Shown here: positions 1 to 64,000 of the stretch, piece by piece
How the letters are laid out: each line of letters starts with the position of its first letter
Numbering within the stretch: position 1 is the stretch's first letter
Assembly (NCBI GenBank): GCA_902761535.1
Contig: CACWKS010000002.1
Coordinates: 206,418-270,417, forward strand
Origin: an uncultured Pseudomonadota bacterium
GTDB taxonomy: Bacteria; Pseudomonadota; Alphaproteobacteria; RF32; CAG-239
Direction of reading: 5' to 3'
DNA length: 64,000 nucleotides
The notes under the pieces: model-generated
The model's input: the letters and a program-made list of their open reading frames with translations, nothing else
Database searches by the model: none
Told to the model about the DNA's origin: nothing
Translations under genes and position numbers: made by a program

Positions 1-184
1 TACCATTACCAAAGCTTTGAAAAAAGGTGAAACCGTTCAAATTACCGGTTTCGGTTCTTACTCTGTAACTAAGCGTGCAGCTCGTAACGGCCGCAACCCT
101 GCTACCGGCAAAACTATTAAAATTGCTGCTTCTAAAGCTCCTAAATTCAGAGCCGGTGCTTTGTTGAAAAAGGCTGTAAAGTAA
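1..184 (+). CDS. HU-family DNA-binding protein (3' part only)
   Basis: Reading frame 2 from the left edge to the TAA at 182-184 gives about 60 residues with the C-terminal half of an HU/IHF fold. Visible are the beta-arm region [18 protein letters not shown], then PATGKTIKI and a basic C-terminal helix ending KKAVK. The RNPxTG signature is typical of HU histone-like proteins, which bend DNA and compact the nucleoid as dimers. The start codon and the N-terminal dimerisation helices lie outside the window, so HU-alpha/beta and IHF subunits cannot be separated with certainty; the NPATGKxIKI run favours HU. A strong terminator follows about 30 bases downstream. Confidence 0.9.
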
Positions 185-206
185 TTTCTGTTTAAGTGTT
201 ATTTTA

Positions 207-246
207 CTAAAAAACCTCGTCAGCTTTTGCAGGCGAGGTTTTTTTG
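207..246. terminator. Bidirectional rho-independent terminator between HU and uvrD
   Basis: The stem AACCTCG (213-219) pairs with CGAGGTT (234-240). It is followed by a T run on the + strand and preceded by an A run that gives a T run on the - strand. It can end both the HU gene and the convergent helicase gene. Confidence 0.85.
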
Positions 247-264
247 TTTACAAATGACAAAGTG

Positions 265-2550
265 TTATCCGACAAATTTGAGGTAATTACTCATAATTTT
301 TTTGATGCCTCCGCCGTTTTCAAAACAAACTTGCACGGTGTTACCGTCTTGTGCCACAATTGTCCCGTAACCGAAAGTTTGATGTAATACTTTTTTGCCT
401 AAATTATTGTTTTTATATTTCGGACGGGTGTAACTGTATCGATCGCTGCCGTCTGAAAAACTTTCTTCATAATCATCATTATAATGATTGGTTTTGCCGT
501 AATTAGGAGTAAAACTCGAGCGATTAGCTCCGAAATAAGAGCATTTGTTAATCAATTCGATATGTTCTGCCGGCAACTCATCAATAAAACGCGAGGGCAG
601 GTTGTTTTTCCATTCGGCAAACATCTTGCGATTAAAAGCCATCGAAATAAATAAGCGATGTTTTGCTCTGGTTATTGCCACATAGGCCAATCTCCGTTCT
701 TCTTCCAAAGCATTTTCGCCCTCATCAAGTGCACGTTGATGAGGAAACAATCCTTCTTCCCACCCCGGTAAAAATACCACTTCAAATTCCAAACCTTTAG
801 CCGAGTGTAAAGTTATCAGTCTTACTTTGTTCTCATTGGAATTTTCTTCATTATCCATCACCAAACTGACATGTTCCATAAACGAGACCAAATCGGGATA
901 TTGCTCATGATCACTCATCACATTTATCAATTCGCGCAAGTTATCCATTCTCCCCGGAGCTTCGGCCGAACTGTCATCTTTAAGGCTTTGCCAATATCCT
1001 GAATCTTGAATAACTGCATCAGCTAAATCATTAGGAGCTCCATTTTTTGATTGTTCGCGCCAGTTGTTAAAATTATCCCATAATTCACCGATCGAATTTT
1101 TAACCTTGCCGCTTAACGCTCCGTTTTCCAGCATTTCACTGACAGCTTGATACATTGAAATATGTTTACTTCGAGCATATTCTTGGAATTTTTCCACTGT
1201 TTTGGCACCGACACCGCGCGCCGGCTTATTAATAATACGTTCCAAAGCCAAATCATCATCCGGTTGCAAAATTACTCTGAGATAAGCAATTATATCGCGA
1301 ATTTCCGCTCTTTCATAGAATTTCTGCCCGCCGATAACCAAATAAGGAATAGCTTCGGAAATAAATTTCTCTTCCAAAATGCGCGTCTGAGCGGCGGTGC
1401 GTACCAAAACTGCCATTTGTGCATAGCTATAACCGTCATGACGAGCATTTTCAATTTCTTGAGCAATAAATCCGGCTTCTTCTTCGCCGTTATAAGTGCT
1501 GACCACTTTTATTTTGGTGTTATCAACTTTTAAGGCCGGAGAGTTTTCCGCGACTTTAAGATTTTTACCCAATCTTCCTTCATTATTGGCGATTAAATGT
1601 GAGGCAGCCGCCAAAATATGTCCGGTAGAACGATAATTACGCTCCAATCTGATGGTTTGTGCATCATTAAAATCATGATTAAATCGTAAAATATTTTCAA
1701 TCTCGGCACCTCGCCACGAATAAATCGATTGGTCATCATCGCCGACACAGCACAAATTGCGATGTTTTTGACATAGCAAACGTATCAGCATATATTGGCT
1801 GACGTTGGTGTCTTGATACTCATCAACCATAATATATTTAAAACGATTCTGATAAACTTCCAAAATATCTTTGTTGTGTTGTAAAATTTGCAAGGTATAA
1901 AGAATGATATCGCCGAAATCAACACAGTTCAATTCTTTTAATCTTTGTTGATAGGTTGTATAAATTTTTGCCAAAGTTGTCTCTTTATGTTCGGTAACAA
2001 TTCTTTCCGGTGTCCAACCTTTATCTTTCCACAACGATATTTTTTCTACCAAAGCTTGAGGTGGATATTTCTTATCATCAATACCGTTTTCCTGACATAT
2101 TTTTTTTAGTAGTCGCTTTTGGTCATCTTCTCCTAAAATAGTGAAATTAGCTTTTAAACCGACCAATTCGGCATGAGAACGCAATATCCTCACGCATATA
2201 CTGTGAAAAGTTCCCAGCCAAACCGCAGACGCTGCTCCGCCGATCATGGCAAAAACCCGCTCTTTCATTTCATTTGCGGCACGATTGGTAAAAGTTACTA
2301 CCAAACATTCTCTTGGTGTCGCTAAACCTTTGGCTAATATATAAGCCAATCTGGTGGTCAAAACTTTGGTTTTACCGGTTCCGGCACCGGATAACACCAA
2401 CAAAGGTCCTTGTGTCGTTTCTACTGCTTTACGCTGTTCAGGATTAAGTATATCCAACCAATCAAAACGCGGCATTAATTGTTCGGAATTACGCAGTGAC
2501 GCAGTTTGAGGCATTATATCCGTATCATCTAAAGAAAAAATATCATCCAT
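265..2550 (-). CDS. uvrD: ATP-dependent DNA helicase UvrD/PcrA (superfamily 1)
   Basis: This is a 761-residue SF1A 3'-5' helicase used in nucleotide-excision and mismatch repair and in clearing stalled forks. The motifs run in family order: Q-motif region LNPEQRKAV near residue 36, Walker A GAGTGKT (55-61), motif Ia TFTNRAA, motif II VDEYQDTN, motif III GDDDQSIYSWRGAE, motif IV RLERNYRS, motif V LHSAKGLEFEVVF and motif VI AYVAITRAK. The last 45 residues (KVLHQTFGYGTIV onward) match the Tudor-like C-terminal domain of PcrA/UvrD that contacts RNA polymerase. Length is normal. The gene stands alone, divergent from moxR. UvrD and PcrA names cannot be separated from sequence alone; RecB and Rep are less likely because of the C-terminal domain. 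Confidence 0.95.
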   Translation of the reverse strand: MDDIFSLDDTDIMPQTASLRNSEQLMPRFDWLDILNPEQRKAVETTQGPLLVLSGAGTGKTKVLTTRLAYILAKGLATPRECLVVTFTNRAANEMKERVFAMIGGAASAVWLGTFHSICVRILRSHAELVGLKANFTILGEDDQKRLLKKICQENGIDDKKYPPQALVEKISLWKDKGWTPERIVTEHKETTLAKIYTTYQQRLKELNCVDFGDIILYTLQILQHNKDILEVYQNRFKYIMVDEYQDTNVSQYMLIRLLCQKHRNLCCVGDDDQSIYSWRGAEIENILRFNHDFNDAQTIRLERNYRSTGHILAAASHLIANNEGRLGKNLKVAENSPALKVDNTKIKVVSTYNGEEEAGFIAQEIENARHDGYSYAQMAVLVRTAAQTRILEEKFISEAIPYLVIGGQKFYERAEIRDIIAYLRVILQPDDDLALERIINKPARGVGAKTVEKFQEYARSKHISMYQAVSEMLENGALSGKVKNSIGELWDNFNNWREQSKNGAPNDLADAVIQDSGYWQSLKDDSSAEAPGRMDNLRELINVMSDHEQYPDLVSFMEHVSLVMDNEENSNENKVRLITLHSAKGLEFEVVFLPGWEEGLFPHQRALDEGENALEEERRLAYVAITRAKHRLFISMAFNRKMFAEWKNNLPSRFIDELPAEHIELINKCSYFGANRSSFTPNYGKTNHYNDDYEESFSDGSDRYSYTRPKYKNNNLGKKVLHQTFGYGTIVAQDGNTVQVCFENGGGIKKIMSNYLKFVG

Positions 2551-2659
2551 GTTTCAATCTTCTTGTTTTTTTAACTTTTAATCAATATATATAAAGTATA
2601 TAAACTTTAAAATAAAGAACAAAATTAGAATTTTTATCAAAAAAGGCAGGTTAATTAAA

Positions 2660-3622
2660 ATGGCTGAAACTAGAGAAAAAATTGTTGAATTACAAAAAAT
2701 AATGAACAACAAGATTTTAGGGCAGAGCGATTTAGTCAATAAATTACTGATAACTCTGTTGGCAGACGGCAATGTTTTGGTGGAAGGTGCTCCCGGTTTG
2801 GCCAAAACCAAAGCCATTAAAACTTTGGCATCATTAATTAAAGCCGACTATAATCGTATCCAGTTTACACCCGATTTGTTGCCGTCAGATATCACCGGCA
2901 GCGATATATATATCAGTAGCACCGGCAAGTTTGAATTCCGTCAGGGACCGGTTTTTGCCAATTTGGTCTTAGCCGATGAAATCAACCGTGCTCCGGCCAA
3001 AGTTCAGTCTGCTTTGTTGGAAGCTATGGCCGAACGTCAGGTCAGTATCGGCGGAAAAAGATATCAATTGCCCGAGTTGTTTATGGTTATGGCTACCCAA
3101 AACCCGATTGAACACGAAGGAACTTATAATCTTCCCGAGGCTCAGTTGGATAGATTTTTGCTGTATGTAAAAATCAATCAACCCGATGCCGATTCCGAAA
3201 AAGCAATTTTGCGGCTGGTTCGCGGCGAGGTTATGCAGCAAGAGACTAAAACCGATTATGCCGTAACGATTGATGATATTTTAGCCGCACGCAAAGAAGC
3301 TTTACAAATTCATATGAGTGAAGCTTTGGAAGAATATATTGTTCAGTTGATTATTGCTACGCGGCAAATCGAAAAATACGATTCTTCGCTTAAAAATTAT
3401 ATCAGTTTCGGAGCCAGTCCGCGTGCCACTATTGCCCTTGATCGTTGCTCGCGTATTAATGCTTGGCTGAAGGGTAAAACTTTTGTAACTCCCGAAGATG
3501 TTCATGATGTGGTTAAAGATGTGTTGCGTCATCGTATAATCTTGAGTTTTGAAGCTCAGGCTGAAGGTATTACTTCCGATGAAATCATCGATTCTATTTT
3601 GCAAAAGGTTGCATTGCCGTGA
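2660..3622 (+). CDS. MoxR-family AAA+ ATPase
   Basis: This is a 320-residue MoxR AAA+ ATPase, a family thought to act as a metal-insertion or folding chaperone together with von Willebrand-type or DUF58 proteins. Walker A is GAPGLAKT (43-50), Walker B is LVLADEINRAP (about 102-112), sensor 1 lies in MATQNP and the arginine-finger region is LPEAQLDRF. The C-terminal lid helices contain the usual SFGASPRA motif. The start at 2660 follows an AGGCAGG ribosome site. The gene ends in a GTGA overlap with the DUF58 gene, so the two are translationally coupled. No BatA/BatB-like genes follow, so this is the minimal two-gene version. Confidence 0.93.
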   Translation: MAETREKIVELQKIMNNKILGQSDLVNKLLITLLADGNVLVEGAPGLAKTKAIKTLASLIKADYNRIQFTPDLLPSDITGSDIYISSTGKFEFRQGPVFANLVLADEINRAPAKVQSALLEAMAERQVSIGGKRYQLPELFMVMATQNPIEHEGTYNLPEAQLDRFLLYVKINQPDADSEKAILRLVRGEVMQQETKTDYAVTIDDILAARKEALQIHMSEALEEYIVQLIIATRQIEKYDSSLKNYISFGASPRATIALDRCSRINAWLKGKTFVTPEDVHDVVKDVLRHRIILSFEAQAEGITSDEIIDSILQKVALP

Positions 3623-4566
3623 TAAAATTCAACAAAATCAGCGAACTGTTTAAGAAAAAAGATTATGAAAGCGGCAACGGACTTTATGCTGATTTGTCCG
3701 AGCTTATGGCTATGCGTCGTTATGTGCCGATAATGCGTAACAGCCGCGACAAAAAAGCTTCATCTATTGACAGCGGCGGTATTCGTTCGGCTTTCCGGGG
3801 CAGGGGAATTGAAATGGAAGAAATTCGCGAATATCAATTCGGCGATGACGTTCGTGATATTGACTGGCGTGTTACGGCACGAATGAATAATCCTTATACC
3901 AAAATTTATACTCAGGAACGCAATCGAGAAATTTACGTTTGGCTCGATTTATCGCCGATAATGTTATTCGGTTCGCACCAAGAGCTGAAATCGGTTACCG
4001 CTTCCAAATTAGCTGCTTTTTTAGGTTGGATGGCTCTGGATAACAAAGACCGATTCGGTTGTGTAATTTTTGACGGAGCAGATTCTTATGTGCTTAAATC
4101 CGGCAATGACCGTGCTTATATAGCCGCAATTTGCAAAAAAATATCCGATATCGGACAACAATCATTGAATAATATGATAAACGATAAGGAAGCACGCCTC
4201 AAATCACTCAAATTATTGAGCCGCAATGCCCAAAGAGGCGCCGGAATATTTATTATCAGTTCACTGATGTTTTGGGATGATGGTTATAACCGAGAATTAA
4301 CTTATTTAGCAAAAAGTAACCAGTTGTTTTTGGTTAATGTTTTTGATAATTTGGAAAAGGAATCGCCACCGGCCGGTCAATACAAAGCAGAATTTTCCGG
4401 AGAAAAAATTGTTTTTGATACTTCCGGACGTGATTATATCCAAAATTATCGCGAATATTTTGCCGATAAAAATCAGCAGTTGCATGATTTTAGTAAAAAA
4501 ATCAAGGCTCAAATAATTGATTTTTCACAAAATTATAGCTTATTGGGAAATTTTAAAATATTTTAG
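3619..4566 (+). CDS. DUF58 domain protein, partner of MoxR
   Basis: This 315-residue protein starts at a GTG whose last bases overlap the moxR stop. It carries the DUF58 signature: RGRGIEMEEIREYQFGDDVRDIDWRVTARM near residues 58-88 and the VWA-like strand VWLDLSPIMLFG. DUF58 proteins are almost always encoded after MoxR ATPases and are presumed clients or adaptors; the biochemical role is not settled. No membrane helix is evident, unlike longer DUF58 proteins that begin with two transmembrane segments. The coupling to MoxR is direct evidence of joint function. A promoter-like site for the next gene lies just after the stop, so the pair probably ends here. Confidence 0.88.
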   Translation: MIKFNKISELFKKKDYESGNGLYADLSELMAMRRYVPIMRNSRDKKASSIDSGGIRSAFRGRGIEMEEIREYQFGDDVRDIDWRVTARMNNPYTKIYTQERNREIYVWLDLSPIMLFGSHQELKSVTASKLAAFLGWMALDNKDRFGCVIFDGADSYVLKSGNDRAYIAAICKKISDIGQQSLNNMINDKEARLKSLKLLSRNAQRGAGIFIISSLMFWDDGYNRELTYLAKSNQLFLVNVFDNLEKESPPAGQYKAEFSGEKIVFDTSGRDYIQNYREYFADKNQQLHDFSKKIKAQIIDFSQNYSLLGNFKIF

Positions 4567-4574
4567 AAGGAAAC

Positions 4575-4604
4575 TTGACAAAAAAATATTAATATGGTAG
4601 ATTA
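4575..4604 (+). promoter_or_regulatory. Candidate sigma-70 promoter for the TPR gene
   Basis: There is a perfect TTGACA at 4575-4580 and TAGATT at 4599-4604, with an 18-base spacer. It lies 44 bases upstream of the TPR start, just after the DUF58 stop. Confidence 0.55.
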
Positions 4605-4647
4605 ACAATTGTAAAATTATTTTGAACATTATGAAGAGAGAAAAAGA

Positions 4648-5613
4648 ATGGTTAAATCAAACGATAATGCAGCATATAAAAGAGGACAAGAGCTTCTGGA
4701 TGTTGGGCAATATGAGGAAGCTATTGTACAGTTTAATAAAGCGATTGAAGAACAGCCCGATTCTTGGAAGTCGCTCAACTCTAAAGGATTTGCTTACCAA
4801 AAACTGAGCCGCTATACCGAGGCGGTTGACTGTTTCGATCAAGCTTTGTTGCTTAATCCCAAATCTGTTGAAGTACTCAATAACAAAGGTGTTACTTTAA
4901 GTATGCGCGGTTTGTATAAAGAGGCAATAAAATGTTTTGATGAGGCTATTGCTACTGATGTAACTTCGCTGGAGGCACTCAACGGTAAAGCAATTGCTCT
5001 ACAACATATGTTTGCTTATAAAGAAGCCTTGGATGTTTTGGAACAGGCTATGAAAATTGATAACAAGCATTCGCAAACCTTGTTGAGTATTGCAGTGACT
5101 CTTCAAAAACTTAAACAATATGAACGTTCTATTGCCTTTTTCAAAAAGGTTTTGGCGGCTGATAAAAATAATATCAAGGCATGGAATGGTATCGGAGTAA
5201 CTTATCAGCTTATGGGAGATAATAATTCCGCTATTAAGTGTTTTACCAAGATCTTAAATATCAACAGTCGTGAAATTCAAGCTTGGATTTCCATCGGTTT
5301 TGTTTATCAAAAAATGATGAAATTCGGTGACGCCTTAAAATGTTACAAAAAAGCACAAACCGTAATTAATAATCGTTACCATCACAAATTGTATGATGGT
5401 TTGGCTTCATGTCTGACCAAGTTATCCGAATTTGATCAGGCCAGTGAAGTTTATCAGCAAATATTCCAGCACGAGGAAGGTAAAAAGAAATGGGATGCTC
5501 AACGTTCCCTAAAGTTTGTCAATAAATTAAAACGTAAAAAGGCAATGGGGGTTTTACCATCGTTGGTTCCTGATGAAGGCGAGGGCGAAACACCTAAACC
5601 ATCTGCTTCATAA
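4648..5613 (+). CDS. Tetratricopeptide-repeat protein
   Basis: This is a 321-residue protein made almost wholly of TPR units of 34 residues from residue 7 to about 270. Repeated hallmarks are the A..G/N..A..Y..A...F..A....P pattern, for example YKRGQELLDVGQYEEAIVQF and GFAYQKLSRYTEAVDCF. No signal peptide or membrane helix is seen, so it is probably cytoplasmic and acts as a protein-interaction scaffold. The tail (about 275-321) is basic, then acidic/proline-rich (VPDEGEGETPKP), and is probably disordered. It has its own promoter and terminator. The partner is unknown and nothing in the neighbourhood identifies it. Confidence 0.85.
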   Translation: MVKSNDNAAYKRGQELLDVGQYEEAIVQFNKAIEEQPDSWKSLNSKGFAYQKLSRYTEAVDCFDQALLLNPKSVEVLNNKGVTLSMRGLYKEAIKCFDEAIATDVTSLEALNGKAIALQHMFAYKEALDVLEQAMKIDNKHSQTLLSIAVTLQKLKQYERSIAFFKKVLAADKNNIKAWNGIGVTYQLMGDNNSAIKCFTKILNINSREIQAWISIGFVYQKMMKFGDALKCYKKAQTVINNRYHHKLYDGLASCLTKLSEFDQASEVYQQIFQHEEGKKKWDAQRSLKFVNKLKRKKAMGVLPSLVPDEGEGETPKPSAS

Positions 5614-5626
5614 CTAAGTTCAACAT

Positions 5627-5658
5627 AAAAAAACGGCGTTAATCAACGCCGTTTTTTA
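5627..5658. terminator. Bidirectional terminator between the TPR gene and cinA
   Basis: AACGGCGTT (5632-5640) pairs with AACGCCGTT (5644-5652). An A run precedes the stem and a T run follows it, serving two convergent genes. Confidence 0.88.
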
Positions 5659-5663
5659 TTGTA

Positions 5664-6140
5664 TTATATTTTTTCCAGAAACTTTTCCAATTTTTTCAGC
5701 ACTGCTTCGGCGAACTGTTCTTTCATCTTAATCCTCGGAGTATTGCTGGGTAAATTTACCTCAAAACTGACTTGCTGACCTAAACCGCATATAGTCGAAA
5801 ACATTACTCCGGCCGGTTTGCCTTCTGCTCCCGATGGTCCGGCGGTTCCGGTTGTTGATACACAAATATCGGCACCGGTAATATTATGCAGTCCTTGTGC
5901 CATTTCAATCGAGCATTCCTGACTGACTGCGCCGAATTTGCTTAAAGTTTGATTTGAAACTCCCAAGATATTATGTTTAGCTTCGTTGCAATAAGTCACA
6001 AAATTAAGTTTAACATAATCGGAACTTCCGCTCACATCGGTTAATTTGGAGCTTAGTAAACCGCCGGTGCAAGATTCGGTAGTGGCAATGGTTAAATGTT
6101 TAGCTTTTAATATTTGCCCGATTTTTTCTTCTTCTTTCAT
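5664..6140 (-). CDS. CinA C-terminal-domain protein (nicotinamide-nucleotide amidase PncC type)
   Basis: At 158 residues it corresponds to the stand-alone C-terminal domain of CinA, which hydrolyses nicotinamide mononucleotide to nicotinate mononucleotide in the pyridine nucleotide salvage cycle. The nucleophile region TTESCTGGLLSSKLT (residues 19-33) and the glycine-rich GTAGPSGAEGKPAG (about 116-129) are the conserved motifs. The N-terminal molybdopterin-binding-like domain of full CinA is absent, as in E. coli PncC/YgaD. The start codon touches the stop codon of dut (6141-6143), so dut and this gene form an operon. Family assignment is firm; the NMN amidase activity is by family. Confidence 0.9.
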   Translation of the reverse strand: MKEEEKIGQILKAKHLTIATTESCTGGLLSSKLTDVSGSSDYVKLNFVTYCNEAKHNILGVSNQTLSKFGAVSQECSIEMAQGLHNITGADICVSTTGTAGPSGAEGKPAGVMFSTICGLGQQVSFEVNLPSNTPRIKMKEQFAEAVLKKLEKFLEKI

Positions 6141-6587
6141 TTATTTAACTCCCGATGATCCGAAACCTCTATCTCCTCGTGCAGTATCGCTTAACTCTTC
6201 ACAAGCAATGGTTGCAGGCTTAAAAATCGGACAAACTACCATTTGTGCAATCCTGTCGCGGGGTTGAATAACCACCTCATGATTGTTAAAGTTAAATACA
6301 TTAACTTTGATTTCACCGCGATAAGATATATCTACCGTGCCGAATTGAGCAACAATTCCCTTGGAAGTAAGCCCCGAACGCGGTCGAATTTGCAGTTCTG
6401 CCGAACAACCTTGCGGCAAATCAAACTCATCAAGTTCTACACAAATTCCTGTCGGTATGGTAGCAATTCCGAACGGTGCTATTGTTAAGGTATCATTGAT
6501 ATCAGCACGCAAATCATATCCCGAATCACCTTCTTTGGAGGTTATTTCCGGAAGATTTTTATTCAAATATTTTATTTTTAATTTCAT
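6141..6587 (-). CDS. dut: Deoxyuridine 5'-triphosphate nucleotidohydrolase (dUTPase)
   Basis: It hydrolyses dUTP to dUMP and pyrophosphate, keeping uracil out of DNA and feeding dTMP synthesis; the enzyme is a trimer. All five trimeric-dUTPase motifs are present: GDSGYDLRA, PRSGLTSKG, GTVDISYRGEI, DRIAQMVV and the C-terminal RGDRGFGSSG. I chose the ATG at 6587, giving 148 residues, because it has a good upstream GGAAGGA and matches the family length. An upstream in-frame extension to 6737 would add about 50 unrelated residues and run into the divergent gene. It is co-transcribed with the CinA-type gene. Confidence 0.95.
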   Translation of the reverse strand: MKLKIKYLNKNLPEITSKEGDSGYDLRADINDTLTIAPFGIATIPTGICVELDEFDLPQGCSAELQIRPRSGLTSKGIVAQFGTVDISYRGEIKVNVFNFNNHEVVIQPRDRIAQMVVCPIFKPATIACEELSDTARGDRGFGSSGVK

Positions 6588-6661
6588 GATTAAGTCCTTC
6601 CGATAATAATAGCACCTTAGCAAAATAATAGTTTTATGCAAGAACATTTGTGTAATTTTGC

Positions 6662-6689
6662 TTGCTTTTCTTATCGCAAAAGTTATTAT
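6662..6689 (+). promoter_or_regulatory. Candidate promoter for the lipid-modification operon
   Basis: TTGCTT at 6662-6667 and TATTAT at 6684-6689 are separated by 16 bases. They lie 22 bases before the first gene of the three-gene glycosyltransferase operon and are divergent from dut. Confidence 0.4.
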
Positions 6690-6711
6690 CGCTATGTGAG
6701 GATATAAGCAT

Positions 6712-8133
6712 ATGAAGATAAACAAAACTCTTAGCATTTTTTTATTATGTCACATAATTATCTGGTCGGTATTACCGATAATTTTACGTGCTGATTTGCC
6801 GATGGATTCTGCCGAGGCTCTTATTTGGGGAATTATTGGTCAGTGGGGTACTTATAAACATCCGCCGCTTTCCGGATGGTTAGCGGATTGGGCTTGGCAA
6901 CTTGGTGGCCAAAATCCTCGAGCATTATATGTTTTGAGCCAAGTATTAGTAATCAGTGCTTTGATTTATATTTATAAATTAGCCCGCTGTTTTCTCAGTC
7001 GTGAAAAGGCTCTGTTTGCAACTGTTTTAATGGAAGGTGTTGCCTATTACAATTTGGTTACTCCCGAATATAATTGTAATATTGTTGCTCTGTTATTGTG
7101 GCCGGCCTGCACTTATCATTTTTACCTCGGAGTTAAAGATAATCGTTTGCGTGACTGGCTGCTTTTCGGCCTGTTTGCCGGATTAAATCTGCTTAACAAA
7201 TATGTTTCCGGAGCTTTGTTGTTTAGTCTGGGGCTTTATTTATTGTGTTGCCGTCAGGGAAGGTTACGTTTGTCCTCGTGGAAATTATATATCGGAGCTT
7301 TGGTTGCTTTGACTTTATTTTTACCGCATTTTGTTTGGCTGTATAATCGGGATTTCTTTGTTATTGATTATTTTTTAGGCAGAGCTTCCGGTCATAATTT
7401 ACCTTATGGTTTAGGTCATATTGTTTATCCGTTAAGATTCCTGTTGGCACAAATTTTAGCTGCCGGTGCTGCTTTGTTGGTATTGTGTTCTGCTTGGTAT
7501 TTTGGTAAAAAGGAAAAAAGTAATTGCAATAAGTCGGATAAAATTTTTATCTTTTTCGCCGGAGTTTTGCCTTTGCTGATTATGTTTCTGGTTCCCGTTA
7601 TCAGCGGTGCCAAACTTAAAAGCATGTGGGGTTCGCCAGCACTTTATATGCTTACCATAATTTGGTCGGTTTATTTACCTTTCAACTTATCTCAAATTCG
7701 CACAAAACTGTTGATAACGGCTTATACTCTTATGTTTGTTTTTGCAATCGCTTTTAGTTTGCAATGTCTTGCTACCTTGAGTGCTAAGTTTAATCTTAAC
7801 GCTGAAGATTTTGTTGCTCGGGTTGATGAAAATAATACTCAATATGTAGCCGGTAATATTTGGCTTGCCTCCACCGTTGGTGCATATAGTCCAAACAATC
7901 CGCAAGTTGTTTTTGAGCTCAATTTTGCCAACAATCCGTGGATTGATATGAAGGATGCTCTAAAAAAAGGAATTTTGGTAGTGGAAGAAAATTTAAGTGT
8001 TTACAAGTCCCATCAAGCAGATTATCCTCAGCTGAAAGATGCGAAAGTTTATAAATTAAATGCCCGAAATATTTTCGGTAAAACTAAAGAATATAATTTT
8101 TATTACGGTATTTTGTCAGGAGAAAATAAATGA
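6712..8133 (+). CDS. GT39/ArnT-like polyprenyl-phosphate-sugar glycosyltransferase, integral membrane
   Basis: This 473-residue membrane protein has about 10-12 predicted transmembrane stretches. The N-terminal periplasmic loop RADLPMDSAEALIWG contains the acidic residue(s) conserved in dolichyl/undecaprenyl-phosphate-sugar transferases of the PMT/ArnT superfamily, and the next loop has KHPPLSGW, the family HPP motif. Such enzymes take a sugar from a lipid carrier at the outer face of the inner membrane and attach it to an acceptor such as lipid A. Its stop overlaps the start of a DPM-type glycosyltransferase by four bases, and a YdjC-type deacetylase follows. This is the gene set expected for an amino-sugar lipid A pathway like FlmK-FlmF2-NaxD of Francisella. 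The acceptor is inferred, not shown. Confidence 0.82.
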   Translation: MKINKTLSIFLLCHIIIWSVLPIILRADLPMDSAEALIWGIIGQWGTYKHPPLSGWLADWAWQLGGQNPRALYVLSQVLVISALIYIYKLARCFLSREKALFATVLMEGVAYYNLVTPEYNCNIVALLLWPACTYHFYLGVKDNRLRDWLLFGLFAGLNLLNKYVSGALLFSLGLYLLCCRQGRLRLSSWKLYIGALVALTLFLPHFVWLYNRDFFVIDYFLGRASGHNLPYGLGHIVYPLRFLLAQILAAGAALLVLCSAWYFGKKEKSNCNKSDKIFIFFAGVLPLLIMFLVPVISGAKLKSMWGSPALYMLTIIWSVYLPFNLSQIRTKLLITAYTLMFVFAIAFSLQCLATLSAKFNLNAEDFVARVDENNTQYVAGNIWLASTVGAYSPNNPQVVFELNFANNPWIDMKDALKKGILVVEENLSVYKSHQADYPQLKDAKVYKLNARNIFGKTKEYNFYYGILSGENK

Positions 8134-9080
8134 AAGCTTCCGTCAGTATAGTTATTTCGGCTTATAATGAAGAAGACAGCATAGATGCTTTGTATAAAGA
8201 GCTGACAAAGGTGTGCGGGGAATTACCGCTTAAAAATTATGAGTTGATTTTTGTTGATGACGGCTCCAAAGATAAGACTTATATCAAATGCCAAAAATTA
8301 CAGGAAAAAGACGCTCATGTTAAAATTGTCCATTTTATGCGCAATTTCGGTCATGAAATTGCCATGACTGCCGGTATGGATTATGCCCAAGGCGATGCGG
8401 TTATATTTATGGATGCAGATTTACAACATCCTCCGGTTTATATCAAAGAAATGGTAAAAGAATGGCAAAACGGCATGGATATTGTTTTAACCAAGCGAGT
8501 TGAAAATCGTGCTACTTCCAAGCTGTATGATTTTTGTGCTTGGGCTTTTTACAAAGTTTTGAATTTTCTTTCCGATACGAACATTCCCGCCAAAACTCCT
8601 GATTTTCGCCTGATAGATCGCAAATTTGTTGATTTCTTAAAGCAATTCAACGAACATGACAGACTGTTTCGCGGTCTGTTGAGTTGGGCTATGCCTAATG
8701 ACAACGTTAAAGTGATTGATTTTGTTGCTCCGGAACGCTTTGCCGGTGAATCTAAATATAATTTTCGTAAATCTTTTGGCTTAGCCTTAAACAGTATTGT
8801 GCAGTTTTCCACCAAACCGTTGCGTTTGTCGATTTATTTAGGGCTGTTGACTGCTTTTATTTCCGGTATTTTGGGACTATGGGTAATTATTGAGCATTTC
8901 ATCATGAAACAACCAACTCCTGGTTATGCTACGATTATGACCACAGTGATTTTTATCGGTTCGGTTCAATTGATTGTTTTAGGGATTATCGGCGAATATA
9001 TCGGTAAGATTCATATGGAAGTCAAAGGTCGCCCGCTTTATATCGCCGAATATAAGGAAAAGAAAAGCAATGATAAATAA
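8130..9080 (+). CDS. DPM1-type family 2 glycosyltransferase (polyprenyl-phosphate sugar synthase)
   Basis: This is a 316-residue GT2 enzyme. The GT-A catalytic domain (about 1-220) shows SIVISAYNEEDSI, FVDDGSKDKT, MRNFGHEIAMTAGMD and FMDADLQHPP, where DAD/DADLQ holds the nucleotide-sugar metal site. Two C-terminal membrane helices (about 232-255 and 270-290) anchor it, as in GtrB, ArnC and FlmF2. It should load a sugar from a UDP- or GDP-donor onto undecaprenyl phosphate at the cytoplasmic face, making the donor for the upstream ArnT-like transferase. The ATGA overlap with the upstream gene and an 11-base overlap with the next gene mark tight coupling. The sugar cannot be read from sequence; the deacetylase partner suggests an N-acetylated hexosamine. 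Confidence 0.88.
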   Translation: MKASVSIVISAYNEEDSIDALYKELTKVCGELPLKNYELIFVDDGSKDKTYIKCQKLQEKDAHVKIVHFMRNFGHEIAMTAGMDYAQGDAVIFMDADLQHPPVYIKEMVKEWQNGMDIVLTKRVENRATSKLYDFCAWAFYKVLNFLSDTNIPAKTPDFRLIDRKFVDFLKQFNEHDRLFRGLLSWAMPNDNVKVIDFVAPERFAGESKYNFRKSFGLALNSIVQFSTKPLRLSIYLGLLTAFISGILGLWVIIEHFIMKQPTPGYATIMTTVIFIGSVQLIVLGIIGEYIGKIHMEVKGRPLYIAEYKEKKSNDK

Positions 9081-9909
9081 AATAATCTTTAATGCCGATG
9101 ATTTTGGTATTTCTCAAGGAGTCAATCAAGCCATTGAGCAGGCTCACAAGCAAGGTGTGCTTAATTCCACCAGTATAATGATAACCTTAAAATGGGCAGA
9201 GCAGGCGGTTAAAATGGCTCAATCAATGCCTGAGTTAAATATCGGTCTGCACATTAATCTCACCAATCAACAAGCTGCTTTAGCTCATCATGAAATTCCG
9301 TTATTAACTGATGATAAAGGTTATTTCAAAAATGGTTTTGTAAATCTGGCAATTCTTAATTTGCTGCACCCTAAGGAGCTTAAACGTCAGGCTAAAGCTG
9401 AAATAGAAGCCCAAATTAAACTTGCTCAAAATTCTGGTATAAAACTCAATCATCTTGATTCACATCGTCATATTCACATGATACCTGCGATTTTTAAGGC
9501 TTCATTAGAGCTTAAACAACAGTATAATATTCCTCGAATGCGCTTTATCAACGAGAATCCTCTGCGCACTATCAGACAAACTCAATCTAAAGAATGGCTC
9601 AAAGACGGAGCCTGGCTCAAAAGTCTGATTTTAAGTACTTGCGCTGTTATTGATAAATTGTTTTTTGGTTATAAATCAGATACTTATTTTTATTCCATCA
9701 TCAACACTTGCAAGATTTCGCGAGATAAACTGCGTCAAATAAAAGTGCCTTCGCAATATCAGGCAGTTGAAATTATGCTCCACCCCGGAAAACCGGAAGT
9801 TGACAAACAATTTCCCGAAGATGTGTTTGATGACAACATTCTGAAAGATTGGCGAGCTAAAGAGCTTGCAGCTTTGTTGGATAAATCAGTCAAAGATGAA
9901 TTTATTTGA
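9070..9909 (+). CDS. YdjC/ChbG-family carbohydrate deacetylase (NaxD/HpnK-like)
   Basis: This 279-residue polysaccharide-deacetylase-like protein has a TIM-barrel-type fold. Metal-site motifs are FNADDFGIS (7-15), GLHINLT and HLDSHRHIHM, with the late motif EIMLHPG. Family members remove N-acetyl groups from amino sugars: ChbG acts on chitobiose, HpnK on hopanoid precursors and NaxD on undecaprenyl-phosphate N-acetylgalactosamine. Its overlap with a polyprenyl-sugar synthase gene makes a lipid-linked N-acetylhexosamine the most likely substrate. There is no signal peptide, so it acts on the cytoplasmic side before the flip. A terminator lies directly after the stop, closing the operon. Confidence 0.88.
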   Translation: MINKIIFNADDFGISQGVNQAIEQAHKQGVLNSTSIMITLKWAEQAVKMAQSMPELNIGLHINLTNQQAALAHHEIPLLTDDKGYFKNGFVNLAILNLLHPKELKRQAKAEIEAQIKLAQNSGIKLNHLDSHRHIHMIPAIFKASLELKQQYNIPRMRFINENPLRTIRQTQSKEWLKDGAWLKSLILSTCAVIDKLFFGYKSDTYFYSIINTCKISRDKLRQIKVPSQYQAVEIMLHPGKPEVDKQFPEDVFDDNILKDWRAKELAALLDKSVKDEFI

Positions 9910-9916
9910 TAAAAGA

Positions 9917-9948
9917 AAACCCTTCAGAAATCAATCTGAAGGGGTTTC
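9917..9948. terminator. Bidirectional terminator between the deacetylase and the orphan gene
   Basis: AACCCTTCAG (9918-9927) pairs with CTGAAGGGGTTT (9936-9947). The A-rich left side and T-rich right side serve two converging genes. Confidence 0.8.
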
Positions 9949-9949
9949 C

Positions 9950-10447
9950 TTATTTCCTTACAACGTACCTGGTTTGAGCATGCACCATCGAACAATAGGT
10001 GATCTCACCTTCTCCAATCACCCAAATACTATTCCTTCCGGCGTAATAGCTTCCGGAAAGTTGAATTCCATTCAGGCGTGTTAATACCCGGTTGAGTTGG
10101 TAAGTTATCTTATCAATGGCAGCCCAAAAACCAACGGAAGGCAATTCTTGACCGCCTTTGCAGCGAGATACAGCTTCTTTTCGCTGTATTCCGTTTTGTT
10201 CGGTCAGTTCTATATAGTAGTTACTATACGGACCGTACTTGAAGGGGTAAATTCCCATCGGGTGCATTTCTTCTGCCACAATCAGCGGCAATCTGCAAAC
10301 CTTGCCATCAAGAATTACGGCAACGTCAAACTGTTGCTCAGCCGGCACTTTGTTCTCCAAATACTCATTTACTTGTGCCGATGTAAGACCATTCTCACAC
10401 ATTAGGCGTGAAATTTGAGCTAAAGCTTCATTTTGGTTCATAATCAT
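9950..10447 (-). CDS. Hypothetical protein, 165 residues
   Basis: I do not recognise this family. The protein has no signal peptide or membrane helix, two cysteines early and late (MCENG, SRCKGG, YCSMV) and a mixed alpha/beta composition. The N-terminal 30 residues look like a short helical HTH-like or UBA-like segment (EALAQISRLMCENGLTSAQVNEYL), followed by a beta-rich region. It is its own transcription unit: a very good promoter lies at 10480-10507 and a shared terminator follows the stop. The short leader (about 26 bases) has no Shine-Dalgarno sequence. Two possible starts exist at 10447 and 10441; neither is favoured by a ribosome site. Confidence 0.7.
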   Translation of the reverse strand: MIMNQNEALAQISRLMCENGLTSAQVNEYLENKVPAEQQFDVAVILDGKVCRLPLIVAEEMHPMGIYPFKYGPYSNYYIELTEQNGIQRKEAVSRCKGGQELPSVGFWAAIDKITYQLNRVLTRLNGIQLSGSYYAGRNSIWVIGEGEITYCSMVHAQTRYVVRK

Positions 10448-10479
10448 AATATTTAGTTAATAATATAAAGCGTCCTGCC

Positions 10480-10507
10480 TTTATATCATTACAATAAATT
10501 TTGTCAA
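10480..10507 (-). promoter_or_regulatory. Strong sigma-70 promoter for the orphan gene
   Basis: On the minus strand TTGACA (10507-10502) and TATAAA (10485-10480) are separated by 16 bases. The start codon is only about 33 bases beyond the -10 box and no Shine-Dalgarno sequence is visible in between. Confidence 0.7.
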
Positions 10508-10509
10508 TA

Positions 10510-11982
10510 CTAAATCTGTACGATTCCGCGCACTAAAGCATAGATTGCCACCAATGCCACCAACATCAATCCGCAAACCAAGCAACGTTCCGATTTCTTA
10601 AATATCGGCTCGTCAGGGGCATTTTGTTTGCGTGCTCTGATATAAACCGGAATTCCTAAAGCGATGATAATTACCGCCAACAATAAATATTTCAAACCGG
10701 CGGCATAAATCAGCCATAATGCATAAACTGATCCGGCTATTGCGGTAAATAATGCTCCTGCACGGCTGTAAATCAATCCTTTAGGGTATTCTCCGTCTTC
10801 GCACAGCTTCCACAAATAAGCACAAGAAGTCAGATAAGCCGGCAATACCATCACTGAAGTAATTGAAAGCATAGTGTTCCAAGCATTATTGGAAAAATAT
10901 ACCAACAATAAAAATAATTGCATGGCTGCCGATGTGGTAATTAAAGATACACTCGGGGCTTCTTTGGTATTTTCTTTGGCAAAACATTTGGGAAATGTGC
11001 CGTCAACTGCCGCTGATTGCGGAATTTGTGCGGTTATCATTGTCCAAGCCAGCCAACTGGTTAATACCGATATAACCAAACCGATATTCATAACCCAAGC
11101 TCCCCATTTGCCGACTGCTTTTTCCAAAATTCCTGCGGTTGACGGGTTGGCAACTTCGGCCAATTCTGCTTGATCCATATAGCCGAACGGCAACAATGAT
11201 AACAGAATATAAATCCCCAAACAGCCCAAAAAGCCCAACACTGTTGCCGGTCCGATAATTGATTGCGATTTGGCTTTATTCGACATCACCACCGCACCTT
11301 CAATACCGATAAACGACCATAAAGTAACCAACATTGTGCTTTTGATTTGACTGCTCAAATCACCGAGTTGGGCTTTGGTTTTGATTGCTTCACCCCAAAA
11401 ATCCAACTCAAATTTATCTAAGCGGAACAAAAACAGCATTATTAAAATAAACAACAGCAAAGGAACAATCTTTATTATGGTTCCGATGGTATTTACCACG
11501 CTGGCCTGTTTTACTCCGCGTAATACTAAGCAGTTGAAAAACCAAATAATGACAGATCCGCCGATGATTGATGCTAAATTATTACCGCCGGTGAAATATC
11601 CCGGATAAAAATAATTCAGGGCATCCATGGTAATCACCGCATAGCCGACATTGCCGCATACCTGACACAGCCAATACGACCACCCGATAATAAATCCCAT
11701 ATAAGCTCCAAAACCGGCTCTGCTGTAGGAATATATGCCGGTAGTCAGTTCCGGTTTAGCCATTGATAAAATTGAAAAGGTACGGGCAATAAAATATATG
11801 CCTAATCCTGTAATCACCCATGCCAACAACACCGCACCGGCAGAAGCTCCTGCCGCCATATTTTGGGGCAGGGAATAGATACCACCGCCGATCATGGAAC
11901 TTACTACAATTGCAGCCAAAGCCCACATGCCCAGTTTATTGGATTTTGGAGTGGTATCATTTATGGAATTTGTTTTTTTCAT
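10510..11982 (-). CDS. APC-family basic amino acid antiporter (AaxC/ArcD-like, probable arginine/agmatine exchange)
   Basis: This is a 490-residue APC-superfamily transporter with 12 predicted membrane helices. Helix 1 carries the unwound substrate-site motif SSMIGGGIYSLPQN (about 29-42), close to the GSG-type motif of AdiC/ArcD. Other conserved runs are GWSYWLCQV and SFIGIEGAVVMSNKAK. It is the downstream neighbour of a pyruvoyl-dependent arginine decarboxylase, 23 bases away on the same strand. That is the arrangement of the chlamydial AaxB-AaxC system, in which the antiporter brings in arginine and exports agmatine. Arginine/ornithine or lysine/cadaverine exchange are alternatives from sequence alone; the neighbour favours agmatine. 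There is no ribosome-site anomaly. Confidence 0.85.
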   Translation of the reverse strand: MKKTNSINDTTPKSNKLGMWALAAIVVSSMIGGGIYSLPQNMAAGASAGAVLLAWVITGLGIYFIARTFSILSMAKPELTTGIYSYSRAGFGAYMGFIIGWSYWLCQVCGNVGYAVITMDALNYFYPGYFTGGNNLASIIGGSVIIWFFNCLVLRGVKQASVVNTIGTIIKIVPLLLFILIMLFLFRLDKFELDFWGEAIKTKAQLGDLSSQIKSTMLVTLWSFIGIEGAVVMSNKAKSQSIIGPATVLGFLGCLGIYILLSLLPFGYMDQAELAEVANPSTAGILEKAVGKWGAWVMNIGLVISVLTSWLAWTMITAQIPQSAAVDGTFPKCFAKENTKEAPSVSLITTSAAMQLFLLLVYFSNNAWNTMLSITSVMVLPAYLTSCAYLWKLCEDGEYPKGLIYSRAGALFTAIAGSVYALWLIYAAGLKYLLLAVIIIALGIPVYIRARKQNAPDEPIFKKSERCLVCGLMLVALVAIYALVRGIVQI

Positions 11983-12005
11983 TATTAATATTCCCCGCGA
12001 TTATG

Positions 12006-12590
12006 TTATAATTTTACCGGTTCGGCCTGTTCAAAGTTTAAGAAACCCATAGCGGTCAGACTATAACCGAATTGATGAGTTATATTCACATAATTATGCC
12101 ACATCTGAAATTCTGAATGTCTTTCCACTCCGCGAATTTCCAGCTCATGTTTCAGCGATTTGTTGAGCCACATCTCGGCATGACCTTTGGCAATATCATC
12201 ATCGATTTGTGTGTCGAAATATTCTACATATTCGGCCGCCCAACCGCCGATTAGCTCGCCTTTACTGTCTTTACCCCAACATACTCCTATACCGGTGGCA
12301 ATTGCTTTATGATCATCACGCGAAGCTCCGTTTCCGGCAATAATGGTTTCCAAAACTGCACCATGTTTGAAATGTTTGATAATTTTATCATCCAAAGGCA
12401 CGATATTACCGAATAATTCTTTGGGTAAAACCGAAGTATACGGCACAATATTGAAGTTTTCGATTTTGGCACTCATCAAAGCCGAATCATAACAAAATGT
12501 TTCAAAAGGTTGCGGCGGGATTCCGTCATCGGCTTGACCGCCGCCGGAAGTGATAAAAGCAAAAGTAGGATACCTAACACCCATTGTCAT
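12006..12590 (-). CDS. aaxB: Pyruvoyl-dependent arginine decarboxylase
   Basis: This is a 194-residue proenzyme that decarboxylates arginine to agmatine and CO2, consuming a proton; the active pyruvoyl group is made by self-cleavage before a serine. The processing motif [11 protein letters not shown] places Thr52-Ser53 at the expected cleavage site, the same residue numbers as in chlamydial AaxB. Upstream TSGGGQADD and downstream [19 protein letters not shown] are family motifs. The start at 12590 has an AGGAG seven bases before it; a second ATG two codons on is less well placed. It is first in a two-gene unit with the antiporter, suggesting an acid-resistance or arginine-scavenging role. It is isolated upstream by the pfk terminator. 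Confidence 0.92.
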
Positions 12591-12678
12591 AACAAATCTC
12601 CTTACAAATTATATGATAAAAAACAGCTCTGGTCGAGCTGTCATATAAATAATTGCGGAAATCAGTCTTTCAACAAAA

Positions 12679-12708
12679 CAAAACCCTATCACAAAGGATA
12701 GGGTTTTG
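12679..12708 (-). terminator. Terminator after pfk
   Basis: AAAACCCTATC (12680-12690) pairs with GATAGGGTTTT (12697-12707). It lies just past the pfk stop on the minus strand and upstream of the arginine decarboxylase gene, which must therefore have its own promoter. Confidence 0.85.
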
Positions 12709-12725
12709 CGGGATAATTATCGAGA

Positions 12726-13805
12726 TTAAACCTCTCCGACATAAATTCCCAATACTTTAGCGGTTGTAACATATTTTCCCTTAGGATTAACAAAGGTAGT
12801 TCCGGCTTTCACCACATCAGCCAAAGGAACGGAAGATATTTTGCCGTCTTTCCAAATAACCATACGGCGATCTTCACCTTTATCCAACAGTTCTACCGCA
12901 TGGGCTCCGAACAAATAAGCCAACAATCTGTCGCGAGCCGAAGGCACACCGGAGCGTTGCAAATGTCCCAAAGTTACCGAACGGAATTGCATACCGTGAT
13001 AACGTTTGGTTAATTCGGCATTCAAATACTCGCTTATACCTCCGTAAACTTTTTCGCCGACCATATTGGAATGTTGAGAAATGGTATAACCATCTTCGGT
13101 TTTGCACCCCTCCGACACAACAATTACGGCATGATTACGCCCGCGAGCTTTAATTTCTTTAAGTTTTTCAATTATACCGTCAAGCGAATAGGGCACTTCA
13201 GGAATCAAACATACATCAGCCTGACCGGCAATTGCCGAATGAATAGCCAAATGACCGGCATCTCTGCCCATAACTTCAATAATCATTGCGCGATTGTGCG
13301 AACGAGCTGTCAGTTCCAAACTGTCAATTGAAGTTGTGCAATATTCCACTGCAGTCTGAAAACCTACTGACGATTCGGTAATCGGGGTATCATTATCGAT
13401 GGTCTTGGGAATGCCGATCATCCTTACATTTGAACCGCGGCTCATATTGGATACAATATTCATACTTCCGTCGCCACCGACTAAAACAATTCCGTCTAAT
13501 CCCAAATCTTTAACCCCCTTGGCAAAACGTTTGGAAACTTCTTCCAAAGATTCGATTCGCAAACCTTTATTCAACGAGCCGAGATAAGAACCGGACAATC
13601 TCGGCCAGGGAGAATCACAAAAATCCTTCAGAGTAAGCAATTGATAGCCATGGGGCGATTCGGTAATACCTTCTGTTCCGTTATGGATTCCGTAAACTTC
13701 CCAGCCTTTCTTTCCTGCAGCGGCCACTACCGAGCTGATTACCGAGTTCAATCCGGCACAGTCTCCGCCGGAGGTTAAAATACCTATCCTTTTGATTTTT
13801 TTCAT
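12726..13805 (-). CDS. pfkA: 6-phosphofructokinase
   Basis: This 359-residue PfkA-family kinase phosphorylates fructose 6-phosphate in glycolysis. Motifs: ATP-loop start TSGGDCAGLN (11-20), GGDGS (110-114), catalytic PKTIDND (133-139), MGRDAGHLA and EGCKTEDG. The pair of phosphoryl-donor determinants is mixed. Gly in GGDGS is the ATP-type residue, while Lys in PKTIDND is the residue usual in pyrophosphate-dependent enzymes. ATP-dependent 'group III' enzymes with this Gly/Lys combination are known, so ATP is the likelier donor. The gene is alone with its own terminator. It shares the 13806-13931 promoter region with the small gene on the other strand. Confidence 0.93.
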   Translation of the reverse strand: MKKIKRIGILTSGGDCAGLNSVISSVVAAAGKKGWEVYGIHNGTEGITESPHGYQLLTLKDFCDSPWPRLSGSYLGSLNKGLRIESLEEVSKRFAKGVKDLGLDGIVLVGGDGSMNIVSNMSRGSNVRMIGIPKTIDNDTPITESSVGFQTAVEYCTTSIDSLELTARSHNRAMIIEVMGRDAGHLAIHSAIAGQADVCLIPEVPYSLDGIIEKLKEIKARGRNHAVIVVSEGCKTEDGYTISQHSNMVGEKVYGGISEYLNAELTKRYHGMQFRSVTLGHLQRSGVPSARDRLLAYLFGAHAVELLDKGEDRRMVIWKDGKISSVPLADVVKAGTTFVNPKGKYVTTAKVLGIYVGEV

Positions 13806-13828
13806 TTTTCTATACCCTCATTTTATTG

Positions 13829-13857
13829 TTGCAATTTTATGAATTTTGCTGTATAAT
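13829..13857 (+). promoter_or_regulatory. Candidate sigma-70 promoter for the DUF465-like gene
   Basis: TTGCAA at 13829-13834 and a perfect TATAAT at 13852-13857 with a 17-base spacer. They lie about 75 bases before the small ORF and are divergent from pfk. Confidence 0.55.
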
Positions 13858-13931
13858 ATTACACATATTGGAACATTTTCCAGTAAAAAATACTACTTAT
13901 GGGCACTTTTATTTGAAAGGTCACTTAACAT

Positions 13932-14144
13932 ATGTTCAATCAAAATGCTTCCGCTAAGTTGTTGCAACAGCTTTGCGAGTTAAAGTTGGAAGAACGACGT
14001 GTATCTTCCGACATTCGCCATTTAGTAACCAATAGTCGTACTATTGATTTTTACAAGGCTAAACAATTGAACAATCTTCGCAGCGGAGTAAAAAGTAAGA
14101 TTAAATCAGTTGAGTCTAAAATAACTCCGAACATTATAGCATAA
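13932..14144 (+). CDS. Small DUF465 (YdcH-like) protein
   Basis: This 70-residue, basic, wholly helical protein contains LEERRVSSDIRHLV followed by DFYKAKQLNNLRSGVKSKIKSVESKI. The layout of a short acidic/basic helix, a loop, then a K-rich helix with an L-x2-L-x2-GVKSKI ending resembles the YdcH/DUF465 family of small coiled-coil proteins; function there is unknown. It has its own promoter and terminator, which supports a real gene despite its size. The start follows a weak GAAAGG at a suboptimal distance. The family call is tentative. Confidence 0.6.
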   Translation: MFNQNASAKLLQQLCELKLEERRVSSDIRHLVTNSRTIDFYKAKQLNNLRSGVKSKIKSVESKITPNIIA

Positions 14145-14164
14145 TTGTTTTTTAACGTTTTTTT

Positions 14165-14200
14165 AAAGAATCTTGTATTATAATCAAGATTCTTTTTTTT
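14165..14200 (+). terminator. Terminator after the DUF465-like gene
   Basis: AAAGAATCTTG (14165-14175) pairs with CAAGATTCTTT (14185-14195) and is followed by a run of T. Confidence 0.85.
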
Positions 14201-14269
14201 ATGATTGACAATCAGATTCACCGTAATATTATACCAATGATTCTTAAATCAGCAAAGGGTAATAATATT

Positions 14270-16804
14270 ATGAAAAATAAAAATGTTTTAACCATTCTGC
14301 TAGGAACTACCTTTCTGACATCACCGGCTTTTGCCGATGGTGCCGAAGTGACTGCAGATTATCTTAATTCTCTGAGTTTGCCGCAAATAACTTGGAATAC
14401 AGTCAGTACATCCGGTAGCACGGCGGTTGAAATTGACGGAAACACTTTTTATTATACCTATGACAATACCAAAGGTTATACTGAAGAAAGTAACCAATAT
14501 TCGTCTACCAGTACTACTCCTCCGGTATCTTCCGATGATGTCAGCGGTAAGCTGTTCCGTAATGTTGATAGTAGTAATATAAACGGAGCCATTGGTCTCA
14601 AAGGAATAGGTGACCAATCTTCTGTTAGTATTATATCAGATTTTGTTAACAATCATTCCGGCGAATATGGTGGTGGAATTACCATATCTGCTTCTTCTGC
14701 TGAGATTATAAGCCTTGGTGATATTTCCGGAGTTTTTGCCGGCAATTCTGCTTACGGAACGACTCATGGTTTAGGTGGTGCTATCTATCTGGAAACTATG
14801 TCTGGTAGCACTACTGCCAATATGGATGCGACAGTAAACAAGATCAGTGGTAATTTTATCAATAATAAAGCCAGTGCAACCGGTAGTGATAAGTGGACTC
14901 ACGGTGGTGCGATTGATAACCACGGCAGAATTCAGAGTATTGACGCCAACTTTATCGGTAACATCGCCGAAGGTAGCGGACAATATGTTTATGGTGGAGC
15001 CCTCAACAATGGTAAAAATTACAGCGGAGGCTATATCGGTTCGATTCACGGTAATTTTATCGGTAACCAGGCAACATCCACCGGCAGCAGTGCAACCGGA
15101 GGGGCGATTCGCAATACCGGAACAATCGACGATATAGTTAACTCTAACTTTTTGTATAACGCTGTATCCGGTAATTCGTCCTCAACTGGAGGAGCAATTT
15201 ATTCAACTAAAGATTTAAAAGTTTCGGCCGATAATGGTACTTCACTGTTTGAAGGCAATACGGCTAACGGTGAATCCAACGCGATTTATATGTTGGGCGC
15301 CGAAACAGGAATAGTTGATTTAAATCTTCGAGCCGAGAACGGCGGAGAACTCACCTTTAATGACGATATTGACGGCGAATACTATGATATCAGCATTAGC
15401 GGTGATGACAGCGGTGAAGTTGTCTTCAATCAAACGGTTGATAATGTCAATAATATTGACATTGACGATGGCGGCGTAATGAGAATGGGAACCGAAGCTT
15501 TAATCAATACTCAAGATTTTACGAGCACAACCGATGGATCCCATACCATCAAAGTAGATATCGAAGTTGATCGTGCCAATGAAGAAGTTAAATCCGGTTT
15601 GATCAATGTCGAGGGCGAAGTAAGCGGCGACTACAAAGTGATAGTTAATTCGCTCAATCGTGATGGTTATAAAGATGCCAACACAATATTCTTGTCCGCC
15701 CCGAATGACAGCGATGAAACTGATGAAAGTTTCATGGTCAGCCGCGTAATCGGCAACCCCCATCAATGGGAAGCCTTACGTAACTACGGCGGTGAAACCT
15801 CCGGTTCAAATTGGTATTTAGGTTTAACCAGATACGAAACTCCTGAGGTTATAGCAGCTATCGGCTTGCATCAGGCGGCTATTGAACAAACTCGTAGCGT
15901 AACCCGCAACATCGGCAACAAAGTTGCCGCCGGCAGAGAATATTGCCAAAATTGCGGTGTATATGACTACAATTGGGACGGCGAGAAATTGCGCAACCTG
16001 TGGGTATTGGTCAACGGCGAGAATGCTCAAATTGACAAGCATATTGATATGGAAGCCAAAATCTGGGGTATTGAAGCCGGATTTGATATGCAAAAAGATG
16101 ATCCTAACAATACTTTAGGTGTATTTGCCTCCTATCGTCGCGGTGACTATGATTTGTCCGGTGATGGTGACGAATATCGTTCATCTATCGGCTCTGATAT
16201 CGATATCGACAGCTATCTGGCCGGTTTATACTACCGTTATGATCGCAACCTGAATTGGTTGTTTGCCACTATCTACGGCGGTCTGCAACAAGCCGAAATC
16301 AAAACTAATGATGGTGTAACCGAATTTGATACCGATGGTGTTGAGTTAGGTGCCGGAGTAGAAGTAGGTCGCACCATTCCGCTCAAAGAAACGGTAACTT
16401 TAACCCCGAGTGTAGGTTTATACTACAATCAGGTCAGCTTTGACGATGCAGATGATAATATGGGCAAGCACTATGATTGGAGCACCATTCGTCATCTGGA
16501 AGCTGAGGCGGGAGTTCGCTTGGAGAAACAATTTGAAGACGGTAAATTGTATATCAAACCGAGCGTAATCCAAACCTTGACCGGCAATGATAAAGTCAAA
16601 ATCACCGGCATGGATGAGGCTGATACCTATCATGACCAAACTTTAGGTCGTATCGAGGTAGGCGGACGCTATGGCTTCACCGATGCTCTCTCGGGTTGGG
16701 CTTGGGCCAACTACACATTCGGCAACGCTTATAAAGCAACCGGAGCCGGAGTTGGTGTAAGCTACGCTTGGAAATATTTTAAATTTCCATTGACAGTACA
16801 ATAG
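14270..16804 (+). CDS. Autotransporter with PMP-like FxxN/GGA(I/L) repeats
   Basis: This 844-residue type V secreted protein begins at the ATG at 14270, after AAAGGG, with a clean signal peptide ending SPAFA-DG at about residue 22. A 69-base upstream in-frame extension lacks a signal sequence. The passenger (about 23-560) is Gly/Ser/Asn-rich and forms a beta-helix-like region. It contains at least four units pairing NFI(N/G)N with GGAI or GGAL (for example near codons at 14850-15200), the hallmark of chlamydial polymorphic outer membrane proteins. The last about 260 residues (from roughly RSVTRNIGNKV) form an autotransporter barrel with alternating aromatic strands, ending in KYFKFPLTVQ rather than the usual terminal Phe. 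Codons for the barrel are GC-richer than those of its neighbours. Confidence 0.88.
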   Translation: MKNKNVLTILLGTTFLTSPAFADGAEVTADYLNSLSLPQITWNTVSTSGSTAVEIDGNTFYYTYDNTKGYTEESNQYSSTSTTPPVSSDDVSGKLFRNVDSSNINGAIGLKGIGDQSSVSIISDFVNNHSGEYGGGITISASSAEIISLGDISGVFAGNSAYGTTHGLGGAIYLETMSGSTTANMDATVNKISGNFINNKASATGSDKWTHGGAIDNHGRIQSIDANFIGNIAEGSGQYVYGGALNNGKNYSGGYIGSIHGNFIGNQATSTGSSATGGAIRNTGTIDDIVNSNFLYNAVSGNSSSTGGAIYSTKDLKVSADNGTSLFEGNTANGESNAIYMLGAETGIVDLNLRAENGGELTFNDDIDGEYYDISISGDDSGEVVFNQTVDNVNNIDIDDGGVMRMGTEALINTQDFTSTTDGSHTIKVDIEVDRANEEVKSGLINVEGEVSGDYKVIVNSLNRDGYKDANTIFLSAPNDSDETDESFMVSRVIGNPHQWEALRNYGGETSGSNWYLGLTRYETPEVIAAIGLHQAAIEQTRSVTRNIGNKVAAGREYCQNCGVYDYNWDGEKLRNLWVLVNGENAQIDKHIDMEAKIWGIEAGFDMQKDDPNNTLGVFASYRRGDYDLSGDGDEYRSSIGSDIDIDSYLAGLYYRYDRNLNWLFATIYGGLQQAEIKTNDGVTEFDTDGVELGAGVEVGRTIPLKETVTLTPSVGLYYNQVSFDDADDNMGKHYDWSTIRHLEAEAGVRLEKQFEDGKLYIKPSVIQTLTGNDKVKITGMDEADTYHDQTLGRIEVGGRYGFTDALSGWAWANYTFGNAYKATGAGVGVSYAWKYFKFPLTVQ

Positions 16805-16868
16805 AAATTTGTTACCATTAACATACATTTGGCTAGCTTTTAAACAACATAATATAGGAGTTATTATC

Positions 16869-19289
16869 ATGAAACGATTATTACTGTTAACAGTTTTTGG
16901 AACTTTAGTTTATTCAACTAATGCTTCAGCTATTCCTCTTCCGCCTGAAGATGTTAACAACAATCCTTTGACAGGTCTTCAACGCATGAATAATTCAAAC
17001 TCACAAAATGAAGAGGATATGGTTTATTGTAGTAATTTTGGTGAGTATGATAGTGTACCGAATGGAAAAATTTGTGAAACCTCCGTTCATGGTAATTTAA
17101 CCTGTTATAAAAACTGTTGTTCGAGCAGTTATGTGATTTGCGGTACTGGAGCAGAAGGTAATGGTGCTGGTTGCACAACTGGCGGTGTGGAAAGATTCGT
17201 TTCTTGTAGCTGCAAAGCTAATTATAGACTTTGCGAAAATAGTGAAGGCCATGATGAGAATGAAAGTCCTTGTACGGCTGATGGAGATAGTAAATATTCC
17301 ACTTGTTCCTGTCTCCCGAGTTACACAGAAGCATGTACAGGCATAGGTGAAGAGGGAAGCGGCGATTTCTGTGCCGTTGATAATGAAGGAACCACTGTAA
17401 AAAAATACTCTTCTTGCAAATGCAAAAGCAGTTACCGCACATGTGCTCAAGATACCGGTCGAGGTGAAGCTTGTACTGCCGATGGCGGTAATAAATATTT
17501 ATCTTGTCAAACCGGCGGTATAAGCGAAAATTGTCATCACATTAGCGACATATTCAATGGTCGTAGCAATACTCAAAAAATGATTGACGGTTGGGGTGAT
17601 GTTGCTTTAGCAGCCCAAGCAGCTAACAAGTTTTATGTCGGTTCTTCCAATGACGCTTATTTCGGTGCCGGTAAGTGGTATCTGCCCGCCATTGGTGAGT
17701 TGATGGATCTTTATGGTTGGGACTGGAATACAGCCTACAATATGATTACGACTGGTAATGGACAATATGAGGGTGAACCAGATGGTACCGGCACTACTTT
17801 AACTGCTGTAAATAATGCCCTCAACTCTTTAGGTTCTACTAAAGCGGCCAAGATTACTTTTGGTGCAGATAGTAATACTACCCATTATTTTAGTTCATCG
17901 CTTTCGAGTTGGAGTAGAGTAAGTGCGAATTCAATTCAATATTATTCAGAAGCTTTAGGCCAAGGCGAGGTTATCAGCAAGGTTTCGACCACTAATGGAA
18001 AGATTCGTGTATCAACTTTTCTTGAGAATGTTTTCACTAATAATGCTACTAAACCTCAAGTCGGTAACATTATGTACAGCGATTTGACTTATGGCGGGGT
18101 TAATAATAACAAAACAGCGGTCGGTGTGGTCTATTGGGTATCATCAGACGGAAACTCGGCTCGTGTGATTAACCTGAAAGATCTCAAATTCAGTAATGCT
18201 GGCCAAGCTGAAGGTTTTAACCCTTCCACTCCTTATACCGGAAGTATTGCCTATTATAGAGTAGTTCCAAGTAATAGCGTTGGACTTATTGATAATATGC
18301 TGTATTTGAATCAGAAAATTTCGTCTTCGTACGGCTGGAAGACCGGTGTAGGTTTATTAGACAGAATTGGTACCTGCAAATGCAACAGCAGTTGGGTAAT
18401 CTGCCCGAATGATGACGGTGTCGGCGAGGCTTGTAGCGAAGACGGACGTAAGAAATTTGCTTCCTGTAACTCTACTACCTCTCAGCAATGTTCCGGTATC
18501 GGTGTGTTGCACAACGGTTATGATAATACCCAAGCTATTGTTAACCAATTGGGTAATAAAGCTTTAGCCGCTTACGCCACTACTCAATTCTATGCTCCGG
18601 GAGTTAGTGCAAACGATTCTAACTTCGGTCAAGGCAAATGGTATCTTCCGGCAATCGGCGAGGCAATTGATATGCAGGGAATGAATTGGGATGCTATGAT
18701 CTCATTGTATACAAATGCAGATGGTATGTGTAATGTCGATTTATCGTCTAATGATCTTGATACTCCTAATGCTACGACTATAAAAAATAGCCTTACCGCA
18801 GCAGGTGGATCAGCTGTTTCTAGTTTGGTTACTTCATCTGAAAGTAATAAAGATCATGTATTAAAGACTGAGCGTTACGGCATACAAGGTTCTTATAGCA
18901 AGACTGGGACATCATTTTATGTACGCCCGACAACCTTGCTTGAAGGTGCCTTCACCGAAGAGACTACCAAACCTCAGATCGGTGACATTATGTACAGCGA
19001 TTTGACCTATGGTTCCGAGTATGACAATACCAAAACAGCGGTAGGTGTGGTCTATTGGGTATCATCAGACGGAAACTCGGCTCGCGTGATGGCTCTTAAG
19101 AATTTGACTTTCACCTCCAATAACCAAGTTGGCAATTTTAATCCTGCCAATCCGTTTGGTAATACGAAGCCCACAAGGTGGAGTACTGTAGCAGTTGATG
19201 TAGAAGCAGTTGAAAACATAGTGTCAGAAGACAACACTGCTTGTTACTTCTCAATTCATGCTGCTGAGCGTTGTCCTTATGCTGACTAG
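16869..19289 (+). CDS. Secreted cysteine-rich protein with duplicated DUF1566-like domains
   Basis: This 806-residue exported protein starts at the ATG at 16869, after TAGGAG, with a signal peptide ending NASA-IP. Residues about 50-215 hold four imperfect Cys units of 35-40 residues built on the pattern C-x7-11-(G/E)xC-x2-DG-x3-KY-x-SC-x-C-x3-Y-x2-C (CTADGDSKYSTCSC, CTADGGNKYLSC). A fifth unit, ICPNDDGVGEACSEDG, separates two long homologous domains (about 220-500 and 540-790). Each contains GKWYLPAIGE and then IMYSDLTYG..., KTAVGVVYWVSSDGNSARV, typical of DUF1566/fibrobacter-type lectin-like domains. The internal duplication is visible at DNA level (18068-18175 versus 18985-19088). The function is unknown; surface adhesion is plausible. 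It lies 65 bases after the autotransporter stop, so the two may be co-transcribed. Confidence 0.8.
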   Translation: MKRLLLLTVFGTLVYSTNASAIPLPPEDVNNNPLTGLQRMNNSNSQNEEDMVYCSNFGEYDSVPNGKICETSVHGNLTCYKNCCSSSYVICGTGAEGNGAGCTTGGVERFVSCSCKANYRLCENSEGHDENESPCTADGDSKYSTCSCLPSYTEACTGIGEEGSGDFCAVDNEGTTVKKYSSCKCKSSYRTCAQDTGRGEACTADGGNKYLSCQTGGISENCHHISDIFNGRSNTQKMIDGWGDVALAAQAANKFYVGSSNDAYFGAGKWYLPAIGELMDLYGWDWNTAYNMITTGNGQYEGEPDGTGTTLTAVNNALNSLGSTKAAKITFGADSNTTHYFSSSLSSWSRVSANSIQYYSEALGQGEVISKVSTTNGKIRVSTFLENVFTNNATKPQVGNIMYSDLTYGGVNNNKTAVGVVYWVSSDGNSARVINLKDLKFSNAGQAEGFNPSTPYTGSIAYYRVVPSNSVGLIDNMLYLNQKISSSYGWKTGVGLLDRIGTCKCNSSWVICPNDDGVGEACSEDGRKKFASCNSTTSQQCSGIGVLHNGYDNTQAIVNQLGNKALAAYATTQFYAPGVSANDSNFGQGKWYLPAIGEAIDMQGMNWDAMISLYTNADGMCNVDLSSNDLDTPNATTIKNSLTAAGGSAVSSLVTSSESNKDHVLKTERYGIQGSYSKTGTSFYVRPTTLLEGAFTEETTKPQIGDIMYSDLTYGSEYDNTKTAVGVVYWVSSDGNSARVMALKNLTFTSNNQVGNFNPANPFGNTKPTRWSTVAVDVEAVENIVSEDNTACYFSIHAAERCPYAD

Positions 19290-19306
19290 CAGTAACTCAC
19301 CTAAAA

Positions 19307-19332
19307 AAAAGGAGCCTCACGGCTCCTTTTTT
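19307..19332 (+). terminator. Terminator after the cysteine-rich gene
   Basis: AAAAGGAGCC (19307-19316) pairs with GGCTCCTTTT (19321-19330) around a four-base loop and is followed by T residues. Confidence 0.88.
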
Positions 19333-19502
19333 ATACGCTCAAGGCATGATATTAATTGTCACCCCAGAGCGGAAATATAAATTGTCATGCCTCAATCGAA
19401 ATATAACCTGTCACCCCTGAGCCGATTGAAACAAAACGACCGAATATGTCATGCCTCAATCGGCACTAGTCCGATTGATAAGGCATCTTCCGTTTTGTCC
19501 TT

Positions 19503-19520
19503 CCCCTTACAATTAAGGGG
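19503..19520. repeat. Array hairpin, copy 1
   Basis: CCCCTTA (19503-19509) pairs with TAAGGGG (19514-19520) around a four-base loop; this is the diverged first unit. Confidence 0.75.
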
Positions 19521-19651
19521 ATAAGAGGGGATAAAATACTTCCTTTTTGCTTTATTAAAAAAAATAATTCGAAGATGCCTAACTCCGAAATATAACCTGT
19601 CACCCCTGAGCAACTGAAAGTTGCGAATAAGGGGTCTTCGAATTTGCCCTT

Positions 19652-19669
19652 CCCCTTGCTGGCAAGGGG
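19652..19669. repeat. Array hairpin, copy 2
   Basis: CCCCTTGC pairs with GCAAGGGG around a two-base loop (TG). The same stem recurs at 19800-19817 and 19949-19966 with loop AG. Confidence 0.8.
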
Positions 19670-20136
19670 ATAAGAGGGGATAAAATACTTCCTTTTTTGC
19701 TTTATTAAAAAAAAATTCGAAGATGCCTTACTCTGAAATATAACCTGTCACCCCTGAGCAACTGAAAGTTGCGAATAAGGGGTCTTCGAATTTGCTCTTC
19801 CCCTTGCAGGCAAGGGGATAAGAGGAGATAAAATACTTCCTTTTTTTGCTTTATTAAAAAATAATTCGAAAATGCCTAACTCTGAAATATAACCTGTCAC
19901 CCCTGAGCAACTGAAAGTTGCGAATAAGGGGTCTTCGAATTTGTCCTTCCCCTTGCAGGCAAGGGGATAAGAGGGGATAAAATACTTCCTTTTTTTGCTT
20001 TATTAAAAAAAATAATTCGAAGATGCCTTACTTCGTTCGCTTTCGCTCACTACGGGCATGACATTATTGTTTTCAGGGTTTGGGATTTATGAGCCAAGCG
20101 GAAAAAGCAAATATTAAATCGGCTGGCAGTATTTCT

Positions 20137-20254
20137 TTATGCGGCTTACGTCGCGCGCTTTAGTCGCGTGTAAGTTAAGCCGCAGCCTTATGCCTTTGCC
20201 CGCTTTGCGAATATCCCAAAGTTTTTTGGTTACTTTTTGTTGCCAAAAAGTAAC
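20137..20254. repeat. Second repeat-like element with two hairpins inside the array
   Basis: The segment between array copies 4 and 5 differs in sequence. GCGGCTTAC (20141-20149) can pair with the GTAAG..AAGCCGC side ending about 20183. A perfect 11-base hairpin GTTACTTTTTG (20229-20239) / CAAAAAGTAAC (20244-20254) follows. It looks like an unrelated intergenic palindrome inserted in the array; no coding capacity is seen. Confidence 0.55.
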
Positions 20255-20390
20255 GTAAATAAAAAAATTATAAAATATCGAAGATGCCTTACTCCACTCA
20301 CTTCGTTCGTTACGGGCATGACATTAATATTTAACCTGTCACCCCTGAGCAACTGAAAGTTGCGAATAAGGGGTCTTCGAATTTGTCCTT

Positions 20391-20408
20391 CCCCTTACAA
20401 GTAAGGGG
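20391..20408. repeat. Array hairpin, last copy with a compensated base pair
   Basis: CCCCTTAC pairs with GTAAGGGG. Compared with the CCCCTTGC/GCAAGGGG copies, one G-C pair has become A-T on both arms, keeping the stem intact. Confidence 0.75.
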
Positions 20409-20615
20409 ATAAGAGGGGATAAAATATTTCCTTATTTTTGCTTTATTTAAAAAAATAATTCGAAGATGCCTTACTCCGTTCGCTATCGCTCACTTAAGGG
20501 CATGACATTTATTATTAACAACACTTTTCTTTAATTGAGCCTTTTTATATAAACAGATGATTTTTTCCTTGATTTTTAGGGTAAAATGTTCTTTATAATC
20601 ACTCGAGGTATAAAA

Positions 20616-21773
20616 ATGCAGTTGATTGAACAAACTTCCGATTTGGAAAAATTATGTAACGAGCTTAAACAAAAACAATTTGTTTGCGTGGATTTTGAAT
20701 TTTTACGCGAACATACATACTTTGCCAAACTTTGTTTAATCCAAATCGCCGCCGACGGCATTACAGCCATTATTGACCCTTTGGCAAAAGATATTAATTT
20801 GCAGGCTTTTTTTGACCTGATGCAAAATCCCGAAGTCGTCAAAGTGTTTCATTCCGGCCGTCAGGATATCGAACTCATCTATCAGCAAGGGCATTGTATT
20901 CCCACTCCGCTTTTCGATACCCAAATTGCCGCTTCAGCCTTAGGCCTTGGTGAAGCAATCAGTTATGAACATTTGGTTAAGCATTTTCTCAATATATCTT
21001 TAGATAAAAGCTCACGTCTGTCCGATTGGAGCAAACGTCCGCTGTCGCCCGAACAAGTTGAATATGCCGCCGGCGATGTCAGTCATTTGGCCAAAATCTA
21101 TCCGCTGTTGGTCACTCGTCTGCAAGAGCAAAACCGCACCCATTGGATTGATGAGGAATTACGCAATTTAAGCAGTCCTTTTCTCTATGATATCAATCCT
21201 GATGAGATTTGGACCAGAATTCGCCATCGTTCCCACAGCCCGAAATTCTTGACGCTTTTGCGCGAATTGGCATGCTGGCGTGAAAAACGTGCCATTTCCA
21301 AAAATACTCCTCGACAGTCTTTGATTAAAGATGATATTTTGCTGAATATTTGTGCCGCTTGCCCCCAGAGCAAGGAAGATTTGGCAGCGGTACGCGGCAT
21401 GCGCTCCGATTTGGCAAGGGGTAAAATCGGAGATGAAATTATGGATATTATGCAAAATTTCAAAAATCTGCCTAGAGATAATTATGTTCATATTTCCGAG
21501 CCGGATAACAGTTTTGCTAATCTTGACAGTTCTTTGTTGGAGTTGTTGCGGATAATCTTGCGTATTATTGCTGTTAAAAACGAAGTTTCTGCCAAATTGA
21601 TAGCCTCTGATGATGATCTTAAATTCTTTTGTTGCGGACAAATTGAAGATGCTCGTTTTATGCAGGGTTGGCGTTATGAAATATTCGGTAAAATTGCCGA
21701 ACAGGTATCATCAGGCAAAACCGCCATTACTTACGATGCCGACAAACACAATATAAGTCTTTTGAAAATTTAA
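20616..21773 (+). CDS. rnd: Ribonuclease D
   Basis: This is a 385-residue 3'-5' exoribonuclease that trims tRNA and other stable RNA precursors. The DEDDy exonuclease domain (1-180) shows VDFEFLREHTYFAKLCLIQIA (Asp and Glu metal ligands), VFHSGRQDIELI (third Asp) and YAAGDVSHL (Tyr and fourth Asp). The HRDC domain (about 205-290) contains LRELACWREKRA..NTPRQSLIKDD and VRGM. The ATG at 20616 follows a GAGG ribosome site; an upstream in-frame ATG at 20586 has none. The stop overlaps that of the convergent ArsR gene by about three bases. Length is typical. Confidence 0.95.
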   Translation: MQLIEQTSDLEKLCNELKQKQFVCVDFEFLREHTYFAKLCLIQIAADGITAIIDPLAKDINLQAFFDLMQNPEVVKVFHSGRQDIELIYQQGHCIPTPLFDTQIAASALGLGEAISYEHLVKHFLNISLDKSSRLSDWSKRPLSPEQVEYAAGDVSHLAKIYPLLVTRLQEQNRTHWIDEELRNLSSPFLYDINPDEIWTRIRHRSHSPKFLTLLRELACWREKRAISKNTPRQSLIKDDILLNICAACPQSKEDLAAVRGMRSDLARGKIGDEIMDIMQNFKNLPRDNYVHISEPDNSFANLDSSLLELLRIILRIIAVKNEVSAKLIASDDDLKFFCCGQIEDARFMQGWRYEIFGKIAEQVSSGKTAITYDADKHNISLLKI

Positions 21774-22045
21774 AAAATTTGTTTCAGCAGTTCCATTATT
21801 TTGCGCACTTTCTCATCTTTAAGCTGATAATATATGGTTTGTGCAGATCTTCGTGTTTTAACAATATCATAATTGCGCAATACTGCTAAATGCTGTGATA
21901 ATGCCGATTGGCTCAAACCAACGGAATCTTCAATATTTCCTACACTCAATTCTTTATCGCTGATTAAATACAAGACTTTCAAACGATTGACATTAGCAAT
22001 AGCTTTTAATTTTTGAGCGGCAATATTTATAGATTGATTTTTCAC
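21770..22045 (-). CDS. ArsR/SmtB-family winged-helix regulator
   Basis: This 91-residue HTH_5 protein has the recognition segment VGNIEDSVGLSQSALSQHLAVLRNYDIV (about 36-63) and the wing TRRSAQTIYYQL, both typical of ArsR-type repressors. There are no cysteines at all, so the classic metal-binding CxC site of arsenic/zinc/cadmium sensors is absent; it may sense something else or act constitutively. It starts at GTG 22045 after AAGGAAAT. There is no adjacent transporter or redox gene that would name a target; self-regulation from the 22046-22185 gap is the default expectation. Confidence 0.88.
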   Translation of the reverse strand: MKNQSINIAAQKLKAIANVNRLKVLYLISDKELSVGNIEDSVGLSQSALSQHLAVLRNYDIVKTRRSAQTIYYQLKDEKVRKIMELLKQIF

Positions 22046-22185
22046 GGTTTTATTTCCTTATGATACAAAATTATTATGCTGTAATTTAATCATTATATTC
22101 TTGTTTAACATCTATACTTAGGTATTGCTAAAATCAAAATAATCATTTAACCTTAAGAGACATAATTAGTTAGGGAGCAGGGTAT

Positions 22186-22431
22186 ATGGCAGATGAAAAT
22201 TTATCAGAGCTGAGTTTTGAAGAAGCATTAGCACAGTTGGAAAAAATAGTTCAGGAGCTTGAAAGCGGACGGATTAAGCTTGATGATGCAGTCGCTTCTT
22301 ATGAAAAAGCCGTTGCATTAAAAAAATTATGCGAGGAAAAATTGCATTCGGCACAGTTAAAAATTGAAAAAATCGAAATTACTCCTGATAATCAGGTATC
22401 TTCTTCCGAATTTGCGGTTCCCGAGGCTTAA
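22186..22431 (+). CDS. xseB: Exodeoxyribonuclease VII small subunit
   Basis: At 81 residues it matches XseB, the small helical subunit that activates XseA in single-strand DNA degradation during mismatch repair. The core LSFEEALAQLEKIVQELESG and ..DDAVASYEKAVALKKLCEEKL is diagnostic. It is one base upstream of ispA, the standard alphaproteobacterial xseB-ispA pair (often followed by dxs, which is not here). The start follows a GGGAGCAGGG-rich ribosome site. Confidence 0.95.
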   Translation: MADENLSELSFEEALAQLEKIVQELESGRIKLDDAVASYEKAVALKKLCEEKLHSAQLKIEKIEITPDNQVSSSEFAVPEA

Positions 22432-22432
22432 G

Positions 22433-23326
22433 ATGTATGATTTTAAGAATGATTTACAGCAATTTACCGAAAAATTTAATCGGCAGTTGCCAGATTTTTT
22501 TGCTTATCCGCAAGGATTGGAAAAACGCGTCAGCGAAGCTATGTTTTATTCGCTTGCCAACGGTGGCAAAAGGCTGCGCCCTTTTTTAGTATGTCGCACC
22601 GCCAATCTTTTTGGCATTACCGAAGCTGATGCTCTTGCCGTAGCGGTTTCTTTGGAAATGTTGCATACTTATTCGCTTATCCATGATGATTTACCGGCAA
22701 TGGATAATGATGATTTTCGCCGCGGTCACCCAACGTGTCACAAACAATATGACGAAGCAACGGCTATTCTCGCCGGAGACGGATTGCTCACCTATGCTTT
22801 TGAAGTTTTGAGTAATGCTCCGCATATTTCCGATAATATTAAAGTAAAATTATGTTCTCTGTTGGCACGTCGAGCCGGAGCTTTTGACGGCATGATTGCC
22901 GGTCAAATGTTGGATTTGACTACTGAATTGTCGCCAGAATTATCTTCCGCAGCCACAGTAAAGCACATCGAAGAGATGAAAACCGGATGTCTGCTGGCTT
23001 ATGCCGTGCAATCAGGAGCCGTTTTAGGTAATGCTTCGGCCGATCAATATGCCGCTCTTACCACTTATGCGAGAGGAATTGGTATTGCCTTTCAAATAAC
23101 CGACGACATTTTGGATGTGACCGGCGATTCGGTTAAAATGGGCAAAACTTTAGGCAAAGACCAACAACAGGATAAAATGACTTTTGTTTCGCTGTACGGG
23201 CTTGAAGCAGCTAAAGCCAAAGCTGCTGAGCTGATTGCTCAAGCCAAAGATGCATTAAATATATTCGGTGAGAAGAAACAACCTTTGTCGGCTCTGGCTG
23301 ATTTTATTTTATCAAGAGATCACTAA
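22433..23326 (+). CDS. ispA: Polyprenyl synthetase, farnesyl diphosphate synthase type
   Basis: This 297-residue all-alpha prenyltransferase condenses isopentenyl diphosphate with DMAPP/GPP to FPP, a precursor of ubiquinone, undecaprenyl phosphate and heme side chains. The first aspartate-rich motif is HDDLPAMDNDDFRRG, the second is TDDILDVTGD, and GGKRLRP is the substrate lysine/arginine motif. I start at ATG 22433, two bases after the xseB stop, with GAGG inside the xseB end; an earlier in-frame start at 22364 would sit inside xseB. The 3' end overlaps the convergent zinc-ribbon gene by four bases. Product chain length (C15 versus C20) is inferred from the usual xseB-ispA context. Confidence 0.92.
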   Translation: MYDFKNDLQQFTEKFNRQLPDFFAYPQGLEKRVSEAMFYSLANGGKRLRPFLVCRTANLFGITEADALAVAVSLEMLHTYSLIHDDLPAMDNDDFRRGHPTCHKQYDEATAILAGDGLLTYAFEVLSNAPHISDNIKVKLCSLLARRAGAFDGMIAGQMLDLTTELSPELSSAATVKHIEEMKTGCLLAYAVQSGAVLGNASADQYAALTTYARGIGIAFQITDDILDVTGDSVKMGKTLGKDQQQDKMTFVSLYGLEAAKAKAAELIAQAKDALNIFGEKKQPLSALADFILSRDH

Positions 23327-24141
23327 TCAATATCAATAAAAGTCATATAAACATATTTCATGGTCGGTGCCGGATTAGATACCGATAATGTCAGGGGGAC
23401 TTTTTCTCCGGCTCTCACAATCTTATCTCTGAGCGGATTGTTTTGGCTTTGTAACATTGCCGTTTCTTTATCCAAAATTTCAATATGAACAACCGGAATG
23501 ACTATATCTTTTTCGGTCTTATTAAATACAAAACCTCTGATATCCAGTCTGGTCTTATCATTCTCTTTTTGCAAATCCCAACTGATGTTCTGAAATTCCA
23601 AGCCTTCCCCGACGATTTTAGCCTTAATTCCCAGAGTCTTAAAAACAACGTTCATCTGCGGCACTTTTCTAACTATATCATAACGATTGTTATATGTCCA
23701 AACACTTCCGGCAATCAATAGGGCAATTGTTGCATATTTCCAATTAATTCGGAATTGCAGTCCCAAAATGTTGTGTATCCATAACCATATTTTTTTGTAA
23801 AACGGTAATTTTTTTTCTTCATTAATCAAATTTTCGGTGCGTTCGGACAATCTCTCAAAAATATCTTCAATGTCTATTGCAGCTTCATTTTCATCGGCAT
23901 CACCTTCGGTATTTTCACCGTTTTGGGAGGTAGCTTCTGAAGAATCATCGATATTTTCTCCGTCAGCCATTGCCTTTTTAAGACTATCCAAAGCCGACTC
24001 TCCTTCATCTGCGGAGTTTTCTGTTTTATCCACAGTAAAAATTTCACCGCAACTTCCACATTTTAACCGCCGCGCCCGTACCTTAATCAATTCATCATTA
24101 ATTTCATAGCCGGTACCGCATTTAGGACAAAATACACGCAT
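23323..24141 (-). CDS. MJ0042-type zinc-ribbon membrane protein (DUF3426-like)
   Basis: This is a 272-residue protein. The N terminus holds a two-knuckle zinc ribbon, CPKCG(2)..KCGSCGEIF within residues 4-35, the MJ0042 signature. A long acidic low-complexity stretch (about 45-105, rich in E, D and S) follows, then a single membrane helix YATIALLIAGSVWTY (about 140-158). The C terminus (about 170-272) is a beta-rich, probably periplasmic domain resembling DUF3426. The start at ATG 24141 follows GGGGAAG; an upstream in-frame start lacks a ribosome site. Divergent placement from ftsE is conserved in alphaproteobacteria, but no function is established. Confidence 0.8.
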   Translation of the reverse strand: MRVFCPKCGTGYEINDELIKVRARRLKCGSCGEIFTVDKTENSADEGESALDSLKKAMADGENIDDSSEATSQNGENTEGDADENEAAIDIEDIFERLSERTENLINEEKKLPFYKKIWLWIHNILGLQFRINWKYATIALLIAGSVWTYNNRYDIVRKVPQMNVVFKTLGIKAKIVGEGLEFQNISWDLQKENDKTRLDIRGFVFNKTEKDIVIPVVHIEILDKETAMLQSQNNPLRDKIVRAGEKVPLTLSVSNPAPTMKYVYMTFIDID

Positions 24142-24272
24142 AAAACTTCCCCTGATTTCAACTATCCTCAATATAAATTGAAAAAGATTTTAATCAAAGA
24201 AAAAAAACACTTTATTAAATGAATAATTTTTGTTATCGTCACTATCGGTTAAATTGGCAAGAGAGGCACAGA

Positions 24273-24995
24273 TTGATTAGAAACAATTCCAATAATAATA
24301 TCATTGAGATGGATGGCGTAGGGATTCGCTATGATCAAGGTCCGGAAATATTGAGCAATGTACGATTGGCTTTACCTAAAGGGTCATTTCATTTTCTGAC
24401 CGGTCAAAGCGGTGCCGGTAAAACGTCATTGTTAAGCTTGATGTATTTGGCTCAAAGACCGAGCCGCGGCAATATCAGCATATTCGGACATGATATTAAT
24501 TTTGCCAATCGCAGCCAATTAGCATCGTTTCGTCGTCGTATCGGTGTAGTTTTTCAAGACTTTCGATTACTTGAACATTTATCGGCCTTTGATAATGTAG
24601 CTCTTCCTTTAAGAGTATGCGATATGGATGAAAAAGAGATTCGCAAACGTGTTACCGAATTTCTGACATGGGTTGAATTGGATCATCATATGTATGATAA
24701 AGCCTCAACTCTTTCCGGGGGTGAGAAACAGCGAGTGGCTATCGCCCGTGCGGTAATCAATCGACCGGATATATTATTGGCAGATGAACCGACCGGTAAT
24801 GTTGACAGCATTATTGCCGGAAAATTAATGAAATTATTTGTAGAGTTGAACAAAATCGGCACGACTATAGTCATAGCCACTCACTCGGATAAAATAATTA
24901 ATGATTTTCATTATCCCAGACTTCATCTGCAAAATCGTTCGCTTCATATATATTATCCTGAATCAACCTTAGTTTTGGGAGATTTAAATGTCTAA
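24273..24995 (+). CDS. ftsE: Cell-division ABC transporter ATPase FtsE
   Basis: This ABC ATPase works with FtsX at the septum to switch on peptidoglycan hydrolases. Walker [11 protein letters not shown]-loop [11 protein letters not shown], signature [14 protein letters not shown], Walker [13 protein letters not shown] and the H-loop ATHSDK are all present. The start is uncertain. I favour the TTG at 24273, because GAGAGG lies six bases upstream and the N terminus then matches the family length (about 240 residues). The ATG at 24219 would add 18 residues with no ribosome site, and the ATG at 24309 cuts the first strand. It overlaps ftsX by eight bases. Confidence 0.92.
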
Positions 24996-25902
24996 GCCGA
25001 ATTTTGTTCCGCGTAAACAAGAGTTGCAACTCAAAAGTGAAAATACCTCACTTTTTTTGCAGGTAATTATATCTATTGCCGTATTTATATTTGCCATAAC
25101 TTTGTCAGGAGTATTAGCTGTAGATTCAATGATAGATAACTGGAATCGCAGTATTTTAGGCTCTCTGACCGTTCAAATAATCCCCTCAAACAATCTTAAC
25201 AAGGAAAAAGCAGTCGCCGAAACCTTAGCTCATCAGGAAAAAGTTGTTGATTTTTTACGCTCGGTTAACGGCATAATCAAAGTAACTCCGCTTAGTGATG
25301 AACAGTTGGGAGATTTACTTCATCCTTGGTTAGGAGATGATGTAAGCGTATCCGAATTGCCGATTCCGCGAATTATTGATGTAAAAATTGACTCGAGTGT
25401 TAATATTGATTTTACTCAGCTGGCCAAAGATTTATCTACCGTTTCGCCATTAGCTTCACTGGATAATCATAAATTATGGCTTAACAAGCTGATTGCTTTT
25501 GCTGACGGTCTCAAAATGATTGCCACCACCATATTGCTCTTGGTTTCATTAATTACCTCCGGTGCAATATTCTATACCACTAAAATGAGTTTGGGATTGC
25601 AACATAATGTTATTGAAATACTTCATATAATCGGGGCCAAAGATACTTATGTTGCCCAACAATATGCAAAACATATGGGAACACTGGGATTTATCGGTGG
25701 ATTGGGCGGAATTATTTTTGCAGTTCCGGCTATTTTCTTTATCGGTAATTTGGCCGCTTCGATTGAAGGAGGCATTATCAGCGATACTTCCCTTACCATA
25801 TGTGATTGGATAATTATTTTATCTTTACCGGTTTTTTCTATGATAATAGCCGTTATAACCGCTTACTATACTGTTAAACAAACCTTAAAGAAGATGTTAT
25901 AA
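24988..25902 (+). CDS. ftsX: Cell-division protein FtsX
   Basis: This is a 304-residue permease-like partner of FtsE. It has an N-terminal cytoplasmic tail, TM1 (about 25-45), a periplasmic domain (about 48-165), then three C-terminal helices (about 175-200, 228-252 and 268-292), the FtsX topology. The ATG at 24988 lies inside the end of ftsE, and the stop shares its last A with the next start. The family role is to transmit ATP hydrolysis by FtsE to periplasmic amidase activators or hydrolases. Sequence is divergent, as usual for FtsX; the context makes the call firm. Confidence 0.92.
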   Translation: MSKPNFVPRKQELQLKSENTSLFLQVIISIAVFIFAITLSGVLAVDSMIDNWNRSILGSLTVQIIPSNNLNKEKAVAETLAHQEKVVDFLRSVNGIIKVTPLSDEQLGDLLHPWLGDDVSVSELPIPRIIDVKIDSSVNIDFTQLAKDLSTVSPLASLDNHKLWLNKLIAFADGLKMIATTILLLVSLITSGAIFYTTKMSLGLQHNVIEILHIIGAKDTYVAQQYAKHMGTLGFIGGLGGIIFAVPAIFFIGNLAASIEGGIISDTSLTICDWIIILSLPVFSMIIAVITAYYTVKQTLKKML

Positions 25903-26471
25903 TGAAAAGACCTTTGTCCTTTATTTTACTTTTTATAACAATAGTATGGTGTGCCGGATTGGTTTATTTCGGTTATTCAATCAACCATTATCATAACGAT
26001 GTTAATACTCACACTGATGCCATTATTACTCTGACCGGAGGACGTAATCGTATTATCGAAGCGGTAAAATTACTCAATTCAGGCAAAGCTGATTTTTTGT
26101 TTATTTCCGGTGTTGACAAGCATACCAGCTTAAGGAATATCCAAAAAACTCAAAAAATCAAAACTTCTATGTTGCATCGCATTGATATAGGTCATATGGC
26201 AACTAATACCGAAACCAATGCCGAAGAAGCTCAAATTTGGATAAATACCAAACATATTGCTTCTGTCCGGTTGGTTACTTCTAACTATCACATGGCTCGT
26301 GCTGTTCTCGAATTCAAGCATCTTATGCCGGAATTGGATATAATTCCGCATCCGGTCTATTCCGAGCGGATTGAAAAAAAATGGTGGACGAGTTGGCAAA
26401 CTTTCTCGCTTATTTTTAAAGAATATAATAAACTCGTTTTCAAGTTGGTTAAATATCAATTATATTTGTGA
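25902..26471 (+). CDS. YdcF/SanA-like DUF218 membrane-anchored protein
   Basis: This 189-residue protein has an N-terminal membrane anchor (about 6-25) and a DUF218 domain: DAIITLTGGRNRIIEAVKLL, FISGVDKHTS, TNTEENAEE-like NTETNAEEA and VRLVTSNYHMARAV. DUF218 proteins (YdcF, SanA, ElyC) are linked to envelope integrity and undecaprenyl-phosphate economy; the reaction is unknown. It overlaps ftsX by one base and sits 12 bases before plsC, in an order conserved across alphaproteobacteria. Confidence 0.88.
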   Translation: MKRPLSFILLFITIVWCAGLVYFGYSINHYHNDVNTHTDAIITLTGGRNRIIEAVKLLNSGKADFLFISGVDKHTSLRNIQKTQKIKTSMLHRIDIGHMATNTETNAEEAQIWINTKHIASVRLVTSNYHMARAVLEFKHLMPELDIIPHPVYSERIEKKWWTSWQTFSLIFKEYNKLVFKLVKYQLYL

Positions 26472-26483
26472 GGAGCTTAATAA

Positions 26484-27248
26484 ATGTTGATAATTCGCTC
26501 GCTTATATTTAACATTGTCGGTTATTCCATTATCGGAATTGGTTGTGTAATAAATTCTTTATTGGGAGTATTTTCACCCAAAGCAACCATTAAAACATGG
26601 AATTATTTTTTTATTCCTTTATTTATATTTAGTTTGCGTTATATTGCCGGAATCAAAATTGAAATTCGCGGAAAACAATATATTAATCAAAATCAGGGAA
26701 TCTACGCCGGTAAGCACGAATCAGCCGTTGAGACTTTTGTTTTAACTAACTATATCAAAAAAGCCTCCTACGTTTTGAAAAAAGAGTTGATTTATATTCC
26801 GTTTTTCGGCTGGGCGCAGGCAATGTACGGTATGATACCGATTAATCGTTCAGCCGGATCTGCTGCCATGAAAAGCATGTTGCGTCGTGCTAAGGAAGTT
26901 AGTGCTTCTGGTCGCCCGATTATCATTTTTCCTGAAGGAACTCGTAAAGCTCCCGAGCAAAAACCCGACTATAAACCGGGAGTTGCTTTGCTTTATCAAC
27001 ATCTTGATTTACCGGTTATACCGATAGCTGCTAATACCGGTTTCTTTTGGCGGCGTAACTCTTTTATGCGCTATCCCGGAAAAATTATTTTTGAATTTTT
27101 GCCTCCGATAGTCCCCGGTTTAAATAAACAAGAATTTATGGAGAAATTGCAAAATACTCTTGAAGCTAAATGTCATGAGCTTAATATGGAAACAATTAAA
27201 GAAAATCCGCAATTGAAAAAAATGCTTTCACCAGATTATCAAGGATAA
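26484..27248 (+). CDS. plsC: 1-acyl-sn-glycerol-3-phosphate acyltransferase
   Basis: This is a 254-residue membrane acyltransferase making phosphatidic acid. Block I is KHESAVETF, an H-x4-E form of the H-x4-D catalytic motif; block II is MIPINRSAG and block III is IIFPEGTRKAPE. A hydrophobic N terminus (about 5-30 and 40-55) anchors it. It has a GAGGAG ribosome site and lies in the ftsEX-ydcF-plsC string. The H-x4-E variant occurs in some proteobacterial homologues and need not mean loss of activity. Confidence 0.92.
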   Translation: MLIIRSLIFNIVGYSIIGIGCVINSLLGVFSPKATIKTWNYFFIPLFIFSLRYIAGIKIEIRGKQYINQNQGIYAGKHESAVETFVLTNYIKKASYVLKKELIYIPFFGWAQAMYGMIPINRSAGSAAMKSMLRRAKEVSASGRPIIIFPEGTRKAPEQKPDYKPGVALLYQHLDLPVIPIAANTGFFWRRNSFMRYPGKIIFEFLPPIVPGLNKQEFMEKLQNTLEAKCHELNMETIKENPQLKKMLSPDYQG

Positions 27249-27254
27249 ATTCCA

Positions 27255-28346
27255 GTGCTAGGATTATTAAAAAAAATTATGCTTTATTTCGGTCACTTAT
27301 GGCGGTGTTTCAGCACTTTTTGCCACAACTGGAAGAGTGGCATTATCAGCTTTGTATTTTCTTTTGTTTTAGTATTTTTATGTCTTTATATACTTGCCCA
27401 TCGCAGTATTGTCGTAAAAAGAATTCGTGTGCAGTTGCCGATGGTAATATCTTCCCTCAATGAATTGGGCATTGATTTAGCTTATAATGAAATTAAATTC
27501 AATCCTATGGCTTTTTTCCCGATTGTCAAAATAGAAAATCCGCAGCTTTATTCTTTAAACGAAGATAATTATTGGAGTTTGCAGTTTAATGATGTGAAGG
27601 GATATTCCGATATCTGGGGCTCTCCTCAAATAAAATTTAAATTTTCTCCCCAAGGACAGCTCATCATTAAAGATTATCTTTATGATTTAGCCGCTGACAA
27701 AGCTGATTTTGAAATAAAAGCGGGACAGCAACAAAAGTTGGCTTTGCGTTTTGCTGATGTCAATATTAAAAATCTGGCTTCAATTAAAAAAGCCACATTT
27801 ATTACTACTTCGCTGGAAGTTCCGAACGAATCAGTCAAAGGTTTTCCCTCTTATAAATCTAAATTATCGATTCGAGATGTAAAAATTAACGGTATGGTAA
27901 ACTATCCGCTGACATCTTTTATTGATCGAATTACCGCTCAGTCTGAAATAATCGGGCAATTTAAATACAAAGATGATTTTTTAACTTCGATTGAAACTTG
28001 GGTAAAAGACGGAGGTTTTATAGATGTTCCGCGTCTGGTTGTTCAATGGAAACCTTTGACTTTAGTGGGAAGAGGGCACATTAATATCCAGGAAAATTTA
28101 CAACCTGAAATCACTTTTAACACATCATCCAAAGGTTTGTTAAAACTCATTAAAAGTCTGCAGGATATATCATGGCTTACCAATTCTAATGTTTATGTTG
28201 CCAATATTTTATTGAGTAACAAAGCTTTTCGCCTCAATCCCGAAGACGAAGAACTTACTATAACTACCCCGATAAGCTATTCTAATCGGCGTATCAGCAT
28301 CGAAAACTTGATAATTAAAGACTTTGATAAAGATATTCGGCAATAA
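27255..28346 (+). CDS. DUF2125-like membrane-anchored protein
   Basis: This 363-residue protein starts at GTG 27255 (AAGGA about ten bases upstream); an in-frame ATG at 27279 is an alternative. A single N-terminal membrane helix, FVFSFVLVFLCLYILA (about 36-52), is followed by a long beta-rich domain of unknown function. Size, topology and position directly after plsC match the alphaproteobacterial DUF2125 proteins; I base the call on that synteny more than on motifs. The 3' end overlaps rsmD, on the other strand, by 32 bases. Confidence 0.65.
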   Translation: MLGLLKKIMLYFGHLWRCFSTFCHNWKSGIISFVFSFVLVFLCLYILAHRSIVVKRIRVQLPMVISSLNELGIDLAYNEIKFNPMAFFPIVKIENPQLYSLNEDNYWSLQFNDVKGYSDIWGSPQIKFKFSPQGQLIIKDYLYDLAADKADFEIKAGQQQKLALRFADVNIKNLASIKKATFITTSLEVPNESVKGFPSYKSKLSIRDVKINGMVNYPLTSFIDRITAQSEIIGQFKYKDDFLTSIETWVKDGGFIDVPRLVVQWKPLTLVGRGHINIQENLQPEITFNTSSKGLLKLIKSLQDISWLTNSNVYVANILLSNKAFRLNPEDEELTITTPISYSNRRISIENLIIKDFDKDIRQ

Positions 28347-28863
28347 CCACCTTTGCCAAACCATAATGTCGTTCATCAACCAATTTGTAGTCTGTCGGCA
28401 AATTACATTCTTCGTTTTTTTCAACTTCAATCAGGCATAAAGCTCCGGTTTTCAACCAACTTGACATGTTAGCCAAAGCTTTTTCGGTCAAACCTTTATT
28501 ATAGGGAGCATCCATAAACATAACATCAAACCTATCAGTTGATTGTGCTATCTTACAAGCATCACCTTTAATCAAACTGATTTTATTTTTTTCTTGCGGT
28601 AGCAATGCCGCATTTTTAGCTGCTTCGCTTGTATCAATATCAATCATTGTAACTTGGGCAAAACCTTGGCTTATTGCCTCCAATCCGAAAGCTCCCGAAC
28701 CGGTAAATACATCTAACAATTTCAATTTACTGAAATCATTTCCTAATCGTGAACGTAAAATATTAAACAATGCTTCACGTGCTTTATCCGAAGTCGGACG
28801 CACCGCCGGAGATGAGGGCGAAATCAGTTTTTTACCGCGATATTTTCCGCCGATTATCCTCAT
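28315..28863 (-). CDS. rsmD: 16S rRNA (guanine(966)-N2)-methyltransferase RsmD
   Basis: This is a 182-residue class I methyltransferase that modifies G966 of 16S rRNA. The N terminus MRIIGGKYRGKKL and VRPTSDKAREALFNIL are diagnostic; the SAM motif is LLDVFTGSGAFGLEA. The usual catalytic (D/N)PPY appears here as DAPY (MFMDAPYNKG), with alanine replacing the first proline. The gene overlaps the pseudouridine synthase by four bases (ATGA) and forms an operon with it. Its 3' end overlaps DUF2125 in a tail-to-tail arrangement. Confidence 0.92.
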   Translation of the reverse strand: MRIIGGKYRGKKLISPSSPAVRPTSDKAREALFNILRSRLGNDFSKLKLLDVFTGSGAFGLEAISQGFAQVTMIDIDTSEAAKNAALLPQEKNKISLIKGDACKIAQSTDRFDVMFMDAPYNKGLTEKALANMSSWLKTGALCLIEVEKNEECNLPTDYKLVDERHYGLAKVVIAEYLYQSL

Positions 28864-29579
28864 AATTCAAAACTGCTTCCCAGTTGTTCACGCAACACTT
28901 TTTGCGGAATTTCTTTTACTTCGCCTTTTTTCATTGCTCCCAGTTGAAAAGGTCCGTATGACAGACGAATAAGCCGCGACACCTCTAATCCGAAATATTT
29001 CATAACTTTGCGAATTTCACGATTTTTTCCTTCGGTTAAAGTAACCTTCAGCCAAGTATTAGCTCCCTGAGCGGATTCAATTTCCGTTTTTATTGATCCG
29101 TAGTTAATCCCGTCAATTGTTACTCCGTCACGCATTTTTTGCAAATCTTTATCTTTAATCTGTCCGAACACTCTTACTTTGTAGCGGCGTGTCCATCCGT
29201 TTGCCGGCAATTCCAGTTTATGAGCCAACTCACCTGAATTAGTCAACAACAACAGCCCTTCCGAGTTGAGATCCAAACGTCCTACTGAAATCACGCGCGG
29301 CAGAGTAGGGGGCAGATTATCAAACACCGTATTGCGCCCTTTCTCATCTTTGTGAGTGGTAACCAATCCTGCCGGTTTATAATAGAGCCACAGACGCGTA
29401 TTTTCTTTTTCCGGCAATCTTTCTCCGTCCAGTAATATTTTCTCCTCACCGGATACATTTATTGCCGGAGAGGTTATAGTTTCGCCGTTGACGGTAACTC
29501 TTCCTTGTCTGATAAGTTCCTCGGCATCACGCCGTGAGGCAACTCCGGTCTGAGCCAAAAATTTTGCAATTCGCATCAT
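28860..29579 (-). CDS. RsuA/RluB-family 23S/16S rRNA pseudouridine synthase
   Basis: This 239-residue protein has an N-terminal S4 RNA-binding domain (RIAKFLAQTGVASRRDAEELIRQGRV) and the catalytic GRLDLNSEGLLLLTNSG with the essential Asp. The C-terminal NREIRKVMKYFGLEVSRLIRLSYGPFQLG is typical of RluB/RsuA. RluB (23S U2605) is the likely identity from the pairing with rsmD-type genes, but RluE/RluF/RsuA cannot be excluded. Two adjacent ATG codons (29579 and 29576) are possible starts; GGAAAA lies upstream. Confidence 0.9.
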   Translation of the reverse strand: MMRIAKFLAQTGVASRRDAEELIRQGRVTVNGETITSPAINVSGEEKILLDGERLPEKENTRLWLYYKPAGLVTTHKDEKGRNTVFDNLPPTLPRVISVGRLDLNSEGLLLLTNSGELAHKLELPANGWTRRYKVRVFGQIKDKDLQKMRDGVTIDGINYGSIKTEIESAQGANTWLKVTLTEGKNREIRKVMKYFGLEVSRLIRLSYGPFQLGAMKKGEVKEIPQKVLREQLGSSFEL

Positions 29580-29789
29580 GGTATGTTTTCCTTTTTTTTA
29601 TAAAACCTAGCACAATTTGTTAAAAATACAATCAAAAAAACATCAAATTATCAAGAATATAAATACCTGTCTCAAATAACATTTTCTCATAAGCGGTAAT
29701 GTCATAATATGACATATCTGAAAGCAAATACTCTTGTAATATAAGATATTCAATGATAAAATGAAAAAAAATTGGAAAGGATAATAATT

Positions 29790-30485
29790 ATGCCGGAAAC
29801 AAAAAAAATTATATGTCCGTGTTGCGGAAGTAAAAATATTGCCAAATATCTTTATGGTATGCCGATATTTGATGAAAAATTGATGCAGGAAGAACTTGAA
29901 GGAAAAGTCATATTTGCGGGCTGTATTATCACGGATAACGACCCGAAATATCATTGCCATGATTGTGGTAAAGATTTCAACAAAACAATTAGTGAAGCGG
30001 AAGAAAAAATTTTAGAATTTGCTAAACAATACAACTATGAGGCTATTGATTTTATCGGTAAATGGAATGGATATCATGTGTATGCTGTTATAAAGGAAAA
30101 ATATCCTAATCCGTTCAGGGAATTAACGATTGGATACCCTGCTTATATTCTTGTGAAAAATAAAGAAATTAAATTTTTCTTGGATGATAAATTGGAAATA
30201 ACCGACTTTTTTTATTCTGAAGATACAGAAGAAGATGATGACGAAAATATAGACAGCCGACTAACTCCCAAAGGTAAATATTTATATTATTTACTTAAAC
30301 AAATTAAAGATGATTGGAATTTTTATGAAGAAACGATCGGATTGTTAAATAGTGATGAAGAAATGCAGGAAATAATCGATCTGATTGAATATGATGGTGA
30401 AAAGGATGAAAAAATAATCAAATTCTGTGTTAATGAGATATTTAATCGAAGACTTCATAATGCTAAAACGCAGACTCAATCCTGA
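29790..30485 (+). CDS. Hypothetical protein with N-terminal zinc ribbon
   Basis: I do not recognise this 231-residue protein. The N terminus has two metal-binding knuckles, CPCCGS (about 8-13) and CHDCGKDF (about 57-64), with a loop between them. A central region looks globular alpha/beta, with an acidic stretch YSEDTEEDDDEN near residue 150, followed by a helical C terminus. ATG 29790 follows GGAAAGG; an in-frame ATG 18 bases upstream has no site. No neighbour gives a function. Composition is more AT-rich than in the flanking housekeeping genes. Confidence 0.7.
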   Translation: MPETKKIICPCCGSKNIAKYLYGMPIFDEKLMQEELEGKVIFAGCIITDNDPKYHCHDCGKDFNKTISEAEEKILEFAKQYNYEAIDFIGKWNGYHVYAVIKEKYPNPFRELTIGYPAYILVKNKEIKFFLDDKLEITDFFYSEDTEEDDDENIDSRLTPKGKYLYYLLKQIKDDWNFYEETIGLLNSDEEMQEIIDLIEYDGEKDEKIIKFCVNEIFNRRLHNAKTQTQS

Positions 30486-30755
30486 AAATACTTTGATTTT
30501 GAAATTGCAAACTTGCGTTTGTTGAATTCTTTGAATTGAATAAGCTTTACATGCTTACCCGAATATAAAGAGGCCGTTCCGATATTCATGTATCGTCTGT
30601 ATGGAATTTAACATTCAAAGTAAATTGTGCTTGAAAAATATAATTGTATAATATATGACTGAACCATAGTTAAATTTAAGATCCCTTTCTTATATATTAA
30701 AACATTAAAATTGTCTTAAAAATGAAATTATCGATCTAAAAAAAGGAAGTATAAC

Positions 30756-31598
30756 ATGAAAATAATAAAAAAAGTAAAAAAGGATAATGGTAAAAGAATT
30801 ATATATGTTTTAGGAAAAAAAGTGCTCAGTTATAAAAATCATACTAATTACAGTCATGATTTGGTGGATAAGTATAAGAATAAGTTTTCTAAAAACAATT
30901 ATAATGTTGCTAGAATAAATAATAAAATAAGAATATGGAATGATAATATAACTATTGAAGGCAATGCAGATAATACTTTATGGACTGCAGCTTCTGTTTT
31001 TTGTCATGATGAATATCATTTTGATATAAATGATAAATATGTTATGTTTGATATTGGCTTTAATTTGGGTATGACTTCTCTCCATAAAGCTCAAGATAGA
31101 AATTGTGTAAAAATTTATGGGTTTGAACCATTTGTTCCAACATTTAAATTAGCTCAACATAATATGGAGTTAAATAAAAATTTATCTCAGAAAATCACAG
31201 CTTTTAATTATGGTTTAGGCAATAAAGATGAGAGTATCGATATAAATTATAATCCAGACAGACCCGGAGCAATGAGTTCGGTTAAAAATATTTTCAAGGA
31301 ATGTGCAGCAGTCGAAAAAATACATATTAAAAAGACGTCTGATGTTTTAGCTCCATTGTTTGCAGCACATAAAGAAAGAGTCTTTCTTAAAATTGATTGT
31401 GAAGGGGCGGAAAAACAAATTCTTCCCGATCTTGAGGAATCAGGATTAATTAAAAGAGTAGATGTGATAGTGATGGAATGGCATTTTGAAAATCCTCAAT
31501 GGGCCATAGATTTATTGGCAAGAAATGGTTTTGTTGTTTTTTGTGTTCATCAAAACATAAATGAACTTGGTATGATTCGGGCTTATAGAAAAGGATAA
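30756..31598 (+). CDS. FkbM-family methyltransferase
   Basis: This 280-residue protein has a lysine-rich N terminus and a C-terminal SAM-methyltransferase core. Motif I is VMFDIGFNLGMTSL (about 92-105), motif II is IYGFEPFVPTF, and the FkbM hallmark FLKIDCEGAEKQIL lies near 209-222. FkbM enzymes O-methylate sugars or lipids, often in surface polysaccharide loci. It starts after AAAAAGGAAG. The gene is strikingly AT-rich and isolated, with a 270-base empty stretch upstream (30486-30755) in which I see no gene or clear signal; this suggests horizontal acquisition. Confidence 0.88.
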   Translation: MKIIKKVKKDNGKRIIYVLGKKVLSYKNHTNYSHDLVDKYKNKFSKNNYNVARINNKIRIWNDNITIEGNADNTLWTAASVFCHDEYHFDINDKYVMFDIGFNLGMTSLHKAQDRNCVKIYGFEPFVPTFKLAQHNMELNKNLSQKITAFNYGLGNKDESIDINYNPDRPGAMSSVKNIFKECAAVEKIHIKKTSDVLAPLFAAHKERVFLKIDCEGAEKQILPDLEESGLIKRVDVIVMEWHFENPQWAIDLLARNGFVVFCVHQNINELGMIRAYRKG

Positions 31599-31645
31599 AA
31601 CATAATAATCCTTAAGTAATACCATAGGCATATTTTAACACTAAC

Positions 31646-31674
31646 AAAAAAGCCACCCTTAAAGGGTAGCTTTC
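31646..31674 (-). terminator. Terminator after tRNA-Lys
   Basis: On the minus strand GCTACCCTTT pairs with AAGGGTGGC and is followed by a T run (the A run at 31646-31651). It lies just beyond the tRNA CCA end. Confidence 0.75.
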
Positions 31675-31678
31675 TTAT

Positions 31679-31755
31679 TGGTACGCGCGCAGGGATTCGA
31701 ACCCTGGACCCACTGATTAAGAGTCAGTTGCTCTAGCCAACTGAGCTACGCACGC
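31679..31755 (-). tRNA. tRNA-Lys(CUU)
   Basis: Read on the minus strand: acceptor GCGTGCG, TA at positions 8-9, D-arm GCTCAGTTGG, anticodon arm CTGACTCTTAATCAG with anticodon CTT, and T-arm with GTTCGAATC. The 3' acceptor is CGCGCGT, with discriminator A and an encoded CCA at 31681-31679. The first acceptor pair is G-U. A terminator follows. It stands alone. Confidence 0.93.
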
Positions 31756-31796
31756 ATAAGTCCGTTTAACTTATATTTTGCAAGCATTTTTTTCAA

Positions 31797-32765
31797 TTAT
31801 TTTGCATTTTCTCCTTTGGTCTTATACATTGAGAACAAAATTCCACCCAATAACAACCCGAAAGTAACAATCAGCGAGTGCATTGCCTCAATTTCAATTC
31901 CCAATATCGCCGGTGCAAATATCTTTAACCCGATGAAGATTAAAATAATCGCCAAAGCATATTTAAGATATTTGAACTTGTAAACAATCGCTTCCAGCAA
32001 GAAGTATAATGCCCGCAAGCCTAAGATGGCAAAAATGTTACTGGTATAAACCACAAACACATCTTGAGTAATCAAAAATATCGCCGGTATGCTGTCAAGA
32101 GCAAAAACCACATCCATCAATTCAATCACCAACAGCGCAAAAAACAGCGGAGTTATGTAATGCTTACCGTTTTGTTTGATGAAAAAATGTGCTCCGTGAA
32201 CTTTACCTGTTACATGAAATAATTTTGATACCAATTTGAAAATGCGAGAATTTTCAAAATCATTATCTTCTTTCTCTTTGCCGAATAACATCTTGGCACC
32301 GGTATAAACCAATATGCCGGAAAATACATACAACACCCAGTGGAAATTGCTGATCAGTGCTTCACCCACACCGATTAACAATGCCCGCATAACTATCGCG
32401 CCCAATATTCCCCAAAACAACACCCGATGTTGATATTCCCGTGGCACCCCGATTGAAGAAAACACCAGCGACATAATGAATATATTATCTAAAGATAAGC
32501 TCTTTTCTACCAAAAATCCGGTGAAAAAATCCAGCCCTTTTTCGCTTCCTTCTTCATAAATCACAAACAACCCGAAAATACAGGCCGCCGCAATATACAA
32601 TATGCAAAGCGTCAAAGTATGTAAAAAATTAGGAACTTCGTTTTTACGATTAAATAAAAACAAATCAAAAAACAACAACGCCAGTACTACAATCCCGAAA
32701 ATACTCCACATGACCACCGGTGAAAAAGCCTGATGCGGTGCTGTCAAAAACTCCCAAATTCCCAT
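31797..32765 (-). CDS. TerC/Alx-family integral membrane protein
   Basis: This is a 322-residue polytopic protein with about nine membrane helices. The TerC hallmark VEKSLSLDNIFIMSLVFSSIGVP lies near residues 70-95, with conserved Asp/Asn in the membrane, and a second repeat-like segment VIELMDVVFALDSIPAIF. Family members are linked to manganese export and metal homeostasis (Alx, MeeF/MeeY). The start at ATG 32765 follows TTGAGG; a TTG 15 bases earlier is unlikely. It is upstream-insulated by the lipoprotein gene's terminator. Confidence 0.9.
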   Translation of the reverse strand: MGIWEFLTAPHQAFSPVVMWSIFGIVVLALLFFDLFLFNRKNEVPNFLHTLTLCILYIAAACIFGLFVIYEEGSEKGLDFFTGFLVEKSLSLDNIFIMSLVFSSIGVPREYQHRVLFWGILGAIVMRALLIGVGEALISNFHWVLYVFSGILVYTGAKMLFGKEKEDNDFENSRIFKLVSKLFHVTGKVHGAHFFIKQNGKHYITPLFFALLVIELMDVVFALDSIPAIFLITQDVFVVYTSNIFAILGLRALYFLLEAIVYKFKYLKYALAIILIFIGLKIFAPAILGIEIEAMHSLIVTFGLLLGGILFSMYKTKGENAK

Positions 32766-32782
32766 AATCTTAAACCTCAAAA

Positions 32783-32813
32783 ATAAAAAAGGGCAGAGAA
32801 TTATTCTCTGCCC
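32783..32813 (-). terminator. Terminator after the small lipoprotein gene
   Basis: A perfect 11-base inverted repeat GGGCAGAGAAT / ATTCTCTGCCC (32791-32813) is followed on the minus strand by a T run (A run 32784-32790). Confidence 0.9.
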
Positions 32814-32822
32814 ATAAAAATA

Positions 32823-33107
32823 TTAGTTAGCCGCTGTTCTCAACGAATTGATGATTGTGGTCGCTGAGTTCAAAGCAGCCTCATCCAAGCCGGCCTTTTG
32901 CAAAGCTAATTTTTTGATACAACCTTGCGAAATATCTTTAGCTATTGCCATAACACCGGAAGTAAACAAAGTTCCGTTGGTTAATCTGGTCTGAGCATCA
33001 GTCATAATACAGGAATTCAAATTGCCCATATCCGAAGATTGCAAAGCACTCAATGTATCACAAGCGGCCAAGCCCAGCACTGCAGCCATAATAACATATT
33101 TTTTCAT
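32823..33107 (-). CDS. Small lipoprotein, 94 residues
   Basis: There is a signal peptide with lipobox LAAC at residues 13-16, so the mature protein begins at Cys16 and is probably membrane-anchored. Two further cysteines (NSCIM, QGCIK) could form a disulfide. The rest is helical and Ala/Leu-rich, with no recognised domain. It has a good GGGG ribosome site and its own perfect terminator, so it is a genuine monocistronic gene; function unknown. Confidence 0.78.
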   Translation of the reverse strand: MKKYVIMAAVLGLAACDTLSALQSSDMGNLNSCIMTDAQTRLTNGTLFTSGVMAIAKDISQGCIKKLALQKAGLDEAALNSATTIINSLRTAAN

Positions 33108-33196
33108 TATTTTTCCCCTTATATAAAATTACCCTTATCGCATAATGTCTAACACTCAGACAAATTGCTTGCAATAAATTTACTCAAGTTATCAGT

Positions 33197-33841
33197 TTAT
33201 TTTTTTCGTCTTATTGTAATCTTAACCGTTTTAGGCAGACTGAAATAACATTCTATCGAGCTCAATAATATTAGCAAATATCCCATTACTTCACATGCTT
33301 CTTCAAACATTTCCTTAATATCGGCAACATCTTTTATCTGTAATACATTAACTACAAACGGACGATGTCCTATGCATTGAGCAATCGGTATGATTATAAC
33401 CATAGCACAACACATCATATAAAATGATGGTGATGTAAAAAAACGCACTAAAGTTTTTTTCAAACAATAACGATACTTCCAAGCCATATACAAAGCAATT
33501 AACGGAAATATAAAACCAATTCTCCAACTTATTACCGGCAGCAATTCGTCCAATACCTTATCTAATTCTCTGGCTGCTCCCAAAAAAGAGCAAGATGCAA
33601 GCAACCACAGCACCGGGGCATATTCCGGTCGTAAAAACAACTGTAACAAAAATATTAATCCGGAACTTATCAACACCCCCAACTGAATACCTTCAACTAT
33701 TCCGTTTTCGGCAAAAGTTTCCTTATGATAAATCGAAGATAAATGGTATATAAAGAATATAAAACCCAAAATAATGCAAAAATAAACAAACTGTCGAATT
33801 ACATTATAAACAATAGTTTTCTCTGCTTTTGAAAAAAACAT
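33197..33841 (-). CDS. Integral membrane protein of unknown function
   Basis: This is a 214-residue protein with about six predicted helices (near 14-34, 52-68, 75-95, 105-122, 135-153 and 185-200). Between helices 1 and 2 is NGIVEGIQLGV, and after helix 3 the charged loop AARELDKVLDELLPVISWR. No characterised family is recognised. The C terminus is very basic (KITIRRKK), consistent with a cytoplasmic tail. ATG 33841 has AGGAG upstream. Monocistronic as far as can be seen. Confidence 0.7.
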   Translation of the reverse strand: MFFSKAEKTIVYNVIRQFVYFCIILGFIFFIYHLSSIYHKETFAENGIVEGIQLGVLISSGLIFLLQLFLRPEYAPVLWLLASCSFLGAARELDKVLDELLPVISWRIGFIFPLIALYMAWKYRYCLKKTLVRFFTSPSFYMMCCAMVIIIPIAQCIGHRPFVVNVLQIKDVADIKEMFEEACEVMGYLLILLSSIECYFSLPKTVKITIRRKK

Positions 33842-33993
33842 ACGTCCTGACTCCTAAAATTATTTGCCGAATTTATAATAACAAAAAAATAATGTCAAAC
33901 TAAAATAAACACTTGCTAAAAATGTTTTTCTTTAATAAGTTACAAAAGAGCTTGTTAAGCTGTTAAAGTTTTTTTTACGGGAGATATAATATT

Positions 33994-34788
33994 ATGAAAT
34001 TTATTAAATACACTTTGTTGGCGCTGTTATTGATTATCATCATAGCTGTTGCCGGCGTATGGTTTTATTTGGATACCATTGTTCAAAAGGCGGTCAATAA
34101 ATATGGTTCGCAACTTGTCGGAACCGAAGTTAATTTGGAGTCTTTCACACTCAATCCGTTTAAGGGTATGTTAAAAATCGGTGGTTTGACTATTGGTAAT
34201 CCCAACGGCTATTCTTCCCCCAAGTTATTAACCTTGGGCGGTATCAACGTCAAAGTTGATCCTAAGAGCTTGTTCAGCGATACTATCGTGGTTGAAGATA
34301 TTACCATTGATAATCCTACTATCACTTACGAAATGCCTGATTTCTCAACCAGCAATGTAATGCACATTCAGCAAAATGTTGCTCAAAATTCTGCTGCTGA
34401 GGATAAAAAAGTTGCAGAAGAAGCAAAAGAAGATGATGCCGGTTCATCCAAAAACGTTGTCATTAAAAAAGTATCTGTTGCCAATGGTGCTTTAAGTGCT
34501 ATCACTCCGTTGCAAAAGAACGAAACCGCTTTGAGTATTGATTTACCGGCCGTAGAAATGTTGAATCTCGGCGGTGAGGGGCAAAAACTCACCTTAAAAG
34601 ATTCGGTGGTCGAAATCTTCAATAAGATTTTGTTCAATGCCATTTCCACGGTAACCAAGGTTTTGGGCAGTGCCAAAGATATGGCTCAAAAAGCTGCCGG
34701 CGCAGCGATCGACAGTGCCACCAACGTTACCGGTGAGGCAACCGATAAGGCCGGAGGTATTCTTGACAGTCTGAAGTTTTGGGAATAA
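33994..34788 (+). CDS. AsmA-like periplasmic protein, short form
   Basis: This is a 264-residue protein. An N-terminal membrane helix (LLALLLIIIIAVAGVWFYL, about 7-26) is followed by an AsmA-family N-terminal beta region: NLESFTLNPFKGMLKIGGLTIGNP and then VDPKSLFSDTIVVEDITIDNPTITYE. AsmA/TamB-like proteins bridge the periplasm and are implicated in lipid transport. Here only the first module is present, followed by an E/K-rich linker and a helical Ala-rich tail with DKAGG near the end; full AsmA is about 600 residues. The ribosome site GGGAGA is good and a terminator follows. Confidence 0.75.
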   Translation: MKFIKYTLLALLLIIIIAVAGVWFYLDTIVQKAVNKYGSQLVGTEVNLESFTLNPFKGMLKIGGLTIGNPNGYSSPKLLTLGGINVKVDPKSLFSDTIVVEDITIDNPTITYEMPDFSTSNVMHIQQNVAQNSAAEDKKVAEEAKEDDAGSSKNVVIKKVSVANGALSAITPLQKNETALSIDLPAVEMLNLGGEGQKLTLKDSVVEIFNKILFNAISTVTKVLGSAKDMAQKAAGAAIDSATNVTGEATDKAGGILDSLKFWE

Positions 34789-34808
34789 TAACCCTAAAAC
34801 GATATCTG

Positions 34809-34842
34809 AAAGGCGGAAAATAAAATTCCGCCTTTTATTTTT
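34809..34842 (+). terminator. Terminator after the AsmA-like gene
   Basis: AAAGGCGGAA (34809-34818) pairs with TTCCGCCTTT (34826-34835) and is followed by TATTTTT. Its right arm overlaps the stop codon of the convergent sirtuin gene. Confidence 0.8.
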
Positions 34843-35542
34843 GCAACAATTCTTCAACAAAAGCGGGCAGGGTGGTGCCGGCCGGCCCTGTAATATGCTT
34901 ATCGAAATAAAAATTATTGGAAGTTTGTTCCAGATTAAACTCAACCGTATCTGCCCCGTAATATTTTGCGGTTTGCACAAAAGCAGCTGCCGGAAATACT
35001 ACACCGGAAGTCCCGATTGATAGAAATAAATCACATTTTCGCAGTAATGTATCGACTTCATTCATATAAAGCAAATCCTCACCGAAAAACACAATATTAG
35101 GCTTCATCATTCCTTGCACTTGGCATTGCGGGCAAATCGTTTCGGTATCCACATCACCCCAAGTCTCCAAGATATGTCCGCAATTTAGGCACACAGCTTG
35201 ATTGATAACTCCGTGAATGTGATAAATATTTTGATTGCCTGCTTTTTCATGAAGTGTATCAACATTTTGCGTAACTACAGAGATATTGGCCCCCGTATAT
35301 TCTTTTTGTAATTTAGTGATTGCCAAATGTGCAGGATTAGGCTGTGCTTTATTTAATTCCAACTTCAATTCATTATAAAAATCATGCACATAAGCCGGAT
35401 TACGTAAAAAAGCCTCGTGAGTGGCCACATCTTCCACCTTATGATTATTCCATAAACCGTTAGCCGCCCGAAAAGTTGCTAACCCCGATTCGGCGGATAT
35501 GCCGGCACCGGTCAAAATAAAGATATTGCCGTACTTTTTCAT
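34835..35542 (-). CDS. cobB: Sir2-family NAD-dependent protein deacylase
   Basis: This 235-residue sirtuin removes acyl groups from lysines using NAD. It shows GAGISAESGLATFR (10-23), the catalytic region TQNVDTLHEKAG, HIHG with the general-base His, and a zinc site CLNCGH..CPQCQV. In E. coli CobB the class III desuccinylase determinants are a Tyr and an Arg three residues later (FYNAR); here the corresponding run is FYNELK, so the Tyr is kept but the Arg is Leu. This suggests preference for acetyl over succinyl groups. The start at 35542 gives the normal length; a longer upstream frame has no support. Confidence 0.9.
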   Translation of the reverse strand: MKKYGNIFILTGAGISAESGLATFRAANGLWNNHKVEDVATHEAFLRNPAYVHDFYNELKLELNKAQPNPAHLAITKLQKEYTGANISVVTQNVDTLHEKAGNQNIYHIHGVINQAVCLNCGHILETWGDVDTETICPQCQVQGMMKPNIVFFGEDLLYMNEVDTLLRKCDLFLSIGTSGVVFPAAAFVQTAKYYGADTVEFNLEQTSNNFYFDKHITGPAGTTLPAFVEELLQK

Positions 35543-35630
35543 AGTATAATTCCCAATTATCACTTGCTTTAATTCGATAATATGACTATAATCCGAAACC
35601 GAATTTGGTGCAATAAAAAAGGAAAAATTA

Positions 35631-35765
35631 ATGAAAAAATACTTACTCAGCTTATTTTTAGTACTTAGCTTAACTGCTTGCGGAAATAAGGCAGATGAGC
35701 AAAATACCAATCAAAAACCGGTTGTTAAAATCGGAAATGAAAAATTGGTTGATATAAAGGAGTAA
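35631..35765 (+). CDS. Small lipoprotein, 44 residues
   Basis: A short ORF from ATG 35631 to TAA 35763-35765, preceded by AAAAGGAAAA. It has a lysine start, a hydrophobic stretch and lipobox LTAC with Cys17 followed by GNK, so it should be an exported lipoprotein. The 27-residue mature part is polar. It resembles the short YifL/LptM-type lipoproteins in size and start (CGNK), but that match is weak. It is two bases upstream of queH, and its end carries queH's ribosome site. Confidence 0.7.
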   Translation: MKKYLLSLFLVLSLTACGNKADEQNTNQKPVVKIGNEKLVDIKE

Positions 35766-35767
35766 AA

Positions 35768-36292
35768 TTGCGATTTCTTTTGCTTTCATGTTGTGCCCCT
35801 TGTTCTTGTGCGGTTATAAAAACCTTAGCCGAGAGAGGGGAAGATTTTGCCGTTTTGTTTTATAATCCTAATATCCGCCCATTGGAAGAATATCAAAAAA
35901 GATGTAGCGAAAACAAGAGATTATGTGATTTATTTAAAGTAAAATTTATTGAGTTGGAATATGATAACGAGCGTTGGTGTGAACTGACTAAAGGCCTGGA
36001 TGACTTGCCCGAACGTAGCGAACGTTGCTCAATTTGTTTCGGTATGCGCTTGCGTCGTGCTTTTGAATATGCTCGTGCTAACGGCTATAATGCCGTTGCC
36101 AGTGTTTTAGGCGTCTCACGTTATAAAGACTTAAACCAGGTAAATCGTGTTGCTCATGAAGAAGCCGAGCGCGCCGGACTGCCTTATCTCGAAATTGAGG
36201 GCAGAAAAGGGGGGATGCAGGAACTTCGTTCATCACTTATTAAGGAATTAGCGTTATATAATCAAACATATTGCGGATGCAAACCCAAATAA
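35768..36292 (+). CDS. queH: Epoxyqueuosine reductase QueH
   Basis: This 174-residue DUF208 protein catalyses the last step of queuosine tRNA modification, without the cobalamin used by QueG. The cysteine motifs are intact: SCCAPCSC (about 7-14), CSICFGMRLRRAFEYA, and a late CGC. ASVLGVSRYKD and the GRKGGMQELRSS region are family runs. It uses a TTG start with AAAGGAG five bases upstream. It sits between a tiny lipoprotein gene and a prolyl aminopeptidase on the same strand, with gaps of 2 and 12 bases, so it is probably one operon. Confidence 0.93.
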   Translation: MRFLLLSCCAPCSCAVIKTLAERGEDFAVLFYNPNIRPLEEYQKRCSENKRLCDLFKVKFIELEYDNERWCELTKGLDDLPERSERCSICFGMRLRRAFEYARANGYNAVASVLGVSRYKDLNQVNRVAHEEAERAGLPYLEIEGRKGGMQELRSSLIKELALYNQTYCGCKPK

Positions 36293-36304
36293 AGGAGGCG
36301 AAAT

Positions 36305-37225
36305 ATGTTTTTTGAGAATTGGTTCACCCCGAAACCTTTTAACAGCGGCTATTTACCGGAAGTCAACGGGCACTTGGTTTATTATGCCGAATATGGCAAC
36401 TCTCAAGGCATTCCGGTTTTGTGTTTTCATGGCGGACCGGGAGGATCAAGTAAAGCAAAATATGCTAAAATAGCCGATTTGAAAAAATATCGTGTTGTAA
36501 TGTTTGACCAACGCGGTTGCGGAAAATCAACTCCTTTAGGAAAAGTTGATAATAATACCACCGGCGATTTGCTTGACGATGCCTCACGTTTATTGGATTA
36601 TCTCAGAATCAATCAAAAAGTTATTGTTCGCGGTGCTTCTTGGGGCTCAACTTTGGCTTTACTCTGGGCTGAACGTCATCCCGAACGTGTTGAAAAGTTG
36701 TTACTGTCGCAAATCTTTTTAGCCAATGATGAATCCTCACGCTGGGAATTGGAAGATAGTGCCTATTTCTTTCCGGAGTTTGTGGAATATATGAACCATG
36801 CTTCCCAAGATAATATTGTTGCTTATTATAACCAGTTGATTCAGTCTGATGATGTTGCCAAACAATTAGATGCCATCAATCATGGCTGTTGGTATGAGCG
36901 CATTTGTGGCAGTATGTCACCGCAATTTGCTTCTTTTAAGGAAGTGACCGAAAAACAGCTTACTTCTAACCGTATATATATGCACTATGAAGCTCACAAA
37001 TTTTTCTTAAAATCCGATACCATTCTTGATAACATTAACAAAATCAAGGATATACCGACGATAATTATTCATAATCGTCTCGATATGGTCTGTCCTTTCA
37101 AAGGAGCCTATGATTTGCATAAAGCCATGCCTGATTCGCAATTGATAATTGTGCCGGAGTTCGGTCATTGCGGAAAATTGTTACATAAAACCATTAAAAA
37201 GACCTTTGCCGCTATATTAAAGTGA
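36305..37225 (+). CDS. Alpha/beta hydrolase, proline iminopeptidase type (S33)
   Basis: This 306-residue hydrolase releases N-terminal proline from peptides by family assignment. HGGPGGSS (oxyanion loop, about 42-49), DQRGCGKSTP and the nucleophile elbow GASWGST are the S33 prolyl aminopeptidase signature. The late FGHCG region carries the catalytic His and a mid-C-terminal Asp (RLDMVCP) is present. It has a strong AAAGGAGGCG ribosome site. No signal peptide, so cytoplasmic. Last gene of the lipoprotein-queH run. Confidence 0.88.
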   Translation: MFFENWFTPKPFNSGYLPEVNGHLVYYAEYGNSQGIPVLCFHGGPGGSSKAKYAKIADLKKYRVVMFDQRGCGKSTPLGKVDNNTTGDLLDDASRLLDYLRINQKVIVRGASWGSTLALLWAERHPERVEKLLLSQIFLANDESSRWELEDSAYFFPEFVEYMNHASQDNIVAYYNQLIQSDDVAKQLDAINHGCWYERICGSMSPQFASFKEVTEKQLTSNRIYMHYEAHKFFLKSDTILDNINKIKDIPTIIIHNRLDMVCPFKGAYDLHKAMPDSQLIIVPEFGHCGKLLHKTIKKTFAAILK

Positions 37226-37237
37226 GATAGAAAATCC

Positions 37238-37266
37238 TTGCTTTTTATCAAAAAAAATATTACAAT
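37238..37266 (+). promoter_or_regulatory. Candidate promoter for the phosphatase-zeta operon
   Basis: TTGCTT (37238-37243) and TACAAT (37261-37266) are 17 bases apart, 32 bases before the histidine phosphatase start. Confidence 0.5.
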
Positions 37267-37297
37267 CACTCAAAATTAGCAGCGGATGTAATGAATT

Positions 37298-37888
37298 ATG
37301 CCTAAAGATTTTTATATTTTTCGTCACGGACAAAGTACTTATAATGTTGCAGGGCGCACTCAGGGATGCACTAATGATTCGGTTTTAACCGAGTTGGGCG
37401 AAGAACAAGCTCGCGAAGTCGGTCGAAAACTGGCAGACTATCAAATAGATGTAATTGTATCATCCCCCTTAAAACGTGCCCTACAAACTGCTGAATTAGC
37501 TAATGAAACTCTCAATGTTCCGATAGTTGTTGATCAACGTTTTATTGAAGTAAATGTCGGAGTAGTGGAGGGGATGCATTATACGGAAATTCAAAAGCAA
37601 TATCCCGAGATATTTGCTCAACTTCATCAGCCCGAAATTGATAAATGTTTTGATGTTTGCTATCCCCAAGGTGAGACCAAACGTCAGGTACAACAACGAC
37701 TTTGGCAAGGGCTTAACGAATGGGGGCAAAACGAGCAAAATTATCATAACATTGCCGTTTCATCTCATGGCATTGCTATTTCATTGGTTTTACATTCACT
37801 TAATATCAATGTTAATGATGTTAAAAACGGGACAATAATTCATTTAAGAGAGGATAACAACCAATGGTCGTTGATCGAAATGATATAA
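37298..37888 (+). CDS. Histidine phosphatase (phosphoglycerate mutase-like)
   Basis: This is a 196-residue branch-1 histidine phosphatase. FRHGQSTYNVAGRTQG carries the phospho-accepting His, SSPLKRALQTAE the second Arg, EVNVGVVEG the Glu and VSSHGIAIS the second His. The natural substrate is not readable: GpmB-, CobC- and PhoE-type proteins share these motifs. Its end overlaps the next small gene by 25 bases, so it heads an operon with that gene and the zeta-like kinase. Confidence 0.88.
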   Translation: MPKDFYIFRHGQSTYNVAGRTQGCTNDSVLTELGEEQAREVGRKLADYQIDVIVSSPLKRALQTAELANETLNVPIVVDQRFIEVNVGVVEGMHYTEIQKQYPEIFAQLHQPEIDKCFDVCYPQGETKRQVQQRLWQGLNEWGQNEQNYHNIAVSSHGIAISLVLHSLNINVNDVKNGTIIHLREDNNQWSLIEMI

Positions 37889-38124
37889 ACCAACTGGAAC
37901 AAGATGCTAAAATGGAAGAGATTTACTACATATTATTATCTTTGTGCCGAGAATATTCGCTCGAAATGATGAATGGTGCAATCACTCAAGAAGATTGTTA
38001 TACTAAACTGAAGATGATTAAAAACGACATGAAACAACTTGATAAACAAGAGTTGATGAATAAAACTAAACAAATATACCAGCCAATACTTAAGAAATTA
38101 AAGAAGAAACATTATGACACTTGA
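37864..38124 (+). CDS. Small helical protein, possible antitoxin partner of the zeta-like gene
   Basis: This 86-residue, charged, wholly helical protein is of no recognised family. It overlaps the phosphatase gene by 25 bases, with GAGAGGA eight bases before its ATG, and overlaps the zeta-like gene by 11 bases. Size, composition and position are what one expects for an antitoxin of a zeta-type kinase (epsilon proteins are small helical bundles), but no sequence similarity to epsilon or PezA is apparent. Treat the antitoxin role as a hypothesis. Confidence 0.6.
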   Translation: MVVDRNDINQLEQDAKMEEIYYILLSLCREYSLEMMNGAITQEDCYTKLKMIKNDMKQLDKQELMNKTKQIYQPILKKLKKKHYDT

Positions 38125-39043
38125 AGAAAAAATTGATAAATACCGCTTAAATGATGAACAAAGAGAGTTTTGGTATGAAAATGTGTTGAGACAAGTTTTC
38201 TTAAGTGATACATCTCCCAGCCAAACCCGTCCTGTGTTTACCTTATTGACAGCACAGCCCGGATCAGGCAAAACTACTGCGGCAGTTAGAAATGCCCGGC
38301 AAACTAATCCTTATCCGGTCAGATTTGGCGGTGACGACATACGCCTGACTTTACCTTATGCCGATACCGTAATGCATGAAGATGCTGATAATTATTCATT
38401 TATAACCCGTCCGGATATGTCTTGGGGCAGAGAAAAATTGGTAGATGAATGTCTGCACAACCATTACAATTTGCAAATTGACAGTATTTTGATTCATGCC
38501 GATGATTATAAAATGGGAACAATTATGCGTGCCAAAGAACATGGGTATAAAATAGAATGTGTGGTATTGGGTGTTCCTGATTTTTTAAGTATGGTTTCTA
38601 TGTATAATCGTCGAGAACAACAAATACTTAAAGAGGGAGTAGGTTTCCCCGTAGTTATAAAAGAACATGATTATGCTTATGATATATTGCCCGACGTAAC
38701 AGCTAAAATGTACGACTTGCAAATAGCTGATCGGGTTCGGGTTATCAATCGTCAATTTAAGGAATTTTACGATACGGATAAATCGCCCCATCCGAATGGT
38801 GATGAAATTAAAGAGGCAATTAACCAAGCTCGCCAAAGTTATGTGCAAAGAACCTATTTGGCATATACCAACACTTTATGGAAATCCATTTATCAAAACA
38901 TGAAAAGAAGAGGGGCTTCCAAGGAGCATTTTTCTGCCGCCGATGAGCAATATCATAAATTTGAACAAATTTGCCGTCAAAATGGATTATATAATCCGCA
39001 AACCGATACTATTTACCAATCTAAACTAAAAGAAAAATCATAA
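38114..39043 (+). CDS. Zeta-toxin-like nucleotide-sugar kinase family protein
   Basis: This 309-residue P-loop protein has Walker A AQPGSGKTT (47-55). GGDDIRLTLP with an Asp pair and the DMSWGREKLVDECL region with a conserved Glu/Arg resemble the zeta/PezT UDP-N-acetylglucosamine kinase fold. Zeta toxins phosphorylate UNAG and block wall synthesis. A C-terminal helical extension of about 90 residues (from NRQFKEF) is not part of the minimal toxin. It is third in an operon with a histidine phosphatase and a small helical protein. A housekeeping kinase role is also possible. Confidence 0.8.
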   Translation: MTLEEKIDKYRLNDEQREFWYENVLRQVFLSDTSPSQTRPVFTLLTAQPGSGKTTAAVRNARQTNPYPVRFGGDDIRLTLPYADTVMHEDADNYSFITRPDMSWGREKLVDECLHNHYNLQIDSILIHADDYKMGTIMRAKEHGYKIECVVLGVPDFLSMVSMYNRREQQILKEGVGFPVVIKEHDYAYDILPDVTAKMYDLQIADRVRVINRQFKEFYDTDKSPHPNGDEIKEAINQARQSYVQRTYLAYTNTLWKSIYQNMKRRGASKEHFSAADEQYHKFEQICRQNGLYNPQTDTIYQSKLKEKS

Positions 39044-39130
39044 TATAAAAAATACCAAGCCGGCATTGGTTAAATCTATAAAACAAAAAAGGATAAATGC
39101 TAAGCTTTCTTAAATCATTATATTTTATTG

Positions 39131-39158
39131 TTTACAACATAACATATTTATGATACAA
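39131..39158 (+). promoter_or_regulatory. Candidate promoter for the giant protease-kinase gene
   Basis: TTTACA (39131-39136) and TACAAT (39153-39158) with a 16-base spacer. A potential ATG at 39150 would overlap the -10 box, which argues for the start at 39201. Confidence 0.5.
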
Positions 39159-39200
39159 TTTAAACCAATTGGTGTTTTATGCATAAAAGGTAGAAAAATC

Positions 39201-42200
39201 ATGACCAGGATCCTTGAAGATGATTATTTTGAAGAATGTCGTTTATTTGATGAAAATTCTCTGGTTAATCAATTAGCAGCTGCGAAAATTGAAACTATTT
39301 TCAGAAAATTATTTCAAAACACCAAAGTTGATCCTGATGAATTTTATTTTACAATTTTTGATGATGAAGATAGTAATGCCTTTTTCATTAATAAAGAACA
39401 AACGATTGAAAAGAAGAAAAATATTATTGCCATATCTCGCGGTCTTATAAAAGCGTGCCATAATGAAGCCGAACTAGCCGGAATAATAGGTCATGAAAGC
39501 GGGCACTATCTTTGGAAAGAACTTTTAGGCGGCCAAAATAGCATTTTTCAAGAACATGCGGCTGATTTATATGCTATTGATTTGTTGCGCAACGGAGGAT
39601 ACAACCCTCGGCATCATTTAGCTGTTTGTGAAAGACTGTTTAGTGATTATGGAAGAGTAAAATATAATCATATAAGTTTAGGAGTTCATGGAAACGGACT
39701 TCTTCGTAGTGATGATATCAAAGATTACATGACCAAAATTGCCAATGAAGAAGGCGATTTTCCACCCTTGGATAACGTCGAGGATACTGACTATAAGTCA
39801 TTTCAAGAGGCGATTGCTCAAGCATTTTCCAAAGAAGGATACTATACCTACATCGAAAAATGTTTCCAAAAAGAGTTGGGAACCAAAGATTTATCGGAAA
39901 TTCCCGTTCAAGATGCCTTGCGTATAATGTTGCAAGAAATGCAAAATAATAATATAACTATCGATAAAACTGTACGTTTTCAGCAAATATTTAAAATCAT
40001 CGAAACTTATGCTCAAAAAAACGTATTTTTGAATAAAACACCGGAACTAACAAAGTTGTGTCAGGAATTCTTTTTAGAAACGACTAACCAAATAAAAAAT
40101 ATTTCAGCCCAAAACAATTTACAAACTAAACTTAATATAAATGAGTATATGAAACAATTAATATCAAATAATTATCAGATGTTATATAATTTCAAATTGA
40201 AAAAATTTGGTGATTTTGTAACCCAAAGCGAAAATATTGAACATTTTGTAAATTTCCAAAACAAAGAAGATGCTGTTCACTGGGCAGAAGAAATGTATAA
40301 ACTTAGCTGGACACTTGAATATTGTCACGCTTTTACAGATGATGAATACCCGCATTGGACAGCTAAAAAAGAACAAAATATCGGTCACCCCTTACCTTGG
40401 AATGAAATACTAAACTTTATTGTTGCAGAAAAAAACAATGTAGCATTGTCTTGGGCTTATGATAGTTTAATTTATGATATACATAATTATAATAGAAAAT
40501 ACTCAACACAATATGATGATAAAGACTATATAGGAAATTTATATTTTTCAGATAAAAATAAAATAGTTTTAGCTTATGGTGAAGAAGCTAAAAAAATGCA
40601 TAAAGATGCAGAATTAGCCAATGCAATTATAAATTATAAGGAAAAATGTATCTTAGAACGACAACAATTTCAAAGAAATATGAATTTCTACAATGCCTTA
40701 GCTCTATTTGCAATGACTAATAATAAAGAAGAAAAAATACAACATATTTCTACTATACTTAAAACGATACAAGATATTTCAATTAATTATATTGTTGATT
40801 ATACTGAAAGTCATCCTGCTTATATATGCAATCCAGAAATAGACGAAATCAAACAGATTTGGAATGATTCTCCTGCACGACAATATTTTGATAATATATA
40901 TGATGCAGATGTCATTAATTTAGCAAAAATGACTTATGAAAATAAAAACAAAGAAAAAAACATAAAAGTACTTTCTGAGTTGCCGGAAGAAGATAAACCA
41001 AAATATCTTTCAAATGTTGAAGATAATAATGCTATTGAAACGATAGCAAGATCATTCAGATTATCGACCAATATATACCAAAAACAAAAGGTTGTTATAG
41101 CACTTTTACAAGTAGCAAATTATCTTGAAAATATGGATGCAAACAATGAGTATACTGCAGAAATTTATAAAATCATAGGCGAAATAATTAGCGTTAATTG
41201 CCATATTAAAAATTATTTGTTACAAGTTCCTGAAAAAGAAGTAAAACTATATGCTACAAGATATGACCTGTTAAATAATGATCTGATTAAATACTATAAT
41301 TATAGTATTGCAAAATCTGCAAAAGCTATAAGAACAACCTGTAATTCATGGCACGATTATGAAACAATAGTACCTTCAATTGTTAGCGTTTCTCTTAAAG
41401 AACTGGTAAACCCTAGATTAAAATCAAGCCCTTTGTTAGATCAAATTATGGAAACTATGGGATTTGATGCTACTTTATCTTATAGTGAAAATCTTTCCAG
41501 GCTTGATAATTACATCGGAAAAGAAATAATACTCAGACACAGCTTTGATTTTGGCTCATCAGAAAACAAACAGTTAAATAATTCTATATATGATGAGAAA
41601 TATATAGAATATAGTATTATAAAGAATCAACCATGTTATGATTTTATAAGATTTCATAAAAAATTCGGTGTTTTAATATTAGCTAACAATATTAAACGAA
41701 ACAATTCCTGGGATTTGAAAGAAGCTATGAAATATCTGCGATTATCCGACCACGCAGACTATCACCATCCGTTTGTTCCTGATATGCTGGCTGAAAGCAT
41801 ACAGCAGGGAGATAAATTTAATCAATTATCTTTAGCCGATAAAATATATGTTTATGATGTTATGGAACATCTTGATTTATTCTCGGAAAAATATGCTAAT
41901 AAAGAAGAATTTCTTCATACCATAGTTCGAGAAATTACAAACTATCCGAATCACGATAAGGCAATGGAATATGCCGAAAAACTTTTGAGTGGTCAATATG
42001 TTCATTTAGATATAGCTCAGAACGAGCGCAGAAATATCGAATTTGCTCAAGAAGTACAATTGCTGATCAAATTCTACGCCAAAGGCAAATCTGATGAATT
42101 GGGTATTGATGACGGAAGTGATGAATTTTTTGCTAAAGCCGAAAAATGCGCAGATACAATATGCGCCGATATTCCCATGTTAGATTATTTTGGGCAATCG

Positions 42201-44312
42201 AAAAATAATATTAAAAAGTTTTCACCTTATATAACCAATCAAATTTTGAATGAAATTTCTAATAATATTGTTTCTCAAGAAATGACTGCAAAAATGCTGG
42301 CAAATAAAGGATTGGTTCAATTTTCCGGAGACGATGCGGAAAAATATGATATCTATGCACGAGGAGCTTTAGCTTTGGTTAGTGCTCTGGCTAAAACACC
42401 GCAACATGCAAAAATATTAATAGATTTCTTAAATTCTAAATTTACGGATAAATCAGTTGAGAAAGTATTCGCATCACTTCCTGCAAGATATGATTTACAA
42501 CGTGGATGCAAAATATATATTCAAGAATTTAATATTCAAAAAAATTTTGTTTATGACAAAGCAAGCTTACAAATGTTGCATAAGAATTTTTGGTCAGCTA
42601 ATCTTCCTGCAAGGGCCTATATTATGAAAAGAATATTGAACGCCTACACTGCTGACGAATCCACCGAAGAAGGAGTAAAAGCTAAAAAACTTAATTTGGT
42701 AGTTGATATGTATTTTGATAAAAAATCACCTTATTACAACGATGCCCAAAAAATCATTAATGCTTTTTATAACAACCTTCAGGATTATGAGCTAGACTTG
42801 ATTTTTGGTGCATTAGTATCCGCAAATCAAAAAGATGATAATAATAAAAAAATCGGTGGTGAACTAATAGGTGAGGGGTTAAAGATGTTCTTTGAAAACA
42901 AAGGCCCCGCATTCGTAAAATTTGGACAAATGCTCAGCTATTTACCTCAGCTTGATGCCGATATCCGAAGACCTTTAGCTAAGTTGAGAGATAAAGCCGA
43001 TATACCCACACGTGATGCTTTGTTTAAATTGCTTAATGAAACACTGCCAGATGAAGAACTGAAAAAAATTTCTCGTGTAGATAAAATTCTTGGCGCCGGT
43101 TCGTATTTTATTATTGCCCAAATCACCTATGAAAACAAAGACCATGTAGTTGCATTAATGCGGCCACATGCCAAAGAACTATCAGCTTCTGGAATGAATA
43201 CGATTAATAACACCATTGCATATTTGAGCGAACAGGATAATAAATATAAAGTTTTGCAAAATGTAGCTTATCAAGCCAAAATTTCTTCCGAAAGCGAAAC
43301 AGATATTGAAAGTGATTTTCAAAAATATTTAGAAGCAGTAAAAATTTACAACGATATAAAAATAACTACCCCAAACGGAGAATATACTCCCCGGGTTGCT
43401 AAGTGGAAAAGTTACGGATCAGGCAAAGACGGCAATGTCTATAAGATAATGGATATGGCCGAAGGTGAGGCTATGACATCAAATAAATTTAGTGAACAGG
43501 AAAAACATGATGCTGCCGTTGCATATGTAACTTTGGAATTATGTAATTTGCTTTCCGGAGCCAGATGGGATACTGACAGACACCAAGGTCAGCAAAATTT
43601 CAAAGCTGTGCAAGAACATGAAAATGGGTTTAAAAATTTCATTATCGGTATTTTTGATACTGGGGCTCAAATCCAGCATACTCCGAACAAAAAAGATAAA
43701 ATCATGTTAGGCGAAATGCTTTACGGAATGGCCAGAGCAGCAAGAACAGGTCGTAGTTTTAGTGATTATATGATTAAAAAAGTAATGAAAATTGATAAAA
43801 TCGGAAAAAAACTTAAAATTGATACTTTATATATTGATGAGGTACAAAGAGGGTTAATTACTTTATCCGATATAATCACTTATCAAAAAGAGTTAAAAGA
43901 TGAAAATGGTAATATTATTCAAGAAGAAAAAAGTTTAACCTCAAAAGAAATGGGCGAAATTGTCAATTCTATTTTATCCTCAGGACTGGTTGATAAAACT
44001 ATGATTAAAACCATAAAAGCAAAAGTTATATTAAATAAATTGCGGCCTTTACGCAAAGGATGGATAAATTCATTATCTGAAGGATTAAAGAAAATTGCTC
44101 CAACCATCAAAATAGAGAAGAAGAATCCTTCAGAAGATGATAATAATTTAATTTCACGCAAAAATAAACCGGTAGATGAGATAGAAAAACTTGCAAATCC
44201 GGATCAAAACTCATTAGGGGTTAATATAAAATATATAAAACCAAGTGTAAAACCTTCCTCACAATATACTTCTGTTGCTGTTGCTGCATTAAAAGATACC
44301 CAAAAAATATAA
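39201..44312 (+). CDS. Giant M48-like metallopeptidase / ABC1(UbiB)-like kinase fusion
   Basis: This is a 1703-residue protein starting at ATG 39201 (AAAGG upstream). Residues 98-102 are HESGH, the HExxH zinc motif, preceded by AELAGIIG; E118 in EHAAD is the expected third ligand, as in M48 peptidases. Residues about 200-1220 are helical with no recognised domain. From about 1230 comes an ABC1/ADCK-like region. GPAFVKFGQMLSYLPQL (KxGQ-type motif, K1240) is followed by LAKLRDKADIP, then a glycine/alanine loop GAGS (1298-1301) before VALMRP. DRHQGQQN (D1459, H1461, N1466) is a catalytic-loop-like motif and IFDTG (D1486) stands in the DFG position. There is no signal peptide or clear membrane helix. 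I know no described protein with this pairing; function unknown. It is AT-rich and monocistronic. Confidence 0.8.
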   Translation: MTRILEDDYFEECRLFDENSLVNQLAAAKIETIFRKLFQNTKVDPDEFYFTIFDDEDSNAFFINKEQTIEKKKNIIAISRGLIKACHNEAELAGIIGHESGHYLWKELLGGQNSIFQEHAADLYAIDLLRNGGYNPRHHLAVCERLFSDYGRVKYNHISLGVHGNGLLRSDDIKDYMTKIANEEGDFPPLDNVEDTDYKSFQEAIAQAFSKEGYYTYIEKCFQKELGTKDLSEIPVQDALRIMLQEMQNNNITIDKTVRFQQIFKIIETYAQKNVFLNKTPELTKLCQEFFLETTNQIKNISAQNNLQTKLNINEYMKQLISNNYQMLYNFKLKKFGDFVTQSENIEHFVNFQNKEDAVHWAEEMYKLSWTLEYCHAFTDDEYPHWTAKKEQNIGHPLPWNEILNFIVAEKNNVALSWAYDSLIYDIHNYNRKYSTQYDDKDYIGNLYFSDKNKIVLAYGEEAKKMHKDAELANAIINYKEKCILERQQFQRNMNFYNALALFAMTNNKEEKIQHISTILKTIQDISINYIVDYTESHPAYICNPEIDEIKQIWNDSPARQYFDNIYDADVINLAKMTYENKNKEKNIKVLSELPEEDKPKYLSNVEDNNAIETIARSFRLSTNIYQKQKVVIALLQVANYLENMDANNEYTAEIYKIIGEIISVNCHIKNYLLQVPEKEVKLYATRYDLLNNDLIKYYNYSIAKSAKAIRTTCNSWHDYETIVPSIVSVSLKELVNPRLKSSPLLDQIMETMGFDATLSYSENLSRLDNYIGKEIILRHSFDFGSSENKQLNNSIYDEKYIEYSIIKNQPCYDFIRFHKKFGVLILANNIKRNNSWDLKEAMKYLRLSDHADYHHPFVPDMLAESIQQGDKFNQLSLADKIYVYDVMEHLDLFSEKYANKEEFLHTIVREITNYPNHDKAMEYAEKLLSGQYVHLDIAQNERRNIEFAQEVQLLIKFYAKGKSDELGIDDGSDEFFAKAEKCADTICADIPMLDYFGQSKNNIKKFSPYITNQILNEISNNIVSQEMTAKMLANKGLVQFSGDDAEKYDIYARGALALVSALAKTPQHAKILIDFLNSKFTDKSVEKVFASLPARYDLQRGCKIYIQEFNIQKNFVYDKASLQMLHKNFWSANLPARAYIMKRILNAYTADESTEEGVKAKKLNLVVDMYFDKKSPYYNDAQKIINAFYNNLQDYELDLIFGALVSANQKDDNNKKIGGELIGEGLKMFFENKGPAFVKFGQMLSYLPQLDADIRRPLAKLRDKADIPTRDALFKLLNETLPDEELKKISRVDKILGAGSYFIIAQITYENKDHVVALMRPHAKELSASGMNTINNTIAYLSEQDNKYKVLQNVAYQAKISSESETDIESDFQKYLEAVKIYNDIKITTPNGEYTPRVAKWKSYGSGKDGNVYKIMDMAEGEAMTSNKFSEQEKHDAAVAYVTLELCNLLSGARWDTDRHQGQQNFKAVQEHENGFKNFIIGIFDTGAQIQHTPNKKDKIMLGEMLYGMARAARTGRSFSDYMIKKVMKIDKIGKKLKIDTLYIDEVQRGLITLSDIITYQKELKDENGNIIQEEKSLTSKEMGEIVNSILSSGLVDKTMIKTIKAKVILNKLRPLRKGWINSLSEGLKKIAPTIKIEKKNPSEDDNNLISRKNKPVDEIEKLANPDQNSLGVNIKYIKPSVKPSSQYTSVAVAALKDTQKI

Positions 44313-44377
44313 GACTGGCGTAAATTCTAACCCTTTCACATCACGCGTTGGTGAGGACGTCCAGAACGATACCAGTC
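44313..44377. other. Candidate structured element after the giant gene
   Basis: Outer stem GACTGG (44313-44318) pairs with CCAGTC (44372-44377). Inside it, CG..TTCT can pair with AGAACG, and TCAC..GTGA forms an inner hairpin near 44341-44354. There is no T tract, so it is not a standard terminator. It is GC-rich within a very AT-rich gap; the rest of 44378-44636 shows only a promoter-like TTGACA at 44571. Confidence 0.45.
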
Positions 44378-44570
44378 ATATTAAGATTATAAGCAAAAAT
44401 AACGAAAATGTAAATAAGAAAAAAATTAGGACAATCAGCTTTTGAAAAAAATATTGCTGAAAGACAATTTTAACAGAAAAAATAGGGGAAAAATCCCTTA
44501 AAAAAATCCTCTCAATAAATTGTCGCATAATGTATATTATGTATACTTAAATAAGAGTAAAACAATAAAC

Positions 44571-44596
44571 TTGACATTTATACAATATAATATTAT
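44571..44596 (+). promoter_or_regulatory. Weak promoter candidate for the 135-residue orphan gene
   Basis: A perfect TTGACA at 44571-44576 is followed by TATTAT at 44591-44596, but the 14-base spacer is short. No Shine-Dalgarno sequence precedes the ATG at 44637. Confidence 0.3.
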
Positions 44597-44636
44597 CTGT
44601 TAAATAATCGTAAATTATTAATAAATTTATACAATT

Positions 44637-45044
44637 ATGAACAAAGAAATCACAACGCAGTTGGATTTGGTTTATCGGCAACCTGATGGTAAAATGATAA
44701 TCAAGTCAACGTTTGATCCGCGAGAGGCGGATAAGTTTGTAGGTATTATGGTGGAAAACATCATCTTTCTACCCAAAGTAATCTGCAAAGTTTCTCAGCT
44801 TCCTCAAGGCTGTTACCCGGCTACTGAGGTTGAAAAAGAGATTATCCTGCATCGCTCCACGGCTTGGGATGCGACAGTTTCCGTTTTGATGGAGGCTCGC
44901 ATCAAGTTTCCCAATCAAGGGGAAATTAACGGCGCAATTGAATTTGCCTGTGACAACAAACTTAAGTCACTCGGGTTTATTCAAAAAAACCAAGATCCGC
45001 TTGACCAGAATCATTGGTATATGGTTTGCAAAGAAGCCATTTGA
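44637..45044 (+). CDS. Hypothetical protein, 135 residues
   Basis: No family is recognised. It is soluble, without signal peptide, and looks alpha/beta with EVEKEIILHRSTAWDATVSVL as the main predicted helix; cysteines are scattered. It is a single-gene unit: TTGACA at 44571 upstream, a strong terminator directly after the stop. The leader is very A/T-rich with no ribosome site. Codon use is GC-richer than in the preceding giant gene, which suggests a different origin. Confidence 0.7.
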   Translation: MNKEITTQLDLVYRQPDGKMIIKSTFDPREADKFVGIMVENIIFLPKVICKVSQLPQGCYPATEVEKEIILHRSTAWDATVSVLMEARIKFPNQGEINGAIEFACDNKLKSLGFIQKNQDPLDQNHWYMVCKEAI

Positions 45045-45049
45045 AATTA

Positions 45050-45077
45050 AGCCCCGAAACTCATCGGGGCTATTTTT
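45050..45077 (+). terminator. Terminator after the 135-residue orphan gene
   Basis: AGCCCCGA (45050-45057) pairs with TCGGGGCT (45064-45071) and is followed by ATTTTT. Confidence 0.88.
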
Positions 45078-45103
45078 GTATTAAAATCAATGAGATGTAA
45101 AGT

Positions 45104-45132
45104 ATTGACAAAAAATACAATGAATTTACAAT
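45104..45132 (+). promoter_or_regulatory. Strong sigma-70 promoter for the TIM-barrel epimerase gene
   Basis: TTGACA (45104-45109) and TACAAT (45127-45132) with an ideal 17-base spacer, about 88 bases before the start codon. Confidence 0.65.
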
Positions 45133-45219
45133 ATTGTTAATTGAGTTAAATTTCTGCTTGATTTTTATAGAAAAATATCATATCTAACACATCATAATCT
45201 TAATCAAAGGAATTTTATA

Positions 45220-46002
45220 ATGGAAATAAGTTTTATCAATGATGAGTATTCTTCTGCCCTTAGCGAAGTTTTGTCTTTTGCTCGCAAACATCAGCTCAAA
45301 TATATTGAATTACGCAACATTAATGGTAAAAATGTTACCGATTTAACCGAAAATGAAGCACTTGACTATTCGTCTCAAATCGCCTCTGCCGGAATTTTGG
45401 TATCATCCCTAACCTCTCCTTTTCTCTATTGGCAACAAGCCGAACACAACTTTAATATTATGGGGCAATATATTGATTCAGAACAAGAATATTTTACAAA
45501 ACTCATGGATTTAGCCGACATATTTGGCGCTCAACATATCAGCATATACTCTTATTTGCAAAATAACATCGATATTGATACTCTTGGAAAACAACTTGAT
45601 GTCTATAGTCAAATGGCCCTTGAGCGAGGTATTGTTCTTTTGCTTAATATTGATAAAAACTGCAATATATCAAATGTCAACAAAATGCATCAACTATTTG
45701 AAAATTATAACTTTTCAAATATATATCCTTTGATTAACACCGGCAAAATCATAGCTGAACAAGACGATTATGACCCGCAACAATTACAGGATATTATCAA
45801 TACTTGCACTTATTTTCATCTTTCTGATTATGATAATGATTTAAAACGTTATGTAGTTTTAGGTGAAGGCAACCTTGATTTGGATATGTTTTTACAAGAT
45901 AAGAAAAATTCTTCTCAAACTTTCGTTTCGCTCAATCCGGCCACTTCTCACCCTGAAGACCTGACAATGTCACTCAACCAACTTCAAATATGGGAAGATT
46001 AA
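45220..46002 (+). CDS. Sugar phosphate isomerase/epimerase-like TIM-barrel protein
   Basis: This 260-residue AP-endonuclease-2/xylose-isomerase-like barrel has the strand-helix pattern LSFARKHQLKYIELRNINGKN, GILVSSLTSPFLYW and LLNIDKNCNISN, and a late FHLSDYD where these families place a metal-binding His/Asp. LGEGNLDLDMFLQ near the end is also typical (GEGxxD). The substrate is not determinable. It starts after AAAGGAATT with a strong promoter upstream. It ends with a four-base overlap with the convergent HD gene. Confidence 0.8.
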   Translation: MEISFINDEYSSALSEVLSFARKHQLKYIELRNINGKNVTDLTENEALDYSSQIASAGILVSSLTSPFLYWQQAEHNFNIMGQYIDSEQEYFTKLMDLADIFGAQHISIYSYLQNNIDIDTLGKQLDVYSQMALERGIVLLLNIDKNCNISNVNKMHQLFENYNFSNIYPLINTGKIIAEQDDYDPQQLQDIINTCTYFHLSDYDNDLKRYVVLGEGNLDLDMFLQDKKNSSQTFVSLNPATSHPEDLTMSLNQLQIWED

Positions 46003-46547
46003 ACAATCCGTCGCAATACTTCTTTGATATCTTGCAACCAATCATCATTACCGAGCTCATCAATTTTACGTTGAGCATAACCGGCAAATTCCGGTGTTAA
46101 TTTTACGCTGGCCCGATTATTTTTATCATAATACGACGCGGTTATAACATTATCTAACTTATCTATTGCATTGATAAATATAGATTCTTTTGATGACTTA
46201 TCTAAATATTCATTAAAAATACTTACCAATTTTTCATTATTTAATTCTTTTGCCAGTCTTTTAATTGCCGCCAATTCTTGTGCCGTTTTTTCTTCGTTTG
46301 TTATATTATCTTGCGGAGTATAATCACCACAATAAACTTCCGCTAAATCATGCGTTAAAGCCATTTCCAGACACTTTTTTTCATCAAGTCCTGCCGGCAT
46401 CAACAACATAGCTAACAATGCCACGCTGAACGAATGTTCTGCATCAGACTCCGGATTGATAACTTTTTTAATCAACCAACCTTTTCTTTTCAAATCCTTA
46501 AATCTTCCGACTATATCAATAAGTTGATATAGATTATTTGTTTTCAT
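45999..46547 (-). CDS. HD-domain phosphohydrolase (YfbR/HDDC-like)
   Basis: This 182-residue HD-superfamily protein has DAEHSFSVALLAML (first His), MALTHDLAEVYCGD (HD pair) and NAIDKLDN (last Asp), the metal set of COG1896-type 5'-deoxynucleotidases. It overlaps yejF by 14 bases and is the last gene of the yejEF unit. GAGGAAAAAA precedes the ATG. Substrate is inferred by family only. Confidence 0.85.
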   Translation of the reverse strand: MKTNNLYQLIDIVGRFKDLKRKGWLIKKVINPESDAEHSFSVALLAMLLMPAGLDEKKCLEMALTHDLAEVYCGDYTPQDNITNEEKTAQELAAIKRLAKELNNEKLVSIFNEYLDKSSKESIFINAIDKLDNVITASYYDKNNRASVKLTPEFAGYAQRKIDELGNDDWLQDIKEVLRRIV

Positions 46548-48135
46548 TTTTTTCCTCGCCTAAATTCGCCGCAGTTATCAAATATTTTGTATAAGCACAA
46601 TGCGGATGCTTGAATAATTGCTGTGCATTATTAACTTCAATTATCTTTCCATCCTTCATTACCGCAACATCATCAGCCAATGCCCTCACCGCTTTCATAT
46701 CATGCGAAATGAATAGATAAGATATTTGCCTTTCTTGTTGAATTTTCTGTAATAATTTCATTATTTGAGCCGCAATTGTAACATCCAACGCAGTAGTTGG
46801 CTCATCTAAAAGCAATATTTCCGGTTCTACAGACAATGCCCGTGCTATGGCAATTCTCTGTCGTTGTCCTCCTGAAAACTCATGCGGATACTTATTAATA
46901 CAATCTTCTTTTAATCCTACTTCTTGTAAAAGCTTTAACGTCCTTTTTAATCTTTCCTCTTCTGACAACTCCGGAAAATGCACCAACATTCCCTCTTCCA
47001 CTATGTTACGAATATTCATACGGGGATTTAATGAATTATACGGATCTTGAAAAACTATTTGTATGGTCTTACGCAACTTCTTAGGCTGTATAGAATTAAT
47101 TGATTGTCCGTTAATTTTTACCTCACCGCTATAATCAATCAATTGCGCCAAAGCAAAAGCCAAAGTCGTCTTACCGCAACCGGATTCTCCTACCACTCCT
47201 AAGGTTTTACCTCTTTTCAATTTTATTGAAACTTTATTAACTGCATATAAATAACGTTTAACTTTTCCCCAAAAGCTATGTTCTAATGGATATTTAACTA
47301 CAACATTTTTAGCTTCAAGAATAAACTCGCTCTTAATATTATTATTTTTTTTCATAACATTAGATGATGAAATTAAAGTTTTAGTATATGCGTTTTGCGG
47401 CTTTGTAAAAATATTTTCCGTCTTTCCTCTTTCCACAATCTTGCCGCTTTTCATAACAATAACATTATCAGCAATTTGGCGAATAATACCCAAATCATGA
47501 CTGATAAAAATGATTGACATACCCAACTTGTCTTTTAATTCCATCAATAATTTTATTATTTGTGCCGAAACAGTGACATCCAGTGCAGTTGTCGGTTCAT
47601 CAGCAATCAAAATATCCGGTTTGTTGGCTATGGCCATGGCAATCATGACGCGTTGTCTTTGCCCGCCTGATAATTCATGCGGATAAGCTTTATAGCGTTG
47701 TGCTGCATTTTTAATTCCGGTCAAATTAAACAATCTTATAACTTCTTTACGCGCCTGTTTTTTATTCATTTTTTGATGAAGTATTAAGCTTTCGGCTACC
47801 TGATACCCTACTCTATGTAAAGGATTTAAACTTGACATTGGTTCTTGAAAGATAAAACCTATCCTCTCACCTCTGATGCTGTACATATCTTTACGATCTA
47901 ACAATTCCTCACCGGCAAGTTTTATAGAGCTGTATTCGGCATGATAAGCTTTAGGATAAGGAAGAAGCCCTAATATTGATAACGCTGTTAACGATTTTCC
48001 CGAACCGGATTCCCCGACAATTCCTAAAATTTCACCTTTTTTTAATTCAAAACTGATGTTTTTTACTACATTGTAACGTGTACCATTAGCACCGTTAAAT
48101 CCCAAGGTCAGATTTTTTACTTCTAACAATGCCAT
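46534..48135 (-). CDS. yejF: Peptide ABC transporter ATP-binding protein YejF (duplicated ATPase)
   Basis: This 533-residue protein contains two complete ABC ATPase domains. The first (about 4-260) has [22 protein letters not shown] and [12 protein letters not shown]; the second (about 285-520) has [22 protein letters not shown] and [12 protein letters not shown]. This duplicated form is characteristic of YejF, the energy subunit of the oligopeptide/microcin C importer YejABEF. ATG 48135 overlaps the yejE stop as ATGA; a TTG one codon earlier is unlikely. Partner YejE is present; YejA and YejB are not in the window. Confidence 0.93.
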
Positions 48136-49151
48136 CAATGTGCCCTCCGACTGTCAAAAGCATCTCTTATTCCTTCACCTATAAAAATAAGCATACTCAA
48201 ACAGCCTGATAATACTATAAAAATAGAAATTCCTATCCAAGGAGATTGCAAATTATCTTTTCCCTGCCTTACCAAATCACCCAATGACGGATATTCATGC
48301 CCTAAACCTAAACCGAGAAAATCTAAAGCAGTCAGTGCAACAATTGCCTCAGACATTATAAAAGGAATAAACGTAATCGTTGCAACCAAAGCATTAGGCA
48401 AAATATGACGCCAAATAATCCTTGTATCGCTTACACCCAATACTTTTGCCGCTTTCACAAATTCAAAATTACGTACTCTTAAAAATTCTGCCCTTACCAC
48501 TCCAACCAACGAAGTCCAGCTGAAAAACAACATTATTATTAATAATGTCCAAAATCCCGGAACAAATATACTGGCAACGATAATCAATATAAACAATTGC
48601 GGCAGAGATTCCCATATCTCTAAAAATCTTTGCATTATTATATCTACTTTTCCCCCCATATATCCTTGAATTGCCCCGGCCAATATTCCGATTATCGAAG
48701 ACAATAACGTCAATAAAAAGGCAAATGCCAAAGATAATCTTAAACCATATAAAATACGTGCCAAAACATCCCTTCCCTCATCATCGGTTCCCAGCCAATG
48801 ATTTTTATCCGGAGCCGATGGAGTAGGAACAGTTAAATCATAATCAACTGTATTAAAAGAATAAGGTATTATCGGAAATATCATCCAACCGTTTTTATTG
48901 ATATTTTCAACAACCAAAGGATCTTTGTAATCAACCGAGGTCGGGAAATCACCTCCGAAATCAGTTTCTAAATAGTTCTTAAAAATCGGAAATCTTAATT
49001 CATTTCCATATTTAACCGCCAACGGACGATCATTTGCAATTATTTCTGCAATTAAACTAAAAAACAATATCATCCCTAAAATAATTAGCGACCAATAAGC
49101 TCGGCGATTATGCTTAAAAGCTTTCCAACCTCTACCAGAAAAAAATGCCAC
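48135..49151 (-). CDS. yejE: Peptide ABC transporter permease YejE
   Basis: This is a 338-residue inner-membrane permease of the OppC type. It has an N-terminal helix, a periplasmic loop with WLGTDDEGRDVLARILYGLR, then five further helices with the EAA loop VLGVSDTRIIWRHILPNA and a late ALTALDFLGLGLGHEYPSLG. This gives the YejE signature, including the extended N-terminal periplasmic segment. It starts at GTG 49149-49151, 12 bases after the large upstream gene. YejB normally precedes YejE; here an unrelated membrane protein does. Confidence 0.92.
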   Translation of the reverse strand: MAFFSGRGWKAFKHNRRAYWSLIILGMILFFSLIAEIIANDRPLAVKYGNELRFPIFKNYLETDFGGDFPTSVDYKDPLVVENINKNGWMIFPIIPYSFNTVDYDLTVPTPSAPDKNHWLGTDDEGRDVLARILYGLRLSLAFAFLLTLLSSIIGILAGAIQGYMGGKVDIIMQRFLEIWESLPQLFILIIVASIFVPGFWTLLIIMLFFSWTSLVGVVRAEFLRVRNFEFVKAAKVLGVSDTRIIWRHILPNALVATITFIPFIMSEAIVALTALDFLGLGLGHEYPSLGDLVRQGKDNLQSPWIGISIFIVLSGCLSMLIFIGEGIRDAFDSRRAH

Positions 49152-49162
49152 TTTTCAAAGCC

Positions 49163-51775
49163 TTATTCAACAATTTCAATTGATATGGTATTGCCTGACA
49201 TAATCTTTGCCTGACGCAACATTTCATGATATTGTGCCTTTAATTCTTCCGGTGAAAGTTTTTTACCGTTAGTCTCAGGTGCAACTAATATGCTTTTTAT
49301 GGCTTCATCTTGTTTAGAAATTTGTTTATTTGTTGCAGCTCTCACCGGTTCAGCACGTTTTTCTATAACTTTTTGTTGAGCTTTTTCCGCCTCTTCAGCA
49401 GCTTTTTTATTAGCTTGCTCAATATTTTGCTGAGCTTTTGATTTTGCGTCTTCGATAGTTTGTTTCAAATCATATCCCAACTTAGGATTTTCCGGCAGAG
49501 TAGGTTTTGGGGCAGCTTTTTGAATTGGTTTTTCAATAATTGCAGGTGTCGGAACCTTAACCGTTTGATCTTCTTTAACTTCAATCTTAATAGTCTTATC
49601 TTCAACTGTTTGTTCTTCCGTAACATTGTCTGCTTTTTTGGTTTTATCATTATAGGCGGTATTTTCAACGTTAACTCCGTTATCAAACAAAGTGCTGGGT
49701 ATAACTTCTGCTGCATTTTCTTGCAATTCGGAACTTTCCACCTGCTCATATTGGTTATCTGTGATATTGTTTTCTTCAATTATAACCGGAACAATATCTG
49801 AAGAATCATTTTCTTTTGCGGTTATAAGTTCTTCTGCAATTACTTCATCAACTGTTTCATTTATCTGACTATCTGCTTTTAATTCTTTTTTTTCATTTGC
49901 ACTTTTCTCGAAATCATAATTATTTGTTTCGGACCAAGTGTCAAACCATTTACTAAAAAAGCTGTTTGCTGATATAATATTTGCTTCACTGAACATATCT
50001 GCCTTTATAGATTTTTTAATATCATCTAAATTTTTCTCGGTAGTTTTTATAGTGTTAAATTCTTTGCAAGCACGCTTATTAAGAAAATGCATATTTAATA
50101 ATTCACCGGCATTACAGAAACGATAATCAAATTTATACCCGTTGGATTTTAGCGGTCTTATCGCTAAACCCACTTGTTGTAAAGCCTGAATTTTACGATA
50201 AAAACTTTTATCAGCAATATTTCCGATAAAAGAAGGATTATTCAAACCCACTAATACAACACTGGTATTATCATCAACTTCATTCTTTTTCAATTGCCGC
50301 ATAAACTTATCTAATTGTCCGTAAAGACAAGCTGTTTGTTCCAAATATGCCTGCTGTTTTTGTGATGCTAACGATTTTCCTGACGCGGCAACCCAATTTT
50401 TAACTGGTTTCAAAACACAATATTCATCATAAACAAAAGTATCAGATGGTAAATCAATAATAGCAAAATAAGCCTGATTACCTTCCTTATATTTCATATC
50501 ATTTATAATCATATTAAATACATTGAAAGAATTGATAACATCTAATCTGTCAACCTTAAAATCATAAGCTTTTATACCATTATAAGCATATCTGATAACA
50601 TTCAAGACAGGATTAATATCCTTAACCAGTCCGGTAGAAACAATCCATTGTGATGCTAAAATGATAATTCTATCGGTTATTGAAACTTTATCTGCCGGCA
50701 AAACAATCGGATAATTTACTTTTTCATAACAAGAAGTAACCATATTTCCATTGCCAAGTCGACAAATGTTTATTCTGTTTATTTGATAAGCATTTATTTC
50801 ATAGCCCTGATCTTTCAAAGCATTAAATAAAGAACTTTTATCTAAATAAGATTTTTCGGGTTGTAATAAATTAAAATCAAAATAAGCATATTGAGATATA
50901 AAGGAATCACCATGAGCATCTGTATCATTTAAATTATACAAATTATACAAATTTTGAAAAGGCTTTGCCGAATTGTCAACAACAGCATTAGGATAGATAA
51001 CAAAATCGTTTCTTGTTAAAAAGGCTAATGCGTTTTGCCATGTTTTATCTGCTATCGGCAACTTATTATCTGATGATATATTCTTTAAGTTGTTGATTGA
51101 TGTCAAATTGTTAAATGCTAAAAATACCAGATTTTTTCCTTCATTGCTTTTGGCTTTTGAAGCATTAGAAACAACTTGTCTGAACAACACTTTATTGGGG
51201 TTTAAATATGACTCTGATACAAGCCAACCGCACAATCCGCCTAACAACAAAGTCAAATAAAAAGCTCCGGAACGTTTTAATAGTTTAAGTAAAATAAAGG
51301 TAATCAGAAAAACTCCGGCTCCCGCAATCCAATAAAAATATTGATAAAGCAATGCGTTTACATCATTACTCAACCATTCCCCAACTAAAACTATCAATCC
51401 TGATTGTTTGTCAAACGTTGCAAATTGATTAATTATAGCAATTCCGGTCGCGGCAAAAACCGCACTTAATAATACATCTTCCAAAGGAATGATAATCATA
51501 AACAACAAAACAACAATAAAACTTATTGCCGCTATTCCGGCATAAATAAACATTGCTTCGATATTTATATCACCATAGTCAGTAAAAATTTTATAATTTC
51601 CCGAGTTAACAAACAAAGTAAAATCAATCGCCAATACTATACTCATCAGCAGCGATTTTATAAACCAATCAACCAAAAAACCGCCGAAACCGCGCTGTTT
51701 CTTTTCAACAACCTTATTTTTCAGTTTCTTTGCCGACTGTCTTCTCGGATCATCATCTACACGAATATCATCCAT
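49163..51775 (-). CDS. Membrane protein with degenerate sulfatase-fold domain (YejM/PbgA/LapC-like)
   Basis: This is an 870-residue protein starting at ATG 51775 (AAAGGTTGG upstream). A basic cytoplasmic N terminus is followed by about five membrane helices (30-190). The periplasmic domain (about 195-590) ends a long helix with LYGQLDKFMRQLKKNEVDDNTSVVLVGLNN near 480-510. In sulfatase/phosphoethanolamine-transferase enzymes the equivalent strand ends with a metal-binding DHG; here it is LNN, so the catalytic site looks lost. Five helices plus an inactive hydrolase domain is the architecture of YejM/PbgA, which regulates LPS synthesis. A disordered acidic stretch (about 590-740) and a coiled-coil, Ala/Glu/Lys-rich C terminus follow; that tail is not part of PbgA. 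It is upstream of yejE. Confidence 0.65.
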   Translation of the reverse strand: MDDIRVDDDPRRQSAKKLKNKVVEKKQRGFGGFLVDWFIKSLLMSIVLAIDFTLFVNSGNYKIFTDYGDINIEAMFIYAGIAAISFIVVLLFMIIIPLEDVLLSAVFAATGIAIINQFATFDKQSGLIVLVGEWLSNDVNALLYQYFYWIAGAGVFLITFILLKLLKRSGAFYLTLLLGGLCGWLVSESYLNPNKVLFRQVVSNASKAKSNEGKNLVFLAFNNLTSINNLKNISSDNKLPIADKTWQNALAFLTRNDFVIYPNAVVDNSAKPFQNLYNLYNLNDTDAHGDSFISQYAYFDFNLLQPEKSYLDKSSLFNALKDQGYEINAYQINRINICRLGNGNMVTSCYEKVNYPIVLPADKVSITDRIIILASQWIVSTGLVKDINPVLNVIRYAYNGIKAYDFKVDRLDVINSFNVFNMIINDMKYKEGNQAYFAIIDLPSDTFVYDEYCVLKPVKNWVAASGKSLASQKQQAYLEQTACLYGQLDKFMRQLKKNEVDDNTSVVLVGLNNPSFIGNIADKSFYRKIQALQQVGLAIRPLKSNGYKFDYRFCNAGELLNMHFLNKRACKEFNTIKTTEKNLDDIKKSIKADMFSEANIISANSFFSKWFDTWSETNNYDFEKSANEKKELKADSQINETVDEVIAEELITAKENDSSDIVPVIIEENNITDNQYEQVESSELQENAAEVIPSTLFDNGVNVENTAYNDKTKKADNVTEEQTVEDKTIKIEVKEDQTVKVPTPAIIEKPIQKAAPKPTLPENPKLGYDLKQTIEDAKSKAQQNIEQANKKAAEEAEKAQQKVIEKRAEPVRAATNKQISKQDEAIKSILVAPETNGKKLSPEELKAQYHEMLRQAKIMSGNTISIEIVE

Positions 51776-51843
51776 AATTACCAACCTTTTCAGATAATAA
51801 AAAACACCTGACAATAAGCTACATCATAATAATTTATATTAAA

Positions 51844-51878
51844 ACAAAAATCCTCAGAGTTTGCACAACTTCTGAGGA
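51844..51878 (-). terminator. Terminator after rpsD
   Basis: TCCTCAGA (51851-51858) pairs with TCTGAGGA (51871-51878). On the minus strand it is followed by a T-rich run; it lies 24 bases past the rpsD stop. Confidence 0.82.
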
Positions 51879-51901
51879 CTTTTGTATTGTAAATTGATTT
51901 A

Positions 51902-52513
51902 TTATCTTGAGTAGAACTCGATAACCAAATTCGGTTGCATCTGTGAAGCATAAGGAATATCATCAAACTTAGGTACAAATGCATATTTTGCCGAAACTTT
52001 TTTGGCATCTAACTCAACATAAGCCGGAACATCATGAGCGGGAGACTCTAAAGCCGCCAAAACCATCGGTAATTGTTTTGATTTTGCCTTAACTTCAATC
52101 ACATCACCGGCACGTAACATATAAGAAGGAATATTTACTCTCTTGCCGTTAACCAAAACATGTCCGTGGTTAACAAATTGACGAGCAGCAAAGATAGTCG
52201 GAACAAACTTTGCTTTGTAAACAATATTATCTAAACGCGATTCCAAAATACCTACCAAGTTTTCAGCAGCGTCACCTGAACGACGAATAGCTTCAACATA
52301 GTATTTATGAAATTGCTTTTCCGAAACATTACCATAGTAAGTTTTTAACTTTTGTTTTGCCGATAATTGCTCACCGTAATCGGTAGGCTTTTTACGACGT
52401 TGACCATGTTGACCGGGAGCATATTCTCTTTTTGCCACCGAGCTGTTGGGATTACCCCAAATCACACCATATTGGCGTTCTTTCTTTTTCTTTGCAGAAA
52501 TAATGCTTTTCAT
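51902..52513 (-). CDS. rpsD: 30S ribosomal protein S4
   Basis: This 203-residue primary 16S rRNA-binding protein nucleates the 5' domain of the small subunit. It has a basic N terminus, [42 protein letters not shown] (the S4 RNA-binding motif, about 90-132) and a C-terminal FYSR. The N terminus lacks the zinc cysteines of the C+ S4 form. It is a single gene, as in many alphaproteobacteria, with an unusual leader (52530-52625) that may be its autoregulatory site. Confidence 0.97.
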
Positions 52514-52529
52514 ATTAAATTTTCCTTTT

Positions 52530-52625
52530 ATTAATTAACGTTATTGTCCCGATAGTTTTGCCTTATAAATCAAGACAAACGAGACCTGCCTTCAAGCCTG
52601 CTTTCTCGGAAGTACCCCCTTCTTA
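52530..52625 (-). promoter_or_regulatory. Candidate structured leader of rpsD
   Basis: The region upstream of rpsD (gap 52514-52874) contains a possible stem CGAGA (52580-52584) / TCTCG (52604-52608) with a repeated GCAGG/GGCAGG inner part (minus-strand reading). An outer pairing TTGTC / GACAA lies around 52545-52580. S4 represses its own mRNA through a leader structure in other bacteria. The rest of the gap is AT-rich with no gene. Confidence 0.4.
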
Positions 52626-52874
52626 CACTACAATTTTATAAATTGCAAGTATTTTTTTATTATAAATGGTTATTTTTCCACCTCTATCGGTTTTTTGTCC
52701 TTGATAACCCATGTTTTTTTCATAATACCAACACTTTCATAATAAACAAACTGGTACATATACTATCTTGAAACCATCATGATTGTATTTTTTTATTATA
52801 TTGTTAATTAATTTACTGGATTTTTGCATTATTATTTGCTATAAAAATTCCTCATAAAACAGAAGGATAAAATT

Positions 52875-54614
52875 TTGACCGATTACAATGAATTGTTTCA
52901 TCAAGCCGTCAAATTTTACGACAATGGTAATTATACCGCTGCCGAAGATATTTTACGCTCTCTTGATGATGTTGCTCCGGATAATCCCCTTATACTCAAT
53001 ATGTTAGGTTTGATTGCTCAAACACAAGGTTTATATTCTCAAGCCTGCTCTTATTTTTCCGCCGCCTTGCGTCTTAATCCATCCTCTTGCGAATATTGCT
53101 ACAATTTAGCTTTCTCTCTCAAAAATTGCGGACAATATCAAGATGCTTTGCGTTATTATCAAAAAGTTTTATCTTTGCGCCCCGAAATCAAAGAAACTTA
53201 CAACGAAATTGCCTGCCTGTATCAATCTCTCGGACAAAACGATCTGGCTGTCGATTGGTGGAACAAAGCCCTGCAATTAGCTCCTGATTATGCTATTGCC
53301 GCCATCAATTTGGCCAACCACTTAAATGACCATGAAAAATTAGTCGCTTTGAGCCGACAATATCCTGACGAACCGCTTGTGTGGTATGATTTAGCTCAAA
53401 TTGAATATAAGCAAAATCAACTTAATGATGCCGAAATCCATATCAATCAAGCCTTACAATTATTTCCCGATGATATTGAGAATAACTATCTTGCCGGATT
53501 AATCTATGCTGCTTTGGGCAATCAAGCAAAATATTATGAGTATTTAACCAAGGCAGAACAGCTCGATGACAAGCACTATAATACCAAATTACGCTTAGCC
53601 GATTATTACAGTCGCTCAGGTCAGTTCACTGAAGCAGAACAGCGTTATAAACGTCTTATCGAACTGGATAAACATAATTTTGATGTTCATAATAACTATG
53701 CCGAAATGCTCTATCGCCAAAAACGCTTATCCGAAGCTTTGGAAGAATATCGAGCCGCCATTCTTATCAATCCTCAATCAGCCGCCGCCAATAATAACCT
53801 CGGTGCTATCTTAAAAGATACCGGTGATTATGATGAAGCTCTCGGTTTATTTTTCAATGCGCTGCACTATGCACCGGATATGGAAGAAATATCCCTTAAT
53901 TTAAGCGAAACTTTAGTCTTGTTGGCACGTAACGATAAAGAAAAAGCTCTTAAAATAGCCGCAAATTGGCTAAAGACCTATCCGAATAATATTTATGCCG
54001 AGCAAATCAATCATGCCTTAAAAGGAGAAAAAATTGCGAATAATAATCTTTATACTGAAAGCCTGTTTAACGCCTTTGCTGATAATTACGAATTGGTTAT
54101 GCAGAATTTGGGTTATTCAGCTCCGCTGGCTTTGGCAAAGTTTGCGGGAACTATGTCTGGGTGCATTGCGGATTTGGGTTGCGGGTCTGGGCTGGCTGGG
54201 CAAGCTGTTAAATCTGTTCAAAATAAAATTATAGGGGTAGACATATCCGCTAAAATGCTCGCCCTCGCCGCTGAAAAAAACATTTATTGCGAGTTGGTTA
54301 AATCCGATATCATCGAATTTCTTAAAACTCGACATGATTACGATTGGATTATGGCTGCTGATGTTTTATGTTATCTTGGTGATTTAAGCGAATTTACCAG
54401 CCTTTGTCGCGGCAAAAAACTAATCTTTTCCATCGAAGCCGACGAACACATCCAAGATTATCGATTGGATATTACTTCACGTTATAAACACAATCCGACT
54501 TATATCGAAAAACTCCTTAAAACCAACGGATTTACCGATATCAAATCACAAAAAATCACTCTTCGCCAAGAAGCATCTCTCCCCGTCGAAGCAGTTATTT
54601 TCATGGCGCAATAA
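52875..54614 (+). CDS. TPR protein fused to a C-terminal SAM-dependent methyltransferase
   Basis: This is a 579-residue protein starting at TTG 52875, with AGAAGGA upstream. Residues 1-375 are about ten TPR units (typical runs YDNGNYTAAEDILRSL, GLIYAALGNQAKYYEYL, NLGAILKDTGDYDEALGLF). Residues about 400-579 are a class I methyltransferase: motif I CIADLGCGSGLAG near 431, VDISAKMLALA, then WIMAADVLCYL. TPR-methyltransferase proteins occur in alphaproteobacteria; targets are generally unknown. Protein substrates held by the TPR arch are plausible. It stands convergent to the SUKH-like gene, with one base between the stops. Confidence 0.85.
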   Translation: MTDYNELFHQAVKFYDNGNYTAAEDILRSLDDVAPDNPLILNMLGLIAQTQGLYSQACSYFSAALRLNPSSCEYCYNLAFSLKNCGQYQDALRYYQKVLSLRPEIKETYNEIACLYQSLGQNDLAVDWWNKALQLAPDYAIAAINLANHLNDHEKLVALSRQYPDEPLVWYDLAQIEYKQNQLNDAEIHINQALQLFPDDIENNYLAGLIYAALGNQAKYYEYLTKAEQLDDKHYNTKLRLADYYSRSGQFTEAEQRYKRLIELDKHNFDVHNNYAEMLYRQKRLSEALEEYRAAILINPQSAAANNNLGAILKDTGDYDEALGLFFNALHYAPDMEEISLNLSETLVLLARNDKEKALKIAANWLKTYPNNIYAEQINHALKGEKIANNNLYTESLFNAFADNYELVMQNLGYSAPLALAKFAGTMSGCIADLGCGSGLAGQAVKSVQNKIIGVDISAKMLALAAEKNIYCELVKSDIIEFLKTRHDYDWIMAADVLCYLGDLSEFTSLCRGKKLIFSIEADEHIQDYRLDITSRYKHNPTYIEKLLKTNGFTDIKSQKITLRQEASLPVEAVIFMAQ

Positions 54615-54615
54615 A

Positions 54616-55023
54616 CTACAAATATTCACGCAAAAAATACTCTAAAGTATCTTGAAGAAAAGGAAAAATTTTTAATTGTTTATGAGTGATTTTATCAATA
54701 ATCAGATATGATTTTTTTTGCCAATCATAGATTAAATATTCCGTAAAATTATCACCTAAAAACAACTCATCTCTTGATGTAGTCCCAGCTATGGAATTTT
54801 CTTCAAAAATACCACGCACAAAACTATTCTTTTGACCTATTCCGAAAAGAGAAAGCGTGTCAGTCTGTATCCCATTAATCTTAGTTAAAAATTTTGCATA
54901 ATCTAAAGGTATATTAGCCACTCCGGCATTATACAATTTTTTTTGATATTGTTCAATTTCATTAAATGAAACACCGTAAGACTCAATTAATCCCTTATTT
55001 CTCAGTAAATCAAATATATTCAT
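54616..55023 (-). CDS. SMI1/KNR4 (SUKH)-like protein, possible immunity protein
   Basis: This 135-residue protein shows a pattern seen in SUKH/YrhA-type proteins: an N-terminal helix, then IPLDYAKFLTKINGIQTDTLSLFGIG (about 38-63; the P-x-DY-x2-FL-x3-NG core), followed by beta strands and a final helix. SUKH proteins are often immunity proteins to nuclease toxins. It lies 16 bases after the 951-residue gene with the LHH-like motif, on the same strand, which is the order of a toxin-immunity pair. The SUKH match is by eye. Confidence 0.65.
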   Translation of the reverse strand: MNIFDLLRNKGLIESYGVSFNEIEQYQKKLYNAGVANIPLDYAKFLTKINGIQTDTLSLFGIGQKNSFVRGIFEENSIAGTTSRDELFLGDNFTEYLIYDWQKKSYLIIDKITHKQLKIFPFLQDTLEYFLREYL

Positions 55024-55039
55024 TATTATTCTCCGCTTT

Positions 55040-57895
55040 TTAAGCCCTAGATTGACGTTTAGGATACATTTCTATAAATACAGATTTCTTATCATCTTTC
55101 CAAAAATCATAAGATGCTTGGCGTATATTACCATCTTTATCCATAATGGCACAACTGCATTCTCTCGGTCCTCCGTAATACACCACTTGTTCTCCTTCGT
55201 TTAATTTTACCGATGGTCTGGTAATAATCATCATACGTTTCATGCTTTTCCATTCTCTGTTTTTTAAAGTTAAATGACCATCCTTTTTTAAATAAAGATA
55301 GCAACACGGATTATCAAAGAAATGAAACGGATTATGCGAATGAACTTCCATATTGCCACCTTCATTATAATATGTGCGAGTATATGTATCATCATATTCA
55401 TAATCATATCGCTCTTTTTCAACATATCCTGCTTGACGAATATTAAGTGTTATAATTGTAGATTGTTCATTGGTTCCACCTTGGCGCAATGGTTCGGCAT
55501 GATGCAATGAACTTCTTAATCCGTAAATATTGGGCTTACCATAGTAATCATAAACAACAGGCATTCCATAATTTCGAGCATTTTTCCAAAACATATCTAT
55601 AGTATCATAATCTATACCATAACGTTGCAAATCTTTTGATACAAATTCCACTAATTGCTCATTACGAGCAAATGCTTTCCACTTTTTCTCACGAATAGAA
55701 CCATAAGCCTTAGATGATAATGCTTTCATCGAAATCTTATCTCCTCGCCTTTCTTCTTTAATTCGCTCAGCTAAATCTTCTGAAGATTTATCATCATATT
55801 GTGAGCTATGTTTCAAATTATACTTATCAAAAAAATAATTAACCAAAATATGTTGCAAATCCGTAGCGTTTAATTTTTGAGCAATCTCCGGAGGCATATG
55901 CAACTCAACAAAAGCCTGTTGCAACATTTTTATCGGCATTTTAACCCCATGTTTACCTAATGTTTCAAAAGCTTCATTTTCATGCAAATTATATTCACTT
56001 GGCTTAAAATCTCGACTGTAATCCGGTCGAAAATCTTGGTATTCTTGTGATAATTTACGATAGTAATGAGGATTTTTTTCAATATCTTCGGTTTCCGGAT
56101 TATAGCTAACTGCACCTATTTCACTGTAACTACCATCAAAACGAATACGTAAGGCATCATTAACATTGGGATCAATATGCCAATACTCTGACAACTCGGT
56201 CTTAAGACCATATAATTGGCGTAAATTATTTAAAGCACCTAAATCTTCCGGTCTGCCGTTATTTACAAACCACTCCATTGCTTTTTTATCTACTTCAAAC
56301 ACCATATCTTCACCGGCAGCAAATAATAACTGCTTAAATTTATTTATTTTTTTATCATCTTTAGTTTTGACAACCTCATTTGCCAAATCAATAAAAGCTT
56401 TTATTTTATTTCCCGGAGGATTTTCTCTCAACAAAGTTCGGATATATATCGCTTCATTTTTTCTGCGATTAATTTGTCTGGTAACATATGATTTTGTCGG
56501 AAAATTTTCTAGCTTTAATATATCCTCAATACTCAAATTATCTAAAGCATATTCAAAATCCTTATCACTTACCAATCTTCCTTTATAAGCCACTTGCAAC
56601 TCAGTTGCAATTTTCGGATATAAAGTTACAGTTTCTTCCAATGGTAAATGTTTCATACATGCTTTATAAAAGAGTCTATGATTAAAATCATCTGAAGATA
56701 TTTCTTTTTTATCAAAAATCATATTATAAACTTCCAACGCTCTGCTGCATGCAACCTCATTATCTTCCTTTTTTAAATATTCAATAAGGTAGGGGGATAC
56801 TTTTTCTTTATTATCCAATTTTCCTAAACATTTTTTAGCAAAATCAAAATCCGGATAACATATACATAACATAGCGACAAGTTTACTTTTGGAAAAATTT
56901 TCTAATGCCATAATTTTTTTTATATCTTCTTTAGTAAGTTTTTTTTCTAACTCAAGTATAAGGTAATGATCTACGACATTTAATCTATTATATTTAAAAT
57001 TATAACTTACATTGTTGCGTAAATATAAAATAGCATCTATATTTCCCTCAAAAGCCTTTTTGTTTTTTTCCATAACATCAGCATAATCATTCCTGTGCAT
57101 ATCTGATAATGATTCTCTGATAAGATACAATTCATGATTATTAATCTCATGAAGAAACATATCTGCAAATGCAAACCATCTTTTTTTTGCATATTTTTTA
57201 ACATTTTTTATCAGCTCAGGAGAATAATCTTGCTTTGCAATATATTGAACCATTCTTGAGAATGGTAATTCTAATCTACCACATTGTTTGTCAAAAAGTA
57301 ACAAGCTTTCAATAGAAGGATCTGAAACCAATAATTGAGCCCAAAAATCCACATATCCACACTTAATATAATAACTTCTCTTAAAAAAATCATTAACCTC
57401 TTGTGTTCGATTCTTGTTCCATAAATCTAACATTATTTTATCAATCTTATCATCAGCATTATAATCATTTACTGCTGTACGTAAATAATACAAAAAATCA
57501 GCTGTATCTTGAGGAGTATTCATCATCCAATCTTTTTTATGGCTCTGTAATAACTTTGCCACATCAGTCTTATCAGCGACACATTTCTTAAACTTATCTA
57601 CAAATTCTGATTTATCGGCATATCTTAAATTACCACGCTTAACGACCAATACCCTATATAAACCATAATATACAGGTATATTCTCCAAAAGATAATTAAG
57701 ATGATTTTCTGAAACATTCAAATTGGTTAAACAATCACCGATATATTTAAAATCAGATCCATCTAAATACCTTGTTTTTTCATATATTTTTTGTATTGTT
57801 TCTTTACTTATATTAGAACTTAATAAATCAGCTATAAATTTCAAATATGCATCAAAATCATCGTTTATAGCAGGAAAAACTATTTCATCAGCCAT
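55040..57895 (-). CDS. Large protein with C-terminal LHH/HNH-like motif, possible nuclease toxin
   Basis: This is a 951-residue protein from ATG 57895 (AGAGG seven bases upstream). It is AT-rich, mostly helical and charged, without signal peptide or membrane helix. No known domain is recognised in residues 1-780. Near the C terminus SLHHAEPLRQGGTNEQS (His798-His799, GGTN 806-809) matches the core of LHH/HNH-type nucleases, and HSHNPFH (852-858) supplies further histidines. An extra about 95 residues follow. It is directly upstream of a SUKH-like gene. The nuclease reading is an inference from a short motif; a structural role cannot be excluded. Confidence 0.6.
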   Translation of the reverse strand: MADEIVFPAINDDFDAYLKFIADLLSSNISKETIQKIYEKTRYLDGSDFKYIGDCLTNLNVSENHLNYLLENIPVYYGLYRVLVVKRGNLRYADKSEFVDKFKKCVADKTDVAKLLQSHKKDWMMNTPQDTADFLYYLRTAVNDYNADDKIDKIMLDLWNKNRTQEVNDFFKRSYYIKCGYVDFWAQLLVSDPSIESLLLFDKQCGRLELPFSRMVQYIAKQDYSPELIKNVKKYAKKRWFAFADMFLHEINNHELYLIRESLSDMHRNDYADVMEKNKKAFEGNIDAILYLRNNVSYNFKYNRLNVVDHYLILELEKKLTKEDIKKIMALENFSKSKLVAMLCICYPDFDFAKKCLGKLDNKEKVSPYLIEYLKKEDNEVACSRALEVYNMIFDKKEISSDDFNHRLFYKACMKHLPLEETVTLYPKIATELQVAYKGRLVSDKDFEYALDNLSIEDILKLENFPTKSYVTRQINRRKNEAIYIRTLLRENPPGNKIKAFIDLANEVVKTKDDKKINKFKQLLFAAGEDMVFEVDKKAMEWFVNNGRPEDLGALNNLRQLYGLKTELSEYWHIDPNVNDALRIRFDGSYSEIGAVSYNPETEDIEKNPHYYRKLSQEYQDFRPDYSRDFKPSEYNLHENEAFETLGKHGVKMPIKMLQQAFVELHMPPEIAQKLNATDLQHILVNYFFDKYNLKHSSQYDDKSSEDLAERIKEERRGDKISMKALSSKAYGSIREKKWKAFARNEQLVEFVSKDLQRYGIDYDTIDMFWKNARNYGMPVVYDYYGKPNIYGLRSSLHHAEPLRQGGTNEQSTIITLNIRQAGYVEKERYDYEYDDTYTRTYYNEGGNMEVHSHNPFHFFDNPCCYLYLKKDGHLTLKNREWKSMKRMMIITRPSVKLNEGEQVVYYGGPRECSCAIMDKDGNIRQASYDFWKDDKKSVFIEMYPKRQSRA

Positions 57896-58003
57896 AACTA
57901 ACCTCTTAAGAAACCAAAACAACTAATATATTTTACCATCAAATTCATTAAAATACAGTTTATATTCTAACACAAATCTTATATTTTGTCTACGTTTTTT
58001 CAA

Positions 58004-58033
58004 TAAAAAAGGAGAGAAATCAATCTTCTCTCC
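58004..58033 (-). terminator. Terminator after rplS
   Basis: GGAGAGAA (58011-58018) pairs with TTCTCTCC (58026-58033). The A run at 58005-58010 gives the minus-strand T tract. Confidence 0.88.
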
Positions 58034-58057
58034 TTTAAGTTTTTTTTGCCAAAAAGC

Positions 58058-58462
58058 TTATTCGCCTTTGTTTTCTTCCTGAGTGTTGGCAGCTTTAACC
58101 GATGCATTCAAATCATCGGCAATACGAGCCGAACGTCCGCGCAAAGCACGCAAGAAATACAATTTTGCACGGCGAACCTTACCGATACGAGCAACCTCAA
58201 TCTTGGCTACATTGGGAGAATACAAAGGAAATACTCTCTCAACGCCCTCGCCGAACGAAATCTTACGCACGGTAAACGACGAATTTAAGCCGTCATTTTT
58301 ACGAGCAATGCAAACACCCTCATAAACTTGGATACGCTCTCTGTCACCTTCTTTAACCTTGGTGTGAACTTTTAAAGTATCACCGGGCTTAAAGTTGGGC
58401 AGATTTTTGCCTTCCATCAGCTTTGCCATCTGCTCTTTTTCCATATTTTCGATAATATTCAT
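58058..58462 (-). CDS. rplS: 50S ribosomal protein L19
   Basis: This 134-residue protein lies at the 30S-50S interface. [32 protein letters not shown] and [22 protein letters not shown] are diagnostic; the late [18 protein letters not shown] is the conserved basic segment. It is the last gene of ffh-rpsP-rimM-trmD-rplS and is followed by a terminator. AAGGG precedes the ATG. Confidence 0.97.
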
Positions 58463-58511
58463 AGTTTTACCCTTCTCAAATTATCTGTTGTGTTAGCTCT
58501 TACACTAAAAT

Positions 58512-59195
58512 TTATTTAAGTGCAAGATATTTTTTCCATAAATCAGGTCTGCGTTGTTCGGTTATAATTTCTGATTGAGTTTTACGCCAATCCTTAATTT
58601 TCTGATGATGCCCTGAAATAAGAACTTCCGGTATTTGCCGTCCTCTCCACTCTTGCGGTCTGGTATATTGCGGATACTCCAATAATCCGCCTTCAAAACT
58701 TTCATCTTGAACAGATTCGGCATTTCCCAACACATCCGGCAACAAACGAATTATCGCATCAAGCATAATCATTGCCGCCTGTTCTCCACCGGTTAAAATA
58801 TAATCGCCGATTGATATATCTTCAGCACCATATTCTTCCAGCACTCTCTCATCTATTCCCTCAAAACGTGAGCATATTATATTAAGCTCTTTCTCTTGAG
58901 CTAATTGATGAGCCGTATGTTGAGTAAACGGTTTTCCGCGTGGCGACATATTGATAATCTTGCCGCTTTTATAGTTTTGAGCCAAAGCCTCGCCCAAAAC
59001 ATCTGCTCGCATTACCATTCCAGCCCCGCCGCCGGACGGTGTATCATCAACCGAACCGTATTTATCAAAGGCATAATCGCGGATATTTACCACATCCAAA
59101 CTCCATTTGCCTTCGGCTAAAGCCTTACCGGTCAGTGAAACACCCAAAAAACCGGGGAAAATTTCCGGCAGAATTGTAAAAACCTTTACTCGCAT
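58512..59195 (-). CDS. trmD: tRNA (guanine(37)-N1)-methyltransferase TrmD
   Basis: This is a 227-residue SPOUT methyltransferase that makes m1G37 to prevent frameshifts. FTILPEIFPGFLGVSL, DDTPSGGGAGMVMRADVL, CSRFEGIDERVL and ISIGDYILTGGEQAAM (trefoil-knot SAM site) are canonical. It overlaps rimM by ten bases. Length is normal. Confidence 0.97.
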   Translation of the reverse strand: MRVKVFTILPEIFPGFLGVSLTGKALAEGKWSLDVVNIRDYAFDKYGSVDDTPSGGGAGMVMRADVLGEALAQNYKSGKIINMSPRGKPFTQHTAHQLAQEKELNIICSRFEGIDERVLEEYGAEDISIGDYILTGGEQAAMIMLDAIIRLLPDVLGNAESVQDESFEGGLLEYPQYTRPQEWRGRQIPEVLISGHHQKIKDWRKTQSEIITEQRRPDLWKKYLALK

Positions 59196-59713
59196 AATTC
59201 GGCTTCCGCATCCTCATCTGATAACATCATCTTAATAATAATATAACCATCTTTAATATTTATGGTTGGAACAAAATCTTTGTTGAAAGGCAACATTTCC
59301 AAAGCACCCTCATTGGTTTTAACTTCCAAAATATCACCGGCACCGAAATTATAAAGAGCATTGACCCTGCCTACCGCCTCTCTTTCAAGATTACGAACTT
59401 CCAGTCCTATCAAATCGGTATGATAAAACTCCTCATCTTCCAACTTCGGTAGTTTATCACGTTCGATATATAAACCTGTTCCCACAAAAGTTTCGGCAGT
59501 ATTACGGTCTTCCACTCCTTTAATTTTAGCACGTAACAAATCTTTTGAATGACCTACGATTTTTATATCCAAGGTTTTATCACCTTGTTCGTTGCTCAAT
59601 GCACCATAAGCAGTCAAATGCTTTTCTTCATCACAAAAACATTTTATTTTGACTTCGCCTCTGATGCCGTGAACCCCGACAATCGCACCCAAACAAACTT
59701 TGTTCTTTTCCAT
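59186..59713 (-). CDS. rimM: 16S rRNA processing protein RimM
   Basis: This 175-residue 30S assembly factor acts on the head domain and binds S19. The N-terminal beta-barrel starts LGAIVGVHGIRGEVKIKCF; the C-terminal PRC barrel shows EEFYHTDLIGLEV and LEMLPFNKDFVPTINI. It lies between rpsP and trmD, the canonical order, and overlaps trmD. Confidence 0.95.
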   Translation of the reverse strand: MEKNKVCLGAIVGVHGIRGEVKIKCFCDEEKHLTAYGALSNEQGDKTLDIKIVGHSKDLLRAKIKGVEDRNTAETFVGTGLYIERDKLPKLEDEEFYHTDLIGLEVRNLEREAVGRVNALYNFGAGDILEVKTNEGALEMLPFNKDFVPTINIKDGYIIIKMMLSDEDAEAELCE

Positions 59714-59738
59714 TTTTTACCTAACGCATTCCTGAAAT

Positions 59739-60164
59739 TTAAGCCTCAGCACTTGCTTCTTCAGCAGGAGTTTCAGAAGCAGCCTTAGCTTCGGCTTCAG
59801 CTTGAGCTTTAGCCTCGGCGGCAGCTTTAGCTTTTTCTTCTTTTTCTTTAATGCGCTCTAAGGCTTTGGCCTTCATAGCAGATTTCTTAGGTTGTGCCGG
59901 AATTGTCGGAGCTTTAACCAAACCCAGATTGGACAACAATTTTTCCAATCTTTCGGTAGGTTGAGCACCTTGTGACAACCAATATTTAACCCTCTCTTCG
60001 TTTATAGTAAAACGTTGAGCATTATCTTGTGGCAACATCGGATTGTAAGAACCCAATCTTTCTATAAATCTTCCGTCGCGAGGAGCTCTGCTGTCGGCAG
60101 CAACTACCTTATAAAACGGACGTTTTTTCGAACCGCCGCGAGATAATCTGATATGTACTGACAT
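59739..60164 (-). CDS. rpsP: 30S ribosomal protein S16
   Basis: This is a 141-residue protein. The core (1-80) [42 protein letters not shown] is textbook S16. A long Ala/Lys/Glu-rich C-terminal extension (about 95-141, [12 protein letters not shown]) is common in alphaproteobacteria and probably helical. First ribosomal gene after ffh. Confidence 0.97.
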
Positions 60165-60209
60165 TTATTCATTTTCCTTTCGTTACATTTTTAAGTTATA
60201 GCAATTTCC

Positions 60210-61598
60210 TTAAAAAGGAAATTTACCGCCCATTCCTCCGAACGGATTACCGAACGGAGATTTTTTTAACATGGCAGAACCCAGCAGTTTTGTCATACCG
60301 CCGAACTTGCCCATTTGCTTCATCATGGTCGCCATCTGCTCATAAGATTTGAGCAACTTGTTGACCTCATGAACTTCCACTCCGGCCCCGGCAGCAATTC
60401 TCTTCTTGCGTGAGGCCTTTATGATATCGGGATTTTTTCTTTCTTTGGGTGTCATCGAAAGAATAATCGCCTCTTGTTTTTTAATAATTTTATCACCGCC
60501 CGCAGCCTCAACTGCAGCCGTGAACTTTCCCATTCCCGGCAACATTCCCATAATGCCGCCTATGGAACCCAATTTTTGAATTTGTTTAAACTGTGCCAAC
60601 ATATCTTCCAAGGTAAACGAACCTTTCATCATCTTAGCAGCTAACTTTTCGGTCTCTTCCTTATCAATATTTTCCATGGTTTTTTCAACCAATGAAACAA
60701 CATCGCCCTGCCCTAAGATACGTCCGGCCAATCTGTCAGCATGAAATTCTTCCAACTCGTCTAATTTTTCGCCCAAGCCTAAAAATTTAATCGGAACTTG
60801 TGCTACCATTTTCATTGATAATGCGGCACCAGCACGTGATGAACCATCAATGCGCGTCAATACAAGTCCGGTAATACCGATTTGTTCATTAAATTCTTTG
60901 GCTACTGTGCAGGCATCTTGCCCGATCATCGCATCGGCACAAAGCAAAACCTCAATCGGATTAGCGATTTTTTTAACCAGTTTAACTTCATCCATCAAAG
61001 GCTGATCAATATGTAAACGACCGGCCGAATCAAGAATAATCACATCAAAACCGCCCTTTTTGGCATAATCCAAAGCCCGCTTGGTAATTGTTTCGGGTTT
61101 TTCCCCTTCTACAATCGGTAAACTGTAACCGCCGATTTGTTTAGCCAATTGTTCCAATTGCAATTGCGCTGCCGGACGATAAATATCCAAAGATGCCAAT
61201 AAAACTTTTTTACGTTGTTTATCAGCCAAACGTTTTGCTATTTTAGCTGAAGTAGTGGTTTTACCCGAACCTTGTAATCCCACCATCAATATCACTGCCG
61301 GTGCCGGAGCATTAAGATTAAGCTGTTCATTTTCCGATGAGAGCAATTTTAACAACTCATCATGAACAATTTTTATCACCATCTGCCCCGGTTGGATGGA
61401 ACGGACAATTTTCTCGCCTTTAGCTTGTTCTTTAACTTGAGCAATAAAATCTTTCACTACCGGCAACGAAACATCTGCCTCCAGCAAGGCAATACGAATT
61501 TCGCGCATGGTTGCATCAATATCTGCCTCACTCAACACGCCGCGCGAGGTGATTTTATTAAAAATCGATGTTAATTTGTCGCTCAAACTCTCAAACAA
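60210..61598 (-). CDS. ffh: Signal recognition particle protein Ffh
   Basis: This 462-residue SRP GTPase, with 4.5S RNA, targets nascent membrane proteins. The NG domain shows G1 GLQGSGKTT, DIYRPAAQLQL, G3 DSAGR and the closing loop TRIDGSSRAG (most homologues have TKLDGDARGG, so it is slightly divergent). The M domain is Met-rich with GMLPGMGK and a C-terminal GNPFGGMGGKFPF. It starts at TTG 61598, with AAAGG upstream; the TTG is inferred because the N terminus MFESLSDKL then aligns. A structured leader lies upstream. Confidence 0.96.
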   Translation of the reverse strand: MFESLSDKLTSIFNKITSRGVLSEADIDATMREIRIALLEADVSLPVVKDFIAQVKEQAKGEKIVRSIQPGQMVIKIVHDELLKLLSSENEQLNLNAPAPAVILMVGLQGSGKTTTSAKIAKRLADKQRKKVLLASLDIYRPAAQLQLEQLAKQIGGYSLPIVEGEKPETITKRALDYAKKGGFDVIILDSAGRLHIDQPLMDEVKLVKKIANPIEVLLCADAMIGQDACTVAKEFNEQIGITGLVLTRIDGSSRAGAALSMKMVAQVPIKFLGLGEKLDELEEFHADRLAGRILGQGDVVSLVEKTMENIDKEETEKLAAKMMKGSFTLEDMLAQFKQIQKLGSIGGIMGMLPGMGKFTAAVEAAGGDKIIKKQEAIILSMTPKERKNPDIIKASRKKRIAAGAGVEVHEVNKLLKSYEQMATMMKQMGKFGGMTKLLGSAMLKKSPFGNPFGGMGGKFPF

Positions 61599-61629
61599 TG
61601 TTACTGACCTTTGTTATATATACAAACAA

Positions 61630-61680
61630 CTACACGCCAGTGTGCGAACCCTCGCTGACTGGCGGCACTCCGTAGAGTGA
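61630..61680 (-). ncRNA. Candidate ffh leader RNA element
   Basis: On the minus strand upstream of ffh, hairpin CACTC..GAGTG (61679-61666) is followed by a second hairpin, CGCCAGT (61664-61658) / ACTGGCG (61641-61635), with a GGGTTCG-containing loop. It is GC-rich within AT-rich flanks and about 30-80 bases before the ffh start. Conserved structured elements upstream of ffh have been described in alphaproteobacteria, but I cannot confirm membership. Confidence 0.5.
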
Positions 61681-61761
61681 TAAATTTTCTCTTGATTTAA
61701 TTCGAAAATTTATTGCGTTTATAAAACCTTTTTTTCAACCTGTCAAGCATTTTTATTATCC

Positions 61762-61790
61762 TTGACAAATTTAATCAAAGCTGTTACTTG
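61762..61790 (+). promoter_or_regulatory. Candidate promoter for the TrpF-like orphan gene
   Basis: TTGACA (61762-61767) and TACTTG (61785-61790), 17-base spacer. The start codon follows 33 bases later through an A/T-only leader without a ribosome site. Confidence 0.4.
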
Positions 61791-61823
61791 TCGAGACAAT
61801 ATTAATTTTTAATTTTTATAATT

Positions 61824-62597
61824 ATGGAAATACCAAAAATTACGATTTCAGGTGCTAATGAGCATACTGATATTAAAGGTCTTATTGCGTTAATTCGCAA
61901 ATATTACCATTCCTCAGGAATTGAGATTGAACTCGGAATTCAAGTATCGCCTAACAAAGCTTCTTACAATTCCGATCGTTACCAATGGCTTATGGAGTTA
62001 CATAAGCAAGCTTTCTATACTAACCACACTCCGATTCGCGTGTCTCTCCATGTCAACCCCGGTTGGGTTGAACAGATTTGTGCCGGTATTTTTCCGCTTG
62101 AACTTATCAATCTTATAGGATTTTACGACAACGGCGGAGGATTGGATGTGGAACGTATTCAGCTTAATTTTCTTATCGGGCGCGAGCAAGCTCCCGATAT
62201 GGATAAATTGTATTGGGTAATCAATAGCTTCAACTCTCGTCGGTTTATTTTGACCTACAACGAAGCCAATCGGGATTTCATCCGAAAGTATTACCAACGC
62301 TACGGAAATTGTTTTGACCTGTTGGTCGATGAATCCCATGGTGAAGGTAAAACTCCCGAAAAATGGGAACCGGTAATTTTCCCAGATGTATTTCAATCTT
62401 ATTCCGGCGGTCTTTCACCGGATAATATTGAAACAGCTCTGGATAGCATCTTTGCTGTCAATGAACCGGATGCCAGGATAGGGGTAGATGCTGAAGGAAA
62501 ACTCAAAGGTGATGATGGTCATTTGAGCCTTGAAAAAGCTGATGCTTTCGTGAAAAAAATCCAACAATGGAGTAACCGAAACAGTGACTGTAATTAA
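61824..62597 (+). CDS. TIM-barrel protein, phosphoribosylanthranilate-isomerase-like
   Basis: This is a 257-residue soluble protein. ITISGANEHTDIKGLIALIRKYY at the start, EIELGIQVSPNKA, PIRVSLHVNPGWVEQI and FDLLVDESHGEGKTPEKW fit a beta/alpha barrel in which strands carry the VxLH and DxSxGxG pattern of TrpF-like proteins. It is not a true TrpF in context (no trp genes) and may act on another sugar phosphate or be a regulator. Single-gene unit with its own terminator, which overlaps the stop codon. Confidence 0.65.
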   Translation: MEIPKITISGANEHTDIKGLIALIRKYYHSSGIEIELGIQVSPNKASYNSDRYQWLMELHKQAFYTNHTPIRVSLHVNPGWVEQICAGIFPLELINLIGFYDNGGGLDVERIQLNFLIGREQAPDMDKLYWVINSFNSRRFILTYNEANRDFIRKYYQRYGNCFDLLVDESHGEGKTPEKWEPVIFPDVFQSYSGGLSPDNIETALDSIFAVNEPDARIGVDAEGKLKGDDGHLSLEKADAFVKKIQQWSNRNSDCN

Positions 62598-62617
62598 TTA
62601 CGGTCACTGTTTTTTTA
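62580..62617 (+). terminator. Terminator overlapping the end of the TrpF-like gene
   Basis: ACAGTGAC (62581-62588) pairs with GTCACTGT (62603-62610), with further pairing of TAAT/ATTA, followed by a T run. The left arm encodes the last residues of the protein. Confidence 0.85.
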
Positions 62618-62683
62618 TACCTTAAATTTGCATAAAATATGACTATTTATACATCAGCCAATTTAATATAAGGAAAAAATACC

Positions 62684-64000
62684 ATGCATATAGTCATTAT
62701 AGGCGGTTCGCTTAATGCCATTACCGCTGCCGCTCATCTGCGCCGTGAAAATGAAAAAAATCGCATAACTCTTATTGCTAAATCTGCCGAACTGGGAAAT
62801 GCCGCTTGCGGAATTCCTGACTTTTTGCAAGGTGCCGTTACCGATATCAGTGATTTAAAAGCTGCCTCCCCAAAACTATTACAGAAGGTTTTCAATCTAG
62901 AACTTTTGCTGGATATTGATATCTTACAAATCAACAGTAAAATTAAAATTCTTCATTTAAGTAACAAACGTAAACTTCCCTATGATAAACTGATTTTTGC
63001 CGCCTCACCTTTGCATTTACGACCTGATATCAAAGGAATTTTAGGAGATAACATATTTACACTGCACAATACCGAAGCAGCTCGCAGAGTTAACGATTAT
63101 TTTTGGGGTATGAAAGCTCAAAAAATACTAATTCTCGGCGGTAGTCGTCTGGGTATTCAAACCGCTACCGCTTTTGCCGCCAATAAGGCACAAGTTACCA
63201 TTATCGAAAAATCATCCCATCTGTTGAGTTATGTTGATGCGGAATTTGCCTCATTGGTGCAAAAAAAACTCATCGAAAATTCGGTTAAAGTATTAACTTC
63301 AACCACTGTAAAAGAATTTTACCCTCATTACGCTATATTATCAGACGGCTCACGCTATAACTATGATATGGCGATTATCACCACCGGATCGCATAACGAA
63401 GTCCGTCTCCCTGTTACCACCGACATTAAACTGGGCGAAAGTGGCGGAATTATAGTTAACGAAGTTATGCAAACTAATATCAATGACATATTTGCTTGCG
63501 GAGAAAATATCGAATTACACAATTCTATCAGCGGTCTTCCTTTTCGTATCCGCAATGCTTCGTTAGCTGCTCAAACCGCTAAAATTGCTGCCGATGGCAT
63601 AATGAAAAATCCATCTCATCTACCATTGATTTTTAATAATGAAATTATAGAGTTGTTTGATAACTATCTGGGAATTTGCGGCTGTAGTGAAGAAGAATTA
63701 AATAAAGCCGATATTTCTTACCATAAAGTTTATTTAAATACCGAACTTTGTGAAAATTATATTTTACCGCCTTATTCAGTCAAAATGAAACTTCTTTTTA
63801 ATAAACAAGGCAATATCTTAGGATTCCAAATTTTTGGCTCTCGAGGAGTTTTCACTCGCCTTAATATTGTTGCTGCCCTAATGCAAAAAAAAGGAAAAGT
63901 TTCTGATTTGACGGAATTTTATCCGGCTTATTCACCGAGTTTGGCTCGTACTAAAGACAGTCTTAATATTATCGGATCATTAGCTTATGCTATTCAAACC
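62684..64000 (+). CDS. FAD/NAD(P) oxidoreductase, CoA-disulfide reductase/NADH oxidase type (3' end missing)
   Basis: An open frame of 439 codons runs from ATG 62684 (AAGGAAAAAA upstream) to the window edge without a stop. The N-terminal FAD motif is IVIIGGSLNAITAAAHLR, with the second nucleotide-binding motif ILILGGSRLGIQTATAFA near residues 146-163. NAACGIPDFLQG places a single redox cysteine near residue 43, the feature of CoA-disulfide reductases, NADH peroxidases and NADH oxidases, in contrast to CxxxxC disulfide reductases. FACGENI is the late FAD motif. The usual SCG is ACG here. Substrate cannot be fixed. Confidence 0.88.
   Translation, partial: MHIVIIGGSLNAITAAAHLRRENEKNRITLIAKSAELGNAACGIPDFLQGAVTDISDLKAASPKLLQKVFNLELLLDIDILQINSKIKILHLSNKRKLPYDKLIFAASPLHLRPDIKGILGDNIFTLHNTEAARRVNDYFWGMKAQKILILGGSRLGIQTATAFAANKAQVTIIEKSSHLLSYVDAEFASLVQKKLIENSVKVLTSTTVKEFYPHYAILSDGSRYNYDMAIITTGSHNEVRLPVTTDIKLGESGGIIVNEVMQTNINDIFACGENIELHNSISGLPFRIRNASLAAQTAKIAADGIMKNPSHLPLIFNNEIIELFDNYLGICGCSEEELNKADISYHKVYLNTELCENYILPPYSVKMKLLFNKQGNILGFQIFGSRGVFTRLNIVAALMQKKGKVSDLTEFYPAYSPSLARTKDSLNIIGSLAYAIQT

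What the first reader, a model, noticed from the sequence alone, without database searches (positions are those of the whole stretch)
39201..44312. Single 1703-residue protein combining an M48-like zinc peptidase motif with an ABC1/UbiB-like kinase region
Seen: HESGH at 98-102 with a downstream EHAAD (M48 pattern). At the other end are FVKFGQMLS (1238-1246), LAKLRDKADIP, a GAGS loop before VALMRP, DRHQGQQN and IFDTG. Their order matches KxGQ, A-rich loop, catalytic loop and DFG of ADCK/UbiB kinases. Known: ABC1 kinases support ubiquinone synthesis and M48 enzymes act in envelope quality control; I know no described fusion of the two. Between them lie about 1000 helical residues with no family. 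Inference: a new large protease-kinase regulator or effector. No neighbour shares the unit.
Basis: partly seen in the sequence, partly recalled or inferred. Interest (0 to 1): 0.78.

Follow-up and report, generated by a model that had tools for sequence, protein, structure and literature searches.

The report
Mobile giant protease–UbiB-like fusion protein
A gut alphaproteobacterium carries one very large, recently acquired protein that joins a zinc-protease domain to a partly dismantled UbiB-type kinase domain, and it belongs to a scattered, fast-changing family that I found described nowhere and that looks like a weapon or defence factor rather than a housekeeping enzyme.

Summary
The 1703-residue ORF at 39201-44312 has an M48 zinc-peptidase domain at its N-terminus and a domain homologous to ABC1/UbiB atypical kinases at its C-terminus. 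I found 20 members (1198-2489 aa) in small-genome Alphaproteobacteria. Wherever the whole gene is on one contig, both ends lie in one ORF, so the fusion is a conserved architecture. The M48 catalytic residues are intact in 15 of 19 readable members, the window's included. The kinase-like end keeps KxGQ, ExD, DRHxGQ and DTG, but the window protein lacks the canonical beta3 lysine (A1318) and alphaC glutamate, and the metal-binding Asn is Gln in the 17 members with a readable motif. "Kinase" is therefore a fold assignment, not a demonstrated activity. The gene is horizontally acquired: 1 of 35 congeners has it, its GC is 31% against 37% for the window, and it sits between a gene and the dif site that lie together in relatives. 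In another family both copies lie beside tRNAs and integrases, one with AbiE genes, and show dN/dS near 1 without stops. Best reading: a single-gene mobile conflict protein in which a UbiB-like switch controls an M48 protease. The function is inferred; two AlphaFold attempts failed.

The parts
39201..44312 (+). 1703-aa M48/UbiB-like fusion protein (whole gene with stop)
   Evidence: ORF; full-length relatives start at the same residue; single copy in the genome
39201..39737 (+). M48 zinc-peptidase domain, residues 1-179
   Evidence: Pfam PF01435 E=6e-13 on this segment; profile match to PDB 3c37 and BepA
39492..39506 (+). HESGH 98-102 (HExxH zinc motif)
39552..39566 (+). EHAAD 118-122 (third zinc ligand, ExxAD)
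   Evidence: D122 nearly invariant in the family
39687..39707 (+). HGNGLLR 163-169 (counterpart of the M48 HPxxxxR motif)
   Evidence: alignments
39738..42761 (+). Middle region, residues 180-1187, no known family; least conserved part (22-34% identity to nearest relatives at 401-800)
42762..43940 (+). ABC1/UbiB-like domain, residues 1188-1580; most conserved part (66-84% per 100 residues)
42918..42929 (+). KFGQ 1240-1243 (UbiB KxGQ motif)
   Evidence: Lys in 19 of 20 and Gln in 19 of 20 members
43092..43103 (+). GAGS 1298-1301 (position of the UbiB Ala-rich loop; GSAS in several relatives)
43152..43154 (+). Ala1318 in place of the beta3 lysine (VALMRP against VIKVIRP of UbiB)
   Evidence: Lys kept in 6 of 20 members
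43296..43304 (+). ETD 1366-1368 (UbiB ExD motif)
   Evidence: E1366 invariant in 15 sequences
43575..43592 (+). DRHQGQ 1459-1464 (catalytic loop; DxHPGN in UbiB, Asn to Gln)
43656..43664 (+). DTG 1486-1488 (DFG counterpart)
   Evidence: D and G invariant
44520..44547 (+). Chromosomal dif site (XerC/XerD), 208 bp downstream of the gene
   Evidence: conserved in 8 congeners in the same interval; GC skew changes sign here
38114..39043 (+). Flanking zeta-toxin-like ATPase gene, conserved in congeners, not part of the unit

Best explanation
A large, apparently cytosolic, stand-alone protein spread by horizontal transfer and used in biological conflict, most simply defence against phage or other mobile DNA. 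An M48 zinc peptidase at the N-terminus is the effector. The roughly 1000-residue, fast-changing middle recognises the trigger or target. The C-terminal UbiB-type domain binds a nucleotide in an altered pocket and acts as the switch that holds or releases the protease, which then cleaves a cytosolic protein, as the phage-exclusion protease Lit does. Shown: both domain homologies, their joint conservation, retained zinc motif, altered kinase pocket, horizontal acquisition and, in G369, a mobile context. Inferred: cytosolic location (no hydrophobic segment), nucleotide binding, switching, substrate cleavage and the defence role.
For: Both ends in one ORF in every unbroken locus. M48 residues intact in 15 of 19. 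UbiB-specific KxGQ, ExD, DRHxGQ, DxG conserved, with dN/dS 0.07 across that domain in G068 against G138. Sporadic: 14 of 153 genomes in the order, 1 of 35 in the genus, 3 of 24 in another family. Low GC, no hydrophobic segment. Congeners have the flanking gene and dif with no giant between. In G369 one copy is tRNA-Gln / integrase / giant and the other giant / integrase / tRNA-Pro with two AbiEii and one AbiEi gene. The G369 copies differ at 926 of 4767 nt with 37 in-frame indel blocks and no stop (about 21 stops per copy expected under drift), dN/dS 1.09 overall, 1.45 in the N-terminal part, 0.8 in the kinase-like part. Type I restriction and Fic-like genes within 10 kb in G077. Published precedent: an M48 peptidase gene in a phage-defence island of E. 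coli (PMC12255303).
Against: No direct evidence of phage protection, proteolysis or nucleotide binding. No PADLOC defence model hits the window protein. Most loci, the window's included, are not in clear defence islands. The similarity to Lit (4 of 17 members, best 2e-6) is confined to the HExxH neighbourhood in the member examined. Four members have lost the zinc motif, so proteolysis is not needed in every lineage. dN/dS in the G369 pair is not significantly above 1.
Confidence: 0.4

Rival explanations
1. A secreted effector delivered into host or protist cells by gut-associated bacteria, with protease and kinase-like domains acting on host proteins.
For: Carriers are small-genome, probably host-associated Alphaproteobacteria; a VirB4 ATPase is present in 110 of 134 genomes of the order; giant size, sporadic distribution and fast-evolving parts fit effectors.
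Against: VirB4 is not found in three carriers, G000 (96% complete), G135 and G179; no hydrophobic segment or signal peptide; VirB4 is so common that its presence does not track the gene. Other export routes were not tested.
Confidence: 0.25
2. A true protein kinase joined to a protease, a signalling enzyme, using a non-canonical pocket.
For: KxGQ, ExD, catalytic Asp and DTG conserved; the beta3 Lys is kept in 6 of 20 members; SelO (general knowledge) shows that degenerate kinase folds can have other transferase activity.
Against: In the window protein the beta3 Lys is Ala, the alphaC Glu is Asp, the metal Asn is Gln; even ADCK3 is not a settled protein kinase (PMC4718504).
Confidence: 0.12
3. 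Maintenance or anti-host cargo of mobile elements (addiction, anti-restriction or competition between elements) rather than host defence.
For: Two G369 copies next to integrases and tRNAs; one beside an IS66-like transposase fragment in G903 (my reading of the ORF).
Against: No matching gene in 50,697 phage or 72,556 plasmid records, nor in viral contigs within the limits of that search.
Confidence: 0.13
4. A cytoplasmic housekeeping or lipid/quinone-related factor: a UbiB-like ATPase with an attached quality-control peptidase.
For: UbiB proteins act in ubiquinone synthesis and M48 enzymes in protein quality control; the window genome has no canonical ABC1 gene, so this could be its only UbiB-type protein.
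Against: Only 14 of 153 genomes of the order carry it while the order almost lacks canonical ABC1 genes, so it does not replace UbiB; gain and loss pattern, low GC, integrase contexts.
Confidence: 0.08

Closest known systems
Peptidase family M48 (BepA, LoiP, HtpX; PDB 3c37, 6ait)
   Same: HExxH, ExxAD and an HPxxxxR counterpart in order; profile E=8e-22 to 3c37 and about 1e-13 to BepA
   Different: No signal peptide or membrane segment; only the first 180 of 1703 residues; no TPR or lipoprotein parts
ABC1/UbiB/ADCK atypical kinases (E. coli UbiB, human ADCK3/COQ8A)
   Same: Whole-domain homology with KxGQ, A-rich-loop position, ExD, DxH loop, DxG in order
   Different: beta3 Lys to Ala and alphaC Glu to Asp in the window, metal Asn to Gln in the family; separate clade from UbiB (100/100); found in an order that almost lacks canonical UbiB
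Lit phage-exclusion protease (e14 prophage)
   Same: Single-gene HExxH protease as a model of phage exclusion (general knowledge); weak NCBIfam hits in 4 of 17 members around HExxH
   Different: No similarity found outside the zinc-motif neighbourhood; Lit is far smaller and has no UbiB-like domain
M48 gene of the RRDM defence island of E. coli E2348/69 (PMC12255303)
   Same: M48 peptidase gene within a proven anti-phage island
   Different: Separate gene of its own; no kinase-like part described

Membership tests
Peptidase family M48 | Pfam M48 profile above gathering score | tested here: met
   PF01435 42.1 bits against 20.3; 15 of 17 members match at E<=0.1
Peptidase family M48 | HExxH and downstream ExxAD zinc ligands | tested here: met
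   H98-E-S-G-H102, E118-x-x-x-D122; aligned with M48 structures
Peptidase family M48 | M48 fold | tested here: inconclusive
   AlphaFold with two sequences gave pLDDT 39
Peptidase family M48 | Zinc-dependent proteolysis | not testable with these tools
   needs biochemistry
ABC1/UbiB atypical kinase family | Significant family profile match | tested here: met
   Homology, but below the equivalog cutoff: TIGR01982 E=1e-6, 3e-11 in relatives; PF03109 above cutoff in G134 and G077 but no hit at E<=1 in the window protein
ABC1/UbiB atypical kinase family | KxGQ and ExD motifs | tested here: met
   K1240-x-G-Q1243, E1366-x-D1368
ABC1/UbiB atypical kinase family | beta3 Lys and alphaC Glu salt bridge (K358/E411 in ADCK3, PMC4718504) | tested here: not met
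   A1318 and D1372 at the aligned positions
ABC1/UbiB atypical kinase family | Catalytic loop DxHxGN and DFG-type DxG | tested here: not met
   D, H, G and DTG kept; the Asn is Gln1464
ABC1/UbiB atypical kinase family | Protein-kinase-like fold | tested here: inconclusive
   AlphaFold with two sequences gave pLDDT 41
Known anti-phage defence system | Match to a PADLOC model | tested here: not met
   none for the window protein; weak hits to capP and Lit in some other members
Type IV secretion effector | Secretion ATPase VirB4 in the carrier genome | tested here: not met
   not found in carriers G000, G135, G179

The most novel reading that the evidence does not exclude
A new class of single-gene immune or conflict system of Alphaproteobacteria in which a UbiB-fold domain, freed from quinone synthesis, senses a nucleotide or lipid and controls a built-in M48 protease, with a diversifying middle region choosing trigger or target.
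Probability: 0.3. Interest if true: 0.85.

Novelty: new variant of a known kind. Interest (0 to 1): 0.6.

Why it matters
ABC1/UbiB proteins are known as quinone-pathway ATPases or unorthodox kinases whose chemistry is unsettled, and M48 enzymes as envelope proteases. A conserved, mobile fusion of the two in bacteria that almost lack canonical UbiB would show the UbiB fold at work in another setting, and offers one protein in which nucleotide binding and proteolysis can be tested together.

Tried and rejected
Fold searches were therefore not run. Viral contigs, phages and plasmids: no relatives. PHROGs: none. A Xer-exploiting element flanked by two dif sites: the second site at 39131 is within chance. 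att-type repeats round the gene: none convincing. T4SS effector by VirB4: not supported. Family-profile hits to solved eukaryotic kinases: only E=0.3 and worse, not used. Membership in Lit or CapP: weak similarity, for Lit limited to the HExxH neighbourhood. Assembly artefact: rejected, since independent genomes carry the same fusion. No paper describing an M48-ABC1 fusion was found in the held library, which is not proof that none exists.

Full report
What is there. The ORF at 39201-44312 on the + strand encodes 1703 residues in one unbroken frame and is single-copy in its 1.44-Mb genome. Relatives align from the methionine at 39201, which supports that start over the in-frame ATG at 39150.

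N-terminus. Pfam M48 matches residues 27-104 at E=1e-10, above its cutoff. A profile of six relatives finds PDB 3c37 and BepA, and a 17-member profile raises this to E=8e-22 and about 1e-13. The window protein has HExxH (98-102), ExxAD (118-122) and HGNGLLR (163-169), the counterpart of the M48 HPxxxxR motif. Fifteen of the 19 members whose N-terminus can be read keep HExxH; G039, G069, G053 and G903 have lost it. The window genome has two other M48 genes.

C-terminus. NCBIfam UbiB matches residues 1220-1359 at E=1e-6 and reaches 3e-11 over most of the domain in relatives. Pfam ABC1 is above cutoff in G134 and G077. hhalign of the family against E. coli UbiB aligns the whole domain at E=1e-7. 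In the reverse direction a family profile finds UbiB-type proteins of about 500 residues in other Alphaproteobacteria at E of 3e-7 to 3e-8. The joint alignment puts KFGQ under KFGQ, GAGS/GSAS under the Ala-rich loop, VALMRP under VIKVIRP, ETD under ExD, DRHQGQ under DMHPGN and DTG under DCG/DFG.

What the kinase-like site lacks. The beta3 lysine is Ala1318; Lys is kept in only 6 of 20 members. The alphaC glutamate position is Asp1372. The metal Asn is Gln in the 17 members with a readable motif. KxGQ Lys (19 of 20), ExD Glu (all 15 aligned) and DxG Asp (20 of 20) are conserved, and dN/dS in this domain is 0.07 between G068 and G138. So the site is under strong selection, but what it does cannot be called protein phosphorylation.

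Family and distribution. The C-terminal profile finds members in 14 of 153 genomes of the order, in two further families sampled in the class and in 3 of 24 genomes of one of them; a phylum-wide sample of 398 gave only the window genome at E<=1e-12. Every locus not cut by a contig end carries both domains in one ORF. G134 is split over two contigs at contig ends, G138 lacks its 5' part, and G151 has a decayed copy. The 18 domains in the tree form one clade apart from UbiB (support 100/100), and the window groups with copies from other genera. Genera g3 and g4 each occur in three subclades, which indicates transfer and loss.

Acquisition in the window. Only 1 of 35 congeners has the gene. In congeners the zeta-like gene (or the gene before it), the chromosomal dif site and the TIM-barrel gene lie together without the giant. 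In the window the giant lies between the zeta gene and dif, which is at 44520-44547 where the GC skew changes sign. Its GC is 31.3% against 36.9% for the window.

Mobile context elsewhere. G369 has two copies. One is tRNA-Gln / integrase / giant. The other is giant / integrase / tRNA-Pro with two AbiEii and one AbiEi gene upstream. These copies differ at 926 of 4767 aligned nucleotides and by 37 indel blocks yet hold no stop, where random substitution would give about 21 per copy. dN/dS is 1.09 overall (bootstrap 0.92-1.27), 1.45 (0.93-2.56) in the first 200 residues and 0.80 in the UbiB-like part. This fits diversifying selection on part of the protein but does not prove it. Other loci are less telling: G077 has type I restriction and Fic-like genes within 10 kb; G077, G135b, G134 and G136 share a TrmJ-like neighbour, and G039, G069 and G053 a pyruvate phosphate dikinase neighbour (product names are my reading of the ORFs).

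Mechanism. I favour a single-gene conflict protein with the M48 domain as effector, the UbiB-like domain as nucleotide-dependent switch and the fast-changing middle (22-34% identity at residues 401-800 among nearest relatives, against 66-84% in the UbiB-like part) as recognition part. A secreted effector is the main rival, weakened by the absence of VirB4 from three carriers, though other export routes are not excluded. A quinone-related role is weakened because the order almost entirely lacks canonical UbiB while few genomes carry the giant.

Limits. Both AlphaFold jobs failed for want of sequences, so no structural test was made. The helical nature of the middle is unproven. Many of the genomes are in many pieces and incomplete, so absences carry some error. 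Organism names are not given for most genomes; one relative is a roe deer colon Alphaproteobacteria assembly.

Noticed in passing
window 44520-44547: A clear chromosomal dif site at the GC-skew switch. In the window it lies on the opposite strand, relative to the flanking genes, from all 8 congeners examined, and only one dif is present.
   Followed up: partly
window 38114-39043: Zeta-toxin-like gene (Pfam Zeta_toxin E=3e-26) conserved next to dif in congeners without the giant.
   Followed up: partly
L079:10716-14594, L080:10538-14341: About 1300-residue ORFs with a related M48 N-terminus but no UbiB-like end found, in G149 and G151.
   Followed up: partly
L081:350-1468, L082:6359-7318: Short (320-376 aa) stand-alone M48-like ORFs in several genomes of the order.
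   Followed up: partly
L078:9314-10147: A decayed copy of the giant (277-residue piece of the UbiB-like end) in G151.
   Followed up: no
order-wide search: Canonical ABC1/UbiB genes are almost absent from this alphaproteobacterial order.
   Followed up: partly
order-wide search: VirB4 is present in 110 of 134 genomes of the order but missing in the window genome and about nine congeners.
   Followed up: no
L086:1231-2124: A short, divergent ABC1-type ORF (297 aa, PF03109 E=2e-15) in G077, far shorter than a full UbiB.
   Followed up: no
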